This document shows, piece after piece, positions 1 through 64,000 of a stretch of 64,000 bases of DNA. Made by a program: the position numbers and the translations under genes. The notes beneath the pieces were generated by a model, which saw nothing but the letters and a program-made list of their open reading frames with translations, made no database searches and was not told where the DNA came from. Numbering within the stretch: position 1 is the first letter of the stretch; each line of letters starts with the position of its first letter. This stretch comes from Hyphomicrobiales bacterium (lineage in GTDB: Bacteria; Pseudomonadota; Alphaproteobacteria; Rhizobiales; Beijerinckiaceae). The stretch lies in contig SEEM01000031.1 in the NCBI GenBank assembly GCA_004144595.1, forward strand, positions 1 through 64,000, given 5' to 3'.

Positions 1-484
1 TGACCGTGCCGCCGGTGGCGCCCGCGCCATAGAGGCTGGAGGCGCCGGCGACGAGTTCGATCCGCTCCACCGTGTTGAGGTCGATCAGGGAGAGGATGCG
101 CGAGACGTCGCGCAGCGGCGTGTTCATCGGCACGCCGTCGATCATCACCAGGAGGTCGCGGCCCCGGTAGTTCTCGGAGGCGCTGGAGACCGTCTGCGTC
201 GACATCGAATAGCCCGGCACCAGCTTGCCGAGCGCGGCAGCGGCGTTGGGGCTGAATTTCATCTGCTGCTCGATCTCCACCCGGTCGATGACCTGCACCG
301 ATTGCGGCGTCTCGGCCGTGCTGCGCTCGGCGCGGGCGGCGGTCACCGTGATCGTGTCGAGATCGATCGTGGTCGGAGCGGGCGCGGCAGGTCTGGTTCC
401 GGACTGTGGCGAAACCTGCGCGACCACCATCGAGGAGGCGAGGAGAGCAACGAGGCTGGTGGCGAGGCTGATCGGTCTGGTCAT
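1..484 (-). CDS. TonB-dependent receptor, N-terminal part (signal peptide and plug domain), truncated by window start
   Basis: Reverse-strand translation from the ATG at 484 reads MTRPISLATSLVALLASSMVVAQ...LDTITVTAARAERSTAETPQSVQVIDRVEIEQQ...YRGRDLLVMIDGVPMNTPLRD...LNTVERIELVAGASSLYGAGATGG, a typical TonB box/plug pattern. Confidence 0.85.
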   Translation of the reverse strand, partial: MTRPISLATSLVALLASSMVVAQVSPQSGTRPAAPAPTTIDLDTITVTAARAERSTAETPQSVQVIDRVEIEQQMKFSPNAAAALGKLVPGYSMSTQTVSSASENYRGRDLLVMIDGVPMNTPLRDVSRILSLIDLNTVERIELVAGASSLYGAGATGGTV

Positions 485-730
485 GGTTCTATCCGGCGGC
501 GCCGGCCGCGGCAGCCCCTGTTTTGGAGCGGGGTGCCGATGCCGGACGAGTGATGATTTACTTGGCGTTCCCGAGCATTCGTTCTTTAGAATTATAGTAA
601 AGTAGTTGTATTCCATTGTGGATTTGATCTTTCGGAAGCTCCGCGATCGATTTCAGTTGTTGCTGTAATGATCTTTCTGCGGTGTAAGCTTGGACATCTG
701 CGAACGCGCTATAGGACTGAGACGAATCCA

Positions 731-1756
731 GTGTCGAAAACGGGAGATGTGGCTGTCGCGACACGCCCCGGCAGGGAGGCCGCGCCGGACGCGCGAAATT
801 TCGTGCCGTTCTGGCTGGTCTCCGCCGATGTCGGCCGCGATGAGGCGAGCACGCTGTCGCGGCGCATCCTCGGCCGCAACGTGGCCCGCGAAGCCGCCGC
901 GCCGGACTTGCCATTGCCCTTTGCCGCCCGCTGCGTGCTGACCACGCGTCCCGATATCGGACTGCGCTCCTGCTTCGCCCCGGCATCGCACTGGATCTGG
1001 CCGCCGGAGGGGGCCGGGGAGGGCACGCGCCATGGTCTCGTCCGCCCGGCCGAGGGGCGGATCGTGGTCGGCCAGGGCGACAGGCGCATTGCGCTGCGCG
1101 CCCGCGAGGCGGCGGTGTTCGCTCTCGATCGACCGACCGAATTCGTCCTGGCCCAGCCCGGCCGCATCGACGTGATCGAGCTGGATTCGGCCTTGCTGCC
1201 TTCGCTGAGGGGCGATGCCGGGCTGATGCAGGTCATCCCGCGCTCGAATCCGGGGTTGCAGGCGCTGGCGCATTACGGCGCGCTTCTGCTGCGCGGCTTG
1301 CTGCCCTTGAACTCTGCCGAGCTTCAGGCCCTCGCCAAGGCCCATGTCCATGATCTCATCGCCGCCGCCCTTGCTGACCGCGAGCCCGCGGCGCCGGCCG
1401 CGATGGCAGACAGGCGCGCCGGCCGCCTCGCCGCGATCAAGGCCGATATCGAGGCGCGGCTGGAGCGGCGCGAACTCGGTGTCGAGATGATCGCGACCCT
1501 GCACGGCGTCAGCGCCCGCGCCGTCCAGAAGCTCTTCGAGGCTGAGGAGCGGACCTTCTCCGACTATGTGCTGGAGCGGCGGCTCGATCGCGCCTGGCAT
1601 CGGCTCGTCACGGCGGAAGGTGCTGCCCTGACCATCAGCGCCGTCGCCTACGAGGTCGGATTCGGCGATCTCTCCTATTTCAACCGCTGCTTTCGCAAGC
1701 GCTTCGGCCGTTCGCCCTCGCAGGTGAAGGCCCAGGCCGTGAATGGCGAGACCTGA
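731..1756 (+). CDS. AraC family transcriptional regulator
   Basis: C-terminal double HTH (LTISAVAYEVGFGDLSYFNRCFRKRFGRSPSQVK). ORF track starts at 668; GTG at 731 is an alternative start. Divergent from the TonB receptor. Confidence 0.85.
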   Translation: MSKTGDVAVATRPGREAAPDARNFVPFWLVSADVGRDEASTLSRRILGRNVAREAAAPDLPLPFAARCVLTTRPDIGLRSCFAPASHWIWPPEGAGEGTRHGLVRPAEGRIVVGQGDRRIALRAREAAVFALDRPTEFVLAQPGRIDVIELDSALLPSLRGDAGLMQVIPRSNPGLQALAHYGALLLRGLLPLNSAELQALAKAHVHDLIAAALADREPAAPAAMADRRAGRLAAIKADIEARLERRELGVEMIATLHGVSARAVQKLFEAEERTFSDYVLERRLDRAWHRLVTAEGAALTISAVAYEVGFGDLSYFNRCFRKRFGRSPSQVKAQAVNGET

Positions 1757-1810
1757 GCGCCCGTTTTGAAAACTGGGCCGTCGTCCTGGATGTCTGACCA
1801 GGGCTTCCAG

Positions 1811-1930
1811 CCCTCATCCTGAGGAAGCCTGCGGGGCCGTCTCGAAAGATGATCCAGGTGGTTCGGGAGCCTCCCGGAGCATCCTTCCAAGACACGGACT
1901 TCAAGTCCGCTCCTCATGATGAGGGCTCCT
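1811..1930. repeat. Dispersed intergenic repeat family D (CCTCATCCTGAGGA...GGAGCATCCTTC...ATGAGG), copy 1
   Basis: Shares long blocks with 46370-46476 (CCTCATCCTGrGGA, GATG-TCCAG-TGG, CGGAGCATCCTTC, ATGAGG). Confidence 0.75.
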
Positions 1931-2031
1931 TGGAATGTCCGAGCCGACCAGTGTCCGCGTCACCCTCTGACAGGGGCATGGGGACGGCCGGAAGACTCGA
2001 CTCGCCTTCCGGCAGGGAGCGTTCTATAAAA

Positions 2032-2046
2032 GAACAAAGAGAGAAC
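2032..2046. promoter_or_regulatory. LexA (SOS) box, alphaproteobacterial type GAAC-N7-GAAC
   Basis: GAACAAAGAGAGAAC read directly, 13 nt before the ATG at 2060 of imuA; known alphaproteobacterial LexA consensus is GTTC-N7-GTTC. Confidence 0.85.
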
Positions 2047-2059
2047 AGTTAGCTTGTGC

Positions 2060-2911
2060 ATGCCAGAAACCGCTCCGACCCTGTCCGATCTGCGCCGCAG
2101 CCTTGCCGAGGCCGCTCTACGGAGCGGCCCGGCAGCGGTCGGCCGGATCGGACTGGGCGTGCCGGGCCTGGATGAGGTCCTGAACGGCGGGCTCGCGCGC
2201 GCGGCGCTGCATGAGATCTATGCTGCCGAAGTCGCCGACCTCGCTGCCGCGACCGGCTTCGCTCTCGGTCTCGCGTTGCGGGCGGGGCAAACGGAGGAGA
2301 AGCCCGCTGAGCGGCCGATCCTCTGGGCGCGGCAGGATTTCGTCGATGCCGAGGCCGGGCGGCTCCATGCCCCGGGGTTGAACGAGCTTGGGCTCGATCC
2401 GGCGCGCCTGCTCTTGGTGCGGGCGCGCGACGGCGAAGGCGTGCTGCGGGCCGGAGCCGAAGCGGCGCGCTGTTCGGCGCTGGGCGCCGTGCTGATCGAG
2501 CCCTGGGGCGAGGCGCGCCCCTTCGATTTGACCGCGAGCCGCCGCCTCGCCCTGGCAGCCGAAGGCTCGGGCGTGCCGGTCCTGCTGCTGCGGGTCGCGG
2601 CGCTCGAGGCGCCCAGCGCGGCGCGCACGCGCTGGCAGGTGAGGGCGCTCGCCTCGCGGGCGCTGGAGGCGAATGCGCCGGGCGCTCCGGCCTTCGCTCT
2701 GAGATTGCTGCGCCAGCGCGGCGGCGCGGCCGAGCGTGAGTGGCGTGTGGAGTGGGACCGTGACCGACATTGCTTTGCGGAACGCAGCCTTTTCGATCGA
2801 TCTTCCCGGACGGACCATGTCGCGCCGCTATCTCGCCCTCTGGTTCCCCTTTCTGGCGACGGACAGGCTGCGGCGGGCGGGCGTGATTCCGGCCTCCGGC
2901 GCACCGGCTGA
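2060..2911 (+). CDS. imuA: ImuA-like (RecA-like) SOS mutagenesis accessory protein
   Basis: MPETAPTLSDLRRSLAEAAL...VGRIGLGVPGLDEVLNGGLARAALHEIYAA; immediately upstream of imuB-dnaE2. Upstream in-frame TTG at 2054 also possible. Confidence 0.85.
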   Translation: MPETAPTLSDLRRSLAEAALRSGPAAVGRIGLGVPGLDEVLNGGLARAALHEIYAAEVADLAAATGFALGLALRAGQTEEKPAERPILWARQDFVDAEAGRLHAPGLNELGLDPARLLLVRARDGEGVLRAGAEAARCSALGAVLIEPWGEARPFDLTASRRLALAAEGSGVPVLLLRVAALEAPSAARTRWQVRALASRALEANAPGAPAFALRLLRQRGGAAEREWRVEWDRDRHCFAERSLFDRSSRTDHVAPLSRPLVPLSGDGQAAAGGRDSGLRRTG

Positions 2912-4361
2912 GAAGCCGCATGTCCTGACCGAGATGCAGGGCAACGCCTTGCGCCTCGTCGCGTGCGACCGGCGCGCCCTCGATCTCGGCCTGACGCGCG
3001 GGATGACGCTGGCCGATGCCCGCGCCCGCATTCCCGATCTCGTCGCACTGGAGACGCAAGCTCAGGCCGACCATGAATTCCTCGAAGCGCTCGCCGGTTT
3101 CTGCGACCGCTTCACGCCCCTGGTCGCGCTCGATGAGCCTGATGGACTGATGCTCGACATCACCGGCTGCGCCCATCTCTTCGGCGGCGAGGCGGGGCTC
3201 GGCAATCTGGCCGGGCGCGCCATGCAGCGCATCGGCCTCACGCTGAAAGCTGCCATCGCCGGCACGCCTGATGCCGCCCGCGCCTGCGCCCGTCATGGCC
3301 GCGGCGGCATCGTCCCGCCCGGCCAGGAGGAGGCGTGGCTCCGCCCGCTGCCGACCGCGGCGCTCGATGCCGACACCGAAACCGTGATCGCGCTCTCGCG
3401 TGCCGGTCTCAAGACGCTGGCCCATCTCGCGGAGCGCCCCTCGGAAACGCTCTCCGCCCGTTTCGGCGAAAAACTGTCAACGAAGCTCCGGCGCATCCTC
3501 GGCCACGAGGATCGCCGGATCACGCCGCTGCGGGCACCGCCCGATTGCGTGGTCGAGCGCCATTTCGCCGAGCCCTTCGCCGATACCGCGAGCCTCGAGG
3601 CGGTGGTCGTCAGGTTGATCGGGGAGGCGGCGCGGGTGCTGGAAGCCCGCGGCGAGGGCGGGCGCGTCTTCGAACTCGGCTTCTTCCGCAGCGACGGCGC
3701 GGTGCGCCGCCTCGCCATCGAGACCGGCCGGCCGTCGCGCGATGCGAAAGCGCTGCTCCGGCTCTATCGTGAGCGCATCGAGACTCTGGCCGATCCGCTC
3801 GATCCCGGCTTCGGTTTCGATGCGATCAAGCTTGCCGTGCCGCTTTGCGAGCCGCTCGATATGCCCCAGCACAGCCTCGACGGCCGGGCGGTCGAGGAGG
3901 ATGCGGTGGCCGATCTGGTCGACCGGCTCGTCACCCGCTTCGGCCGCGACCGGGTGCTGCGCTTCGCGGCACGCGATACGCACCATCCCGTTCGCGCCGC
4001 GAAGGCGCTTTCAGCGGCCGCGCCGCTGCCGGACGCAGCTTGGTCCGCACCGGAGCCGCAGGAGCCGCCGGCCCGCCCGCTCCAGCTTTTCGAGCCGCCG
4101 CAGCCGGTCGAGGCCATCGCCGAGGTGCCGGACGGTCCGCCGATCCGCTTTCGTTGGCGCCGCCTCATCCATGACGTCGCCCGCGCCGAAGGGCCGGAGC
4201 GCATCGCGCCCGAATGGTGGCGCGACGGCTCGGACGAGCCGATGCGCGACTATTACCGCGTCGAGGATGCGCAAGGCCGCCGCTTCTGGCTCTACCGCAC
4301 CGGCTTTTACGAGGCCGAGAGCACTCCGCCGCGCTGGTTCCTGCACGGGCTCTTCGCATGA
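2817..4361 (+). CDS. imuB: ImuB, Y-family DNA polymerase-like protein
   Basis: MSRRYLALWFPFLATDRLRR...LRLVACDRRALDLGLTRGMTLADARA; DinP/UmuC-like; overlaps imuA and dnaE2 ends. Confidence 0.93.
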   Translation: MSRRYLALWFPFLATDRLRRAGVIPASGAPAEKPHVLTEMQGNALRLVACDRRALDLGLTRGMTLADARARIPDLVALETQAQADHEFLEALAGFCDRFTPLVALDEPDGLMLDITGCAHLFGGEAGLGNLAGRAMQRIGLTLKAAIAGTPDAARACARHGRGGIVPPGQEEAWLRPLPTAALDADTETVIALSRAGLKTLAHLAERPSETLSARFGEKLSTKLRRILGHEDRRITPLRAPPDCVVERHFAEPFADTASLEAVVVRLIGEAARVLEARGEGGRVFELGFFRSDGAVRRLAIETGRPSRDAKALLRLYRERIETLADPLDPGFGFDAIKLAVPLCEPLDMPQHSLDGRAVEEDAVADLVDRLVTRFGRDRVLRFAARDTHHPVRAAKALSAAAPLPDAAWSAPEPQEPPARPLQLFEPPQPVEAIAEVPDGPPIRFRWRRLIHDVARAEGPERIAPEWWRDGSDEPMRDYYRVEDAQGRRFWLYRTGFYEAESTPPRWFLHGLFA

Positions 4362-7300
4362 ATCAGATTGCGAATGTCTTCTCCGAACCTGTTGCCGCCA
4401 CGCATTTTTCCTTCCTGCGCGGCGCCTCGCCGGGGCCGCATATGGTGCTGACGGCGCTAATGCTGGGTTATTCCGGCATCGGCATCGCCGATCGCAATAC
4501 GGTGGCGGGAGTCGTGCGCGCCTGGGCGGCGCTGCGGGAACTGCGGGAGACGGGCATGCCGGCCCCCGAAAAGGTGAGGGAGGGCGGCAGTCCCGGCGAA
4601 TATCTCTGGATAGAAAACCCTGCTTTTTCCGATCTGCCGTTCAAGCCGGACGAATTGCTGGCGATGGCGAAGGACTTCAAGCTTGCCACCGGCACCCGCC
4701 TCGTCTTTGCCGACGGTACCCCTGACATCGTCGTCTATCCCGCCAATCGCGCCGGCTGGGGGCGGCTCTGCCGCCTGCTCAGCCATGGCAACCTGAAGGA
4801 GGGCGTGAAGAAGGGCGAATGCCACCTCGTCCTCGAAGACCTCCTGAACGATGCCCGCGACCTGTTGCTGATCCTGATGCCGGCGCGCCGCCTCGAGGGC
4901 CTGCCCGCATTGCTTGCCCGGCTTGACGATGCCGCTCCCGGCGCGGTCTGGCTCGCCGCCAGCATGCACCGGCGCGGCGACGACCGCCGCCGCCTTGCGC
5001 GGCTCAAGGCGATCGCCGCGGCGACCCGCACGCCGCTGATCGCGACCAATGACGCGCTCTACGATTCGATCGCGCAGCGCGACCTGCAGGACGTGCTGAC
5101 CTGCATCCGCGAGGGCACCACCATCGAGCGGGCCGGGCGCCTGCTCGAATCCAATGCCGAGCGTCATCTCAAGCTGCCGCAGGAAATGGCCCGGCTTTTT
5201 CGGGATGCGCCCGAAGCCATCGCCGAGACGCAAGCTCTCTTCTCCCGCATCGAGTTCGATCTCGGCCAGCTCAAATACGAATACCCCGACGAGCCGATCC
5301 CGCCAGGCTGGAAGGATCAGGACTGGCTGGTGGAACTGGTCCGCCGCTGCTGCCTAATCCGCTACCCCGATGGCGTTTCGGACAAGGTTCAGCACTTGCT
5401 GGCGAAGGAGCTCGAGTTGATCGGAAAGCTCGATTACGCCCGCTATTTCCTGACGATCCGCCAGATCGTCGAGGTCGCCGAAAGCAAGGGCATCCTCTGC
5501 CAGGGCCGCGGTTCGGCCGCCAATTCCGCCGTCTGCTACGTGCTAGGCATCACCGCTGTCGACCCGGCCGAGAACGACGTGCTGTTCGAGCGCTTCATCT
5601 CGACCCAGCGCAAGGAACCGCCCGACATCGACGTCGATTTCGAGCATGAGCGGCGCGAGGAGGTGATCCAGTGGATCTATGAATTCTATGGCCGCCACCG
5701 CGCCGGCATCGCCGCGACCGTGATCCATTACCGGCCGCGCAGCGCCATCCGCGAGGCCGGCAAGGTGCTGGGCCTGACCGAGGACGTCACCGCTCGCATC
5801 GCCGATACCAATTGGGGAAGCTGGGGCAGCGAGATCGGCGATGCCCGCGTTCGCCAGGCCGGGCTTGAACCGACGAACCCGACGATCCGCCGTGCCGTCG
5901 ATTTCGCCACCCGGTTATTGGGTTATCCGCGCCATCTTTCGCAGCATGTCGGCGGCTTCGTCCTGTCGCGCGGGCGCCTCGACGAGACCGTGCCGATCGG
6001 CAACGCCGCGATGGACAAGCGCACCTTCATCGAATGGGATCGCGACGATATCGACGAACTCGGGCTGATGAAGGTCGATATTCTGGCGTTGGGCATGCTG
6101 ACCTGCATCCGCAAGGCGTTCGATCTGCTGCGCGAGCACGAGGGCATCGACTGGGGGCTCGCCGACGTGCCGAATAACGACGAGGCGACCTACGACATGC
6201 TCTGCGAGGGCAAGTCGCTCGGCGTCTTCCAGGTCGAGAGCCGCGCCCAGATGAACATGCTCCCTCGGCTCAAGCCCCGGGAGTTCTACGATCTCGTCAT
6301 CCAGGTCGCGATCGTCCGCCCCGGCCCGATCCAGGGCAATATGGTGCATCCTTACCTTAAGCGTCGGGCAGGGATCGAGGAGGTGACCTATCCCTCGCCA
6401 GCGCCGAAACATGGCCGTGCCGATGAACTCTACGAGGTGTTGAGGAAGACCTTCGGTGTGCCGCTCTTCCAGGAACAGGCGATGAGGCTCGCCATGGTGG
6501 CCGCGAAGTTCGACGACATCGAAGCCAACGGCCTGCGCAAGGCGATGGCGACCTTCCGCAACGACGGCACCATCGGCCACTACGAAGAGAAGATGGTCGA
6601 GCGCATGGTCACGCGCGGCTATGAGCGCGATTTCGCCCAGCGCTGCTTCGATCAGATCAAGGGCTTCGGCAGCTACGGCTTTCCGGAAAGCCATGCGGCT
6701 TCCTTCGCCAAGCTGGTCTACATCTCCTCCTATCTCAAGAAGCACCATCCGGCAGCCTTCGCCTGTGCGCTGCTGAATTCCCAGCCCATGGGCTTCTATG
6801 CCCCGGCCCAGATCGTCCGGGAGGCGGAGGAGAATGGCGGCGTCGAGCCGCGGCCGGTCGATGTGAATCTGAGCGCCTGGGATAATCGGCTGGAGGCGGT
6901 CGAGGCCCCCACGACGAGGGTCGGGTTCGATGACTGGCCCCAAAAATGCGCGGGGAACCCTCTCCCGGAGGGAGAGGGCAGGGTGAGGGGTAGGCCGTTG
7001 AAAAATTGGCCGAAAGCCCACCGCGGCTCTGTCGATGCATGGCGACCAACTGGTCCAGGGGCCGACACCTCACCCCTACCCCTCTCCTTACAGGAGAGGG
7101 GATCCCCCGGTTCTCGCACTCGAAGTTCAGCAGGATCGCATGCGAAAAAACACCCCTTCGCCCTGCGTCTCGGCTTCCGACAGATCGATAGCTTCAAGGA
7201 AGATTGGGGTAAGGCGATTGCCGGGGAACGCGAAGCGTGCGGCCCTTACCGTGATGTCGAGGAACTGATGCGCCGAGCCTGCCTTCCCGCCCGCGCCATG

Positions 7301-7975
7301 CGCCTGCTCGCCGATGCCGATGCCTTCCGCTCGTTGGGTCTCGACCGGCGCGAGGCGCTATGGGCGGTGCGGCGCCTGCCGGACGATTCCGCGCTGCCGC
7401 TCTTCCAGGTCGCGCAGGCCCGCGAGCTGGGTTCGGAGCGGGCCATGGCGCTGCCGGTCATGCCGCTGGCCGAGCATATCGTCGCCGATTACCAGACCGT
7501 GCGGCTCTCGCTGAAGGGGCACCCGATGCAGCTCCTGCGCCCGCGCTTCCGCCGTGAGGGCATTCTGAGCTGCGCCGAGACCGAGGCGAGGCCCGATGCC
7601 GCCTTCGTCCGCACGGCGGGGATCGTGCTGGTGCGCCAGCGGCCGGGCAATGGCAACGCCATCTTCGTCACGCTGGAGGACGAGACCGGCGTCACCAATG
7701 TCGTGATCTGGGCGCGATTGTTCGAGCGCTTCCGCCGCGAAGTCATGGGCGCACGATTGATGCTGGTCGAGGGCCGGGTGCAGAAGAGCGTCGAGGGCGT
7801 CACCCATCTCATGGCTCAGCGCATCTTCGACCGCTCGGTCGACCTGCTCTCGCTTTCGGATACCCACCGCGCCGAGGTTCCGATGCACATCGACGAACTG
7901 AAGAACCCGCCTTTGCCGCGCCATCGCCACCCGCGCAATGTCCGCATCCTCCCGAAATCGCGGGATTTCCATTGA
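4358..7975 (+). CDS. dnaE2: Error-prone DNA polymerase DnaE2
   Basis: ATGA overlap with imuB; PHP domain at N-terminus, GRGSAANSAVCYVLGIT, PPDIDVDFEHERREEVIQ, GFPESHAASFAKLVYISSYLKKHHP. Contains an in-frame repeat insertion at about 6.91-7.14 kb. Confidence 0.95.
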   Translation: MNQIANVFSEPVAATHFSFLRGASPGPHMVLTALMLGYSGIGIADRNTVAGVVRAWAALRELRETGMPAPEKVREGGSPGEYLWIENPAFSDLPFKPDELLAMAKDFKLATGTRLVFADGTPDIVVYPANRAGWGRLCRLLSHGNLKEGVKKGECHLVLEDLLNDARDLLLILMPARRLEGLPALLARLDDAAPGAVWLAASMHRRGDDRRRLARLKAIAAATRTPLIATNDALYDSIAQRDLQDVLTCIREGTTIERAGRLLESNAERHLKLPQEMARLFRDAPEAIAETQALFSRIEFDLGQLKYEYPDEPIPPGWKDQDWLVELVRRCCLIRYPDGVSDKVQHLLAKELELIGKLDYARYFLTIRQIVEVAESKGILCQGRGSAANSAVCYVLGITAVDPAENDVLFERFISTQRKEPPDIDVDFEHERREEVIQWIYEFYGRHRAGIAATVIHYRPRSAIREAGKVLGLTEDVTARIADTNWGSWGSEIGDARVRQAGLEPTNPTIRRAVDFATRLLGYPRHLSQHVGGFVLSRGRLDETVPIGNAAMDKRTFIEWDRDDIDELGLMKVDILALGMLTCIRKAFDLLREHEGIDWGLADVPNNDEATYDMLCEGKSLGVFQVESRAQMNMLPRLKPREFYDLVIQVAIVRPGPIQGNMVHPYLKRRAGIEEVTYPSPAPKHGRADELYEVLRKTFGVPLFQEQAMRLAMVAAKFDDIEANGLRKAMATFRNDGTIGHYEEKMVERMVTRGYERDFAQRCFDQIKGFGSYGFPESHAASFAKLVYISSYLKKHHPAAFACALLNSQPMGFYAPAQIVREAEENGGVEPRPVDVNLSAWDNRLEAVEAPTTRVGFDDWPQKCAGNPLPEGEGRVRGRPLKNWPKAHRGSVDAWRPTGPGADTSPLPLSLQERGSPGSRTRSSAGSHAKKHPFALRLGFRQIDSFKEDWGKAIAGEREACGPYRDVEELMRRACLPARAMRLLADADAFRSLGLDRREALWAVRRLPDDSALPLFQVAQARELGSERAMALPVMPLAEHIVADYQTVRLSLKGHPMQLLRPRFRREGILSCAETEARPDAAFVRTAGIVLVRQRPGNGNAIFVTLEDETGVTNVVIWARLFERFRREVMGARLMLVEGRVQKSVEGVTHLMAQRIFDRSVDLLSLSDTHRAEVPMHIDELKNPPLPRHRHPRNVRILPKSRDFH
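6952..7107. repeat. Pair of inverted REP-like palindromes (family E) inside dnaE2
   Basis: CCCTCTCCCGGAGGGAGAGGGCAGGGTGAGGGG (left) and CCTCACCCCTACCCCTCTCCTTACAGGAGAGGGG (right) are each hairpins and are inverted relative to one another; reading frame stays open. Confidence 0.85.
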
Positions 7976-8016
7976 GCTTTCGCAGTTAAGGGGTGCGCAG
8001 AGCGTCCGCCAAAACA

Positions 8017-8035
8017 AACTTCTCCAATAGAAGTT
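8017..8035. promoter_or_regulatory. Perfect 7-bp inverted repeat AACTTCT-CCAAT-AGAAGTT upstream of cysH (candidate operator)
   Basis: Read directly in the AT-richer gap between dnaE2 and cysH. Confidence 0.45.
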
Positions 8036-8097
8036 AAATAAGAAAAAACACGCTACCTGTTGTAAATTGAACCTTCGCCGCCATGGGTCTAAGTGGT

Positions 8098-8117
8098 TCG
8101 TTCGATTTACCGAACGA
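8098..8117. promoter_or_regulatory. Perfect 7-bp inverted repeat TCGTTCG-ATTTAC-CGAACGA just upstream of the cysH start
   Basis: Read directly; about 16 nt before the ATG at 8134. Confidence 0.4.
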
Positions 8118-8133
8118 GCGGCGTGGCAGGACA

Positions 8134-8949
8134 ATGGCTACAGACCCGGGCCTGGGCGGTGCGATGGCAACCGCGGACGAAGCGGTTGCCGAGGCTCTCT
8201 CGCGCCGTGCCGAAGTGCTGAACAACGCTTTCGCCATGGCCGATCTTCAGGGCCGCCTCGCGGGAATCGTTGCGGAAGCGACCGGCCAGGTTGTCTTCAC
8301 CACCTCATTCGGCCTCGAAGATCAGGTGCTGACCCATGTCATCGCGACGGCGAAGCTGCCCGTCACCTTTGCCACGCTCGATACCGGACGGCTCTTTCCG
8401 GAAGTCTATGCGCTCTGGCAGCAGACCGAGGAGCGCTACGGCATCCTGATCCGCCCCTATTATCCGCGCTACGACACCCTCGAGCTTCATGTCCGCCAAA
8501 ACGGCATCAACGGCTTCTATGCCTCGCGGGAGGCCCGCAAATCCTGCTGCGACATCCGCAAGATCGAGCCGCTCGGCCGGGCGCTCGCCGGTGCCTCGAT
8601 CTGGTTGACCGGCTTGCGCGCGGACCAGTCGTCTGCGCGCGGTGGCGTAAAGCTGGCGGAGGCCGATGCGGCCCGCGGCCTCGTCAAGGCGAGCCCGCTG
8701 ATCGACTGGACCCGTGAGCGCGCGCTCGCCTTTGCGCACGAAAACGCCGTGCCGATCAACCCGCTGCATGCGCGAGGCTTCGTCTCGATCGGCTGCCAGC
8801 CCTGCACCCGCGCCATCGTTCGGGGCGAGCCCGAGCGGGCCGGGCGCTGGTGGTGGGAGGATGACGCGGCCAAGGAATGCGGGCTGCATGTCGGCCAGGA
8901 CGGCAAGCTGGCACGCGCCAAAGCCGGGACCGTGGAGACGCGCGCATGA
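8134..8949 (+). CDS. cysH: Phosphoadenylyl/adenylyl-sulfate reductase
   Basis: [26 protein letters not shown] and C-terminal ECGLH cysteine motifs typical of APS reductases; followed by cysD. Confidence 0.93.
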
Positions 8950-9848
8950 TCCAGCTCAGCCATCTCCAGAAGCTCGAGGCGGAGGCGATCTTCATCATCC
9001 GCGAGGTCGCGGCGACCAGCGACAAGCCGGTGCTGCTCTATTCGGTCGGCAAGGATTCGGCTGTCCTGCTGCATCTGGTGATGAAGGCGTTCTACCCGGC
9101 CAAGCCGCCGTTCCCGCTGCTCCATGTCGATACGACCTGGAAGTTCCGCGAGATGATCGCGTTCCGCGACGAGACGGCGCAGCGCCTCGGGCTCGATCTC
9201 ATCGTCCATATCAACCGCGAGGGCGTCGAGGCCGGGATCAATCCTTTCACCTCCGGCTCGCGCGTCCATACCGACGTGATGAAGACGCAGGGGCTGAAAC
9301 AGGCGCTCGATCTCCACAGGTTCGATGCGGCCTTCGGCGGCGCGCGTCGCGACGAGGAGAAGAGCCGGGCCAAGGAGCGGGTTTTCTCGCTGCGCAGCCC
9401 CGAGCACCGCTGGGACCCGAAGAACCAGCGCCCCGAGCCCTGGCAGCTGTTCAACACCCGCAAGCATCGCGGCGAGAGCTTTCGCGTCTTTCCGCTCTCC
9501 AACTGGACCGAGCGCGACGTCTGGGACTACATCGCGCTCGAGAACATCCCGGTCGTGCCGCTCTATTTTGCAGCGCCGCGCCCGGTCGTCCGCCGGGACG
9601 GCGCCTGGATCATGCGCGACGACGAGCGCATGGACCTGCGCCCCGGCGAGACCGTGGAGACGCGGACCGTCCGCTTCCGCACGCTGGGCTGCTATCCGCT
9701 GACCGGTGCCGTCGAGAGCGAGGCGGCGAGCCTCACAGACATCATCGCCGAAATGCGCTCCTCGCGATCCTCCGAGCGGCAGGGCCGCGTCATCGATCAT
9801 GACGGCTCGGGCTCGATGGAGCAGAAGAAACAGGAAGGCTATTTCTGA
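8946..9848 (+). CDS. cysD: Sulfate adenylyltransferase subunit 2
   Basis: [45 protein letters not shown]; classic CysD. Confidence 0.97.
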
Positions 9849-11482
9849 TGGGCTTCGCCGTCGCCAGAAACAAGGCGCTGAGGCCGGCGCAGGACCTTCG
9901 CCCGGCCAACGACACGCCAGCCGCCTCCGAAACCGGCCAGCACTCGCTGCTCCGCTTCATCACCTGCGGCTCGGTCGATGACGGCAAGTCGACCCTGATC
10001 GGCCGCATGCTCTACGAGGCCGGCGCGGTCCTCGACGACCAGCTCAGCGCGCTCGACACCGACTCCCGCAAATTCGGCACGCAAGGCGAGGCGCCCGATT
10101 TCGCGCTGCTGGTCGACGGCCTCTCGGCCGAGCGCGAGCAGGGCATCACCATCGATGTCGCGTATCGTTATTTCGCGACGCAGGCACGCAGCTTCATCGT
10201 CGCCGATACGCCGGGCCACGAGCAGTACACCCGCAACATGGCGACCGGCGCCTCCACCGCCGATCTCGCCATCATCCTCGTCGATGCACGCAAAGGGCTA
10301 TTGCCGCAGACGCGCCGCCACTCCTTCATCGTCTCGCTGGTCGGCGTCCGCCATGTCGTGGTCGCCATCAACAAGATGGACCTCGTCGGCTATGACGCCG
10401 CCGTCTTCGAGCGCATCGCGAACGACTACCGCGAAGCGGTGCAGAGCCTCGGCTTCGCTTCGATCCGCTTCATCCCGGTCTCGGCCCGCGATGGCGAGAA
10501 CGTCATGCGGCCATCCGCGCTGATGCCCTGGTATGACGGCCCGGCGCTGCTGCCCTATCTCGAAAGCGTTGCGGTCGCGCCCGCCGCGCCGGCCGACGAG
10601 GGCTTCGTCCTGCCGGTGCAGTGGGTCAACCGCCCTGATCTCGACTTCCGCGGCTATGCCGGCACGCCCGTCGCCGGCCGGGCCCGCGTCGGCGATCCAG
10701 TCGTGGCGCTGCCGTCCGGCCGCACCAGCCGCATCGCGCGGCTGATCGGCGCGGCCGGAGATGCCAGCCAGATCGGCACCGGGCAGGCCGCGACGGTGAC
10801 GCTGGAGGACGATATCGACATCTCGCGCGGCGACGTCATCGCCGCCGCCGGAACAGCGCTTCCGGTGAGCCGCGGCTTGAGGGCGCGGCTGCTCTGGACC
10901 GGCGAGCGCGCCATGCTCGAAGGCGGACAGTTCCTGCTGAAGCTTGCGACGCAGAGCGCCAACGCCACCGTCGAGACGCTGCATCACAGCATCGATATCG
11001 AGGGCTTCCAGCCTCTGCCGGCGCAGAGCCTGGGCATGAACGGAATCGGCCTCGTGACCTTGCGCCTCGACCGGCCCTTGGTCTCGCTGCCCTATGCGCG
11101 CAGCCACGAGCTCGGCGGCTTCATCCTGATCGATCGCATCAGCAACGAAACGGTGGCCTTCGGTTTCGTCGAGCCGGGTGACGGCGAGGCTCGGCAGGCC
11201 GTGGGCGAAGGCGGGGCGCTGGCCCGGGCGCGGCGCGGCGTTCTGCGCATCGTCGGGCGGGGAGGCACGCCCGATCGCCGGGCCTGGCTTGCCGGCGTGA
11301 GCTGGCGTGTGTTGAGCACGGCGGGGCTGTTCGCGGCCGCCTTTGCGCTGACAGCCAATGCGGTGGCATCCTTGGCGCTCGCGCTCGGCGACATCCTGCT
11401 ACGGCCCGGCTTAAGGGCGCTGCATATGCGCCTCTGGCGCAAGGCGCCGGCCGGGGTCCTGCAGGATGGCGCGGGGATCTAG
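9848..11482 (+). CDS. cysN: Sulfate adenylyltransferase subunit 1 (GTPase) with C-terminal DUF2061-like membrane extension
   Basis: ITCGSVDDGKSTLIGRMLYEAG, DTPGHEQYTRNMATGAS, NKMDLV; no CysC kinase domain. Tail WLAGVSWRVLSTAGLFAAAFALTANAVASLALALGDILLRPGLRALHMRLWRKA resembles DUF2061. Confidence 0.95.
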   Translation: MGFAVARNKALRPAQDLRPANDTPAASETGQHSLLRFITCGSVDDGKSTLIGRMLYEAGAVLDDQLSALDTDSRKFGTQGEAPDFALLVDGLSAEREQGITIDVAYRYFATQARSFIVADTPGHEQYTRNMATGASTADLAIILVDARKGLLPQTRRHSFIVSLVGVRHVVVAINKMDLVGYDAAVFERIANDYREAVQSLGFASIRFIPVSARDGENVMRPSALMPWYDGPALLPYLESVAVAPAAPADEGFVLPVQWVNRPDLDFRGYAGTPVAGRARVGDPVVALPSGRTSRIARLIGAAGDASQIGTGQAATVTLEDDIDISRGDVIAAAGTALPVSRGLRARLLWTGERAMLEGGQFLLKLATQSANATVETLHHSIDIEGFQPLPAQSLGMNGIGLVTLRLDRPLVSLPYARSHELGGFILIDRISNETVAFGFVEPGDGEARQAVGEGGALARARRGVLRIVGRGGTPDRRAWLAGVSWRVLSTAGLFAAAFALTANAVASLALALGDILLRPGLRALHMRLWRKAPAGVLQDGAGI

Positions 11483-11500
11483 GCTTCAGCTCCCGCCTGC

Positions 11501-11544
11501 TTGTCATTCCGGGTTCGCGCCTGCAGCGCGCCCCGGAATGACAA
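11501..11544. repeat. REP-like palindrome family A (TTGTCATTCCGGG...CCCGGAATGACAA), short copy
   Basis: Inverted repeat 18 nt after the cysN stop; related to 22522-22652. Confidence 0.75.
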
Positions 11545-11577
11545 CCGAGGCTCCGGTTTCATCTCGGCAACTGAGAC

Positions 11578-11985
11578 CTAGCCCACGACCACAGCTGTCG
11601 CCTCGATCTCCAGCAGGGCCTCCGGCTCGACCAGTGCGGTCACCGCGACCACAGCCATCGCCGGGAAATGCCGGCCGAAGACCTCGCGATAGGCCGGCCC
11701 GATCTCCTTGAGGCCCGTGCGATAGGCTGCGATATCCGTGACGTACCAGGTCAGCCGCACGATATCCTCGACGCGCCCGCCGCCGGCCTCGACGACAGCC
11801 TTGATGTTGAGGAAGGTCTGGCGCAGCTGGCCGACGAAACCCTGCGCGAAGACGCCCTCGGCATCCCAGCCGACGAGCCCGCCGGTGACCAGCACGCGGC
11901 CTTCCGCCACCATGCCGTTGGCATAGCCGCGCGGCAGCGGCCAGCCTTCGGGCAGGATGGCGCGGGATCGGGAGTGTTCGGACAT
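11578..11985 (-). CDS. RidA/YjgF family protein
   Basis: GYANGMVAEGRVLVTGGLVGWDAEGVFAQGFVGQLRQTFLNIKAVVEAGGGRVEDIVRLTWYVTDIAAY...PAMAVVAVTALVEPEALLEIEATAV. Confidence 0.92.
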   Translation of the reverse strand: MSEHSRSRAILPEGWPLPRGYANGMVAEGRVLVTGGLVGWDAEGVFAQGFVGQLRQTFLNIKAVVEAGGGRVEDIVRLTWYVTDIAAYRTGLKEIGPAYREVFGRHFPAMAVVAVTALVEPEALLEIEATAVVVG

Positions 11986-12032
11986 GGCGTGTCGCCTCGG
12001 TTTCGGCCGTTCAGGCTCTGTCGACAGATAGG

Positions 12033-13673
12033 TCAGCTCTCGCCCTGAGCCATCTGGCGCAGGGCGAAGCGTTGCAGCTTGCCGGTCGCGGTCTTCGGCA
12101 GGACCGAGACGAATTCGACGGCGCGGGGATATTTGTAGGGCGCAATGACGGCCTTCACATGCTCCTGCAGCGCTTTGGCCAGCGCGGCGTCGCCGATGGT
12201 GCCCTCGCGCAGCACGACATAGGCCTTCACGATCTGCCCGCGCTCCGGGCAGGGCGCGCCGACAACGCCGCATTCGACAACGGCTTCATGCGTCAGCAGG
12301 CAGGCTTCGACCTCGGGGCCGGCGATGTTGTAGCCGGCCGAGACGATCATGTCGTCGGAGCGGGCCTGGTACCAGAAATAGCCGTCGGCATCGCGCAGAT
12401 AGGTGTCGCCGGTGATGTTCCAGCCGTTCAGGACATAGACCGCCTGACGCGGGTCGGCGAGGTAGCGGCAGCCGGTCGGGCCGCGCACGGCGAGGCGCCC
12501 GGGCGTGCCGTCCGGCACGTCCTTGCCGTTCTCGTCGACGATCTTGGCTTCGTAGCCGGGCACGGGAATCCCGGTCGCGCCTGGGCGGATCGCCTCGCGC
12601 GGCGCTCCGATGAAGATATGCAGCATCTCCGTGGCGCCGATGCCGTCGAGCAGCTTCATGCCGGTCCGCGCCTGCCAGGCGTCGAAGGTCGCCTTGGGCA
12701 GCGCCTCGCCGGCCGAGACGCAGATCCTGAGCGAGGCGATGTCGCGCCCGTCGAGCTTATCGAGGATGGCGCGATAGGCGGTCGGCGCGGTGAAGACGAC
12801 GCTGACCTTGTGGCGCTCGATCGCATCGATCAGATCGGCCGGGCCAGCCTTCTCGGGCAGAACCATCGCCGCGCCGATCCGCATCGGAAAGAGCACGAGC
12901 CCGCCGAGCCCGAAGGTGAAGGCCAGCGGCGGCGAGCCGGTGAATCGGTCGTCGGGCGAGGCCTTCAGCACGCGTGCGCCGTAGCAATCGCAGATCGCCA
13001 GCATATCCTGGTGGAAATGCATCGTGCCCTTGGGCTCGCCGGTCGTGCCGGAGGTGAAGGCGATCAGGCAGACATCGTCGCGCGCGGTGTCGACAGCCTC
13101 GAAATGCTCATAGCGGGACTGTGCCATCAGCGCCTCCAGCTCGCTGCCGCCGCTGCCGAAGGCGACGATGCGGGCAAGCTCCGGCACCTGTGCCTTTGCC
13201 GTCTCCATCTCGGCGGTGAGGCGATGGTCGCAGAGCGCCAGCGTGATCTTCGCCTTGCGCAGGGGATAGGCGAGCTCGCCTGCCCGCAGCATCGGCATGG
13301 TCGCGACCGCGACGCCGCCGGCCTTGATCACGGCTAGATAGGCGGCGACCATCATCGGCGTATTGCCCGCTCGCAGCAGCACGCGGTTGCCGCTGACCAT
13401 CCCGAGATCGCGGGTCAGCACATTGGCGATGCGGTTCACCTTGTCGGTGAGATCGGCATAGCTCCAGTGCAGATCATTCGCGATCACGGCCGCCCGCCCG
13501 CCGCGACCTTCGGCAATGTGCCGGTCGAGCAGTTCCGCAACGCAGTTCAGCCGTTCGGGATAGGCCAGTCCTGCTTCTTCCAGTTTGAGATCGGGCCAGC
13601 TTTGGCGCGGCGGCAGATTATCCCGCGCGAAGCTGTCCTGATGCCCCGATCTCGCGAACCCGGTTGCTGTCAT
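12033..13673 (-). CDS. Benzoate/2-aminobenzoate-CoA ligase family AMP-forming enzyme (AbmG-like)
   Basis: LIAFTSGTTGEPKGTMHFHQD, WNITGDTYLRDADGYFWYQARSDDMIVSAGYNIAGPEVE, PKTATGKLQR; located in the anthraniloyl-CoA cluster. Confidence 0.88.
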   Translation of the reverse strand: MTATGFARSGHQDSFARDNLPPRQSWPDLKLEEAGLAYPERLNCVAELLDRHIAEGRGGRAAVIANDLHWSYADLTDKVNRIANVLTRDLGMVSGNRVLLRAGNTPMMVAAYLAVIKAGGVAVATMPMLRAGELAYPLRKAKITLALCDHRLTAEMETAKAQVPELARIVAFGSGGSELEALMAQSRYEHFEAVDTARDDVCLIAFTSGTTGEPKGTMHFHQDMLAICDCYGARVLKASPDDRFTGSPPLAFTFGLGGLVLFPMRIGAAMVLPEKAGPADLIDAIERHKVSVVFTAPTAYRAILDKLDGRDIASLRICVSAGEALPKATFDAWQARTGMKLLDGIGATEMLHIFIGAPREAIRPGATGIPVPGYEAKIVDENGKDVPDGTPGRLAVRGPTGCRYLADPRQAVYVLNGWNITGDTYLRDADGYFWYQARSDDMIVSAGYNIAGPEVEACLLTHEAVVECGVVGAPCPERGQIVKAYVVLREGTIGDAALAKALQEHVKAVIAPYKYPRAVEFVSVLPKTATGKLQRFALRQMAQGES

Positions 13674-13702
13674 TGCGTTCCCCTGCGCGAGCAAGCATGC
13701 GA

Positions 13703-14941
13703 TCAGGTCTTCCGGCCCGATCCCAAGCTGTTCTGACGATCTGCTCTTCCGGCATGTGCTTTGAGGAGGTCGCGCGCGATCACGACCTTCTGGACTTCCG
13801 AGGCGCCCTCGTAGATGCGCAGGGCCCGGATCTCCCGGTACAATTCCTCGACTTTCACGCCCCTGGTGACGCCGAGCCCGCCATGAATCTGCACGGCCCG
13901 GTCGATGACCGTCTGGGCATTCTCGGTTGCGACAAGCTTGGCCAATGCCGCTTCGCGGGTGACGCGGGCGGCGCCGCGATCCTTGGTCCAGGCGGCGCGA
14001 TAGACGAGGAGGGCGGCAGCATCGACTTCGGCTGCGCTGTCGGCGATGGCCGCCTGCGAGAGCTGGAGATCGCCAAGCGTCCCGCCGAAGAGTTTGCGGC
14101 CACTGGCGTGGGCAAGCGTCTCGTGCAGCGCCCGCCTTGCGAAGCCCAGCGCGGCAGCGCCGACCGTCGAGCGGAAGATGTCGAGCGTCGCCATCGCGAC
14201 CTTGAAGCCGTCGCCCGGTCCGCCGATGCGGTTCTCGAGCGGGATGCGGCAGCCTTCGAAGCGCAGCGTCGCCAGCGGATGCGGCGCGATCACTTCGATC
14301 CGTTCCGCGATGGTCAGGCCGGGCGTATCGGCCTCGACCAGAAAGGCGGAGAGCCCGCGGGCGCCCGGCGCCTCGCCCGTGCGGGCGAAGACGACATAGT
14401 GGTCGGCGATGCCGCCATTCGAGATCCAGCTCTTCTCGCCGTCGATCCGGACATGGGCATGGCCGTCCGGCGTCGCGGTCGTCGCCATGGCGGCGACGTC
14501 GGAGCCCGCTTCCTTCTCTGAAAGCGCAAAGGCCGCGATACGCTTGCCCGCCGCGACATCGGGCAGGATGCGCCGCTTCATTGCCTCTGAGCCTGCGATC
14601 GAGATCGAGCCTGTGCCGAGCCCCTGCATGGCGAAGGCGAAATCGGCGAGCCCGTCATGGGCCGCGAGGATCTCGCGGGCGAGGCAGAGCGTGCGCACGT
14701 CGAGTTTGTCGGAGAGCCCGCCATAGGCCGCCGGCACGGTCGCCTTCAGGAAGCCGGCCGCCCCAAGGGCTGCGACGCGCGCCCGGCAGGCCTCGTCGAC
14801 ATCGTCATGCGGCAGGTCGGCGAGATAGGAATCGGCCCAGCCGCTGAGCTCGGCGGCGAAGGCGCGGTGCTTCTCCTCGAAGAACGGCCAGTCGAGCGTG
14901 TCGCCGAGGATGTCGAGGCCGAGACGAGGGGCGCGCTCCAT
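13703..14941 (-). CDS. Acyl-CoA dehydrogenase family protein
   Basis: [81 protein letters not shown]. Confidence 0.93.
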
Positions 14942-14942
14942 C

Positions 14943-15779
14943 TCAATTGCCCTCGAAGACCGGCTTCTGCTTGTTGGCAAACGCGTGATAGGCGCGGGAA
15001 AAGTCCTCGGTCTGCATGCACAGCGCCTGAGCCACGGCCTCGGCCTCGATCGCGCTCTCGACCGACATCGCCCACTCCATTTCGAGCATGCGCTTGGTCA
15101 TGGCGTTGGCGAAGGTCGGGCCGTCCGCCAACTCGGCGGCGAGCGCCTGTGCGTCGAACAGAACGGCCTCGGGCGCGCAGATGCGGTTGAGGAAACCCCA
15201 GCGCTCGGCTTCCTCGCCCTTGAGCACCCGGCCGGTATAGAGCAGCTCGGCGGCTCGCCCCTGGCCGATGATGCGCGGCAGCATCGCGCAGGCGCCCATG
15301 TCGCAGCCGGCAAGCCCGACGCGGTTGAACAGGAACGCGATCTTGGCTCCGGCAGTGCCGAGGCGCAGGTCGGACGCCATGGCGACGATCGCCCCGGCCC
15401 CGGCGCAAACGCCGTCGATCGCGGCGACGATCGGCTGCGGACAGGCCCGCATCGCCTTGACCAACTCGCCGGTCATCCGGGTGAACTTGAGCAAGTCCTT
15501 GGTCTCCATCGCGACCAGCGGCCCGATGATCTCGAAGACGTCGCCGCCCGAGGAGAAATTGCCGCCGGCACCGGTCACGATGATCGCCTTGACCGCCTCC
15601 TCCTTTTGCGTGGCGAGGAAGAAGTCCGTGAGTTCGCGGTAGCTTGCAAAGGTCAGCGGATTCTTTTTCTCAGGCCGGTTCAGCGTCACCGTCGCGACCT
15701 TGCCCGAGACCGAGAGGCTGAAATGCTCCGGCGTGAACCCCGCGACAGGCAGGGTCGTGGCATTGGCGATCTCGGCCAT
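14943..15779 (-). CDS. Enoyl-CoA hydratase family protein
   Basis: [27 protein letters not shown]...[17 protein letters not shown]...[24 protein letters not shown]. Confidence 0.92.
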
Positions 15780-16315
15780 CAGGCGTCTCCCTTCGCGGCT
15801 TCGCCGGCGCGCCCCGCGATGGCGCGATGCAGCGAGGTCTTGGTCAGTCCGAGCAGCCTGAAAAGCTGCGCGATGGCGGGCTGGTCGAGCCCGGCAAAAA
15901 GCTCGGCGATCCAGTCCTCATGGCGCTCGGCCATGGCGCGGAAGACCTTGCGGCCCTGTGCCGTCAAGGTGAGGATCTGCACCCGCCGGTCCTGCGGGGC
16001 AGAGCGCTTGTCGACCAGTCCGTCCGTCACCAGCCCGGCGACGACGGCGGTGACATTGCCGTTCGAGACCATCAGGCGCTGCGAGACCTCGCCCACGGTC
16101 ATGCCCACAGCGGTCTTGTCGAGTTGCGCCATCAGGTCGAAGCGCGGCAGCGTCGTCTTGAACTCCTCGCGCAATCGGTTGCGGATTTCGGTCTCGATCA
16201 GAGTCGAGCAGGTCAGCATCCGCAGCCAGAGGCGCAGTTCGTCCTTGTGGTCGCCGGGGCGCTCGCTGGCCTTGGTCTCGCGGTCCAGCATGAGCGCGGA
16301 GGAGGGCGTTTCCAT
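15779..16315 (-). CDS. MarR family transcriptional regulator
   Basis: [99 protein letters not shown]. Confidence 0.9.
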
Positions 16316-16316
16316 C

Positions 16317-17072
16317 TCAGAACTCCCCGCCATTGACGAGCAGCGACTGGCCGGTGACGGCATCGCTGCCCGGTCCGCAGAGATAGAGCACGGCGGCTGC
16401 GACCTCTTCCGGCGCGATCAGGCGGCCCTGCGGATTGTCCTTGATCATCGCGGCAAGGGCCTCCTCGCGGCTCTTGCCGGTCTTGGCGGCGACCGTTTCG
16501 ATGCCGGCGGTCGCCATGTCGGTATCAGCATAGCCCGGACAGACGGCATTGACGGTGACGCCGGAGCGCGCCGTCTCGAGCGCCAGCGACTTCACCAGCC
16601 CGACCACGGCATGTTTCGCCGCCGTATAGGCGCTCACATAAGGGTAGCCGCGATGCCCGGCCGTCGAGGCGATGGCGATCAAGCGACCGCGACGGCGTTC
16701 CAGCATCGCCGGCAGCGCCGCATGGAACAGGTTCACCGTGCCGATGAGGTTGATGTCGAGCATCCGGCGAAAGCGCTCGTTGTCGCTGCGCATGAACGGT
16801 CCGGTCTCGACCGCGCCGGCATTGGCGATGGCAATGTCGAAGGCCGGTTCGCGGCCGAGCTGGCCGAGCGCCGCCGATACCGAGGCGTCGTCGCGCACGT
16901 CGCATGTCGCCCACTCGGCTGCCGCGCCGGCGGCGACGGCCTCCCGCAGGGTCGCCTCGTCGCGCCCGAGGATGCTGACCCTGGCTCCGGCTGCCGTCAG
17001 CGCGGCGGCGATGGCCCGGCCGATGCCGCGTCCGCCGCCCGTCACCAGTGCACGCTGTCCCTGCAGTGTCAT
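16317..17072 (-). CDS. SDR family NAD(P)-dependent oxidoreductase (probable 3-hydroxyacyl-CoA dehydrogenase-type)
   Basis: ALVTGGGRGIGRAIAAAL...IANAGAVETGPF...YVSAYTAAKHAVVGLVKSLALE...NAVCPGYADTDM. Confidence 0.92.
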   Translation of the reverse strand: MTLQGQRALVTGGGRGIGRAIAAALTAAGARVSILGRDEATLREAVAAGAAAEWATCDVRDDASVSAALGQLGREPAFDIAIANAGAVETGPFMRSDNERFRRMLDINLIGTVNLFHAALPAMLERRRGRLIAIASTAGHRGYPYVSAYTAAKHAVVGLVKSLALETARSGVTVNAVCPGYADTDMATAGIETVAAKTGKSREEALAAMIKDNPQGRLIAPEEVAAAVLYLCGPGSDAVTGQSLLVNGGEF

Positions 17073-17100
17073 GGCCGCTCGACCTCCGGACGCAAATATA

Positions 17101-17114
17101 TTTTAAGTCTGAAG
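17101..17114. promoter_or_regulatory. Candidate MarR-type operator, copy 1 (TTTTAAGTCTGAAG)
   Basis: Matches the palindrome at 17254-17267 (TTTTARGYYTRAAR) in the same divergent intergenic region. Confidence 0.5.
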
Positions 17115-17253
17115 GAATTTGCAAGCGCCTGATCGCCGCGCGGCGCCTGGGGTCTCTGGCAACGCAAAATGGCTCTTAGCCAAACGATTTGGCCCGTTCC
17201 TTAGGCGCCGCGCCCCGCGAAAACATCGCAAAAGCCTCTTGAGACCAAAAACA

Positions 17254-17267
17254 TTTTAGGCTTAAAA
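17254..17267. promoter_or_regulatory. Candidate MarR-type operator, copy 2 (TTTTAGGCTTAAAA)
   Basis: Near-perfect palindrome 45 nt before the monooxygenase/reductase start. Confidence 0.55.
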
Positions 17268-17311
17268 TAATTTCTCAAACCGGATCGGCCGGTTCCCGGA
17301 TGGAGGCGTCG

Positions 17312-19636
17312 ATGCGTATCGCGGTCGTGGGCGGAGGGCCGGCGGGGCTCTATTTCGCGCTCCTGATGAAGCGGGATTGGCCGGAGCTGACGGTCGATGT
17401 CTTCGAGCGCAACCAGCCCGACGACACCTTCGGTTTCGGCGTCGTCTTCTCGGACCAGACGCTCGACACCTTCAAGGCGGCGGATGCGCAGAGCTATGCC
17501 GCGATCCGCGACAATTTCGCCTACTGGGACGATATCGAAATCCACTTCAAGGGCGATACCTTCCGCGTGCCGGGCAACGGTTTCTGCGGTTGTTCGCGCC
17601 GCTCGCTCCTGATGCTGGTGCAGGCGAGGGCGCGGGAGCTCGGCGTCAACCTGCGTTTCGGCAGCGAGATCGCCGATGTCGAGGCGTTGAAGCGCGACTA
17701 CGATCTCGTCGTCGGCGCCGACGGCATCAACAGCCGCATCCGCGAGAGCTGGCGCGAGCGCTTCCAGCCGCAGACCGACCTGCGCCCGAACCATTTCACC
17801 TGGATGGGCTCGACCCGACCCTTCGACGCCTTCACCTTCTTCTTCAGGCAGACCGAGCACGGGGTCTTCATCGCCCATTGCTACCAGTACGAGGCCGGCC
17901 GCTCGACCTGGGTCCTGGAGACCGATCCCGAGACCTTCGAGAAGGCGGGCTTGAGCGCCATGGACGAGGCGCAATCGGCCGGCTTCCTCGAAGGCGTCTT
18001 CGCCGAGGAGCTGGAGGGCCACAAGCTCATCACCAACCGTTCGCTCTGGCGCAATTTCCCGATGATCCGCTGCCGCAACTGGGTGGTCGAGAACGTCGTG
18101 CTGATCGGCGACGCCAAGGCGACCGCGCATTTTTCGATCGGCTCCGGCACCAAGCTCGCGATGGAGGACGCCATTGCCCTGCACAAGGCGATGGGGCAGG
18201 CGAAGCTCGACGTCGCGGCGGGCCTCAAGCTGTTCGAGACGCAGCGCCGCGAGGAGGTCGAGAAGACCCAGCACGCGGCCGACGTCTCGCTGGTCTGGTT
18301 CGAAGAGCTGAAGCGCTTCTGGGATTTCGAGCCGCTGCGCTTCGCCTTCGGCCTGATGACCCGCTCCAAGGCGATCACCTACGACAATCTGGCGCTGCGC
18401 GCGCCGGAGATGGTCGCGGCCGTCGACCGGCTCGTTGCCGATGGTCTCGAGGATCTCGCCAGGCGCCGCAAGGACGGCTCGCTCGTTCCGCCGGCCTTCC
18501 AGCCCTTCAAGCTGCGCGAGATGCGGGTCGAGAACCGCATGACGCTCTCGCCGATGTGCCAGTATTCCGCGCAGGACGGCCTGCCCGGCGACTGGCACCT
18601 GATGCATTACGGCTCGCGCGCCATCGGCGGCCCCGGCCTGGTCTTCACCGAGATGACCTGCGTTGCGCCCGATGCCCGCATCACTCCCGGCTGCACCGGC
18701 TTGTGGAACGACGAGCAGGAGGCGGCCTGGAAGCGCATCGTCGATTTCGTCCACGCCCATTCGGCCGCGAAGATCTGCCTCCAGCTCGGCCATGCCGGAC
18801 GTAAAGGGGCGAGCAAGCTGATGTGGGAGGGTATGGACCGGCCGCTGCCGGAGGGCGCCTGGCCGATCGTCTCTGCGTCGCCGCTGCCCTACTATCCGGA
18901 AAGCCAGGTGCCGCGCGAGATGACGCGTATCGACATGGACCGGGTGACGGCGGAATTCGTCGCGTCAGCCGAGCGCGGCGCGCGCGTGGGTTTCGACATG
19001 CTCGAACTGCACTGCGCCCATGGCTATCTGCTGGCGAGCTTCCTCTCGCCGCTGACCAACAAGCGCACGGACGAATATGGCGGCTCGGTCGAGAACCGCC
19101 TGCGCTATCCGCTCGAGGTCTTCCGGGCGATGCGAGAGGTCTGGCCGCGCGAAAAGCCGATGTCGGTGCGCATCTCCGCGACCGATTGGGTCGAGGGCGG
19201 CCTATCGGCAGCCGATTCCGTCGCGATCGCCGAGGCCTTCGCCGGGGAGGGCTGTGATCTCGTCGATGTCTCGACCGGTCAGACCGCAAGGGAGTCGCGC
19301 CCGATCTATGGCCGCATGTTCCAGACGCCGTTCTCGGACCGCATCCGCAATGAAGCCGAGGTCGCGACCATGTGCGTCGGCAACATCACGACGGTCGATC
19401 AGGTGAACACCATCATCGCCGCCGGCCGTGCCGATCTCGTGGCGCTCGGGCGGCCGCATCTGGCGGACCCGTCCTTCGTGCTGCGTGCCGCCGCCTGGTA
19501 CGGCGTCGATACCGAGCAGCCACTGCAGTACGGCCCCGGCAAGGACCAGCTCATGCGCAATACCCCGCGCGAACGTCAGGATCTGGAAGAGCTGAAGCTC
19601 AAGGCAAAGCCGAGCCGCCACGCCGTCGCGAAATAG
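17312..19636 (+). CDS. Bifunctional 2-aminobenzoyl-CoA (anthraniloyl-CoA) monooxygenase/reductase-like: FAD monooxygenase fused to OYE-type FMN oxidoreductase (AbmA-like / salicylyl-CoA 5-hydroxylase-like)
   Basis: N-terminal [35 protein letters not shown]-terminal OYE domain [52 protein letters not shown]...[10 protein letters not shown]...[26 protein letters not shown]. Confidence 0.9.
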
Positions 19637-19648
19637 CCGACCACTCGC

Positions 19649-20995
19649 CTACTTGCCTTCGCCATGGCTCCGGCGTCCGGAGGGCGAGACGTCGGGAATG
19701 GTTGGCGCCATCGGCTTGCGCTCGCCGAACGGGTTGGCCGAGGGCGGGTTGCGCCGCAGGCGGAAGGCGAGATAGGCCGCCGCAGCAGCCGAAAGCAGGC
19801 CGAGATAGGCGAGCAACCCGTTCGGCCCGACCGCCTGCATGAAGGCGGCAGCGACGAGCGGGCCGATCGCGGAGCCCACCGCCCAGAGGAAGAGCAGTTG
19901 CGCCGAGAGACCGAGCGCCCGCTCGCGGCCGAGCCGGAAATAGGCATGCGCGACCGCGACCGTGTAGATCGGCATCGCGCCGGCGCCGATCAGGGCGAAG
20001 AGCCCGAACAGCCAGAAGCGTGTATGGGGAACGGAGAACCAGAGAACCGCCCCCAGCGCCAGCGTGCAAAGCACGACCGAACCCGTGGCGCTGAGCATGA
20101 TCTTGCGGCTTTCGACCCGGTCCGCCAGTAGCCCGAGCGGCCATTGCAGCACAAGCGCGCCGATCTGGATGCCGGCTGTCAGCAGGATCGCCCAGGCCTG
20201 GTCGAGGCCGATCAGGATGCCGTAGGCCGGTGCGATATTGGTCAGCGCGCCACCCATCAGCCCGACATAGAGGCAGCCGATCACCGAGGCCGGCGCGTAT
20301 TGCCACATCGTGTTGAGGCGAACCGAGACCACCTCGCCCGATTCAGGCCCCTTGGCGCGGGTCATGCCGACCGGGATCAGCGCGATCGAGAAAGTCGCGC
20401 TCGCGAGCAGGAAGATGTCGTGCGATTGCAGCGAGACATAGCCGATGCCGATCTGCGAGCCGATCAGCGCCAGGCGGTTGAGGATCTGGTAGAAGCCGAA
20501 CAGGCGCCCGCGCTGCCCGGCCTTGGCCTGGCCGCTGATCCAGCTCTCGATGCAGATCGCGTGGCCGGCACCGGCGAAGCCCATGCCAAGGCGCGAGATG
20601 CCCCAGAAATCGAGCGAGGTCAGCGTGAAGCTGAGCGTGAACACCGCCTGCAGCGCCGCGAAGACGCCGAATGCGCGGATATGGCCGACGCGGCGGATGA
20701 AGCTGGGGACCACGAAGCAGCCGGCGAGGAAGCCGACGGAATAGGCCGAGCCGACAAGGCCGATCAGCAGCGGTGCCTTCTGCTCCAGCGCCATCTTCAG
20801 CGGCACCACCGTGTTCACGATGGTCGAGGCGATCTGCAGGATCAGCGCGCCGCTGACGATCGCGCCCAAGGCTGCGACTGAGCTCGTCCTCGGCTCGGCT
20901 GGCTGGCTCACGGCGATCCCGGCCTCCGACGCAGCGGCAACGGAATCCTGCGATTCCGGCGGCTGCAACTCCTGCGGTTGCGATACTTGCGACAT
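19649..20995 (-). CDS. MFS transporter
   Basis: About 12 hydrophobic segments; VVPLKMALEQKAPLLIGLVGSAYSVGFLAGCFVVPSFIRRVGHIRAFGVFAALQ. Confidence 0.88.
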   Translation of the reverse strand: MSQVSQPQELQPPESQDSVAAASEAGIAVSQPAEPRTSSVAALGAIVSGALILQIASTIVNTVVPLKMALEQKAPLLIGLVGSAYSVGFLAGCFVVPSFIRRVGHIRAFGVFAALQAVFTLSFTLTSLDFWGISRLGMGFAGAGHAICIESWISGQAKAGQRGRLFGFYQILNRLALIGSQIGIGYVSLQSHDIFLLASATFSIALIPVGMTRAKGPESGEVVSVRLNTMWQYAPASVIGCLYVGLMGGALTNIAPAYGILIGLDQAWAILLTAGIQIGALVLQWPLGLLADRVESRKIMLSATGSVVLCTLALGAVLWFSVPHTRFWLFGLFALIGAGAMPIYTVAVAHAYFRLGRERALGLSAQLLFLWAVGSAIGPLVAAAFMQAVGPNGLLAYLGLLSAAAAAYLAFRLRRNPPSANPFGERKPMAPTIPDVSPSGRRSHGEGK

Positions 20996-21372
20996 ATCCG
21001 ATTCGACGGCCGGTGGGGGAGAATTGGGCTGGCATTGCAGCCTTGCCGGAAAAGATGGGCCAATCGGGGCAGGCCGCGAAAAGATTTGGTCTTTCTTCCT
21101 CCACCGTCCGGTCGCGACCGTGCCGTCTTCGCATGGCCATGGAGGCGCTTGCCGCCCCCCTGTTCGGCCGCGCGTGAATCGCGAGATTTATCGATGCGGT
21201 TCACCGGCGATTAACCAAGGCAGCGCCTTATCGATACGGAACGACGTTTGGGTTCTCCCGGCATGTCCTGTCACACCGCGAAGCGCACCGCGCCTCCCTC
21301 GGCCGAGGCGCGAGCGGTTGCTCTGTGCCTGCAGCCGCCGGGCGTGGCGTAAGTGTATCGAGAGTGCGGCTG

Positions 21373-22464
21373 ATGACCTATGCGACCTATGTACGGGAAG
21401 GCGGTGCACCCTATGTGCGGTCTCGTCGTCGCCGCAGGCCTCTGCTGAAGGGGTTCCTCGTCGCGCTGGCCTTGAGCGGCGGCGCGATGTCCGGCTTCTG
21501 GATGCTGGGGCAGGGCGCTCCGGGAGTCGATTCGGGGAATACCTCGTCCGCAACGGCCGGGAAGGCATCGAGCGCTCGCGTCGCGCGGCAGCAGGCGCCC
21601 GCCTATAGCGGCCTGCTCGATCCCGCGCTGTCGGGCGGCAAGGCAACCTCTTTCGCTCAGGGGGCTCCCGCCCGTTCCGCGTTCCAGCCTGCCGCGCAGC
21701 CGCCGCCGTCCTCGCTGGCCGCTCTCGCTCCGGCCGAGCCGGCGCTGCCGCTGCCGCCGCAGCCACCGGTCACGTTGGCGGAGAAGGCCGCGCCCATGCC
21801 CGTGCCACGCCCGCTCGACCTGCTGCCGAAGCTCGATCCCCAGCAGCCGCAGCAGATCCAGCCGCGTGTCGCGCAGCCGACGACGCCACGCCGCAACCGC
21901 ACCGCGGCAGCCGCACCGACGCCCGAGGACAACCGCAATTTCTTCGAGAAGCTCTTCGGCGTGCAGAAGCAGGCCGAGCCGGCCGGCACGGCGCTCGCCT
22001 ATGCCGCGCCGCAGGACGACATCGTCGACCGCGGCCGCATCACCCGTCTCAGCCCCTCGCTCGGCACGCCGCCGCGCACCGCAGAGGCCGGCACGGCGAT
22101 CTACGATATCGCTGCCAAGATGGTCTACATGCCGAATGGCGAGCGCCTGGAGGCCCATTCCGGCTTCGGCGAGATGATGGACGATGTCCGTTACGCCCAT
22201 GTCCGGATGAAGGGCGTCACCCCGCCGCATACCTACACGCTGACCGAGCGCGAGGCGCTGTTCCATGGCGTGCGGGCGATCCGGCTCAACCCGGTTGGCG
22301 GCAGCGGCGCGATCCATGGCCGTGCCGGTTTGCTCGCCCATACCTACCTGCTCGGGCCGCGCGGCGACTCGAACGGCTGCATCTCGTTCAAGGATTACGA
22401 CAGCTTCCTGCAGGCCTTCCTCCGCGGCGAGGTCAAGCGGATCAGGGTCGTCGCGAGCCTCTGA
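21373..22464 (+). CDS. DUF2778 (Tlde1-like, L,D-transpeptidase-fold) protein with N-terminal membrane anchor
   Basis: C-terminus IHGRAGLLAHTYLLGPRGDSNGCISFKDYDSFLQAFLRGEVKRIRVV with H...S-N-G-C motif; N-terminal hydrophobic anchor after RRRRR; long Pro/Ala-rich linker. Confidence 0.82.
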   Translation: MTYATYVREGGAPYVRSRRRRRPLLKGFLVALALSGGAMSGFWMLGQGAPGVDSGNTSSATAGKASSARVARQQAPAYSGLLDPALSGGKATSFAQGAPARSAFQPAAQPPPSSLAALAPAEPALPLPPQPPVTLAEKAAPMPVPRPLDLLPKLDPQQPQQIQPRVAQPTTPRRNRTAAAAPTPEDNRNFFEKLFGVQKQAEPAGTALAYAAPQDDIVDRGRITRLSPSLGTPPRTAEAGTAIYDIAAKMVYMPNGERLEAHSGFGEMMDDVRYAHVRMKGVTPPHTYTLTEREALFHGVRAIRLNPVGGSGAIHGRAGLLAHTYLLGPRGDSNGCISFKDYDSFLQAFLRGEVKRIRVVASL

Positions 22465-22521
22465 TCGGAGGCCGCGAGGCGAGACCCTTCGACACCTGAT
22501 CACATTTCGGCGACGGCCGCC

Positions 22522-22652
22522 TTGTCATTCCGGGGCTTCGCGCAGCGAAGAACCCGGAACCCACGAGCGGGCGAGCCATTGGCATCCGAACAGTTCGCGT
22601 CTCACCCCGTCATGGGTTCCGGGTTCAAGCCTGCGGCGCGCCCCGGAATGAC
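22522..22652. repeat. REP-like element family A, long copy with nested arms
   Basis: TTGTCATTCCGGGGCTTCGCGCAGCGAAGAACCCGGAACCCA...CATGGGTTCCGGGTTCAAGCCTGCGGCGCGCCCCGGAATGAC inverted ends. Confidence 0.8.
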
Positions 22653-22689
22653 CGGGGGCTCAGATCAGGAACGAACCCTGTAGCAAGCC

Positions 22690-22938
22690 CTATGGCTGCC
22701 TCTGACGATTAGCGATCCGCAGCGCGATCCCCGTCGCGGCCAGAACGCAGCCCAGCACGAAGGGCGGGACGAAGACCATCAGCGCTTCCGTATCCTCCCA
22801 GCGAAACCGGAATCGGGAGAAGCTGCAACCGTCCGAAGCCAGGCCGCAGGCGAAGAGATTGAGCCCGACCCAGCCCGAGAAGGTGACGAAGCACAGCAAT
22901 ACCCCGCCTCCGATCAGGAGCCCGCTCGCAAGCCGCAT
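22690..22938 (-). CDS. Small two-TM hypothetical membrane protein
   Basis: MRLASGLLIGGGVLLCFVTFSGWVGLNLFACGL...TEALMVFVPPFVLGCVLAATGIALRIANRQRQP. Confidence 0.55.
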   Translation of the reverse strand: MRLASGLLIGGGVLLCFVTFSGWVGLNLFACGLASDGCSFSRFRFRWEDTEALMVFVPPFVLGCVLAATGIALRIANRQRQP

Positions 22939-22966
22939 TCAAGCCTCTCCGTGAAGCGCGTCGCCG

Positions 22967-25648
22967 TCAGCCGCGTGCGGCTTTCGGCGCTTTCTTCACG
23001 GCCGGCTCTGCCTCCGCTGCCTTCTTGGCGGGAGCCTTCTTTGCGGCAGCCTTCTTTGCGGCAGCCTTCTTTGCCGGCGCCTTGGGCTTGGCTGCGCCGG
23101 CAGCCGCCTTCGGCTTGCCCTTGCCGCCCTTTGTCTCGGCTTTGGCGTTCGCAAGCTCGATCGCCTGTTCGAGCGTGACGGTCTCGGCGGTCATCGTCTT
23201 GGGCAGGGTCGCGAAGATCTTGCCCCATGCGACATAGGGGCCGTATTTGCCGGCCTTGACCTCCAAAGCACCGCCGGCGGGATGGTCGCCGAGCGCCCGG
23301 CCCGGCGTCGCCGCCCGGCCGCCGCGCCCGCCGCCGCTCTCCTTGGCGACGATCAGGTCGATGGCGCGGTTGGCGCCGAGTTCGAGCACGTCGTCGTCCT
23401 TGTCGATATTGGCGTAGACCTTGCCGTGCTGGACGTAAGGCCCAAAGCGCCCGATGCCGACGAGGATCGCCTCGCCGCTTTCCGGATGCCGGGCGACCTC
23501 GCGCGGCAGGGAGAGCAGGGCCAGCGCCTTCTCCAGCGTCACGCTCGACGGACTCATGCCCTTGGGCAGGCTGGAGCGCTTGGGCTTCTCGCCCTCGCCG
23601 AGCTGGATATAGGGGCCGAAGCGGCCGTCGCGCAGGGTGACTTCGAGACTGGTCACCGGATCGGTGCCGAGGATGCGCACGCCCGGCGCGCCCTGGCCGC
23701 CCTCGGCGCTGGCCTCGCCATCGGCGGCAGGAACGGAGAGCGGGCGCGTATAGCGGCATTCGGGATAGTTCGAGCACCCGACGAAGGCGCCGAATTTCCC
23801 GAGCTTCAGCGAGAGCTGGCCGTTGCCGCAGGTCGGGCACACCCGCGGATCGGAGCCGTCGGCCTTCTGCGGGAAGATGTACTCGCCGAGGATGCCGTTC
23901 AGCGCTTCCAGCACGTCGCCGACGCGCAGATCCTTGGTCTCGGCGATCGAGGCCTGGAACTCGTCCCAGAACTCGCGCAGCAGCGTCTTCCAGTCGATCT
24001 CGGCGTTGGAGACGCGGTCGAGCTTCTCCTCCAGGTTCGCCGTGAAGTCGAACTCGACATAGCGCTTGAAGAAGCTCTCCAGGAACGACGTCACCAGCAT
24101 GCCCTTGTCCTCGGGCACGAGGCGCTTCTTATCGATGCGCACATATTCGCGGTCGCGCAGCGTCGAGAGCGTCGCGGCATAGGTCGAGGGCCGGCCGATG
24201 CCGAGCTCTTCCATGCGCTTGACCAGGCTCGCTTCCGAGAAGCGCGGCGGCGGCTCGGTGAAGTGCTGGTCGGCGGCGATTGCGCGCTTCTCCAGCTTAT
24301 CGCTCGCCTTCATCGCCGGCAGCTTCTTGGAATCCTCGTCTTCCTCGTCGTCGCGGCTCTCCTGGTAGAGCGTCAGGAAGCCGTCGAAGAGCACGACCTG
24401 CCCGGAGGCGCGCAGGTCGAGATTGCGGGCGCCGACCTTGGCCGCGATGTCCACCGTGGTGCGTTCCATCTCGGCCGATTCCATCTGGCTCGCGATGGTG
24501 CGCTTCCAGATCAGCTCGTAGAGCTTGGCCTGCTCGGGTTCGAGCTGGCGCGCGACCATCGCCGGCAGCCTTGCGAGATCGGTCGGGCGGATGGCCTCGT
24601 GGGCCTCCTGCGCGTTCTTGGCCTTGACCATGTATTTGCGCGGGGCGTTCGGCACGTATTTCGCGCCGAATTCCTTGCCGATGACGCTGCGGGCGGCGGT
24701 GATGGCCGAGGGGTCCATATCGACGCCGTCGGTACGCATATAGGTGATGAGGCCGACGGTCTCGCCGCCGATATCGACGCCTTCATAGAGCCGCTGCGCG
24801 AGCTGCATCGTCCGCGCCGGGGCAAGGCCGAGCTTGCGCGAGGCCTCTTGTTGCAGCGTCGAAGTCTGGAAGGGCGGCTGCGGATGGCGCTTGACCGGCT
24901 TGGCCTCGACCTCGCTGACGGTGAAGACGGCGGTCTCCAGAGCCGCCTTGAAGGCCTTGGCCTCCTCCTCGTTGCCGATATCGAGCCGGGTGATCTTCTT
25001 GCCGTCGGCGCCGACGAGGCGGGCGTCGAAAGTCTGGCCGGATTCGGTCGCGAGCGTCGCGACCAGAGACCAGTATTCGCGGGCCCGGAACGCCTCGATC
25101 TCGCGCTCGCGGTCGCAGACGAGGCGCAGCGCCACCGACTGCACGCGGCCTGCCGAGCGGGCGCCCGGCAGCTTTCGCCACAGCACGGGCGAGAGCGTGA
25201 AGCCGACGAGGTAGTCGAGCGCGCGGCGCGCCAGATACGCATCGACCAGCGCCTGGTCGATCTGGCGCGGGTTGGCCAGCGCCTTCTGGACGGCGTCCTT
25301 GGTGACGGCGTTGAAGGTGACGCGCTCGACCGGGATGCCCTTCAGCACCTTCTTCTGGTTGAGTGCCTCCAGCACATGCCAGGAGATGGCCTCTCCCTCG
25401 CGATCCGGGTCGGTGGCGAGGATCAGCTTCTCGGCGCCTTTTACGGCGCGCGCGATCTCGGCGACCTGCTTGGCGCCGCGGCCCTCGATCTCCCACTTCA
25501 TCAGGAAGTCGTTGTCGGGCTCGACCGAGCCGTCCTTGGCCGGCAGGTCGCGGATATGCCCGAACGAGGCGATGACCTCGTAGTCGGAGCCCAGGTATTT
25601 GTTGATCGTCTTGGCCTTGGCCGGCGACTCGACGACGAGGAGCTTCAT
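22967..25648 (-). CDS. topA: DNA topoisomerase I
   Basis: MKLLVVESPAKAKTINKYLGSDYEVIASFGHIRDLPAKDGSVEPD; Zn-finger CPTCGNGQLSLKLGKFGAFVGCSNYPECRYTR; Lys/Ala-rich C-terminal tail. Confidence 0.98.
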   Translation of the reverse strand: MKLLVVESPAKAKTINKYLGSDYEVIASFGHIRDLPAKDGSVEPDNDFLMKWEIEGRGAKQVAEIARAVKGAEKLILATDPDREGEAISWHVLEALNQKKVLKGIPVERVTFNAVTKDAVQKALANPRQIDQALVDAYLARRALDYLVGFTLSPVLWRKLPGARSAGRVQSVALRLVCDREREIEAFRAREYWSLVATLATESGQTFDARLVGADGKKITRLDIGNEEEAKAFKAALETAVFTVSEVEAKPVKRHPQPPFQTSTLQQEASRKLGLAPARTMQLAQRLYEGVDIGGETVGLITYMRTDGVDMDPSAITAARSVIGKEFGAKYVPNAPRKYMVKAKNAQEAHEAIRPTDLARLPAMVARQLEPEQAKLYELIWKRTIASQMESAEMERTTVDIAAKVGARNLDLRASGQVVLFDGFLTLYQESRDDEEDEDSKKLPAMKASDKLEKRAIAADQHFTEPPPRFSEASLVKRMEELGIGRPSTYAATLSTLRDREYVRIDKKRLVPEDKGMLVTSFLESFFKRYVEFDFTANLEEKLDRVSNAEIDWKTLLREFWDEFQASIAETKDLRVGDVLEALNGILGEYIFPQKADGSDPRVCPTCGNGQLSLKLGKFGAFVGCSNYPECRYTRPLSVPAADGEASAEGGQGAPGVRILGTDPVTSLEVTLRDGRFGPYIQLGEGEKPKRSSLPKGMSPSSVTLEKALALLSLPREVARHPESGEAILVGIGRFGPYVQHGKVYANIDKDDDVLELGANRAIDLIVAKESGGGRGGRAATPGRALGDHPAGGALEVKAGKYGPYVAWGKIFATLPKTMTAETVTLEQAIELANAKAETKGGKGKPKAAAGAAKPKAPAKKAAAKKAAAKKAPAKKAAEAEPAVKKAPKAARG

Positions 25649-26005
25649 GATTTTCGTGTCTCGATGACAGCCCTGATCAGAGCGCGGAGCCAGCCCTGAC
25701 GGACGGTCCCGCGACCCGCAAGACCGCTGCGGTTCGGATTTGCGCGCGAAAGTGGTTCAGCGCGCCGGCTCTGTCAAACCCCGAATGGGTAGTGACGACG
25801 ATCGCCGGCCCGCTGATGCAGCGGTGAGACATGGGGGCGATCGCCGGCTTTGCAAGCGTGGCCTCAGCGCCGCGCCGCCAGAGTATGGGCTACCGTTTTC
25901 GTCATGGTCGGGCTTGTCCCGACCATCCGCGTCCTCATCGATGCCATACGGTGCTAAAGACATGGATGCTCGCCACAAGGGCGAGCATGACGGTGAGGGC
26001 GGGCT

Positions 26006-27238
26006 TCAGCCCCGCGCAGCCACCAGCCGGTCGATGAAGCCGTCGGTCTGGGCGCCGTTGATCCAGCGCAGCACCGCGACGACATCCTTCTCGGGATCGA
26101 CCCAGATCACGTTGCTGCCGGCGCCGAGCGCCGAGAAGGACGCAGCCGGCACGCCCGGCCGTGCCGCGAGCCACCAGAGATAGCCGTAATTCGCCAGCGT
26201 CGGCGAGGGCGTCAGCATGCGCCTGACCCACTCGCGCGACAAGATCTGCCGGCCGCCCCAGTCGCCCTCGCGGCCGATCAGCAGGCCGAAGCGGGCATGG
26301 TCGCGCGCGCCGATGAACAGCCCGCCGCCCCAATGGCCGCCGCCCGGCACCGACTGGATCGAGCGCCCGTCGATCTCCGTGAAGGAGGTGCTGTAGCCCT
26401 CCCAGCGCCAATCCGGCGAGGCGCCGATCGGGTCCATCACCCGCTCGCGCAGCACCTCCGGCAGGGGCCGGCGGAAGCGCTCCAGCAGCGCGTAGCTCAG
26501 CACGTTCACGCGCACGTCGTTGTATTCGTAGAAGCTGCCCGGCGTCTTGAGATCGCGGCGCTGACCCTTGCGGCTGTTGTCGGCGCCGGGGCCGATCTGG
26601 CGGTTATGGTCGACCTGGTCGGACTTGCCGAAGATCTCGCCCTGCCATTCGCTCGACTGCTGCAGCAGGTGCCGCCAGGTGATCGCACCGTTATGCGGAC
26701 CGGAGAAGACCGGGCCGGCGACCGTCGCGCCGACCGGCTCCTCGACATCCTTGATCAGGCCGTCGTCGAAGGCGATCCCGGCGAGCACCGCGAGATAGCT
26801 CTTGGCGATCGAGAAGGTCATGTCGGTGCGCGCCGTGTCGCCCCATTCGGCGACGATGCGCCCGCCCTTCAGGATCAGGCCGGCCGGGCCGCCGCGCTCG
26901 CGCACCGGGCCGACGATCTCGGTCCAGGGCCCGCTCTCGTTCCACTCGCGATTTCCGACATAGCTCCCGTCCGGGTAATACAGGCTGCGCGGCCAGGGGC
27001 TTTCCTGCCCGCGGGCGAAATCGACCGCGGGCTTCAGCCTTTCGGGGTCGAAGCCGGCCTCGGCGGGCGCGATCGTCTGCCAGAGGGCCCCATTGGGGGC
27101 GGGGACGAAGGCATCGGTCGGGCTGGACAAGGCGGCATCCTCACGCACGGCGGAAAATCCGATTGGTAGCGCCGTTCGGATAAAAGCTCCAAGACCCACA
27201 GGACATGTGCCCTCCCGGTCCGGAGCGGCTTGCGCCAT
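26006..27238 (-). CDS. Beta-lactamase family serine hydrolase (class C-like)
   Basis: [22 protein letters not shown] (SxxK), [44 protein letters not shown]. Confidence 0.88.
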
Positions 27239-27269
27239 CAGCGACTCGCGCCTAAACAGCCTGCTTCAA

Positions 27270-28214
27270 ATGACATCGCCAGAACCGCTCTATCCGCACC
27301 GCCATCTCCTCGGGATCGAGGGGTTGTCCCATCTGGACATCGAAGCTCTATTGGACAGGGCGGAAAACTACGTCTCCCTCTCCCGGCAGGTCGAGAAGAA
27401 GACGGCGACGCTGCGCGGCCGCACCCAGATCAACCTGTTCTTCGAGCCCTCGACCCGCACACAGGCCTCCTTCGAGCTGGCTGGAAAGCGCCTCGGCGCC
27501 GACGTGATGAACATGTCCGTCGCCTCCTCTTCGGTGAAGAAGGGCGAGACGTTGATCGACACCGCTGCGACGCTCAGCGCGATGCGCCCGGACATCATCG
27601 TCGTGCGTCACCATGCGGCTGGCGCGGTCAACCTGCTCGCCCGCAAGGTCGGCTGCTCGGTGATCAATGCCGGGGACGGCGCCCACGAGCATCCGACACA
27701 AGCCCTGCTCGACGCGCTGACGATCCGCCGCAACAAGGGCCGCATCCAGGGCCTGACGGTCGCGATCTGCGGCGACATCCTGCATTCGCGCGTCGCCCGC
27801 TCCAACATCATCCTGCTCAATGCGCTGGGTGCGAAGGTCCGCCTGATCGCGCCGACGACGTTGCTGCCGCCCGGCATCGAGCGCATGGGCGTCGAGGTCT
27901 TCACCGACATGAACAAGGGGCTGGAGGGTGCTGATATCGTGATGATGCTGCGCCTCCAGCTCGAGCGCATGAACGGTGCCTTCGTGCCGTCGGCGAAGGA
28001 GTATTTCCGCTATCACGGGCTCGACCAGGAGAAGCTGGCGCGGGCTCAAGCTGATGCGCTGGTGATGCATCCCGGCCCGATGAACCGCGGCGTCGAGATT
28101 TCCTCTGCCGTCGCCGACGGTGCCCAGTCGCTGATCCGCGAGCAGGTCGAGATGGGCGTCGCCGTCCGCATGGCGGTGCTCGATGCGCTGGCCCAGCACC
28201 TGCCGAATGTCTGA
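27270..28214 (+). CDS. pyrB: Aspartate carbamoyltransferase catalytic subunit
   Basis: [55 protein letters not shown]; followed by pyrC. Confidence 0.97.
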
Positions 28215-28246
28215 GCGGCCAATGTCCGAGCGCAAAGAGACCCAAT

Positions 28247-29548
28247 ATGGCTGAAACGCAGGACATCGCCGTCGTCAATGCCCGCCTGATCGACCCTGCA
28301 AGCGGCCGCGAGGGCACGGGCTCCGTTCTCATCCGCAACGGCGCGATCGCCGCGGTCGATTGGCAGGGCGCTCCCGCCACGGGAGAGGGCGTGCGCCGCA
28401 TCGATGCCAAGGGCCAGGTGCTGACGCCGGGCCTTGTCGATCTGCGCGCCTTCCTCGGCGAGCCCGGCGCCGAATTCCGCGAGACGCTGGGAACCGGCTC
28501 TCAAGCCGCCGCCGCCGGCGGCGTCACCACCGTGGTCTGCCGCCCGGACACCAATCCGGTGATCGACGACCCCGCGATCATCGATTTCGTCAAGCGCCGC
28601 GCCCGCGACAAGGCCGTCGTCAACGTTCTCTCCTGCGCCGCTCTGACCAAGGGGCTGGAAGGCAAGGAGATCACCGAGTTCGGGCTCCTGCTGGAGGCCG
28701 GCGCGGTGGCCTTCTGCGACGGCGCCAAGGGCCTGCGCAATCCGCAGGTCATGCGCCGCGCCATGATCTATGCGCGCAATTTCGATGCCCTGATCATGAA
28801 CCATGTCGAGGACCCCGACCTGCGCGGCTCAGGCGTGATGAACGACGGCGAATTCGCCAGCCGCAAGGGCCTGCCGGGCATTCCGATCGAAGCCGAGACG
28901 GTGATGCTGGAGCGCGACATCCGCCTCGCCCGCGCAACCGGCTCCCGCTATCACGCCGCGATGATTTCCTGCGCCGAATCGGTCGAGATCGTGCGCCGCG
29001 CCAAGCAGGACGGCGTGCGCGTCACCTGCGGCGTCTCGATCAACAACCTCACCCTCAATGAGAACGACGTCGGCGAGTACCGCACCTTCTGCAAGGTCAC
29101 GCCGCCGTTGCGTCATGAAGACGATCGTATCGCCATGATCGCCGGCCTTGCCGAAGGCGTGATCGACGTCGTCGTTTCCGACCACGATCCGCAGGATGTC
29201 GAGACCAAGCGCCAGCCCTTCGCCGAATGCGCGGACGGCGCGCTCGGCATCGAAACCATGCTTTCTGCCGCCCAGCGCATGGTCCAGGCCGGGCAGATCG
29301 TGCTGCCGAAGCTCCTCGCCGCGCTCTCGGCACGCCCGGCCGCTTTGCTCGGGCTCGCTGCCGGCAAGCTCTCGGTCGGCGCCCCCGCCGACCTCGTCCT
29401 GTTCGATCCCGAGGCGCCCTTCGTCGTCGACAAGCGCAAGCTCAAGTCGCGCGCCAAGAACTCGCCCTTCGACGAGGCGAGGCTCGAAGGCATCGTGGCT
29501 GCGACCGTCGTCGGCGGCCGGGTGGTCTATGAGGCCGAGGCGGGCTAG
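28247..29548 (+). CDS. pyrC: Dihydroorotase
   Basis: [75 protein letters not shown]. Confidence 0.95.
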
Positions 29549-29580
29549 GCTGCCGGCAAAACGCGGGGAATAGGGGCGGC

Positions 29581-30204
29581 ATGACGGATGTTCTGAACTG
29601 GGGGCTCTCCGGCCCCGCTACGCTGATCGCCCTCGTCGTCGGCTATCTCTTCGGCTCGATTCCCTTCGGCATCATTCTGACGAAGCTCGCCGGCGGTCCC
29701 GACCTGCGCAGCATCGGCTCCGGCAATATCGGCGCGACCAATGTGCTGCGCACCGGCAACAAGAAGCTCGCGGCGGCGACCCTTGTCGGCGACATGCTGA
29801 AGGGAACAGTCGCGGTCCTCGTCGGCGCGCGCTTTCTCGGCGGTCCGGAGGCCGCGCTGGCGGCCGGGGTCGGCGCCTTCCTCGGCCATGTCTTCCCGGT
29901 CTGGCTGGGCTTCAGGGGCGGCAAGGGCGTCGCGACCTATCTCGGCGTGCTGATCGGCGTGAAAGCCTCGATTGCCTTGATCTTCGCTGCGGTCTGGCTG
30001 GGGCTCGCCTACCTGTTCCGCTATTCCTCACTCTCTGCGCTGGTCGCCAGCGTTCTGGCGCCGCTGCTGCTGTGGTTCTGGGCCGGAATGCCCAAGGCGG
30101 CGCTCGTCATGGCCGGACTCACAGTCCTGCTCTGGATCATGCACCGGGAGAACATCGCCCGGTTACTGACCGGGCGCGAAGGCAAGATCGGCCAGAAGGG
30201 CTGA
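29581..30204 (+). CDS. plsY: Glycerol-3-phosphate 1-O-acyltransferase PlsY
   Basis: [60 protein letters not shown]. Confidence 0.97.
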
Positions 30205-30210
30205 CCGGGC

Positions 30211-31431
30211 ATGGCTGGGATCGTCCTCTCCGATCGCCAGCGTCTCGATTGGTTGCGGCTGATCCGCAGCGAGAGCATCGGCCCGCGCACCTTCCGTTCG
30301 CTGATGAACCGTTTCGGCGGCGCGGCTGCCGCGCTCGATGCGCTGCCGGAGCTCGTCCGACAGGCCGGCCGCACCATCCGCATCTGCCCGGCGTCCGAGG
30401 CCGAGCGCGAGTTCGAGGCATTGTCACGCCTCAGTGGCCGCTTCATTGCTTTGGGCGAGGCCGACTACCCCGTGCCGCTCCAGGCGATCGATTCGGCGCC
30501 GCCCCTACTCGCAGTCCTCGGGCAGAGCGGCTTGCTGCAACGACCCGGCGTGGCTCTGGTGGGATCGCGCAATGCCTCGGCGGCGGGATTGAAATTCACC
30601 GCCCGTCTGGCGCGCGAACTCGGTGAGGCCGATTTCACGATCGTCTCCGGTCTCGCGCGCGGCATCGATACCGCCGCCCACGAGGCCAGCCTCGAAACCG
30701 GTACGGTCGCCGTCCTCGCCGGCGGGCTCGACGAGATCTATCCGCCGCAGAACATCACGCTCGCGCGCCGCATCACGGAGCGCGGCGCGATTGTCAGCGA
30801 GATGCCGCTCGGCTGGGTTGCCCGTGCCCGCGATTTCCCGCGGCGCAACCGGCTGGTCTCGGGGCTGTCGCTGGGAACGGTCGTGGTCGAGGCGGCGCGC
30901 CGCTCGGGCTCGCTGATCACCGCGCGCTTCGCAAATGAGCAGGGGCGATTGGTCTTCGGCGTGCCGGGGTCGCCGCTCGATCCGCGCGCCGAGGGCGGGA
31001 ACCACCTCATCCGCGAGGGCGCGACGCTCTGCGCCGAGGCGGCCCATGTCATCGAGGCACTGGAGCCCCTCCGCCAGCGCGAGCTAGACCTGTCGCCGCC
31101 ACCTCGTCTCATGCGCGAAACCGTCGGCGAGCCGGCCGCCGAAGCAATGTGGGACGAACTCGACCTGCCTGAAATCATGCCGGCGCCCGGCTATGCCCGG
31201 CAGGGCGACGGGTTCGAGCTGGAGCCCGCGTCGTCGTCGCGCTCCGCCGGCGTGGCTGACCCCGCTCGCCTTGTGCTCGATCTCCTCGGGCCGACCCCGA
31301 TAGCGCTCGACGATCTCGTGCGTGCCAGCGGGCTCGCGGCCGGCGAAGTCGGCCATGTGCTCGTCGAGCTGGAACTCACGGGCGCGGTGCGGCGCCATCC
31401 CGGCGGAACCCTGTCGCGCCTCGCGCCCTGA
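30211..31431 (+). CDS. dprA: DNA-processing protein DprA
   Basis: VALVGSRNASAAGLKFTARLARELGEADFTIVSGLARGIDTAAHEASLETGTVAVLAGGLDEIYPPQN. Confidence 0.96.
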   Translation: MAGIVLSDRQRLDWLRLIRSESIGPRTFRSLMNRFGGAAAALDALPELVRQAGRTIRICPASEAEREFEALSRLSGRFIALGEADYPVPLQAIDSAPPLLAVLGQSGLLQRPGVALVGSRNASAAGLKFTARLARELGEADFTIVSGLARGIDTAAHEASLETGTVAVLAGGLDEIYPPQNITLARRITERGAIVSEMPLGWVARARDFPRRNRLVSGLSLGTVVVEAARRSGSLITARFANEQGRLVFGVPGSPLDPRAEGGNHLIREGATLCAEAAHVIEALEPLRQRELDLSPPPRLMRETVGEPAAEAMWDELDLPEIMPAPGYARQGDGFELEPASSSRSAGVADPARLVLDLLGPTPIALDDLVRASGLAAGEVGHVLVELELTGAVRRHPGGTLSRLAP

Positions 31432-31445
31432 ACGGTCGCGTTTGT

Positions 31446-31694
31446 TCAGTGACGTTCGCGGCTGGGCGATGCCAGCCGCTCGATTTCGGCGGAGGCCTCG
31501 ATCCGGACCATTTCCAGAAAATAGCTCAGCGCGCTGAGCTTGGTGCTGCGTGCCATGAGGCGCAGCTCCGCCGCCATTCCCTCGATGAAGCAGGCCGCCT
31601 CCAGCGGCGACATCGGCCGGTTGGGAACCTCGTGGTCACCGCGATGGTCCGGCTCGGGCTCAAGCGCGATGAGCTTGGACAATTTTTGCTTCAT
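31446..31694 (-). CDS. Small conserved-looking hypothetical protein
   Basis: MKQKLSKLIALEPEPDHRGDHEVPNRPMSPLEAACFIEGMAAELRLMARSTKLSALSYFLEMVRIEASAEIERLASPSRERH; preceded by a promoter-like region with a perfect IR. Confidence 0.65.
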   Translation of the reverse strand: MKQKLSKLIALEPEPDHRGDHEVPNRPMSPLEAACFIEGMAAELRLMARSTKLSALSYFLEMVRIEASAEIERLASPSRERH

Positions 31695-31762
31695 GACGGA
31701 TGGATTCCCTCGCACAATCGGGGACCAACTCGTCCGCGAGGGCTTCGATTCCCTAACGGATA

Positions 31763-31779
31763 TGCAATCATAGATTGCA
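31763..31779 (-). promoter_or_regulatory. Operator-like perfect IR TGCAATC-ATA-GATTGCA overlapping a candidate sigma70 promoter (TTGAAA-N17-TCTATG, minus strand)
   Basis: -35 at 31792-31797 and -10 at 31769-31774 (reverse complement), 17-nt spacer; drives the gene ending at 31446. Confidence 0.5.
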
Positions 31780-31808
31780 ATTATGAATGAATTTCAAGCG
31801 CAAGTATA

Positions 31809-32723
31809 TTACTTCAGGAAAAACACCGCGGCCGGCAGCGTGGCCAGGGCAAGCAGCGTCTGCAATGTCGTGATCTCGGCCATGAGCGGCGCGTCCCCGC
31901 CCAGGTCGCGGGCCAGGAAATAGGCGGCTGTCGCGGTCGGGACGGCGCCTGCGATGACGGTCATCGCGAGGGCTGGGCCGGTCACGCCGAACCAGCCGGC
32001 ATAGAGCCAGGCGAACAACGGCATCGCCGCGAGCTTCAGGCCGACCGCCATTGCATGGGCCAGCCGCGGCCGGGCGAGCCTGTCGAGGTCGATCGCCGAG
32101 CCGACCACGAGCAGGCCGATGCCGAGCGAGGCGCGACCAAGCACGTCGAGATAGCCGGTGAAGGCGCTCGGCAGCATCCATTGGAGTTGGTTGAGCGCGA
32201 GCCCGACAGCCGAGGACCAGATAAACGGGTTGAACAGGATCGAGCGGAGCGTCGCACCCAGGCTCATCGGCTTGCCGCCGGCGAAGCGGGCGAGCACGAA
32301 CACGCACATCACGTTGAGCAGCGGGATCATGGAGGCGACGGCGATCGCCATCAGCGTCGTGCCGGTGCGGCCTTGCAATCCTGCGGCGAGCGCGAGGCCG
32401 ACGAACGTGTTCCAGCGCACCGAGCCCTGGAAGATCGAGGTGAAGGCCGGTCCGTCGATTCCGGCGCGCGCCAGCAGCGGGCGGGCGAGCAGGAGCAGGG
32501 CGGCGACGCTGAGGATCGCGAGGACAAGGCTCGAACCCATGCCGAGGACCGGCATGCTGCGCAGGTCGGCCATGGCCAGCGTATGGATCACCACCGCCGG
32601 GAACAGAACCTGGTAGGTGAGGCGTTCGACGCCGACCCAGTGCGCCGCCGAAACGATGCCGCGCGTCTTCAGGAACCAGCCCGTCGCGATGACGAGAAAG
32701 ACGGCGATCAGGCTATCGAGCAT
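31809..32723 (-). CDS. AEC family transporter
   Basis: MLDSLIAVFLVIATGWFLKTRGIVSAAHWVGVERLTYQVLFPAVVIHTLAMADL; auxin-efflux-carrier-like multi-TM protein. Confidence 0.88.
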   Translation of the reverse strand: MLDSLIAVFLVIATGWFLKTRGIVSAAHWVGVERLTYQVLFPAVVIHTLAMADLRSMPVLGMGSSLVLAILSVAALLLLARPLLARAGIDGPAFTSIFQGSVRWNTFVGLALAAGLQGRTGTTLMAIAVASMIPLLNVMCVFVLARFAGGKPMSLGATLRSILFNPFIWSSAVGLALNQLQWMLPSAFTGYLDVLGRASLGIGLLVVGSAIDLDRLARPRLAHAMAVGLKLAAMPLFAWLYAGWFGVTGPALAMTVIAGAVPTATAAYFLARDLGGDAPLMAEITTLQTLLALATLPAAVFFLK

Positions 32724-32985
32724 GGAGGGGCCGGAAACGAGAACGGACAAGGAGCCATGGCAAGAGGCCGTGGCGAACGGCTGTCGGGAACAATGGAGGT
32801 GGGAAACCGTTGTTGCACTCGAACAGACCTGTCCCTGTCACGCCCACTCGTGGCCGGCAAGGGCGCGGGAGACGGATAGCGATGTCCCTGCCGCAATACT
32901 GCCGCGATTGGTTCAGGTCCCATTCAACCGGTTTGCGCCATGCTTGCTGCAAGGTTCGATGTGATCTCGTGAAAGGAGATGCGTC

Positions 32986-33545
32986 ATGATGTCTCTCAAG
33001 AAGAAAGCCGCTGTTGCGCTGACTGTCGCGAGCGTCGCCGCAGGCAGCTTCGCTGTTCCCGCCATGGCTGCGGAAACGCGCGGTTTCGATGCGGCGCGGC
33101 TCGACAAGGCGCCTGCTGAATACACGCAGTATCGCTACCGTCACGGCTATCGTGGCTATTCGCGCGGTCCCTCGCGCGGTGCGGCGGTGGCGGGTGCTAT
33201 CGGTCTCGGCATCCTCGGCGCGGCGGCCGTTGCCGCCCATAACCGCTCCTATGCGGCGCCGAGCTATTATTACGATGACGGCTATTACGCGCCGCCGGCA
33301 CCGGTCTATGTCCAACCGCGGACGGCTATGAACGCCGCGACTATGAGCGCCGCGATTCCCGGCGCTATGAGGACCGCTCGCCCCGCTTCGGCGCCGGCGA
33401 GGGCTACGGCCGTGACGACCGCCGCGGTTATGGCCGCGCGCCAAATCCGATGGCCGGCATGACCCTCGAAGAGCAGAAGCGCGCGGTGAAGAACGAGCGC
33501 GAGGCCCAGAAGAAGGCGATCAAGCGCGGCCAGATCTTCAACTAG
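32986..33545 (+). pseudogene. Small secreted Gly/Tyr/Arg-rich protein, apparently frameshifted near 33.31 kb
   Basis: ORF track 32986-33462 begins with signal peptide and RYRHGYRGYSRGPSRG; the neighbouring frame from about 33310 continues DGYERRDYERRDSRRYEDRSPRFGAGEGYGRDDRRGYGRAPNPMAGMTLEEQKRAVKNEREAQKKAIKRGQIFN* (stop 33543-33545). Confidence 0.65.
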
Positions 33546-33614
33546 GCTGAACCGGGCTCGAGGCCAGTTGCGAAGGCTTTCACGAAGGCCGCTTTGCCAT
33601 CAGGCGGGCGGCCT

Positions 33615-34121
33615 TCAGTCGTATTGGCCGTCTTCGCCCTCGGCTTCCTGCGGGCCGAGCCGGCCCAGCCGGTCGAGCGCGCCTTGCAGGATATAGGCAG
33701 CCGCCATCTTGTCGACGACGGCGGCGCGCTTGGCGCGCGAGGCGTCGGCATAGAGCAGGGTCCGTGTCACCGCCAGCGTCGACATGCGCTCGTCCCAGAA
33801 CACGATCGGCAGGTCGGTGAGGGGAACGAGATTGCGGACGAAGGCGCGGGTGGACTGCACGCGCGGCCCCTCCGTGCCGTCCATGTTGAGCGGCAGGCCG
33901 ATGACCAGCCCGGCCACCTGGTGCTTCCCCGCGATCTTCAGCAACGCAGCCGCATCGAGCCCGAATTTGACCCGCTGGATCGTCTCCAGCGGCGTCGCGA
34001 TCTGTCGCTCGACATCCGAGAGGGCGAGGCCGATCGTCTTGCTGCCGAGATCGAGTCCGAGCAGGCGGGCATGCGCGGGCAGGTCGACGAAGGCTTCGAG
34101 CGGGACGACGGCGCTGGTCAT
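33615..34121 (-). CDS. ruvX: YqgF/RuvX-type Holliday junction resolvase / pre-16S rRNA nuclease
   Basis: [56 protein letters not shown]. Confidence 0.96.
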
Positions 34122-34290
34122 GGCATGGCGGTATCACGCGCAGGCGGGCGTCGCGAGCGATACCTTCTTCGATGAGCGCGGCGAACGGTTCTCGATGGCT
34201 GTAGCGCGGAAGTCATCGCGCATGACCGGTTATCACGCTATAGGCGCCGGCTTTGGTATGCGGCGTACCCGCTCGAGAAGGATATGTCCC

Positions 34291-34872
34291 GTGCCGGCGC
34301 GGATTTCGCTGCAAGTTCCCGACAAGGCCCTGCTCGGCGCCTATCAGGCGGCTTTGCGTGGCGGCTGGTCGCCCAACACGACGCGCGATGTCGCGCCCGA
34401 GCAACTCGCCGCCATCGCGGCTGATCCGGACGCCTTCCTCGCCGAGATTCGCGGCGGACCCGGCCGCATCCGCCTGCCGGACGGCCGTGAGGTCGAGCGC
34501 ATTCCAGGCCCGACGCGCTGGATATTCGCCGAGGACCGTCCGGAGCGCCCCTTCATCGGCTCGATCAACCTGCGCTGGCAGGAGCAGGACGGCCGCCCGA
34601 TCCTCGCCCTGCCGGAGCATGTGCTCGGCCATGTCGGCTACACCATCCTGCCCGCCTTCGAAGGCCACGGCTACGCCACCGCAGCGCTTTCAGCGATGCT
34701 CGGCGTGGCGCGCGAGGCTGGATTGCCGGAAATCAGCATCACCTGCGATGTGACAAACCACGCCTCGCGTCGCATCATCGAGAAGAACGGCGGGCGGCTG
34801 GTCGAGACCTTCGTCGCGCCGCTCTACGGCCCCGATCAACGCCTTCGCTTCATCGTCAGCACTGGCCCATGA
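34291..34872 (+). CDS. GNAT family N-acetyltransferase
   Basis: LGHVGYTILPAFEGHGYATAALSAMLGVAREAGLPEISITCDVTNHASRRIIEKNGG; GTG at 34291 preceded by GAGAAGGAT; ATG at 34258 also possible. Confidence 0.85.
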   Translation: MPARISLQVPDKALLGAYQAALRGGWSPNTTRDVAPEQLAAIAADPDAFLAEIRGGPGRIRLPDGREVERIPGPTRWIFAEDRPERPFIGSINLRWQEQDGRPILALPEHVLGHVGYTILPAFEGHGYATAALSAMLGVAREAGLPEISITCDVTNHASRRIIEKNGGRLVETFVAPLYGPDQRLRFIVSTGP

Positions 34873-35801
34873 CCGACATCGTCATCACCGAATTCATGGA
34901 CGACACCGCCGTCGCCAATCTCAAGTCGCGTTTTGCGGTTCATTACGACCCCGAGCTCTATGCCAACCCGGACGAGATGGCCCGGCTCTTCGCCGATGTC
35001 CCGGCCGTGATCGTGCGCAACCAGACGCAGGTGCGCGGCAAGGCTCTGGAGGCGGCGAAGCGGCTCAAGGTGATCGGCCGCCTCGGCGTCGGGCTCGACA
35101 ATCTCGATATGGAGGCCTGCGCCGCCCGCGGCATCCGCGTCTTCCCCGCGACCGGCGCCAACAGCCTCTCCGTCGTCGAATACGTCATCGGCACGACCAT
35201 GACCCTGCTGCGCGGCGCCTATTTCGCCAATGCCGCGATGGTCGCCGGGGAATTCCCCAAGACCAAGCTGATCGGCCGCGAGATCGCCGGCAAGCTGATG
35301 GGGCTCGTCGGCTTCGGCTCGATCGCGCGCGATGTCGCCCTTCACGCCCGCGCCATCGGCATGGAGGTCGCGGCCTACCATCCGCGCTTGGCCCTAGACG
35401 ATCCCGCCTGGAGCGGTGTGAGGCGGCTGGAGTTCGACGAGTTGCTGGCCGAGGCCGACGTCATCAGCCTGCACGTTCCGTTGACCTCCGAAACCCGCGG
35501 CCTGATCGACAAGAAGGCCATCGCCCGGATGAAGCCGGACGCGATCCTGATCAACACGGCGCGCGGCGGCATCATGGACGAGGCGGCTCTGGTCAAGGCG
35601 CTCAAGGCCGGCAAGCTCGGCGGCGCGGCGATCGACGTCTATGAGCAGGAACCGCTCGGCAAGGACGCCGCGAAGGTCTTCGCCGGCGCGCCGAACCTGA
35701 TCCTGACGCCGCATATCGCCGGCAATACGGTGGAGTCGAACGCGCGCGTCTCGGGACTCGTTGCCGAGAAGGTGATGGCTGCGCTGGAGAAGCGGATTTA
35801 G
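34869..35801 (+). CDS. D-2-hydroxyacid dehydrogenase family protein
   Basis: LKVIGRLGVGLDNLDMEACAARGIRVFPATGANSLSVVEYVIG; IGREIAGKLMGLVGFGSIARDVA; LINTARGGIMDEAALVKAL. Confidence 0.95.
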   Translation: MTDIVITEFMDDTAVANLKSRFAVHYDPELYANPDEMARLFADVPAVIVRNQTQVRGKALEAAKRLKVIGRLGVGLDNLDMEACAARGIRVFPATGANSLSVVEYVIGTTMTLLRGAYFANAAMVAGEFPKTKLIGREIAGKLMGLVGFGSIARDVALHARAIGMEVAAYHPRLALDDPAWSGVRRLEFDELLAEADVISLHVPLTSETRGLIDKKAIARMKPDAILINTARGGIMDEAALVKALKAGKLGGAAIDVYEQEPLGKDAAKVFAGAPNLILTPHIAGNTVESNARVSGLVAEKVMAALEKRI

Positions 35802-35919
35802 GGCGGAGACAGGGTAGCCGGAGGAGACTGCTTCCGATCCGTTGCGCACACAGCGCGTCAATGGTTCGATGCGCCATCATGCAGGCCCCTCGGTCGCCGC
35901 GAAAGGACGTCAAAGCTTC

Positions 35920-36516
35920 ATGAGGCTGCTGCCAAGGTTCGCTTCCATCCTATATCTCGTGATTGTGTCGAACGGCACTGGATACGCTCGGGACATGACT
36001 CTCGCCTTTGCAAAGAACTTGCCCATTCGGGTGGCAAGCGGGATTGAAATCTCCTCGCTCAAGAGTTCCGACGAGCCAATCTCATGGCAGAAGAAAGACA
36101 AACCGTCATCGCTGAATTTGATTTGCGGCCCGTCGAAAGACAAGCATTTGGTATTGGTGACACGCCTGCCATTTCCTCGGTCGTTTGAGCACAAGGTCAG
36201 CTCCGGAAGCCGAGAGAATGCGACGCTGTTCGTCGATGGCATACACCAGATGCTTCAAATCGTTTTCGATCTGACGAGCGTGGGAAAGAAGAGCGCTACC
36301 TTGGGCAATCATCTTGGCATCACTGAAGATGAAGAGCCTGACACCGCCTTCTCGGCGCCTCTAAAATACGAACAGGTGGAAGCTTTGGCAGAGTGGTTCG
36401 GGACAACGCCGCCGAAGAGGGTCGGTGTAAGCGGCTTGGTCGAAACAGGCGTCTTTATGCATGGCCGGGTGACTGGAAAGGTGATCCGGGCATTTGCAGC
36501 TTCATGCCCATCGTAG
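35920..36516 (+). CDS. Hypothetical secreted protein, lower-GC than surroundings
   Basis: MRLLPRFASILYLVIVSNGTGYARDM signal-like N-terminus; AT-richer codons than neighbours. Confidence 0.6.
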   Translation: MRLLPRFASILYLVIVSNGTGYARDMTLAFAKNLPIRVASGIEISSLKSSDEPISWQKKDKPSSLNLICGPSKDKHLVLVTRLPFPRSFEHKVSSGSRENATLFVDGIHQMLQIVFDLTSVGKKSATLGNHLGITEDEEPDTAFSAPLKYEQVEALAEWFGTTPPKRVGVSGLVETGVFMHGRVTGKVIRAFAASCPS

Positions 36517-36555
36517 CTGTTTGATCGGTGCGCCCTTTGCCTCGCCACCTGATCC

Positions 36556-38271
36556 TCACACGAAATCGAACCGATCGACATCGACCAGCCCCTTGTCGGT
36601 GATCTTGAGGTGCGGGATCACCGGCAGCGTCAGGAAGGCGACCTGCAGGAAGGGTTCGGCCAGCACCACGCCGAGCGCCTTTGCCGCGGCGCGCAAGCGC
36701 TCCAGATCGTGCCGCACCGCCTCGAAGGGCTGCTCGCTCATCAATCCGGCGACGGGCAGCGCCAGCTCCGAAGTGACCGTCCCGCCATCGGCCACGGCGA
36801 AGCCGCCGCCGATCTCGATCAGGCGGTTCGCCGCCGCCGCCATCGAGGCCTCGTCGACGCCGACGACGCAGAGATTATGGCTGTCATGCCCGACCGAGGA
36901 AGCGATGGCGCCGCGCTTCATGCCGAAGCCATGGACGAAGCCGGTGGCGATGCCGCCATTCTTGCCATGCCGCTCGATCACGGTGACCTTGATCGCATCC
37001 TGCCCCAGATCGGGCAGGGCCTCGCCATCACGCGAGGGCAGGGCCATCGACAGCCGCTCGGTGATGATCCGCCCCGGCACCACGCCGATCACCGGCGTTT
37101 CGCCATCGCGGGCCTTTACATTGAAGGATGCCGGCGTGACAGGCCGGCTCTTCACGCTGCCGAGCCCGACCGGCGCGATCATCGCCCGATCAGCGAATAG
37201 CGCTTCCTCGACCAGCCGGCCTCCCGTCAGCACTTGCTTTACCGAGCAGGCGGCAAGGTCCTCGACCAGCACGATATCGGCGCGCTTGCCTGGCCCGATG
37301 AAGCCGCGGTCGAACAGCCCGAAATTCTGCGCTGCCGAGAGCGAGGCGATGCGGTAGGTCGCCAGCACATCGGCGCCCTCCGCGATGGCGGTGCGGATCA
37401 TGTAGTCGAGATGGCCTTCTTCGCCGATATCGAGCGGGTTGCGGTCATCGGTGCAGAAGGCGAGGAAGGGCGAGGCATCGCGCGAGATCAGCGGGATCAG
37501 CTGATGCAGGTCCTTCGAGACCGAGCCCTCGCGGATCAGGATCGCCATGCCCTTGGCGAGCTTCTCGCGGGCCTCGTCGGCGGTCGTCGTCTCATGGTCT
37601 GTGCGGATGCCGGCGGCGAGATAGGCGTTGAGGTCCATCCCGCGGACAAGCGGCGCATGCCCGTCGATATGGCGGTGGGAGAACGCCTCCAGCTTGGCAA
37701 GGCAACCGGGATCGCGATGGATCACGCCTGGAAAATTCATGAACTCAGCCAGGCCGATCACCTTGGGGTGATCCATCATCGGCGTCAGGTCGCCGGCCTC
37801 CAGCGAAGCACCGGCCGTCTCCAGATGCGTCGCCGGTACGCAGCTCGACAGGTTGACGCGCAGGTCCATCCGCATCGCCTCGGCACAGGCGAGGAAATAG
37901 CGGATGCCCTCGACGCCGAGCACGTTCGCTATCTCGTGCGGATCGCAGATCGCGGTGGTGACGCCATGCGGCAACACGCAACGCTCGAACTCGAGCGGCG
38001 TCACCAGCGAGGATTCGATATGCAGATGCGTATCGATGAAACCGGGCACCGCGATCAGGCCCGTGGCGTCGATGACGCGCTTGCCCTCGTAGGTCCCGTA
38101 GGTCCCGACGATGGTGTCGCCGCAGATCGCGATATCGCTCTCGACCAGCGCGCCGGTGACGAGGTCGAGGAGCTTGGCACCCTTGATGACGAGATCGGCC
38201 GGCTCGTCGCCATGCCCCTGGGCGATCCGGCGGGCCAGTTCCTGGCTGGGGACCTTGGCAGCGTCGGTCAT
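36556..38271 (-). CDS. ade: Adenine deaminase
   Basis: [60 protein letters not shown]. Confidence 0.96.
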
Positions 38272-38393
38272 GGGGCGATTCCGGAAGTTCGTCATGGCGC
38301 CAGCCTGCCTCTCTCTGCCTGCAATGTCGACTTGGTCGACGGCCCGGATCGGCCTAGATAGAGGCCGGCATTTCGAAAGCCCGGAGCCTTCGC

Positions 38394-39092
38394 ATGAAAC
38401 TCACCTGGTACGGCCATTCCGCTTTCCGCGTCGATATCGACGGCGCCGCCATCCTGATCGACCCGTTCTTCACCGGGAATCCCGCCTTCGAGGGCGATAT
38501 CGCGGCCATCTCCAGCGGTGTTACCCATATCGTCGTCACCCACGGCCATGGCGACCATGTCGGCGACACGCTCGACATCGCCGGGAAGACCGGCGCGACC
38601 GTGATCACCAATTACGACCTCGCCATGCACCTGGCTTCGCAGGGCCTGAAGAACTTCAGCCCGATGAACACCGGCGGCACCGTCGATCTCGGCCCGTTCA
38701 GCGTCACGCTCGTTCGCGCCGATCATTCGGCCGGGATGGGCGAGGGCGGCGTCAACGTCCCCGTCGGCAATGCCAACGGCGCAATCATCAAGGCCAAGGG
38801 TCAGAAGACGCTCTGGCACATGGGCGACACCGACATCTTCTCGGACATGGCGCTGCTCAGCGAGCTCCATGGCGTCGAGGCCTGCATCTGCCCGATCGGC
38901 GACCGCTTCACCATGGGCGGCAAGGTCGCCGCGCTGGCCATGACGCGCTTCGTCAAGCCGAAACTCGCGATTCCCGCCCATTACGGCACCTTCCCGATCA
39001 TCGACCAGAATGCCGATGCCTTCGTCGCCGGCATGCAGGGCAGCGGCATCGAGGTCGTGCTGCCGAAGAAGGGCGAGGCTTTCGCGTTTTGA
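38394..39092 (+). CDS. Metallo-beta-lactamase fold metal-dependent hydrolase (UPF0173-type)
   Basis: [58 protein letters not shown]. Confidence 0.94.
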
Positions 39093-39117
39093 AGGCTGGG
39101 CCTTGCAGGTAAACCGC

Positions 39118-39161
39118 GGGAAACTCTCTTCTTACTGGAGAAGGGCAGGGTGAGGTGAGGC
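39118..39161. repeat. Family E palindromic repeat, degenerate intergenic copy
   Basis: GGGAAACTCTCTTCTTACTGGAGAAGGGCAGGGTGAGGTGAGGC aligns with the left arm of the dnaE2-internal repeat. Confidence 0.65.
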
Positions 39162-39255
39162 AAAGCGCGGGCGTTGGTTGCGAGCGCTCGCCGCTCCGCT
39201 TATAGCCCTGACAGCGATTGGCGCTGATGCGCCGCCATTTTCTCAGGAGTCCGCC

Positions 39256-39543
39256 ATGTCGGTCGATCTCGCCACCGTCAAACGCGTCGCGCATCTCGCG
39301 CGCATCGCCGTGCCGGAGGCCGATCTGCCCAAGCTGCAAGGGGAGCTCAACGCCATCCTCGGCTTCGTCGAGCAACTCGATGAGGTGAACGTGGACGGCG
39401 TCGAGCCGATGACCTCGGTGAGCCCGATGGCGATGACGCAGCGAGAGGACGTGGTCAATGACGGCGAGATTGCCGCCGCGATCGTCGCCAACGCGCCGGT
39501 GTCCGAAGACAATTATTTCATGGTGCCGAAGGTGATCGAGTAA
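39256..39543 (+). CDS. gatC: Asp-tRNA(Asn)/Glu-tRNA(Gln) amidotransferase subunit C
   Basis: [52 protein letters not shown]. Confidence 0.97.
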
Positions 39544-39567
39544 GGCGCATCGCTTCGCTTGCGCTCA

Positions 39568-39666
39568 CGTCATTGCGAGCGCAGCGAAGCAATCCAGGGG
39601 ACCGGGCCGGACCGTTCTGCCCGGCGGCGCCCGGATTGCTTCGTCGCTCCGCTCCTCGCAATGACG
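39568..39666. repeat. REP-like element family B (GTCATTGCGAGCGCAGCGAAGCAATCC...GGATTGCTTCGTCGCTCCGCTCCTCGCAATGAC)
   Basis: Long imperfect inverted repeat between gatC and gatA; second copy at 63615-63710. Confidence 0.85.
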
Positions 39667-39690
39667 GCTTCGATCCGCCCGCCTGTATAG

Positions 39691-41220
39691 ATGCTGGATA
39701 GTCCCGTGACCGATCTCACCCGCCTGACGCTGACAGAGGCCCGCGACGGCCTGAAAGCCAAGACCTTCTCCGCGACCGAACTGACGAAGGCGCATATCGC
39801 CGCCGTCGAGAAGGCCCGTGCCCTCAACGCCTACGTGCTCGAGACGCCTGAGCACGCGCTCAAGCAGGCTGCTGCCTCCGACGAGAAGCTCGCCAGGGGC
39901 CAGGCCGGCCCGCTCGAGGGCCTGCCGCTCGGCATCAAGGACCTCTTCGCGACCGAAGGCGTGCGCACCACCGCCGGCTCGAAGATCCTCGGCAATTTCG
40001 TGCCGGCCTATGAATCCACCGTGACGAGCCAGCTCTGGCGCGACGGCGCGGTCATGCTCGGCAAGCTGAACAACGACGAATTCGCCATGGGCTCGTCGAA
40101 CGAGACCAGCGCTTTCGGCAATGTCGTCAATCCGTGGCGCCGCAAGGGTTCGAACGTTTCGGCGGGGGAGGGCGGCGCCGTCGAGGGCAACCATCTCGTG
40201 CCGGGCGGCTCCTCGGGCGGCTCTGCCTCGGCCGTTGCAGCCGATCTCTGCTTGGCTGCGACCGCGACCGATACCGGCGGCTCGATCCGCCAGCCGGCCG
40301 CCTTCACCGGCACGGTCGGGATCAAGCCGACCTATGGCCGCTGCTCTCGCTGGGGCACCGTTGCCTTCGCCTCTTCGCTCGACCAGGCCGGGCCGATCGC
40401 CAAGACCGTGCGCGACGCCGCCGTGATGCTGCGCTCGATGTCCGGGCATGATCCCAAGGACACCACTTCGGTGAACATGGCCGTGCCGGACTACGAGGCC
40501 GCCGTCGGCCGCTCGGTGAAAGGCATGAAGATCGGCATTCCCCGCGAATACCGCCTCGATGGCCTGAATGCCGAGATCGATGCGCTCTGGCAGCAGGGCA
40601 TCGCCTGGCTCAAGGCAGCCGGTGCCGAGATCGTCGATATCTCGCTGCCGCACACCAAATACGCTCTGCCGGCCTACTACATCGTCGCCCCGGCAGAGGC
40701 CTCCTCGAACCTCGCCCGCTATGACGGCGTCCGCTACGGACTGCGCGAACAGGGCAAGGATATCGTCGAGATGTACGAGAGGACGCGTGCCGCCGGCTTC
40801 GGTGCCGAGGTCAAGCGTCGCATCATGATCGGCACCTATGTGCTCTCGGCCGGCTATTACGACGCCTATTACGTCAAGGCTCAGAAGATCCGCACGCTGA
40901 TCAAGCGCGATTTCGAGACGGTCTACGCGCAGGGCATCGATGCCGTGCTGACGCCCGCGACGCCCTCGGCCGCCTTCGGCATCGGCGAGAAGGGCTCGGC
41001 CGATCCGGTCGAGATGTACCTGAACGACGTCTTCACGGTGACGGTGAACATGGCGGGCCTCCCCGGCATCGCCGTTCCCGCCGGTCTCGACGCCCAGGGC
41101 CTGCCGCTGGGCCTCCAGCTCATCGGCCGCCCCTTCGACGAGGAGACGCTGTTCTCGCTCGGCGAGGTGATCGAGCAGGCTGCGGGCCGCTTCGCGGTGA
41201 CGGAGCGCTGGTGGGGCTGA
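39691..41220 (+). CDS. gatA: Asp-tRNA(Asn)/Glu-tRNA(Gln) amidotransferase subunit A
   Basis: Amidase signature [51 protein letters not shown]. Confidence 0.97.
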
Positions 41221-41359
41221 GCCGGCTTCGGCTCGCCTCGAAAGGTTGCCCTGCAGAAGCGCGTCGCCGTCCTGCGCGAGCGGCAGGCTCGCGTCGATCC
41301 GGGATGGCATGGGCCGTGCCAGGCCGTTAGGCTGGCTGCTTCTTCAAAGGGAGACGGCG

Positions 41360-41566
41360 ATGATCGTCAGCCGCGCGATGGCCTATGCCTGCCTGATGGT
41401 ATTCGCGGGCATGCTGGTCCTCATCGCGGCGCTGATGATCTTGCTGACGATCGTCCAGATGGCCCGCGGCGAGACGGTTCCCGATTTGGGCGCCAGAATG
41501 ATCTTGACGGTCGCCGCCGCCGGCCTTGCGCCGCTGTGCCGGGCATTGGCGCGACGCCTGGTCTAG
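41360..41566 (+). CDS. Small two-TM hypothetical protein
   Basis: MIVSRAMAYACLMVFAGMLVLIAALMILLTIVQMARGETVPDLGARMILTVAAAGLAPLCRALARRLV; GGAGA upstream. Confidence 0.6.
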   Translation: MIVSRAMAYACLMVFAGMLVLIAALMILLTIVQMARGETVPDLGARMILTVAAAGLAPLCRALARRLV

Positions 41567-41612
41567 GCCTGCCGAGTCGGCTCGGGCGCCTGCCGATGAT
41601 CGCCGAACGAAA

Positions 41613-41640
41613 AAAGGGGCCGCAGCGATGCGGCCCCTTT
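41613..41640. terminator. Bidirectional intrinsic terminator-like hairpin
   Basis: AAAGGGGCCGC-AGCGAT-GCGGCCCCTTT flanked by A and T runs between convergent genes. Confidence 0.8.
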
Positions 41641-41703
41641 CTTGTCGGTCATTCCAAGTGTTGGGGGAAGGTCGGAGCGCTCCCGGATCAAGAGCGCCGC
41701 GCT

Positions 41704-44700
41704 TCAATGTGCCCCGGCCGCTTGCGCGGCGGCGGCCTTGCGCTTCGTCCCGCGCAGATCCGCCAGCCAGCGCACCATCACGTAGAACACCGGCGTGAAG
41801 ACCAGGCCGAAGACCGTGACGCCCAGCATGCCCGAGAACACCGCGATGCCCATCGCCTGGCGCATCTCGGCGCCGGCGCCGACCGAGACGGTCAGCGGCA
41901 GCACGCCGAGGATGAAGGCCATCGAGGTCATCAGGATCGGCCGCAGACGGGTTTTGGCCGCGGCGATCGCCGCGTCGCGCCGGTTCATGCCCTCGTCCTC
42001 GGCCTGCTTGGCGAACTCCACGATCAGGATCGCGTTTTTGGCGGCCAGGCCGACGAGCACCACCAGGCCGATATCGACCAGGATGTTGCGATCCAGCCCG
42101 GCATAGTTCACCCCGAACATCGCAGCCAGAATACACATCGGCACGATCAGGATGACCGAGAGCGGCAGGAGCCAGCTCTCGTAGAGCGCTGCTAGCAGCA
42201 GGAAGACGAAGACCACCGCGAGGCCGAAGGCGACGACTGCCGTATTGCCCGCGAGCTTCTCCTGCAACGCGATTTCCGTCCACTCGAAGCCGAAGCCGGC
42301 CGGGAGCCGCTCGGCCGCGATCTTCTCGACCGCCGCGATGCCCTGTCCGGTCGAATAGCCATGCGCCATCGAGAGCTGCACTTCGGCTGCCGGATAGAGG
42401 TTGTAGCGCGGCACGCGATAGGCGCCGGTCGTGTCCTGGAAGGACGCGATCGAGCCGATCGGCACCATCTCGCCATCCGCGTTGCGGGTCTTGAGAGTGG
42501 CGACGTCGCGCGTGGTCAGGCGGAACGGGTTATCCGCCTGCGCGGTGACGCGATAGGTCCGGCCGAGCAGGTTGAAGTCGTTGATATAGGCCGAGCCCAT
42601 ATAGACCGACAGCGTCTCGAAGATGCGCGTCACCGGCACGCCGAGCATCTCCGCCTTGGTGCGGTCGATATCGGCATAGATCTGCGGGGTCTTGGTCGAG
42701 AACAGCGTAAACGGCTGCTGGATGCCCTGGACCTGCCCGGCCGAGCCTGCGACGATCCAGGCCGCGCCTTCCAGAGCCGCAAGCCCGCGCCCGCCGCGAT
42801 CCTGCACATAGCCCTTCAGGCCGCCGCCGGTGCCGATGCCCGGGATGGCCGGCGGCTCGATCAGCAGAGTGAAGGCTTCCGAGATGCCGAACATCTGCTG
42901 CCGGAGATCGGCAAAGATGCCCTGCGTCGTCAGCCCGGCCTTCACGCGGTCGGCGAAGGGGGCGAGCGTCACGAAGGCGACGCCGGTATTCGGCGCGATG
43001 GTGAACGTCGCGCCGTCGAGACCGGCGAAGGCGACGGTATGTGCCACGCCGGGGCGGGACATCAGGATCTCGTTGGCCTTGCGCAGCACGGCATCCGTGC
43101 GCTCCAGCGAGGAGCCGGGCGGCAACTGGATCACGGCGATGAAATAGCCGCGGTCGAGCTGTGGCACGAGGCCGGTCGGCGTCTTGCGGATGTCGTAGAC
43201 GGTCGCTGCGATCAGCCCGGAATAGAGGATCAGCAGAACCACGGCGAAGCGGATCAGCCGAGCGGTGAGCCGGCCGTAGCTGCGCGACAGCCAGTCGAAG
43301 CCGGCGTTGAAATAGTGGAAGAACCCGCGAACCGGCGCGCCCAGCTTGTAGAAGAAGCCATGCTGCTCGTTCTCGTCATGCTTCTTGTGCGCCTTGAGGA
43401 GCACTGCCGACATCGCCGGTGAAAGCGTCAGAGAGACGAAGCAGGAGATTGCGGTCGAGGCTGCGATCGTCACCGCGAACTGCTGGTAGAAAGTGCCCTG
43501 CAGGCCGCTGATGAAGGCGGTCGGAATGAACACCGCGCAGAGCACGAGCGCGATCGCGAGCAGCGCGCCGCCGACCTCGTCCATGGTCTTGTGGGCGGCT
43601 TCCTTTGGCGTCATGCCCTCGGCGAGATAGCGCTCGACATTCTCCACCACGACGATCGCATCGTCGACGACGATGCCGATGGCGAGAACCAGCGCCAGCA
43701 GCGAGATCGTGTTGAAGGAAATGCCGACGGCACTCATCACCAGGAAGGTACCGACCAGCGAGACCGGGATCGCGACGATCGGGATGATCGCGGCGCGCCA
43801 GGTCTGCAGGAACAGGATTACCACCACGACGACGAGGGCGACCGCCTCGAGCAGGGTATGTACCACCGCATTGACGGATTCGCCGATGAACTCGGTCGGG
43901 TTGTAGATGATGCGATGTTCGAGGCCGACCGGGAACTGCTTGGCCATGTCGGACATCGTCGAGATCAGCTTGTCCGAGGTCGCGAGCGCGTTCGAGCCCG
44001 GCCGTTGGAACACGCCGATGGCGACGGTATTCTTGTTATCGAGATAGGCGTTGGTGGTGTAGTCCTGCGAGCCGAGCTCGACGCGGGCGATGTCGCGAAC
44101 GCGGATCGTGCCGCCATCGGCGTCCGAGCGCACGACGATGCTCTCGAATTCCGAGATGTCCGTCAGGCGGCCGAGCGTGTTGACCGAGAGCTGGAAAGCC
44201 TCGTCCGACTTCGCCGGCGGCTGGTTCAGCGCGCCGGCTGCGACCTGCACGTTCGCCGCTCGCAGCGCCGCGACGACATCGCCTGCCGTCAGGTTGCGGG
44301 CCGCCACCTTGGCCGGGTCGAGCCAGATGCGCATCGAGAAGTCGCGGGCGCCGAAGACCTGCACGTCGCCGACGCCGTCGACGCGGGTCAGCACGTCCTT
44401 CACGTAAAGCGAGGCGTAGTTGGAGATGTATTGCGCGTCGCGCGTTCCATCCGGCGAGATCATGTTGATCACCATCAGGAAGTCGGGCGAGGCCTTGCGC
44501 ACCTGAAGGCCGAGCTGTCGCACTTCCTGGGGCAGCCGCGCTTCGGCCTGCGAGACGCGGTTCTGCACCAGAACCTGTGCCTGATCGATATCGGTGCCGC
44601 CCTTGAAGACGACATTGATCGTCACCCGCCCGTCGCCGGTCGATTGCGAGGTGATGTAGAGCATGTCGTCGACGCCGTTCACCTCCTGCTCGATCGGCGT

Positions 44701-44895
44701 CGCAACCGTGGCGGCGACCGTCTCGGCCGAGGCGCCGGGATAAGTTGCGGTGATCGAGACCGTAGGCGGCGCGATCTCGGGATATTCGGCGATCGGCAGC
44801 GAGCGCTGCGCGATGGCGCCGGCGATCGTCAGCAGCACCGAGAGCACGGTGGCGAAGATCGGCCGGTCGATGAAGAAATGGGCGAAGCGGAACAT
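41704..44895 (-). CDS. Efflux RND transporter permease subunit (HAE1/AcrB-like)
   Basis: MFRFAHFFIDRPIFATVLSVLLTIAGAIAQRSLPIAEYPEIAPPTVSITATYPGASAETVAATVATPIEQEVNGVDDMLYITSQS; 1063 aa. Confidence 0.97.
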   Translation of the reverse strand: MFRFAHFFIDRPIFATVLSVLLTIAGAIAQRSLPIAEYPEIAPPTVSITATYPGASAETVAATVATPIEQEVNGVDDMLYITSQSTGDGRVTINVVFKGGTDIDQAQVLVQNRVSQAEARLPQEVRQLGLQVRKASPDFLMVINMISPDGTRDAQYISNYASLYVKDVLTRVDGVGDVQVFGARDFSMRIWLDPAKVAARNLTAGDVVAALRAANVQVAAGALNQPPAKSDEAFQLSVNTLGRLTDISEFESIVVRSDADGGTIRVRDIARVELGSQDYTTNAYLDNKNTVAIGVFQRPGSNALATSDKLISTMSDMAKQFPVGLEHRIIYNPTEFIGESVNAVVHTLLEAVALVVVVVILFLQTWRAAIIPIVAIPVSLVGTFLVMSAVGISFNTISLLALVLAIGIVVDDAIVVVENVERYLAEGMTPKEAAHKTMDEVGGALLAIALVLCAVFIPTAFISGLQGTFYQQFAVTIAASTAISCFVSLTLSPAMSAVLLKAHKKHDENEQHGFFYKLGAPVRGFFHYFNAGFDWLSRSYGRLTARLIRFAVVLLILYSGLIAATVYDIRKTPTGLVPQLDRGYFIAVIQLPPGSSLERTDAVLRKANEILMSRPGVAHTVAFAGLDGATFTIAPNTGVAFVTLAPFADRVKAGLTTQGIFADLRQQMFGISEAFTLLIEPPAIPGIGTGGGLKGYVQDRGGRGLAALEGAAWIVAGSAGQVQGIQQPFTLFSTKTPQIYADIDRTKAEMLGVPVTRIFETLSVYMGSAYINDFNLLGRTYRVTAQADNPFRLTTRDVATLKTRNADGEMVPIGSIASFQDTTGAYRVPRYNLYPAAEVQLSMAHGYSTGQGIAAVEKIAAERLPAGFGFEWTEIALQEKLAGNTAVVAFGLAVVFVFLLLAALYESWLLPLSVILIVPMCILAAMFGVNYAGLDRNILVDIGLVVLVGLAAKNAILIVEFAKQAEDEGMNRRDAAIAAAKTRLRPILMTSMAFILGVLPLTVSVGAGAEMRQAMGIAVFSGMLGVTVFGLVFTPVFYVMVRWLADLRGTKRKAAAAQAAGAH

Positions 44896-45016
44896 GGGAA
44901 TGTCCTGGCCGGAATAAGGCGGGCGGGCGCCCGGTGGCGTCCGTGTTTCAGTGCCGGGCCAGGCATGGCCCGAGAGGCAGGCACCGGCTTGCGGAGAAAG
45001 CCGGTGCGGCAGGCGC

Positions 45017-46171
45017 TCAGTTCGTCGTCGCGATCTTGATCTCGCCCGGCTGCGGGTTAACCGCGACGCCCGGACGGACCATGGGATTGGCGGTGCCGCC
45101 GACGATCACCTTGTCTTCAGTCGTGAGGCCGGAGCGGATCACCCGCAGGCCGTCGCTGAGCGGCCCGAGCACGACCGGCTTCGGCACGACCTTGTTCTCC
45201 GGGCCGACCGTCAGCACGATCTTGCTGGCCTGATCGGAGGCGATGACCGTATCGGGCACGAGCAGCGCATCGGACTCGCCGGCGAAGAAGCGCAGCCGGC
45301 CGAACACGCCCGGCGTCAGGAACTGGTCCTTGTTGTCGAACACGGCGCGGCCGCGGATCGTCGCCGACCGGGCGTTGAGCGCGTTGTCGAGGAAGTTGAC
45401 CTTGCCGCGACGGCCCCATTTCGGCTCGTCCGCGAGGCGCACCTCGACGAGCGTGCCGCTGTCCTTGGCGGCTTCCTCGCGGGGATTGCTCATCCGGGCA
45501 TAGCGCAGGAAGTCGGCCTCCGAGACGTCGAAGGTGAAGTAGATCGGGGCGACCGCGACGATGGTGGTCAGCAGCGAGGCGCCGGATTGGCCGCCGGCGA
45601 TCAGGTTGCCCGGGTCGACGCGGCGGTTCGAGATGCGGCCGGCGAGCGGCGCGCGGACCTCGGTCCATTCGAGATTGAGCTCGGCGTTCTTCAGGTTCGC
45701 CTCGGAGCCTTGCAGCGTGCCGATCGCGCTGTTCAGGTTGGCGCGGCGCTGGTCGACGTCGCGGGCCGTGATCGTGCGGTTCTGCGTCAGGCCTTCGGCG
45801 CGTTCGACCTCGTTCTGGGCGAGTTCGACCTGGGCCTTGGCGCGGGTGACGTCGGCGCGGGCCACGTCGGCGGCCAGTTTGTAAGGCCGCTGATCGATGG
45901 TAAAGAGCAGGTCGCCCTTCTGGACGAGCGAGCCGTCGCGGAAGTGCACCTTGTCGATGAACCCCGAGACGCGCGCACGCACGTCGACCTGTTCGCTGGC
46001 CTCGAAGCGGCCGGTATACTCGTCCCAATTGGTGATGCGCTTGGCGAGCGGATTGGCAACCTGGACCGGGGGAGCCGGCGGAGCCCCCTGCGCGGCGGCG
46101 TCGAAAGCCGTCAGGGCGGTCGACGTGAAGGCGGCGGTGAGCACCAGACCGATGAGACGGCTGCGTGACAT
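45017..46171 (-). CDS. Efflux RND transporter periplasmic adaptor subunit
   Basis: VDVRARVSGFIDKVHFRDGSLVQKGDLLFTIDQRPYKLAADVARADVTRAKAQVELAQNEVERAEGL; upstream of the permease. Confidence 0.95.
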   Translation of the reverse strand: MSRSRLIGLVLTAAFTSTALTAFDAAAQGAPPAPPVQVANPLAKRITNWDEYTGRFEASEQVDVRARVSGFIDKVHFRDGSLVQKGDLLFTIDQRPYKLAADVARADVTRAKAQVELAQNEVERAEGLTQNRTITARDVDQRRANLNSAIGTLQGSEANLKNAELNLEWTEVRAPLAGRISNRRVDPGNLIAGGQSGASLLTTIVAVAPIYFTFDVSEADFLRYARMSNPREEAAKDSGTLVEVRLADEPKWGRRGKVNFLDNALNARSATIRGRAVFDNKDQFLTPGVFGRLRFFAGESDALLVPDTVIASDQASKIVLTVGPENKVVPKPVVLGPLSDGLRVIRSGLTTEDKVIVGGTANPMVRPGVAVNPQPGEIKIATTN

Positions 46172-46369
46172 GACGGAACTCCGGGGTAACGAGCCGGCAC
46201 AACCAATGGGGGTTTCCAGCATTTTGCGCAAGAAGGGTTGGCGAGTGACGAATGTCAAGAACCATCACCCGTCAAATCGCGCAATATTGCGCCACATAAG
46301 CCACATTCCCGCCATCTGGTTGCAGGAGCGCAACGCGAGGCGGCTGGAAGGCATATAAAAATATGCGGG

Positions 46370-46476
46370 CCCTCATCCTGGGGAGCCGCGTCAGCGGCGC
46401 CTCGCAGGATGTTCCAGATGGCACCCGGCTTGTCGACCGGAGCATCCTTCGAAACGCGATCGTCCGGATGAGGCTC
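46370..46476. repeat. Dispersed intergenic repeat family D, copy 2
   Basis: Shares blocks with 1811-1930. Confidence 0.75.
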
Positions 46477-46567
46477 GCCGACGCGAAGGCAGACCGCGGC
46501 TCCTCTCTTGCCGCCTGTTCGCCGACAGCGTAACGCGTAGGCGGTTATTTCAGCCGGAAGAGTCCAG

Positions 46568-48049
46568 ATGAACGCGCATGTCCGCCCCGCCGACCCGAAG
46601 AAGCTGATCAAGGGTGCGACCGGAGACTGGGAGATCGTGATCGGCATGGAGATCCATGCGCAGGTCACTTCCAATGCCAAGCTGTTCTCCGGCGCCTCGA
46701 CCGGTTTCGGCGCCGAGCCGAACGCCCATGTCAGCCTCGTCGATGCCGCCATGCCCGGCATGCTGCCGGTAATCAATGCCGAATGCGTCAGGCAGGCTGT
46801 GCGCACCGGCCTCGGCCTCAACGCCCAGATCAACAACCGCTCGATCTTCGACCGCAAGAACTATTTCTACCCGGACCTGCCGCAGGGCTACCAGATCAGC
46901 CAGTACAAGAGCCCGATCGTGGGCGAGGGCGAGATCGTCGTCGATCTCTCGCCGACCGAGCAGATCACCGTCGGCATCGAGCGGCTGCATCTGGAGCAGG
47001 ATGCCGGCAAGTCGATCCATGACCAGCACCCGACGATGAGTTTCGTCGACCTCAACCGCTCGGGCGTCGCGCTGATGGAGATCGTCTCCAAGCCGGATCT
47101 GCGCTCGGCGGATGAGGCGAAGGCCTATGTCTCCAAGCTGCGCACGATCCTGCGCTATCTCGGCACCTGCGACGGCGACATGGAGAAGGGCAATCTCCGC
47201 GCCGACGTGAACGTCTCTGTCCGCAAGCCCGGCGACGCGCTCGGCACGCGCTGCGAGATCAAGAACGTCAACTCGATCCGCTTCATCGGACAGGCTGTCG
47301 ATACCGAGGCGCGCCGTCAGATCGGCATCATCGAGGATGGCGGCACGATCGATCAGGAAACCCGCCTCTACGATCCCGGCAAGGGCGAGACCCGCTCGAT
47401 GCGCTCCAAGGAAGAGGCGCATGACTACCGCTACTTCCCCGACCCGGACCTGCTGCCGCTCGAATTCGACGACGCCTTCGTCGAGAGCCTGAAGGGCGCG
47501 CTGCCGGAACTGCCGGACGCCAAGAAGGCGCGCTTCATCGCGACCTACGGCCTCTCGCCCTACGACGCCTCGGTGCTGGTCGCCGAGCGTGATCAGGCCG
47601 ATTATTTCGAAGAGGTGGCGAAGGGGCGTGACGGCAAGGCCGCCGCCAACTGGGTCATCAACGAGCTGTTCGGCCGCCTCAACAAGGAAGGCCAGGACGT
47701 CACGACCTCGCCGGTCTCGGCCGCGCAGCTCGGAGGTCTGGTCGACCTGATCGGTGAGGGCGTCATCTCCGGCCGCATCGCCAAGGACCTGTTCGAGATC
47801 CTTTGGACGGAAGGCGGCAATCCCCGAGAGATCGTCGAGGCCCGCGGCATGAAGCAGGTCACCGACACCGGCGCCATCGAAAAGGCGGTCGACGAGCTGA
47901 TCGCCGCCAATCCCGACAAGGTCGAGCAGGTCAAGGCAAAGCCGACCATGCTCGGCTGGTTCGTCGGCCAGGCCATGAAGGCCTCGGGCGGCAAGGCCAA
48001 CCCGCAGGCCCTGAACGAGATATTGAAGCAGAAGCTCGGCATCGAGTGA
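46568..48049 (+). CDS. gatB: Asp-tRNA(Asn)/Glu-tRNA(Gln) amidotransferase subunit B
   Basis: [60 protein letters not shown]. Confidence 0.98.
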
Positions 48050-48053
48050 TCAT

Positions 48054-48560
48054 GTGACGCCCGCCGATCTCGTCATCCGCGACGCCGAAGCCGCCGATCT
48101 CCCGGCGGTCAGGGCGCTTTTGGTCGAGACCTGGCATGCCACCTATGACGGCATCTATGGCTGGCAGCGCGTCGCCGAGATCACCAATGCCTGGCACTCC
48201 CTGGAGAACCTGAAGGCGCAGCTCGGCCGCGACGAGGGCGTCTTCCTCGTCGCGCTGGTCGGCGAGGAGATCGTCGCGACGGCCTCCGCCCGGCAGGAGC
48301 GCGACCGCGCGGCCCTGCTGACACGGCTCTATGTCCTGCCAGCCCGGCAGGGCGTCGGCATCGGGCGCACCTTGCTGCAGGTCGCGCTCGCCTGCTTCCC
48401 GGAGGCGCCGGTGGCGCGGCTCGAGGTCGAGAGTCAGAACGAGCCGGCCATCACCTTCTACGAGCGCATGGGCTTCTTCCTGCAACGGCAGGCGCGCTTC
48501 GACGGGCGCGAAGACACGCCCAACACCCTGCTGATGGCGAAGCGGCTGTTCGTCGCCTGA
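48054..48560 (+). CDS. GNAT family N-acetyltransferase
   Basis: LTRLYVLPARQGVGIGRTLLQVALACFPEAPVARLEVESQNEPAITFYERMGFF. Confidence 0.9.
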   Translation: MTPADLVIRDAEAADLPAVRALLVETWHATYDGIYGWQRVAEITNAWHSLENLKAQLGRDEGVFLVALVGEEIVATASARQERDRAALLTRLYVLPARQGVGIGRTLLQVALACFPEAPVARLEVESQNEPAITFYERMGFFLQRQARFDGREDTPNTLLMAKRLFVA

Positions 48561-48587
48561 TCAGGCTGCCAAAGAAGAGATAAGACC

Positions 48588-49076
48588 ATGACGAGAACCG
48601 ACGCTTCCGAAATCCGCATGCGCGAGGCGGTCAGGACGGACGTGCCGCGCGTCGCCACGCTGATCATGCATGGCGCTCCCGTGCAGAAGCGCACCCCGGA
48701 CGAGATCGATGCCGAGGCGCAGGACCCGGCCTACCTCGAGGCCTTCGACGTCATTGCGGCCAATCCCTACAACACGCTCTTCGTCGCGGAGCTGGAGGGC
48801 ACGGTTGTCGGTACCTACCAGATCACGATCCTGCCGGGCATGGCCGAGCGCGGACGCATCCGCGCCAAGATCGAGAGCGTCCATGTCGCGCCGGAGAGCC
48901 GTAGCCGCGGCATCGGCGCGATCATGATGCGCCACGCGCTCGCCTTCGCGGCGGCGAAGGGCGTCGGCCTCGTCGAATTGACCTCGCACAAGGCCAGGCC
49001 CGATGCGCACCGCTTCTACGCCGGCCTCGGTTTCGTGCAGAGCCACGAGGGCTTCAAGATGGCGCTCTCGCCCTGA
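48588..49076 (+). CDS. GNAT family N-acetyltransferase
   Basis: IESVHVAPESRSRGIGAIMMRHALAFAAAKGVGLVELTSHKARPDAHRFYAGLGFVQSHEGFK. Confidence 0.92.
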   Translation: MTRTDASEIRMREAVRTDVPRVATLIMHGAPVQKRTPDEIDAEAQDPAYLEAFDVIAANPYNTLFVAELEGTVVGTYQITILPGMAERGRIRAKIESVHVAPESRSRGIGAIMMRHALAFAAAKGVGLVELTSHKARPDAHRFYAGLGFVQSHEGFKMALSP

Positions 49077-49196
49077 ACGAGCCCGCCGTCAGGGCATGGC
49101 GCCGTCGCGCGGAAATCGCACCGCCGCCCCTTCCGGGTCCTTCGCAAGCTTCCTAGGTTCGGGATCGAGGCCTCCCGCCTGAAAAGGAAGCGACCG

Positions 49197-49904
49197 ATGT
49201 CCGCAGCCCCCACCCAGCCGATCGACCTCTATTACTGGCCGACGCCCAATGGCACCAAGATCACCATCATGCTCGAAGAGACCGGGCTGCCCTACACGAT
49301 CGTTCCGGTGAATATCGGCAAGGGCGACCAGTTCAAGCCGGACTTCCTGGCGATCTCCCCGAATAACCGCATGCCGGCGATCGTCGATCCCGATGGGCCG
49401 GACGGCAAGTCGATCTCCGTCTTCGAATCCGGCGCGATCCTGCAATATCTCGGCCGCAAGACCGGCCAGTTCTATCCGAAGGACGAGCGCGGCCGTGTCG
49501 AGGTCGATGAATGGCTGTTCTGGCAGATGGGCGGCTTCGGCCCGATGCTCGGCCAGACCCATCATTTCCGCATCTACGCGCCGGAGAAGGTGCCTTACGC
49601 GATCGACCGCTACACCAACGAGGCCAATCGCCTCTATGGCGTGCTGAACAGGCGTCTCGAAGGCCGCGATTACATCTGCGGCGACTACTCGATCGCCGAC
49701 ATGGCCTGTATCGGCTGGGCTCGCGGCTGGGAAAAGCAGGGCCAGGATATCCAGCAGTTCCCGAATGTCGCGCGCTGGCTGGAGACCATGCAGGCGCGCC
49801 CGGCCGTGCAGCGCGGGTTGAAGGTCGGTGAGGAGCTGCGCAACCCCGCCGGCATCAGCACGCCCGAGGAAAAGGCTGTTCTGTTCGGCCAGAAGGCGCG
49901 GTGA
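49197..49904 (+). CDS. Glutathione S-transferase family protein (YfcG/YghU-like)
   Basis: PIDLYYWPTPNGTKITIMLEETGLPYTIVPVNIGKGDQFKPDFLAISPNNRMPAIVDPDGPDGKSISVFESGAILQYLGRKTG. Confidence 0.93.
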   Translation: MSAAPTQPIDLYYWPTPNGTKITIMLEETGLPYTIVPVNIGKGDQFKPDFLAISPNNRMPAIVDPDGPDGKSISVFESGAILQYLGRKTGQFYPKDERGRVEVDEWLFWQMGGFGPMLGQTHHFRIYAPEKVPYAIDRYTNEANRLYGVLNRRLEGRDYICGDYSIADMACIGWARGWEKQGQDIQQFPNVARWLETMQARPAVQRGLKVGEELRNPAGISTPEEKAVLFGQKAR

Positions 49905-49912
49905 GCGCAGGC

Positions 49913-50010
49913 CGTCATGCCCGGGCTTGACCCGGGCATCTCTGGACGAGAGGTCGCCTCTTCCGGCATGAGATCCTCGGGTCTGCGCTTAGCTTCGACC
50001 GAGGATGACG
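49913..50010. repeat. REP-like element family C (CGTCATGCCCGGGCTTGACCCGGGCATCTCT...GAGGATGACG)
   Basis: Inverted repeat after the GST gene; interrupted copy at 63565-63776. Confidence 0.8.
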
Positions 50011-50035
50011 TTTTCCCGCCATCGGCGGCAAAACG

Positions 50036-50422
50036 TCAGTTCGACCGGTTCCACTTCACCGAACGGCATATCAGCCCACCCATGACGCAGCCGGCGGTGG
50101 TCAGCGTGCTACCCGACAGCGTCATCGTGCCTGAATAGGTCTTGCCGTCCTCGGGATTGAAGGCGCTGCCGCTCCACTTGTTCGCGCCGTTCGGCTTCAT
50201 GTCGTAGAAGATGCGCTGGCCGACCTTGGCCGGCCCGCTCGTGTCCTTGAGCCAGGACAGCGAGCCGCAGAGCGCCTCGCCGCATTTGCTGAAGCGCACG
50301 CGCGAGGCGCCGGTATCGCGCTCCCAGGTACCGACCACCTCCTGCGCCGCGGCAGACGCGATGCTCGCCAGCAATCCGAGTGCAGCGAAGGCCGCAAGCT
50401 TCGATCCGGTTCCGTGATGCAT
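50036..50422 (-). CDS. DUF2147 domain-containing secreted protein
   Basis: Signal peptide then EVVGTWERDTGASRVRFSKCGEALCGSLSWLKD...VGQRIFYDMKPNGANKWSGSAFNPEDGKTYSGTMTLSGSTLTTAGCVMGGLICRSVKW. Confidence 0.88.
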   Translation of the reverse strand: MHHGTGSKLAAFAALGLLASIASAAAQEVVGTWERDTGASRVRFSKCGEALCGSLSWLKDTSGPAKVGQRIFYDMKPNGANKWSGSAFNPEDGKTYSGTMTLSGSTLTTAGCVMGGLICRSVKWNRSN

Positions 50423-50783
50423 CCGATCCTCCCTGTTCGACCAGCTATGTCTGCATGGTTCAGATATGAACTATATCCTGGTTTTCGCCAGCCTCCAAGC
50501 TGCCGCAGCGGAAGCCGCTTCGTCTGCTTCCGTTGACCAAGGTGAATCCATTCTCAACGCAATGAGCTGTGACGTAGGATCAGCGCGTTGAAATCATTTC
50601 GATTTTCAGGATTCCGAGATGAACGCTTCGTTGATTTAACTGGCTGATTACACCTTGTTGAGACTCGATTCATCGCGAAATTTAGGACGCATTTTAAAGA
50701 TCGGACCCACTCTCGCACTCATCAGCCGGGGCCTTTGGACGGGTGGCCGGCACAACGACAACAGGGTGCAAGGGACTTTCATC

Positions 50784-51053
50784 ATGGCACGCATGGAGAT
50801 GAACGCAGTTCCCGCTTCGCTGGTGATCCCGGCGGAGGTTTCGGCGGAAGCCTATTACGAGCTCGGGCTGATGCACGCCTCGGGGCGGGCCGGCGCGATC
50901 GATCTGGTCAAGGCGCAGATGTGGTTCAATGTCGCCTTTGCCCGCGGCTGTGCCCGGGCGGCGGCACATCGCCAGGAACTGGCGCTCGAGATGGATCGCG
51001 ATCAGATCGCCTTGGCGCTGCGCGAGGCCCGCGCTTTCCTGACGCGGCACTGA
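50784..51053 (+). CDS. Short SEL1-like repeat protein
   Basis: AYYELGLMHASGRAGAIDLVKAQMWFNVAFARGCARAAAHRQELALEM. Confidence 0.75.
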   Translation: MARMEMNAVPASLVIPAEVSAEAYYELGLMHASGRAGAIDLVKAQMWFNVAFARGCARAAAHRQELALEMDRDQIALALREARAFLTRH

Positions 51054-51066
51054 GGGACGGGTTCGT

Positions 51067-51125
51067 CAGAGCTTCGGCCCTGATAGCGGCACGCGGCCTT
51101 CGGTAAAAGCCGACGCAGATCACAG
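51067..51125. repeat. Family F repeat, degenerate copy
   Basis: AGAGCTTCGGCCCTGATAGCGGCACGCGGCCTTCGGTAAAAGCCGACGCAGATCA aligns with 53527-53593. Confidence 0.65.
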
Positions 51126-51302
51126 GGCTGGCGTAGCGCGCCGAATAGGATGGTCAGTCCGGCGCTCTAGCCTGAGAGTGGCGCGCCGTTGCGCCGTTCA
51201 GAACGCCGCGATGCCGCCGGCGCAGAAGCCTTGTGGGGTACGAAGGTGGCGGCTATAAGCGCGCCACATTTCCCTATCCGTATCTCTTCCAAGGATCGAC
51301 CG

Positions 51303-51725
51303 ATGGCTGTCCAGCGTACCTTCTCCATTCTCAAGCCCGATGCGACCAAGCGCAACCTCACCGGCGCGGTCAACGCGGTCATCGAGAAGGCTGGCCTGCG
51401 CATCGTCGCGCAGAAGCGCATCCAGATGACCAAGGCTCAGGCCGAGACGTTCTATGCCGTGCATTCGGCCCGTCCGTTCTTCGGTGAGCTCGTCGAGTTC
51501 ATGACCTCCGGCCCGGTCGTCGTGCAGGTGCTGGAAGGCGAGGACGCCATCGCCAAGTATCGCGAAGTGATGGGCGCCACCAACCCCGCCAACGCCACCG
51601 AGGGCACCGTCCGTAAGCTCTTCGCCCTCTCGGTCGGCGAGAACACCGTGCACGGCTCGGACGCGCCGGAGACCGCCGCGATCGAGATCGCGCAGTTCTT
51701 CGCCGGCAACGAGATCGTCGGCTGA
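51303..51725 (+). CDS. ndk: Nucleoside-diphosphate kinase
   Basis: [72 protein letters not shown]. Confidence 0.98.
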
Positions 51726-51749
51726 TTTCAGCCGCTTGCTGAAAAAGCA

Positions 51750-51786
51750 GAAAGGCGGGCCGGTTTTTCCGGCCCGCCTTTTCTTT
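51750..51786. terminator. Intrinsic terminator downstream of ndk
   Basis: AAAGGCGGGCCGG-TTTTT-CCGGCCCGCCTTTTCTTTT. Confidence 0.9.
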
Positions 51787-51837
51787 TGCGCGCCCGAGCA
51801 GGGCAGGGCTGGTGGCCCTGCACGGCCCGGCGGCTCC

Positions 51838-52680
51838 TCAGAGCCCGAAGGAGTAATTCGTTCCCGTGTCGAACGAATAGCTCGCCGACAGGCCGAAGGT
51901 GAGCGAATCGCGCGAGCCGAACGGCCTGACGATCGGGGAACGCGTGGCGTCGCCGACCAGGCGTTTGTACTCGACATAGGCCGTGGTCTTGAGCTGGTCC
52001 GACCAGTGATAGGTCACCTGCGCCAGCGCGCCGACCGTGTGGACGCCGGCATTGTAGCGCTGCAGCAGGCCGCCGGTGCCGGGCATAGCGCCGCTTGTGC
52101 CGAAATAGGTCCGGACATAGTCGGCCGAGGTGATGCGCATGCGCGGGCCGATGCCGAGCGTCCAGGTGCCGACCGTGGAGAAGGCGTCGAGCTTGAAATC
52201 GGCGACGACGCCGTCGTGGGCTGCGATGCCACGGCGCAGGTCGACGCGTCCGCGCAGCCAGGATGTCGGGTAGAACTCTGCGAAGCCGCCGAGCTCGGCC
52301 CCGAACTTGGTGGCAGGCACCGCAATGAGGGCCGGGTTGACCTTGGCCGAGCGCTTCCAGAGCAGGTCGCCCGAGAAGCCGATGCGCCAGCCCTGGCCGG
52401 AGAAGACGCCGATGCTGAGCATCGCGTCGTCCTCGGCGCTCCACCAAGTGCTCTTCAGGCCCTTGCCGAGCGAGATGATCGGGCGCGCCCGGAAGACGTA
52501 ATCGTCCGAGCCGGTATAGTCGGGCTGGTAGCGCACGCCGGCACCGAGCGTGATGTACCAATTCTGCGCCGTTTGGGGCGAGGTCAGGGTCGAATAATCT
52601 CTCGACTGAGCCTGGGCTTGGCCCGATGGCGACAGGGCGAGGCAGGCCGAGAGACCCGCCAGATACGCAACGCAACGCAT
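51838..52680 (-). CDS. MipA/OmpV family outer membrane protein
   Basis: NWYITLGAGVRYQPDYTGSDDYVFRARPIISLGKGLKST...C-terminal aromatic SFDTGTNYSFGL. Confidence 0.88.
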   Translation of the reverse strand: MRCVAYLAGLSACLALSPSGQAQAQSRDYSTLTSPQTAQNWYITLGAGVRYQPDYTGSDDYVFRARPIISLGKGLKSTWWSAEDDAMLSIGVFSGQGWRIGFSGDLLWKRSAKVNPALIAVPATKFGAELGGFAEFYPTSWLRGRVDLRRGIAAHDGVVADFKLDAFSTVGTWTLGIGPRMRITSADYVRTYFGTSGAMPGTGGLLQRYNAGVHTVGALAQVTYHWSDQLKTTAYVEYKRLVGDATRSPIVRPFGSRDSLTFGLSASYSFDTGTNYSFGL

Positions 52681-52740
52681 GATCCAGAACTCCGACGCGA
52701 CGGCGCCTCCGATAACGATGCCCGCAATCTGGCCGACGAG

Positions 52741-52757
52741 GTTTAATGCGCGGTTAA
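52741..52757 (-). promoter_or_regulatory. CtrA-like binding site (minus strand TTAACC-N5-TTAAAC)
   Basis: Plus strand GTTTAA-TGCGC-GGTTAA, 61 nt upstream of the mipA/ompV start. Confidence 0.6.
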
Positions 52758-53526
52758 GGTTCCCATTTCGTTATCTTCAATATTTTCAAGTGTTTGATCT
52801 TCAACGCTTTTTGCACAATGGCCGCTTTTCGCGTTCTTGTTCTGTCTGTGTTCAGCGACTGGCCGGGCGCCGGCCAGTCTGCCGGCTCGCTGTCTCGCGT
52901 TCGAATGCCGCCGCGATATGGCCAGGCTTCGAACGCCCGCCCCGTTCGTTACGCCTCCTCATGCATGGTGGCCTTGTTGAAAAGAGGGTAGCGGCTCACT
53001 CGCACGCTCCATATTTTTGTTGCGATGCACAATGACGCTGCATCGCAACCGGGCTGTGAGGCTGACATGGCAAAAAGGAACTCCGGCTCGGTCCGGCGGC
53101 GCAAGTCCTCCGAGCACCGCAAGCAGTGGCGCGCGATCGTCGAAGCCTGGAAACAGGGTGACCTGGAGTGGCAGGGCGCCTGGGGTCCCGCGCCCGGCCA
53201 GGCAGGCTGCTTGTGCCCCCGCCCCATATTGGTCGAGCTCGGGCTGGCGGCCTCCGCGGCCGCTTGACGGGTCCAGATGCCTTCGCCGGCCTGTTGAGGG
53301 GCGCCTTGGATTGGGTCGCCTGCGCTGGTGGTGCCCAGGCTCCTGCGGTGCGGAGCAGGGAAAGCTCGATTACCGCGTGTTAATCGATGACGGGGAGAAT
53401 GATCGCGAGGCCAAGCTTTCGGCCGCAATGGACTCCATGAGGGGTGGCGATCGTGGAACTGGCGATTCTCTGGCTGCTCTGCGCGGCCGTCTTCCTCGAT
53501 CTGGCCGAGAACGCGCCCGAGATCGA

Positions 53527-53593
53527 CTAGAGCATCGGTCCGAAAAGTGGCACGCGGCTTTCGGAAAAAGCCGATGCAAAATCAATGCTCTAG
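53527..53593. repeat. Family F palindromic element with 9-bp terminal inverted repeats CTAGAGCAT...ATGCTCTAG
   Basis: Read directly; related to 51067-51125. Confidence 0.75.
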
Positions 53594-53634
53594 AGTATCG
53601 GGTTGAATACGATACTCGGTCCGATATCCTTGCC

Positions 53635-53796
53635 TCAGCCTAGAAGCGACCACGCCGCCCAGCCCAGGAAGATGATACAGGCTGCCATCGTTACGGTGAT
53701 GGCGCTCATGAGCAACAGGCTGACAGTCTTGCTTTCTGCCTTTTTGCGGTCTCCCGGGAGATTGGAAGCCAAAGGCTGCAACGCGGGATCGTCCAT
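53635..53796 (-). CDS. Putative 53-aa single-TM small protein (not in the ORF track)
   Basis: Reverse translation MDDPALQPLASNLPGDRKKAESKTVSLLLMSAITVTMAACIIFLGWAAWSLLG*. Confidence 0.45.
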   Translation of the reverse strand: MDDPALQPLASNLPGDRKKAESKTVSLLLMSAITVTMAACIIFLGWAAWSLLG

Positions 53797-54138
53797 CTGG
53801 CGCACCACAGATCAGGCGGCCATGGCGTTGCCGGCGCCGCAGCGGTTTGTCGGAGCTGGACCTGGTCCAGGGGCCGAGACGTCTCCGTTTTCTTGGCTTG
53901 TCGCATTGAGGGGATCGCCTGACGGTGCCGCAACTCCCAAATGGGTGCTGCGATCTGCTTGGGCCGGCTGAGGAGGCCATCGCTGGCAGAGCGCGTCGTC
54001 GGGGACGCACAGCCCATGAAATCGGCTGTCGGGCCACTGTACTCCTCTTGACCTCGGCGCCGCTCTATGGCCATGCCGGGGCATGGGGTCGGCACCGTGG
54101 TTATCGCTGCGCTCCGTTCTCGAAGGGCAGGCGGAATC

Positions 54139-54501
54139 ATGAAGATGCGGTGGATGGGTGCGGTCGTTCTGGCCGGTGGATTGTCGATTCTGGCGAGCGT
54201 TTCGGCCTATGCCGCAAGCAGCTCGACCACGCTGCCGCCGCCTGATCCGACGGCGAAGAATCTCACCCCCTACATGATCCAGCTGCGCGCCTTCGACGCC
54301 TGCCTGATCACGCAGTCGCAATTGATGGGCACCACGCGCGAAGCGGTCCACACCCCGTGCAGTTGCTACGCCAAGGGCACGGTCGGTGCGATGAGCAAGG
54401 AAGAGATCCAGGCCTTCCGCGACACCGGCTACTTCAACGACACGGCCCGCCAGAAGGGCCTGCAGTTCATCGAGCAGTGCAAGCTGAAGCGCCCGTTCTG
54501 A
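54139..54501 (+). CDS. Small secreted hypothetical protein with conserved-looking Cys residues
   Basis: MKMRWMGAVVLAGGLSILASVSAYAASSSTTLPPPDPTAKNLTPYMIQLRAFDACLITQ...HTPCSCYAKGTVGAMSKEEIQAFRDTGYFNDTARQKGLQFIEQCKLKRPF. Confidence 0.75.
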   Translation: MKMRWMGAVVLAGGLSILASVSAYAASSSTTLPPPDPTAKNLTPYMIQLRAFDACLITQSQLMGTTREAVHTPCSCYAKGTVGAMSKEEIQAFRDTGYFNDTARQKGLQFIEQCKLKRPF

Positions 54502-54688
54502 GCTGACGGCTGCGCCGGACTGCCGGCGCGTACGCGCCTCGCGACGATCGCCTTGCTGCTGACACGCTCCTGACAGAGATTGTCAGCGCGGTGGAGCCAT
54601 TCTGCCGCAGGTCCAGATCATCGTCCGTTCGATCGCTCGCGGTCGAACGGACGGATAGCGGACCGGAGACGAGTGGGGAGACGTCGCC

Positions 54689-55489
54689 GTGCAGCGCGCT
54701 GAACGATTGCTCGACATGATCCAGAGCCTGCGCCGCCGCAGGCGCCCCGTGACCGCCGAGACGCTTGCCTCCGAGCTCGACGTCTCCGTGCGCACGGTCT
54801 ACCGCGATATCGGCGCATTGGTGCGCCAGGGCGTGCCCGTGCGCGGCGAGGCCGGCATCGGCTATGTGCTCGATGCGGGCTTCGATCTGCCGCCATTGAT
54901 GCTATCGCCCGACGAGATCGAGGCTGTTCTTGTCGGCATGCGCTGGCTCAGCGAACGCGCCGATCCGGTGCTGGCGCGCGCCGCCGAGGATGTGGTCAGC
55001 AAGGTCGCGGCAGTGCTGCCGCCGCATCTGCGTCCGATCCTGCTCGACGGCGCCCTGTTCGCGGCCTCCCATCCCGGCGACGTGCCGGCCGATCAGGTCG
55101 ATGTCGGAGCGGTGCGCGCAGCCATCCGTAACGGCCGCAAGCTCTCGATCCACTATAGCGACGAGAGCGGCCACGCGACGCAGCGCATGATCTGGCCGAT
55201 CGGGATGACCTTCTACGAACGCGTGCGCATCGTCATCGCCTGGTGCGAACTGAGGCAGGCCTTCCGCCATTTCCGCACCGACCGCATGACCGGGCTCGTC
55301 GCGCTCGAGGAGCGTTACCCCGCTCGCCGCGCCGATCTCTTCCGCCGCTGGCAGAAGGAGGAGGAGGCGACGCGCGAGGAATGGGAGCGCTGCAAGCGCG
55401 AGGGGGTATCCCCGGCTCAGCCGCGGATCACGGCCCCGCCTTCCAGCCTCGCGCGGCCGGAGGCGACCTCCGCCAGCGCTGCCGGATAA
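54689..55489 (+). CDS. YafY family HTH/WYL-domain transcriptional regulator
   Basis: RAERLLDMIQSLRRRRRPVTAETLASELDVSVRTVYRDIGALVRQGVPVRGEAGIGYVLDAGFDLPPLMLSPDEIEAV. Confidence 0.93.
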   Translation: MQRAERLLDMIQSLRRRRRPVTAETLASELDVSVRTVYRDIGALVRQGVPVRGEAGIGYVLDAGFDLPPLMLSPDEIEAVLVGMRWLSERADPVLARAAEDVVSKVAAVLPPHLRPILLDGALFAASHPGDVPADQVDVGAVRAAIRNGRKLSIHYSDESGHATQRMIWPIGMTFYERVRIVIAWCELRQAFRHFRTDRMTGLVALEERYPARRADLFRRWQKEEEATREEWERCKREGVSPAQPRITAPPSSLARPEATSASAAG

Positions 55490-56040
55490 AGCTTGTGCTC
55501 CTCGACGAGGACGCGTTGCGCCAGCGTCTCCTCGTCGTCGCCGGGCAGCACCGGCACCTTGGCCTGCAGGATCACCGGCCCGGCATCGAGCTCCGGCACG
55601 ACGAAATGCGCCGAGCAGCCATGCTCGGAAACGCCGGCCTCCAGCGCCTGCCGATGCGTGTGCGTACCCTTGAACAAGGGCAGCAGCGAAGGATGGATGT
55701 TGATCATCCGTCCTTCCCAGCGCGTCACGAACCAGGGCGTCAGGATGCGCATGAAGCCGGCGAGCACGATGAGGTCGATCTGGTTGACGCGCAGGACTTC
55801 GTCAATCGCCCGCTCGAAGGCTTCGCGATCCCTGTTGAAGGCGCGATGATCGACGGTCGCGGTGGCGATGCCGAATTCGCGCGCGCGTTCGAGCCCGGCG
55901 ACATCGGGAATGTTGGAGATGACAAGCGCGATTTCTGCCGGATAGCCCTGTGCCTGCGCCGCCTCGGCCAGCGAGACCATGTTGGAGCCGCGCCCGGAGA
56001 TCAGAACCCCGACGCGCTTGCGGGGAGGGGCGATGGTCAC
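55417..56040 (-). CDS. purN: Phosphoribosylglycinamide formyltransferase
   Basis: [100 protein letters not shown]. Confidence 0.97.
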
Positions 56041-57110
56041 AGCGAGAGCTTGCCGCGATAGCCGACCTGCTCTCCGCCGGCCGCGACCGGCACGATCTCG
56101 CCGAGCTTCACCGGCGCCTCGCCTGCGGCCTTCAGCGCGGCGAGCACGTCATCTGCCTTGCTGGCCTCAGCCGCGACGATCATGCCGATGCCGCAGTTAA
56201 AGGTGCGCAGCATCTCGCGCTCGGCGACACCGCCGACCTTGGCGAGCCAGCCGAACACCGCCGGAACCGGAATGGCGGGCAGGTCCAGCGCGACACCGAG
56301 CCCTTCGGGCAGGACGCGCGGAATGTTGTCGGGGAAGCCGCCGCCGGTGATATGCGCCAGCGCCTTGATGCCGTCGGTCGCCTTCAGCGCCTGCAGCAGC
56401 GGCTTCACATAGATGCGGGTCGGCTGCAGCAGCGCTTCTGCGAGGCTCTTTTCCGGCGCGAACGGCGCAGGCGCGTCCCAGCCGAGGCCGCTGAGCTGGA
56501 CGATGCGGCGGACCAGCGAATAGCCGTTCGAATGCACGCCGGAGGAGGGCAGGCCGAACACGATGTCGCCGGGCTTCAAGTCCTCGCGCGGCAGCAACGT
56601 GCCGCGCTCGGCCGCGCCGACGGCGAAGCCGGCAAGATCGTAGTCCTTTTCAGCGTACATGCCGGGCATCTCGGCGGTTTCGCCGCCGATCAGCGCGCAG
56701 CCGGCCTGGCGGCAGCCATCGGCGATGCCGCGGACGATCTCCACGCCGACCTTCGGGTCGAGCTTGCCGGTGGCGTAATAGTCGAGGAAGAGCAGCGGCT
56801 CGGCGCCCTGCACGATCAGGTCGTTGACGCACATCGCCACAAGGTCGATGCCGATCGTCGAGTGCAGCCCGCTTTCGATCGCGATCTTCACCTTGGTGCC
56901 GACGCCGTCATTGGCCGCGACCAGGATCGGATCGCTGAAGCCGGCGGCCTTGAGGTCGAACAGCCCGCCGAACCCGCCGATCTCGGCGTCCGCGCCCGGC
57001 CGGCGCGTCGCGCGCACCAGCGGCTTGATCTCGTCGACCATCGCATTGCCGGCGTCGATATCGACACCTGCCTGCGCATAGGTCAGTCCGTTTGCGCCGG
57101 GCTTGCTCAT
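56037..57110 (-). CDS. purM: Phosphoribosylformylglycinamidine cyclo-ligase
   Basis: [81 protein letters not shown]. Confidence 0.97.
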
Positions 57111-57284
57111 TGCGTGTCGCCTTCCTTCTGCTCGCGCGAGCGATAGGCAAGCGCGCCTGCGCTGGCAAGGCATTCGCGCCCGGTTTGTCGATTTCTCACA
57201 GGGAGGAGGCTTCATTCCGGCCGGGCACAGGCCCCCTGAGCGGAGGGCATTGGTCTTTCCCGCGGTTCGCGCGACACTGCCATC

Positions 57285-57815
57285 ATGACGATCCCAAACC
57301 TGATCACCATCGGCCGCCTGTTCCTGGTGCCTCTGGTCATCGTCATGATCGTCGGCGCGAACTGGGAAATGGCCTTCATCCTTTTCGTGGTTGCCGGCAT
57401 CTCGGACGCCGTCGACGGCTTCCTCGCCAAGCGCTGCGGCATGGCGAGCGAGCTCGGCGCCTGGCTCGATCCCGTCGCCGACAAGGCGCTGATCGTCTCG
57501 ATCTACATCACGCTCGCGGTCGTCGGCGCGATTCCGGTCTGGCTCGTCATCCTCGTCGTCGCGCGCGACCTGATGATCGTGGCGGCGGTGATCCTGTCCT
57601 GGCTGCTCGACAAACCTCTGACCATCGCGCCGATCGTCGTCAGCAAGCTCAACACTGCCGCCCAGATCGGCTTCGCCGCGCTGGCACTGGGCTCGCGGGC
57701 CTTCGGCGTCGAGCTCGGCGCCGCGGCGCTGGTCTGTGAACTCGTCGTCGCTGTGTTGACGGTCGCCTCGATGACGGCCTATCTCGCCCTTTGGCTGCGC
57801 CACATGGCGCGTTGA
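57285..57815 (+). CDS. CDP-alcohol phosphatidyltransferase family protein (PgsA-like)
   Basis: [72 protein letters not shown]. Confidence 0.93.
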
Positions 57816-57907
57816 CGGGGTTTATCCGCCACCGCCGCTTGGAACCTCGGTTCTCCATGCACATGTGTCTTGTCCTGCCGGCCGTGACACGCGAGAGAGG
57901 CTGATCG

Positions 57908-59017
57908 ATGACGTTGCAGCGCCAGATCGGCTTCTGGGTCGGTTCCCTACTCGTGTTCGTGCTGTTTCTGGTGGTGCTGCGGGATGTGCTGCTGCCCTTC
58001 ATCGCGGCTCTGGCGCTGGCTTACCTGCTCGATCCGCTGGCCGACCGGCTGGAGCGGATGGGGCTCAGCCGCCTCGCAGCCACGATTCTGATCCTCGTCG
58101 TCTTCCTGCTCATCTTCGTGCTGGGGCTGGTGCTGCTGGCGCCCTTGCTCGGTCAGCAACTCGCCGGCCTTGTCGCGCGGCTGCCTGCCGATGCCGCCAA
58201 GCTCCAGGCGCTGGTATTGGAGAAAGGCGCGCCCTGGCTCGAGCGCTTCGGTGGCTCCGACCTCACCAAGGAGGCGCAGAGCTCGCTGGGCAATGTCGTC
58301 GGCGACGGCATCAAATGGTTTGGCGGGCTGCTCCAATCGCTGTGGAGCGGCGGGACCGCGATCATCGGCGTGTTCTCGCTGCTGGTGCTGACGCCGGTCA
58401 TCGCGTTCTACCTGCTGGTCGATTGGGACCGCATGGTCGCCACGGTCGATGGCTGGCTGCCGCTCGACCATCGCGGCACCATCCGTGGCCTGCTGCGCGA
58501 GATGGACATGGCGATCGCCGGCTTTCTGCGCGGGCAGGCGCTGGTCTGCGTACTGCTCGGCGGCTTCTATGCGATCGGCCTCAGCGTCATCGGCGTCAAT
58601 TTCGGTGCGCTGATCGGCATCATCTCCGGTTTCCTCTCCTTCATCCCCTATGTCGGCTCGCTGACCGGGCTGGTGCTCTCGGTCGGCGTCGCGACCGTGC
58701 AGTTCTGGCCGGACTGGACCTGGCCCCTGGCGACGCTCGGCGTCTTCCTCGCCGGGCAGTTCCTCGAAGGGAATATCTTCCAGCCGAAGTTCGTCGGCGA
58801 CTCCATCGGCGTGCACCCAGTCTGGCTGATGTTCGCGCTGCTCGCCTTCGGCTCGCTGTTCGGCTTCGTCGGGCTCTTGCTGGCAGTGCCTCTGGCTGCC
58901 GTCATTGGCGTGCTTTGCCGCTTCGCGCTCCGGCAATATCTCACCAGCAATCTCTACCACGGCGGCGATGCCACCCGCGCCGCGGCGGCGAAGGCGCGCA
59001 TCGACGCCGACGACTGA
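57908..59017 (+). CDS. AI-2E family transporter (PerM-like)
   Basis: VLLPFIAALALAYLLDPLADRLERMGLSRLAATILILVVFLL; GVHPVWLMFALLAFGSLFGFVGLLLAVPLAAVIGVL. Confidence 0.94.
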   Translation: MTLQRQIGFWVGSLLVFVLFLVVLRDVLLPFIAALALAYLLDPLADRLERMGLSRLAATILILVVFLLIFVLGLVLLAPLLGQQLAGLVARLPADAAKLQALVLEKGAPWLERFGGSDLTKEAQSSLGNVVGDGIKWFGGLLQSLWSGGTAIIGVFSLLVLTPVIAFYLLVDWDRMVATVDGWLPLDHRGTIRGLLREMDMAIAGFLRGQALVCVLLGGFYAIGLSVIGVNFGALIGIISGFLSFIPYVGSLTGLVLSVGVATVQFWPDWTWPLATLGVFLAGQFLEGNIFQPKFVGDSIGVHPVWLMFALLAFGSLFGFVGLLLAVPLAAVIGVLCRFALRQYLTSNLYHGGDATRAAAAKARIDADD

Positions 59018-59024
59018 GTTCGTC

Positions 59025-59723
59025 ATGTCCGATGTTCCCCCGCGCCCGCGCCAGCTCGCCTTCGACCTGCCGGTCGACAGCCGCCACGGTGTCGAGGATT
59101 TTCTGGTCGGTGCCTCCAACGAGGCAGCCTATGGCCTGGTAGAGCGCTGGCCGGCCTGGCCGGAATCCTGGCTGCGCCTGACCGGGCCGGAAGGCGCCGG
59201 CAAGACCCATCTCGCCGCGATATGGGCCCGCGCCGCCCATGCCTGGACGATTCCCGCCAGGGAGTTGAGCGAGGCGCAGGTCCCGCATCTGGTTTCCGGC
59301 GGTGCGCTGGTCATCGAGGATTGCGATTCGGGCTCCTTCGACGAGCCCGCGCTGTTCCATCTGATGAATGCGATCAAGGCCCGCGGCGGCTTCCTGCTGC
59401 TGACGGCGCGGCGCCCGCCCGATCTCTGGGGCGTGGGCGTGCCGGACCTGCTCTCGCGGCTGAGGCTGGCGCCTGCCGCGACGATCGAGCCGCCGGATGA
59501 CGGCCTGCTGCGGGCCCTGCTGGTCAAGCTCTTCATCGATCGCCAGCTCGTGGTCGATGTCGCCGTGATCGACACGCTCGCCATGCGGATGGAGCGCTCC
59601 TTCGCCGCGGCGCGGCAGGTCGTCGACCGGCTGGACCGGCTCGCGCTCGAGCGCGGACGCCGTGTGACGCGTCCGCTGGTGCAGGAGGCGCTGGCGGAAC
59701 TGTTTCCGGAGGAGCTGGGTTGA
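59025..59723 (+). CDS. hdaA: DnaA-related HdaA-like replication regulator / chromosomal replication initiator family
   Basis: PRQLAFDLPVDSRHGVEDFLVGASNEAAYGLVERWPAWPESWLRLTGPEGAGKTHLAAIWA; ends in AAA lid, lacks DnaA DNA-binding domain. Confidence 0.88.
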   Translation: MSDVPPRPRQLAFDLPVDSRHGVEDFLVGASNEAAYGLVERWPAWPESWLRLTGPEGAGKTHLAAIWARAAHAWTIPARELSEAQVPHLVSGGALVIEDCDSGSFDEPALFHLMNAIKARGGFLLLTARRPPDLWGVGVPDLLSRLRLAPAATIEPPDDGLLRALLVKLFIDRQLVVDVAVIDTLAMRMERSFAAARQVVDRLDRLALERGRRVTRPLVQEALAELFPEELG

Positions 59724-59808
59724 TCCGGGCCGTCTCTGCGCAGGCTCCATGCTGCAAATCATGTCGCTTGTCATCGAACCGTCGCACTAGAATGGCTTCA
59801 ACGCTGGC

Positions 59809-62040
59809 ATGAGCGGAAAGAAGAGCAGGACGCGAGTGAAGCGCATGAACCTCGACACCGTGATCGACGAGTCGGAGAAGCTTTCCAGCGAGGCCGATGC
59901 GGCGCCTCTGCGCCATCGGCCGGAGCGCTTCATCAATCGCGAACTATCCTGGCTGCAGTTCAACCGGCGCGTGATGGAAGAGGCTTCGAATCGCAGCCAT
60001 CCGCTGCTGGAACAACTGCGCTTCCTCTCGATATCCGCGAATAATCTCGACGAGTTCTTCATGGTTCGCGTCTCCGGCCTGCGCGAGCAGCTCAAGGCAG
60101 GCGTGGTCACGCGCAGCCAGGATGGGCTCACCCCGGCCGGCCAGCTCGTCGCCATCGGGGAGGCCGTTGCGGCGCTGACCGGGGACCAGCAGGCCCGCTG
60201 GGCGGAGCTCCGTCACGACCTCAACGAGAACCGCATCCACCTGCTCCAGCCGGCCGATATCGGCTCGCAGGATCGGATCTGGCTGGAGGACTACTTCCTC
60301 AACTACGTGTTCCCGGTGCTGACGCCGCTGGCGATCGACCCGGCGCATCCCTTCCCGTTCATTCCCAATCTCGGCTTCACCATCGCGCTGGCGCTGGAGC
60401 GCAAGCATGACGGGCGCCAACTCGACGCGCTGATCCGCGTGCCCACGAAGATCGACCGCTTCATCGAGCTGCCGGACCTGGCGCGCGAGGGACTGCACCG
60501 CTTCATCGCGCTCGATGACGCGGTCTCGCTGTTCATCAGCAAGCTCTTCCCCGGCTACGAGGTGAAGGGCGCCGGCTCCTTCCGCATCATCCGCGACTCC
60601 GATCTCGACATCGAGGAAGAGGCCGAGGACCTCGTCCGCGTCTTCGAGACCATGCTGAAGCAGCGCCGCCTCGGCGTCGTCATCCGGCTCGAACTCTCGA
60701 CCGGCATGCCCGATCATCTGCGCCGCCTGATCGTGCGTGAGCTCAAGGTCGACAGCGACGAGGTCGTCGAGGTCAACGGCATGATCGGCTTGACGGAGCT
60801 CTCGCAACTCGTCGGCGTCGACCGGCCGGACCTCAAGTTCAAGCCCTACAATGCCCGCTTCCCCGAGCGCATCCGCGAGCATGGCGGCGACTGCTTCGCC
60901 GCGATCCGACAGAAGGACCTTCTGGTCCATCACCCCTATGAGAGCTTCGATGTCGTCGTGCAGTTCCTGCAGCAGGCGGCGCGCGATCCCAACGTCGTCG
61001 CGATCAAGCAGACGCTCTACCGCACGTCCGCGAACTCGCCGATCGTCAAGGCGCTGACCGAAGCGGCCGAGGCCGGCAAGTCGGTCACCGCACTGGTCGA
61101 GCTCAAGGCCCGCTTCGACGAAGAGGCGAACATCCGCTGGGCCAAGGAGATGGAGCGCGCCGGCGTCCAGGTCGTCTACGGCTTCATCGAACTGAAGACC
61201 CATGCCAAGCTGTCATTGGTGGTGCGCCGCGAGGCCGGCCAGCTCATTACGTATTGCCACATCGCCACCGGCAACTATCACCCGATCACGGCGCGCATCT
61301 ACACCGACGTCTCCTTCTTCACCGCCGACCCCGTGCTGTCGCAGGACGTCGCCCGCGTCTTCAATTTCATCACCGGCTATGCCGAGCCCGATGGGCTGGA
61401 GCGCATGGCGGTCTCGCCGACCGGCCTGAAGCAGCGCCTGCTCTCCGATATCGCCGAGGAGGTCGCCCATGTGAAGGCCGGCCGCAAGGGCGCGATCTGG
61501 GGCAAATGCAACTCGCTCGTCGACCCGGAGATCATCGACGCGCTCTATGATGCGAGCCAGGCCGGCGTCGAGATCGATTTCGTCGTGCGCGGCATCTGCT
61601 GCCTGAGGCCGGGCGTGCCCGGTCTTTCGGACAATATCCGCGTCAAGTCGATCATCGGCCGCTTCCTCGAGCATACCCGCATCTATGCTTTCGGTGCCGG
61701 CCACGGGATGCCGTCGCCCAAGGCCAAGATCTACATTTCCTCGGCCGATTTGATGCCGCGCAACCTCGACCGCCGCGTCGAGGCGCTGACGCCGATCCTC
61801 AATCCGACTGTGCATCAGCAGCTGATGGATCAGATCATGCTGGCCAATTGGCTCGACAACGAGCAGAGCTGGACGATATTGCCCGATGGCGGTTCGCGCC
61901 GCATTGTCCCCGCGCCGAACGAAGAGCCGTTCAATGCGCATAAATACTTCATGACCAACCCGAGTCTGTCCGGACGTGGAAAATCGCTCTCCAATTCAAG
62001 TCCCCGCTCCCTCTCGCGCCGAGGGGGACGTAAGGCCTGA
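59809..62040 (+). CDS. ppk: RNA-degradosome-type polyphosphate kinase
   Basis: [56 protein letters not shown]-motifs [23 protein letters not shown]. Confidence 0.97.
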
Positions 62041-63550
62041 GCTGAGGCATGCGCCGGGGCGGCTCGCGCTGTCCCACACGATCGCCATTGTCGATATCGG
62101 CTCGAACTCGGTCCGCCTCGTCGTCTACGAGATGCTGGCGCGCGCGCCATCGCAGGTCTTCAATGAGAAGGAGATGGCGGGTCTCGGCCGTCAGGTCGCC
62201 TCGACCGGGCGCCTCGCGGAGGACGCCGTCGCAAAGGCGATCAATGCGCTGGTGCGCTTCCGCATCCTCTGCGAAGCCATGCATGTCGGCGAGCTCCGCG
62301 TCATCGCGACCGCCGCGGCTCGCTATGCCAGCAACGGTCCCGAATTCATCGCCCGCGCCGAGCAGGCGATCGGCCAGCCGATCGAACTGATCTCCGGCGG
62401 GCGCGAGGCCGTGCTCTCCGGCCTCGGCGTGATCTCCGGCTTCGACAATCCGGACGGCGTCGTCGGCGACCTCGGCGGTGGCAGCCTGGAGCTGATCTCG
62501 GTCAAGGACGGTGCGGTCGGGCAGGGCGCCAGCGTCCCGCTCGGCGGCCTCGCCCTGCTCGATCGTTCCAAGGGTTCGCTCAAGGCGGCCGAGAAGATCG
62601 TCAAGGACGAACTCGACAAGCTGCCGCAGCTCTCGGCCATGAAGGGGCGGGACTTCTACGCGGTCGGCGGCACCTGGCGCGCGCTGGCCACGCTGCACCA
62701 GCACCGTGCGGCGTATCCGCTTAACGTTATGCACGGTTATTCAGTGCCGACGCGCGACGTCGCCGATTTCGTCAAGCTGGTCGAGCGGGCCGATATCTCG
62801 GTGCTGAACGCGATCGATGCGGTCTCCTCGGCGCGCCGCCCGCTCCTGGCCTATGGCGCGCTGGTGCTGGACGAACTGATCAAGCGCGGCAAACCGCGCG
62901 AGATCATCATCTCGGCACAGGGCGTACGCGAAGGCCTGCTGCACGAGCAGCTCTCGCCCGAGGAACAGAACGCCGACCCGCTGATGCAGGCCGCGCGCGA
63001 CTACAATCTGCTGCGGGCCCGCGATCCGCGCCATGCGGCCGAGCTGATCAATTGGACCCGCGGCATTCTCGAGACGGCCGGCCTGCCTCAGGACGAGCCC
63101 TCGGGCCGTATGATCGAGACCGTCTGCCTGCTCTCAGACATCGGCTGGCGCGCCCATCCCGATTATCGCGGCGAGCAGAGCATGAATGTCATCGCGCACG
63201 CCTATTTCACCGGCCTCGACCATGTCGGCCGGGCCTTCCTGGCGCTGACGATCTTCCACCGCTATGCGGGGATGAAGGCGAGCTCGCCGGCCGCTGCCGG
63301 GCTGAAAACGCTGCTGCCGCCGGCGATCCTGGCGCGGGCGCAGTTGATCGCTGCAATCTTCCGCGTCGCCTATCTGCTCTCGGCCGGCATGTCGGGCATC
63401 CTGCCGCGTATCCCGGCCGCCTGCGTCGACAACCGCCTGCTCCTGCGCTTTCCCACCGATCTCGCGGCGCTGGCGAGCGACCGCGTCGAAGGGCGGCTCA
63501 AGCAGCTTGCGAAACTGCTGGGGCGCGATTTCGAGATCGGCAGGCTCTGA
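61976..63550 (+). CDS. ppx: Exopolyphosphatase (Ppx/GppA)
   Basis: [61 protein letters not shown] start overlapping ppk by 65 nt. Confidence 0.95.
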
Positions 63551-63564
63551 GGCCTACGAACCCG

Positions 63565-63776
63565 CGTCATGCTCGGGCTTGACCCGAGCATCTCTCGCCG
63601 GAATGGGCTCCAGCCGTCATTGCGAGAGCGCAGCGACGAAGCAATCCAGGAGGGCTGGTTGAGCCTCTTGCCCAGTCCCTCTGGATTGCTTCGCCTTGCT
63701 CGCAATGACGGTGGAGGTTCCGGCGACTTCGTCATGAGATTCTCGGGTCGAAGCGATGCTTCGCCCGAGAATGACG
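63565..63776. repeat. Family C palindromic element interrupted by a family B element
   Basis: CGTCATGCTCGGGCTTGACCCGAGCATCTCT...[63615-63710 family B]...GAGATTCTCGGGTCGAAGCGATGCTTCGCCCGAGAATGACG; compare intact family C at 49913-50010. Confidence 0.75.
63615..63710. repeat. REP-like element family B, copy 2 (nested in family C)
   Basis: CGTCATTGCGAGAGCGCAGCGACGAAGCAATCC...GGATTGCTTCGCCTTGCTCGCAATGACG. Confidence 0.85.
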
Positions 63777-63788
63777 GCCGGGTGCCGC

Positions 63789-64000
63789 TTACCCTACCGC
63801 CCGCAACCGCGCGAAGCCGGCGTCGAGATCGGCCTTGAGGTCCTCGATATCCTCGAGCCCGATATGGATGCGGATCGTCGGGCCGTCGAAGCCCGGTTTG
63901 GTCGCGGTACGGTAGTCCTTGCAGTCGAAGGGCAGGACGAGGCTCTCGTAGCCGCCCCAAGAGGCGCCGATTCCGAACAGCGTCAGCCCGTCCAGCATCG
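63789..64000 (-). CDS. metC: Cystathionine beta-lyase-like PLP enzyme, C-terminal fragment (truncated by window end)
   Basis: MLDGLTLFGIGASWGGYESLVLPFDCKDYRTATKPGFDGPTIRIHIGLEDIEDLKADLDAGFARL: FGxGxSWGGYESL and R-I-HIGLED motifs of the Cys/Met metabolism PLP family. Confidence 0.88.
   Translation of the reverse strand, partial: MLDGLTLFGIGASWGGYESLVLPFDCKDYRTATKPGFDGPTIRIHIGLEDIEDLKADLDAGFARLRAVG

Follow-up and report, generated by a model that had tools for sequence, protein, structure and literature searches.

Unrelated palindromic repeats recurrently occupy, in frame, one turn of the error-prone DNA polymerase DnaE2

Palindromic repeats that lie in frame have been described chiefly in Rickettsia and Wolbachia, where elements of 100-150 bp are found within the reading frames of conserved proteins, at positions exposed to solvent (PMC3767692, PMC2229807, PMC10969869). 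Different groups of these Rickettsia palindromic elements (RPE) are reported close to one position within a single gene, that for DNA polymerase III alpha among them, and the authors of the R. japonica work left undecided whether different elements at one site reflect a hotspot or a common origin (PMC3767692). Intragenic MITEs, such as the 107-bp Correia element of Neisseria, YPAL of Yersinia and QMITE of Coxiella, also supply repeat frames that form in-frame fusions with genes (PMC2229807, PMC10969869), while the Caulobacter CIR carries stops in all six frames (PMC2229807). Our literature search found no report of unrelated families repeatedly using one protein turn. We describe such a case here, in which a turn of DnaE2 serves as a hotspot for several repeat families of unrelated sequence, both within one genus and beyond it, and in which the host protein is the polymerase responsible for stress-induced mutations.

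The locus lies in the window, by which we mean the whole stretch of 64,000 nucleotides that was analysed (GC 66%), and its features are as follows.

2032..2046, no strand assigned: LexA box of the alphaproteobacterial form GTTC-N7-GTTC, 8 bp upstream of the imuA-like gene
2054..2911, plus strand: imuA-like gene, assigned from gene order; no Pfam match
2817..4361, plus strand: imuB, Y-family polymerase-like (PF00817, PF11799); its stop overlaps the dnaE2 start
4358..7975, plus strand: dnaE2 (imuC), error-prone DNA polymerase and host of the element (NF004225; PF07733, PF17657, PF14579, PF01336)
6911..7138, plus strand: predicted disordered loop, pLDDT below 50 (AlphaFold, fragment residues 288-363), between the beta strands NRLE and ALRL
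6949..7110, plus strand: compound palindromic element of family A, 54 codons, in frame in dnaE2; ends taken from the alignment of copies and located in the window
6958..6978, no strand assigned: left terminal hairpin CCCTCTCCCGGAGGGAGAGGG, seen in the window sequence
6982..7087, no strand assigned: inner inverted repeat, arms 6982-6994 and 7075-7087, 13 nt, 92%
about 7079..7101, no strand assigned: right terminal hairpin CCCCTCTCCTTACAGGAGAGGGG, seen in the window sequence

The host gene belongs to an imuA-imuB-dnaE2 cassette behind a LexA box, and it encodes a polymerase that is induced by damage and is non-essential. As the GTTC-N7-GTTC pattern occurs four times in the window against 1.2 expected, it is the position of the box at 2032-2046 that supports it. 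A further LexA-box-like sequence, GTTCTGTCTGTGTTC, lies at 52839-52853, with no clear SOS gene among the adjoining listed ORFs.

The initial annotation had reported two inverted hairpins within an open DnaE2 frame, and both are present; the frame runs through all 54 codons with no stop, and the product scores as intact against NF004225 (1352 bits with a cut-off of 939, profile positions 5-1047 of 1047). It had read the hairpins as a pair of repeats, which does not stand, for each is one end of a single compound, GC-rich element of 162 bp, CGCGGGGAACC...GGATCCCCCGG, most of whose length is spanned by an imperfect inverted repeat. Near-full-length copies of this family, which we call A, number 15 in the draft genome when the dnaE2 copy is included, with partial ones besides, and the 14 others are 72-84% identical to the window element (E 1e-14 to 1e-42). 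Because DNA-level copies lie elsewhere in the same genome, a chance origin of the hairpins is untenable. Alignment of 16 same-genome copies revealed common ends (CGCGGGGAA...TTCCCCGCG), conserved arms, a variable centre and unrelated flanks; terminal inverted repeats are present, as in MITEs, and the aligned ends, read by eye, have no obvious target-site duplication. Among about 20 family A sites in this genome dnaE2 is the one recognised gene whose frame is open on both sides, the other open frames at these sites having been judged by eye. Family A is a dispersed, mostly non-coding, non-autonomous repeat, and the proposal that an intergenic-type palindrome had come to lie inside a coding gene is borne out at the DNA level.

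Searches for family A in plasmids and in Rfam at gathering score returned no match, and the 54-codon insert contains no Pfam domain. The Rfam microRNA models that appeared are chance hairpin matches, with E-values above 0.01 and scores far under gathering, and a self-splicing insert, whether intein or intron, was rejected given only 54 codons and no splicing domain or ribozyme in Pfam or Rfam.

The rhizobial mosaic elements RIME and ABC and the Caulobacter CIR are dispersed palindromes of Alphaproteobacteria, about 100-150 bp long. Family A resembles them in being a dispersed palindromic repeat (RIME being compared by description), but all three are described as intergenic. It shares with REP, BIME and REPIN the short palindromes, the inverted pairs and a mostly intergenic location; in contrast to REP or REPIN with a RAYT, no REP-associated transposase (Y1_Tnp, PF01797) was found in its own draft genome at E 0.01. 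The fusion of its reading frame to a host gene is what it has in common with intragenic MITEs. A resemblance to RPE had been suggested, and family A does work like RPE, being a dispersed palindromic repeat (162 bp, 15 near-full-length copies) found in frame in conserved proteins, whereas membership of the RPE family is not supported in this comparison by description. Unlike RPE, the elements here are GC-rich, reside in free-living-type bacteria and mostly lie outside genes, and where RPE enter many genes per genome only dnaE2 was recognised among the roughly 20 own-genome sites; one gene and one turn dominate, and the occupant families are unrelated. A small-genome DnaE1 set was searched for Rickettsia with an RPE in DnaE and none was recognised.

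We extracted the segment between WDNxLE and ALRLG from 37 same-genus genomes and then from four more, and the turn in these 41 is occupied as follows.

9 of 41 genomes: family A (G002 additionally with half a B and a further repeat)
7 of 41 genomes: families B and/or C
4 of 41 genomes: family D
2 of 41 genomes: short CCCTCCCCCCGC palindrome
5 of 41 genomes: non-palindromic loop, 22 aa
1 of 41 genomes: non-palindromic loop, 27 aa
13 of 41 genomes: short turn, 8-11 aa

A palindromic repeat is thus present in 22 of the 41; these repeats represent five or more dispersed families, unrelated to one another and sometimes stacked. Families B and C are abundant across the genus, family A gives tens of match rows in several relatives (palindromic copies being countable on both strands), the family D arm occurs at several dispersed sites per genome in four genomes (control pattern 0), and the short CCCTCCCCCCGC palindrome is found at dozens of dispersed sites. 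Since relatives hold several unrelated repeats in exactly the same loop, the turn has repeatedly received selfish DNA and is not the scene of a single accident. An insert of at least 15 aa at the turn column was seen in 50 of 116 DnaE2 proteins (the next sites have 12-14), and 31 of 102 loops fold with z below -3 as single strands, against 0 of 31 control windows of the same genes below -2.0. The corresponding span of DnaE1 is uniform in nearly all of the 41 genomes, and a second DnaE2-like paralogue, seen in 11 copies, has an empty turn of 7-8 aa. When relatives were aligned the window insert proved absent from many close ones, with the frame kept; the pattern that would speak against an insertion, with every homologue carrying the peptide and no DNA repeats elsewhere, was looked for and is not what we found.

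That the insert is an assembly artefact, or its host a pseudogene, is highly improbable. The window comes from a draft genome of 431 contigs with 5.25% contamination, and contigs of two relatives (G015, G019) break at the site; nevertheless, same-genus genomes of only 1-3 contigs carry in-frame palindromic inserts there (A in G010 and G023, B or B+C in G032 and G073, D in G020), so that draft assembly is not the cause, and the dnaE2 flanks are under purifying selection. In G072 (L322, L233) a short palindrome lies in the turn with the frame broken, through real gene loss or a homopolymer error, a sequencing error in a C/G run being possible. Further repeat-like in-frame inserts occur in other DnaE2 loops (L088, L109, L125, L131, L140; for example SPLAGEVAAERRVRG near column 881).

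When the occupants are placed on a DnaE2 tree that leaves out the loop, they interleave, with 14 changes in total. Between genomes whose dnaE2 is 92-96% identical the occupants differ (A in G001, D in G008 and G020, B in G032), and at 95-96% identity the turn is empty in G009 and filled by B+C in G027. A tentative alternative, which we hold possible but do not favour, is that family A inserted once near the base of the genus and was then lost, replaced or exchanged laterally as a loop, the hotspot being mostly inheritance and recombination. The flanking stubs beside family A copies of different species in several clades are alike by eye, so that a single old insertion followed by loss, or interspecies exchange, could account for part of the pattern; a TTGAAGAAA-like stub lies beside family B in G002, G024, G027 and G032 and is absent from the other B copies fetched, and family A needs at the least five changes on the tree. 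Against this, the divergence of the family A element (13-32%) is below the flank dS (0.45-0.81), and the resident A copies are no nearer to one another than to non-resident copies. With five or more unrelated families at the site, several insertions are needed in any case. The unrelated occupants, the free-living-type hosts, the differing occupants at 92-96% identity and the paralogue controls together make the question of hotspot or old insertion a testable one.

The element had been expected to add a loop of about 80 aa near the C-terminal part of the polymerase. A loop of this kind is indeed predicted, but the element itself contributes only 54 aa and the rest is non-repeat flank. In the AlphaFold model, built from a 53-row alignment, the insert forms a disordered surface loop in a beta-hairpin turn, with the blocks beside it above 90 pLDDT and the flanking fold well modelled. 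By sequence the turn matches about residues 882-890 of Thermus DNA polymerase III alpha, and it lies at the N-terminal edge of HHH_6 in DnaE2. This position, at the start of the (HhH)2 / beta-binding region, is one reason to consider functional recruitment, in which a long flexible loop alters the docking of DnaE2 on ImuB or the clamp and any repeat can supply the favoured loop. A model of the M. tuberculosis mutasome has the (HhH)2 region of DnaE2 in contact with the ImuB thumb (PMC12926913), and the convergence of unrelated repeats on one site would fit. We nevertheless consider recruitment improbable. Among resident family A copies dN is about equal to dS within the element, with dN/dS of 0.11-0.22 in the flanks, and the insert peptide therefore looks unconstrained; the centre is variable, no peptide is conserved across the occupant families, many species have only 8-11 aa in the turn, and that of the paralogue stays short. 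In an attempt at dating by dN/dS the arms were found to be conserved in every family A copy.

What is kept is the reading frame. All nine resident family A copies are stop-free in the same register, as compared with 5 of 27 other copies (Fisher p=2e-5, relatedness ignored). We propose that selfish repeats, passed by a reading-frame filter, build up where a non-essential polymerase has a permissive turn, a reading to which we assign a probability of roughly 0.7. A non-autonomous family A repeat would land in frame at the beta-hairpin turn of the DnaE2 HhH_6 region and be read as extra protein, giving a disordered surface loop that the enzyme presumably tolerates. Given the permissive turn and a non-essential, damage-induced DnaE2, frame-open insertions would persist and out-of-frame ones would mostly be lost. 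The existing loop may then act as a safe harbour in which unrelated repeats stack beside the first or replace it, and such stacking would be the cause of the hotspot. The broken frame in G072 counts against this explanation, as would a cost that the strong mRNA hairpins could carry. Ribosome skipping of the insert was also considered, and the kept stop-free frame argues against it.

Repeat-like inserts in the same turn were seen beyond the genus, among named loci of Azospirillum, Roseomonas, Caulobacteraceae, Erythrobacter, Novosphingobium, Planctomycetota and others. In Azospirillum, Roseomonas and a planctomycete the genome itself contains multiple copies of the insert DNA, while the insert DNA of Novosphingobium and Erythrobacter has fewer own-genome matches, which are partly self-matches. 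In Bradyrhizobium (L072, L073, L075-L080, L086) in-frame repeat-like inserts lie at a second site, GFHWLDEDEERLK...DWAD, about 20 aa downstream of the turn, and Bradyrhizobium insert DNA too is multi-copy in its own genome. The named loci were ranked by similarity to the query, and as this query itself carries an insert the set is biased to insert bearers. To correct that bias, 75 DnaE2 proteins, that of the window included, were drawn evenly from the class, and a repeat-like insert of at least 40 aa was found in the turn of 1 of the 74 others (L247), a sharply lower class-wide estimate than that from the named loci. Insertion in the turn recurs but is uncommon outside certain lineages, and a permissive turn alone does not explain the genus.

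Insertion could instead be directed, with a mobility system recognising the DNA of the turn or the resident hairpins and no filtering required. Palindromes are nested or adjacent at the site in G002, G027, L095 and L125, and the occupant families are unrelated in sequence, both of which would fit. We regard this target-site preference as unlikely, given that no Y1 transposase was found in the draft genome that holds the window, and given the absence of a common flank beside copies elsewhere in the alignments read, and the empty turn of a paralogue of homologous sequence. It is similarly doubtful that the turn is an evolutionary landing pad at which unrelated repeats are captured again and again, either for the usefulness of a long variable loop in a mutator polymerase or through targeting by a mobility system; were this so, fast-evolving, species-specific versions of the mutasome would be expected. 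In the loop inserts of L095, L083 and L125 palindromes are nested within palindromes, the arms being short tandem units such as CGGAGACACGGAGACACGGAG.

Finally, family A occupies a second host gene, a GT28-type glycosyltransferase whose interdomain linker holds the element in frame in two species (G015 and G027).

1458..3005 of L335, minus strand: GT28-type glycosyltransferase with family A
1455..3179 of L334, minus strand: GT28-type glycosyltransferase with family A

The frame of the element is the same as in DnaE2. Two further long ORFs with an open family A frame (L336, L338) have no recognised domain across the element. Four family A copies lie in tandem in G011 (L336:1856-2699).
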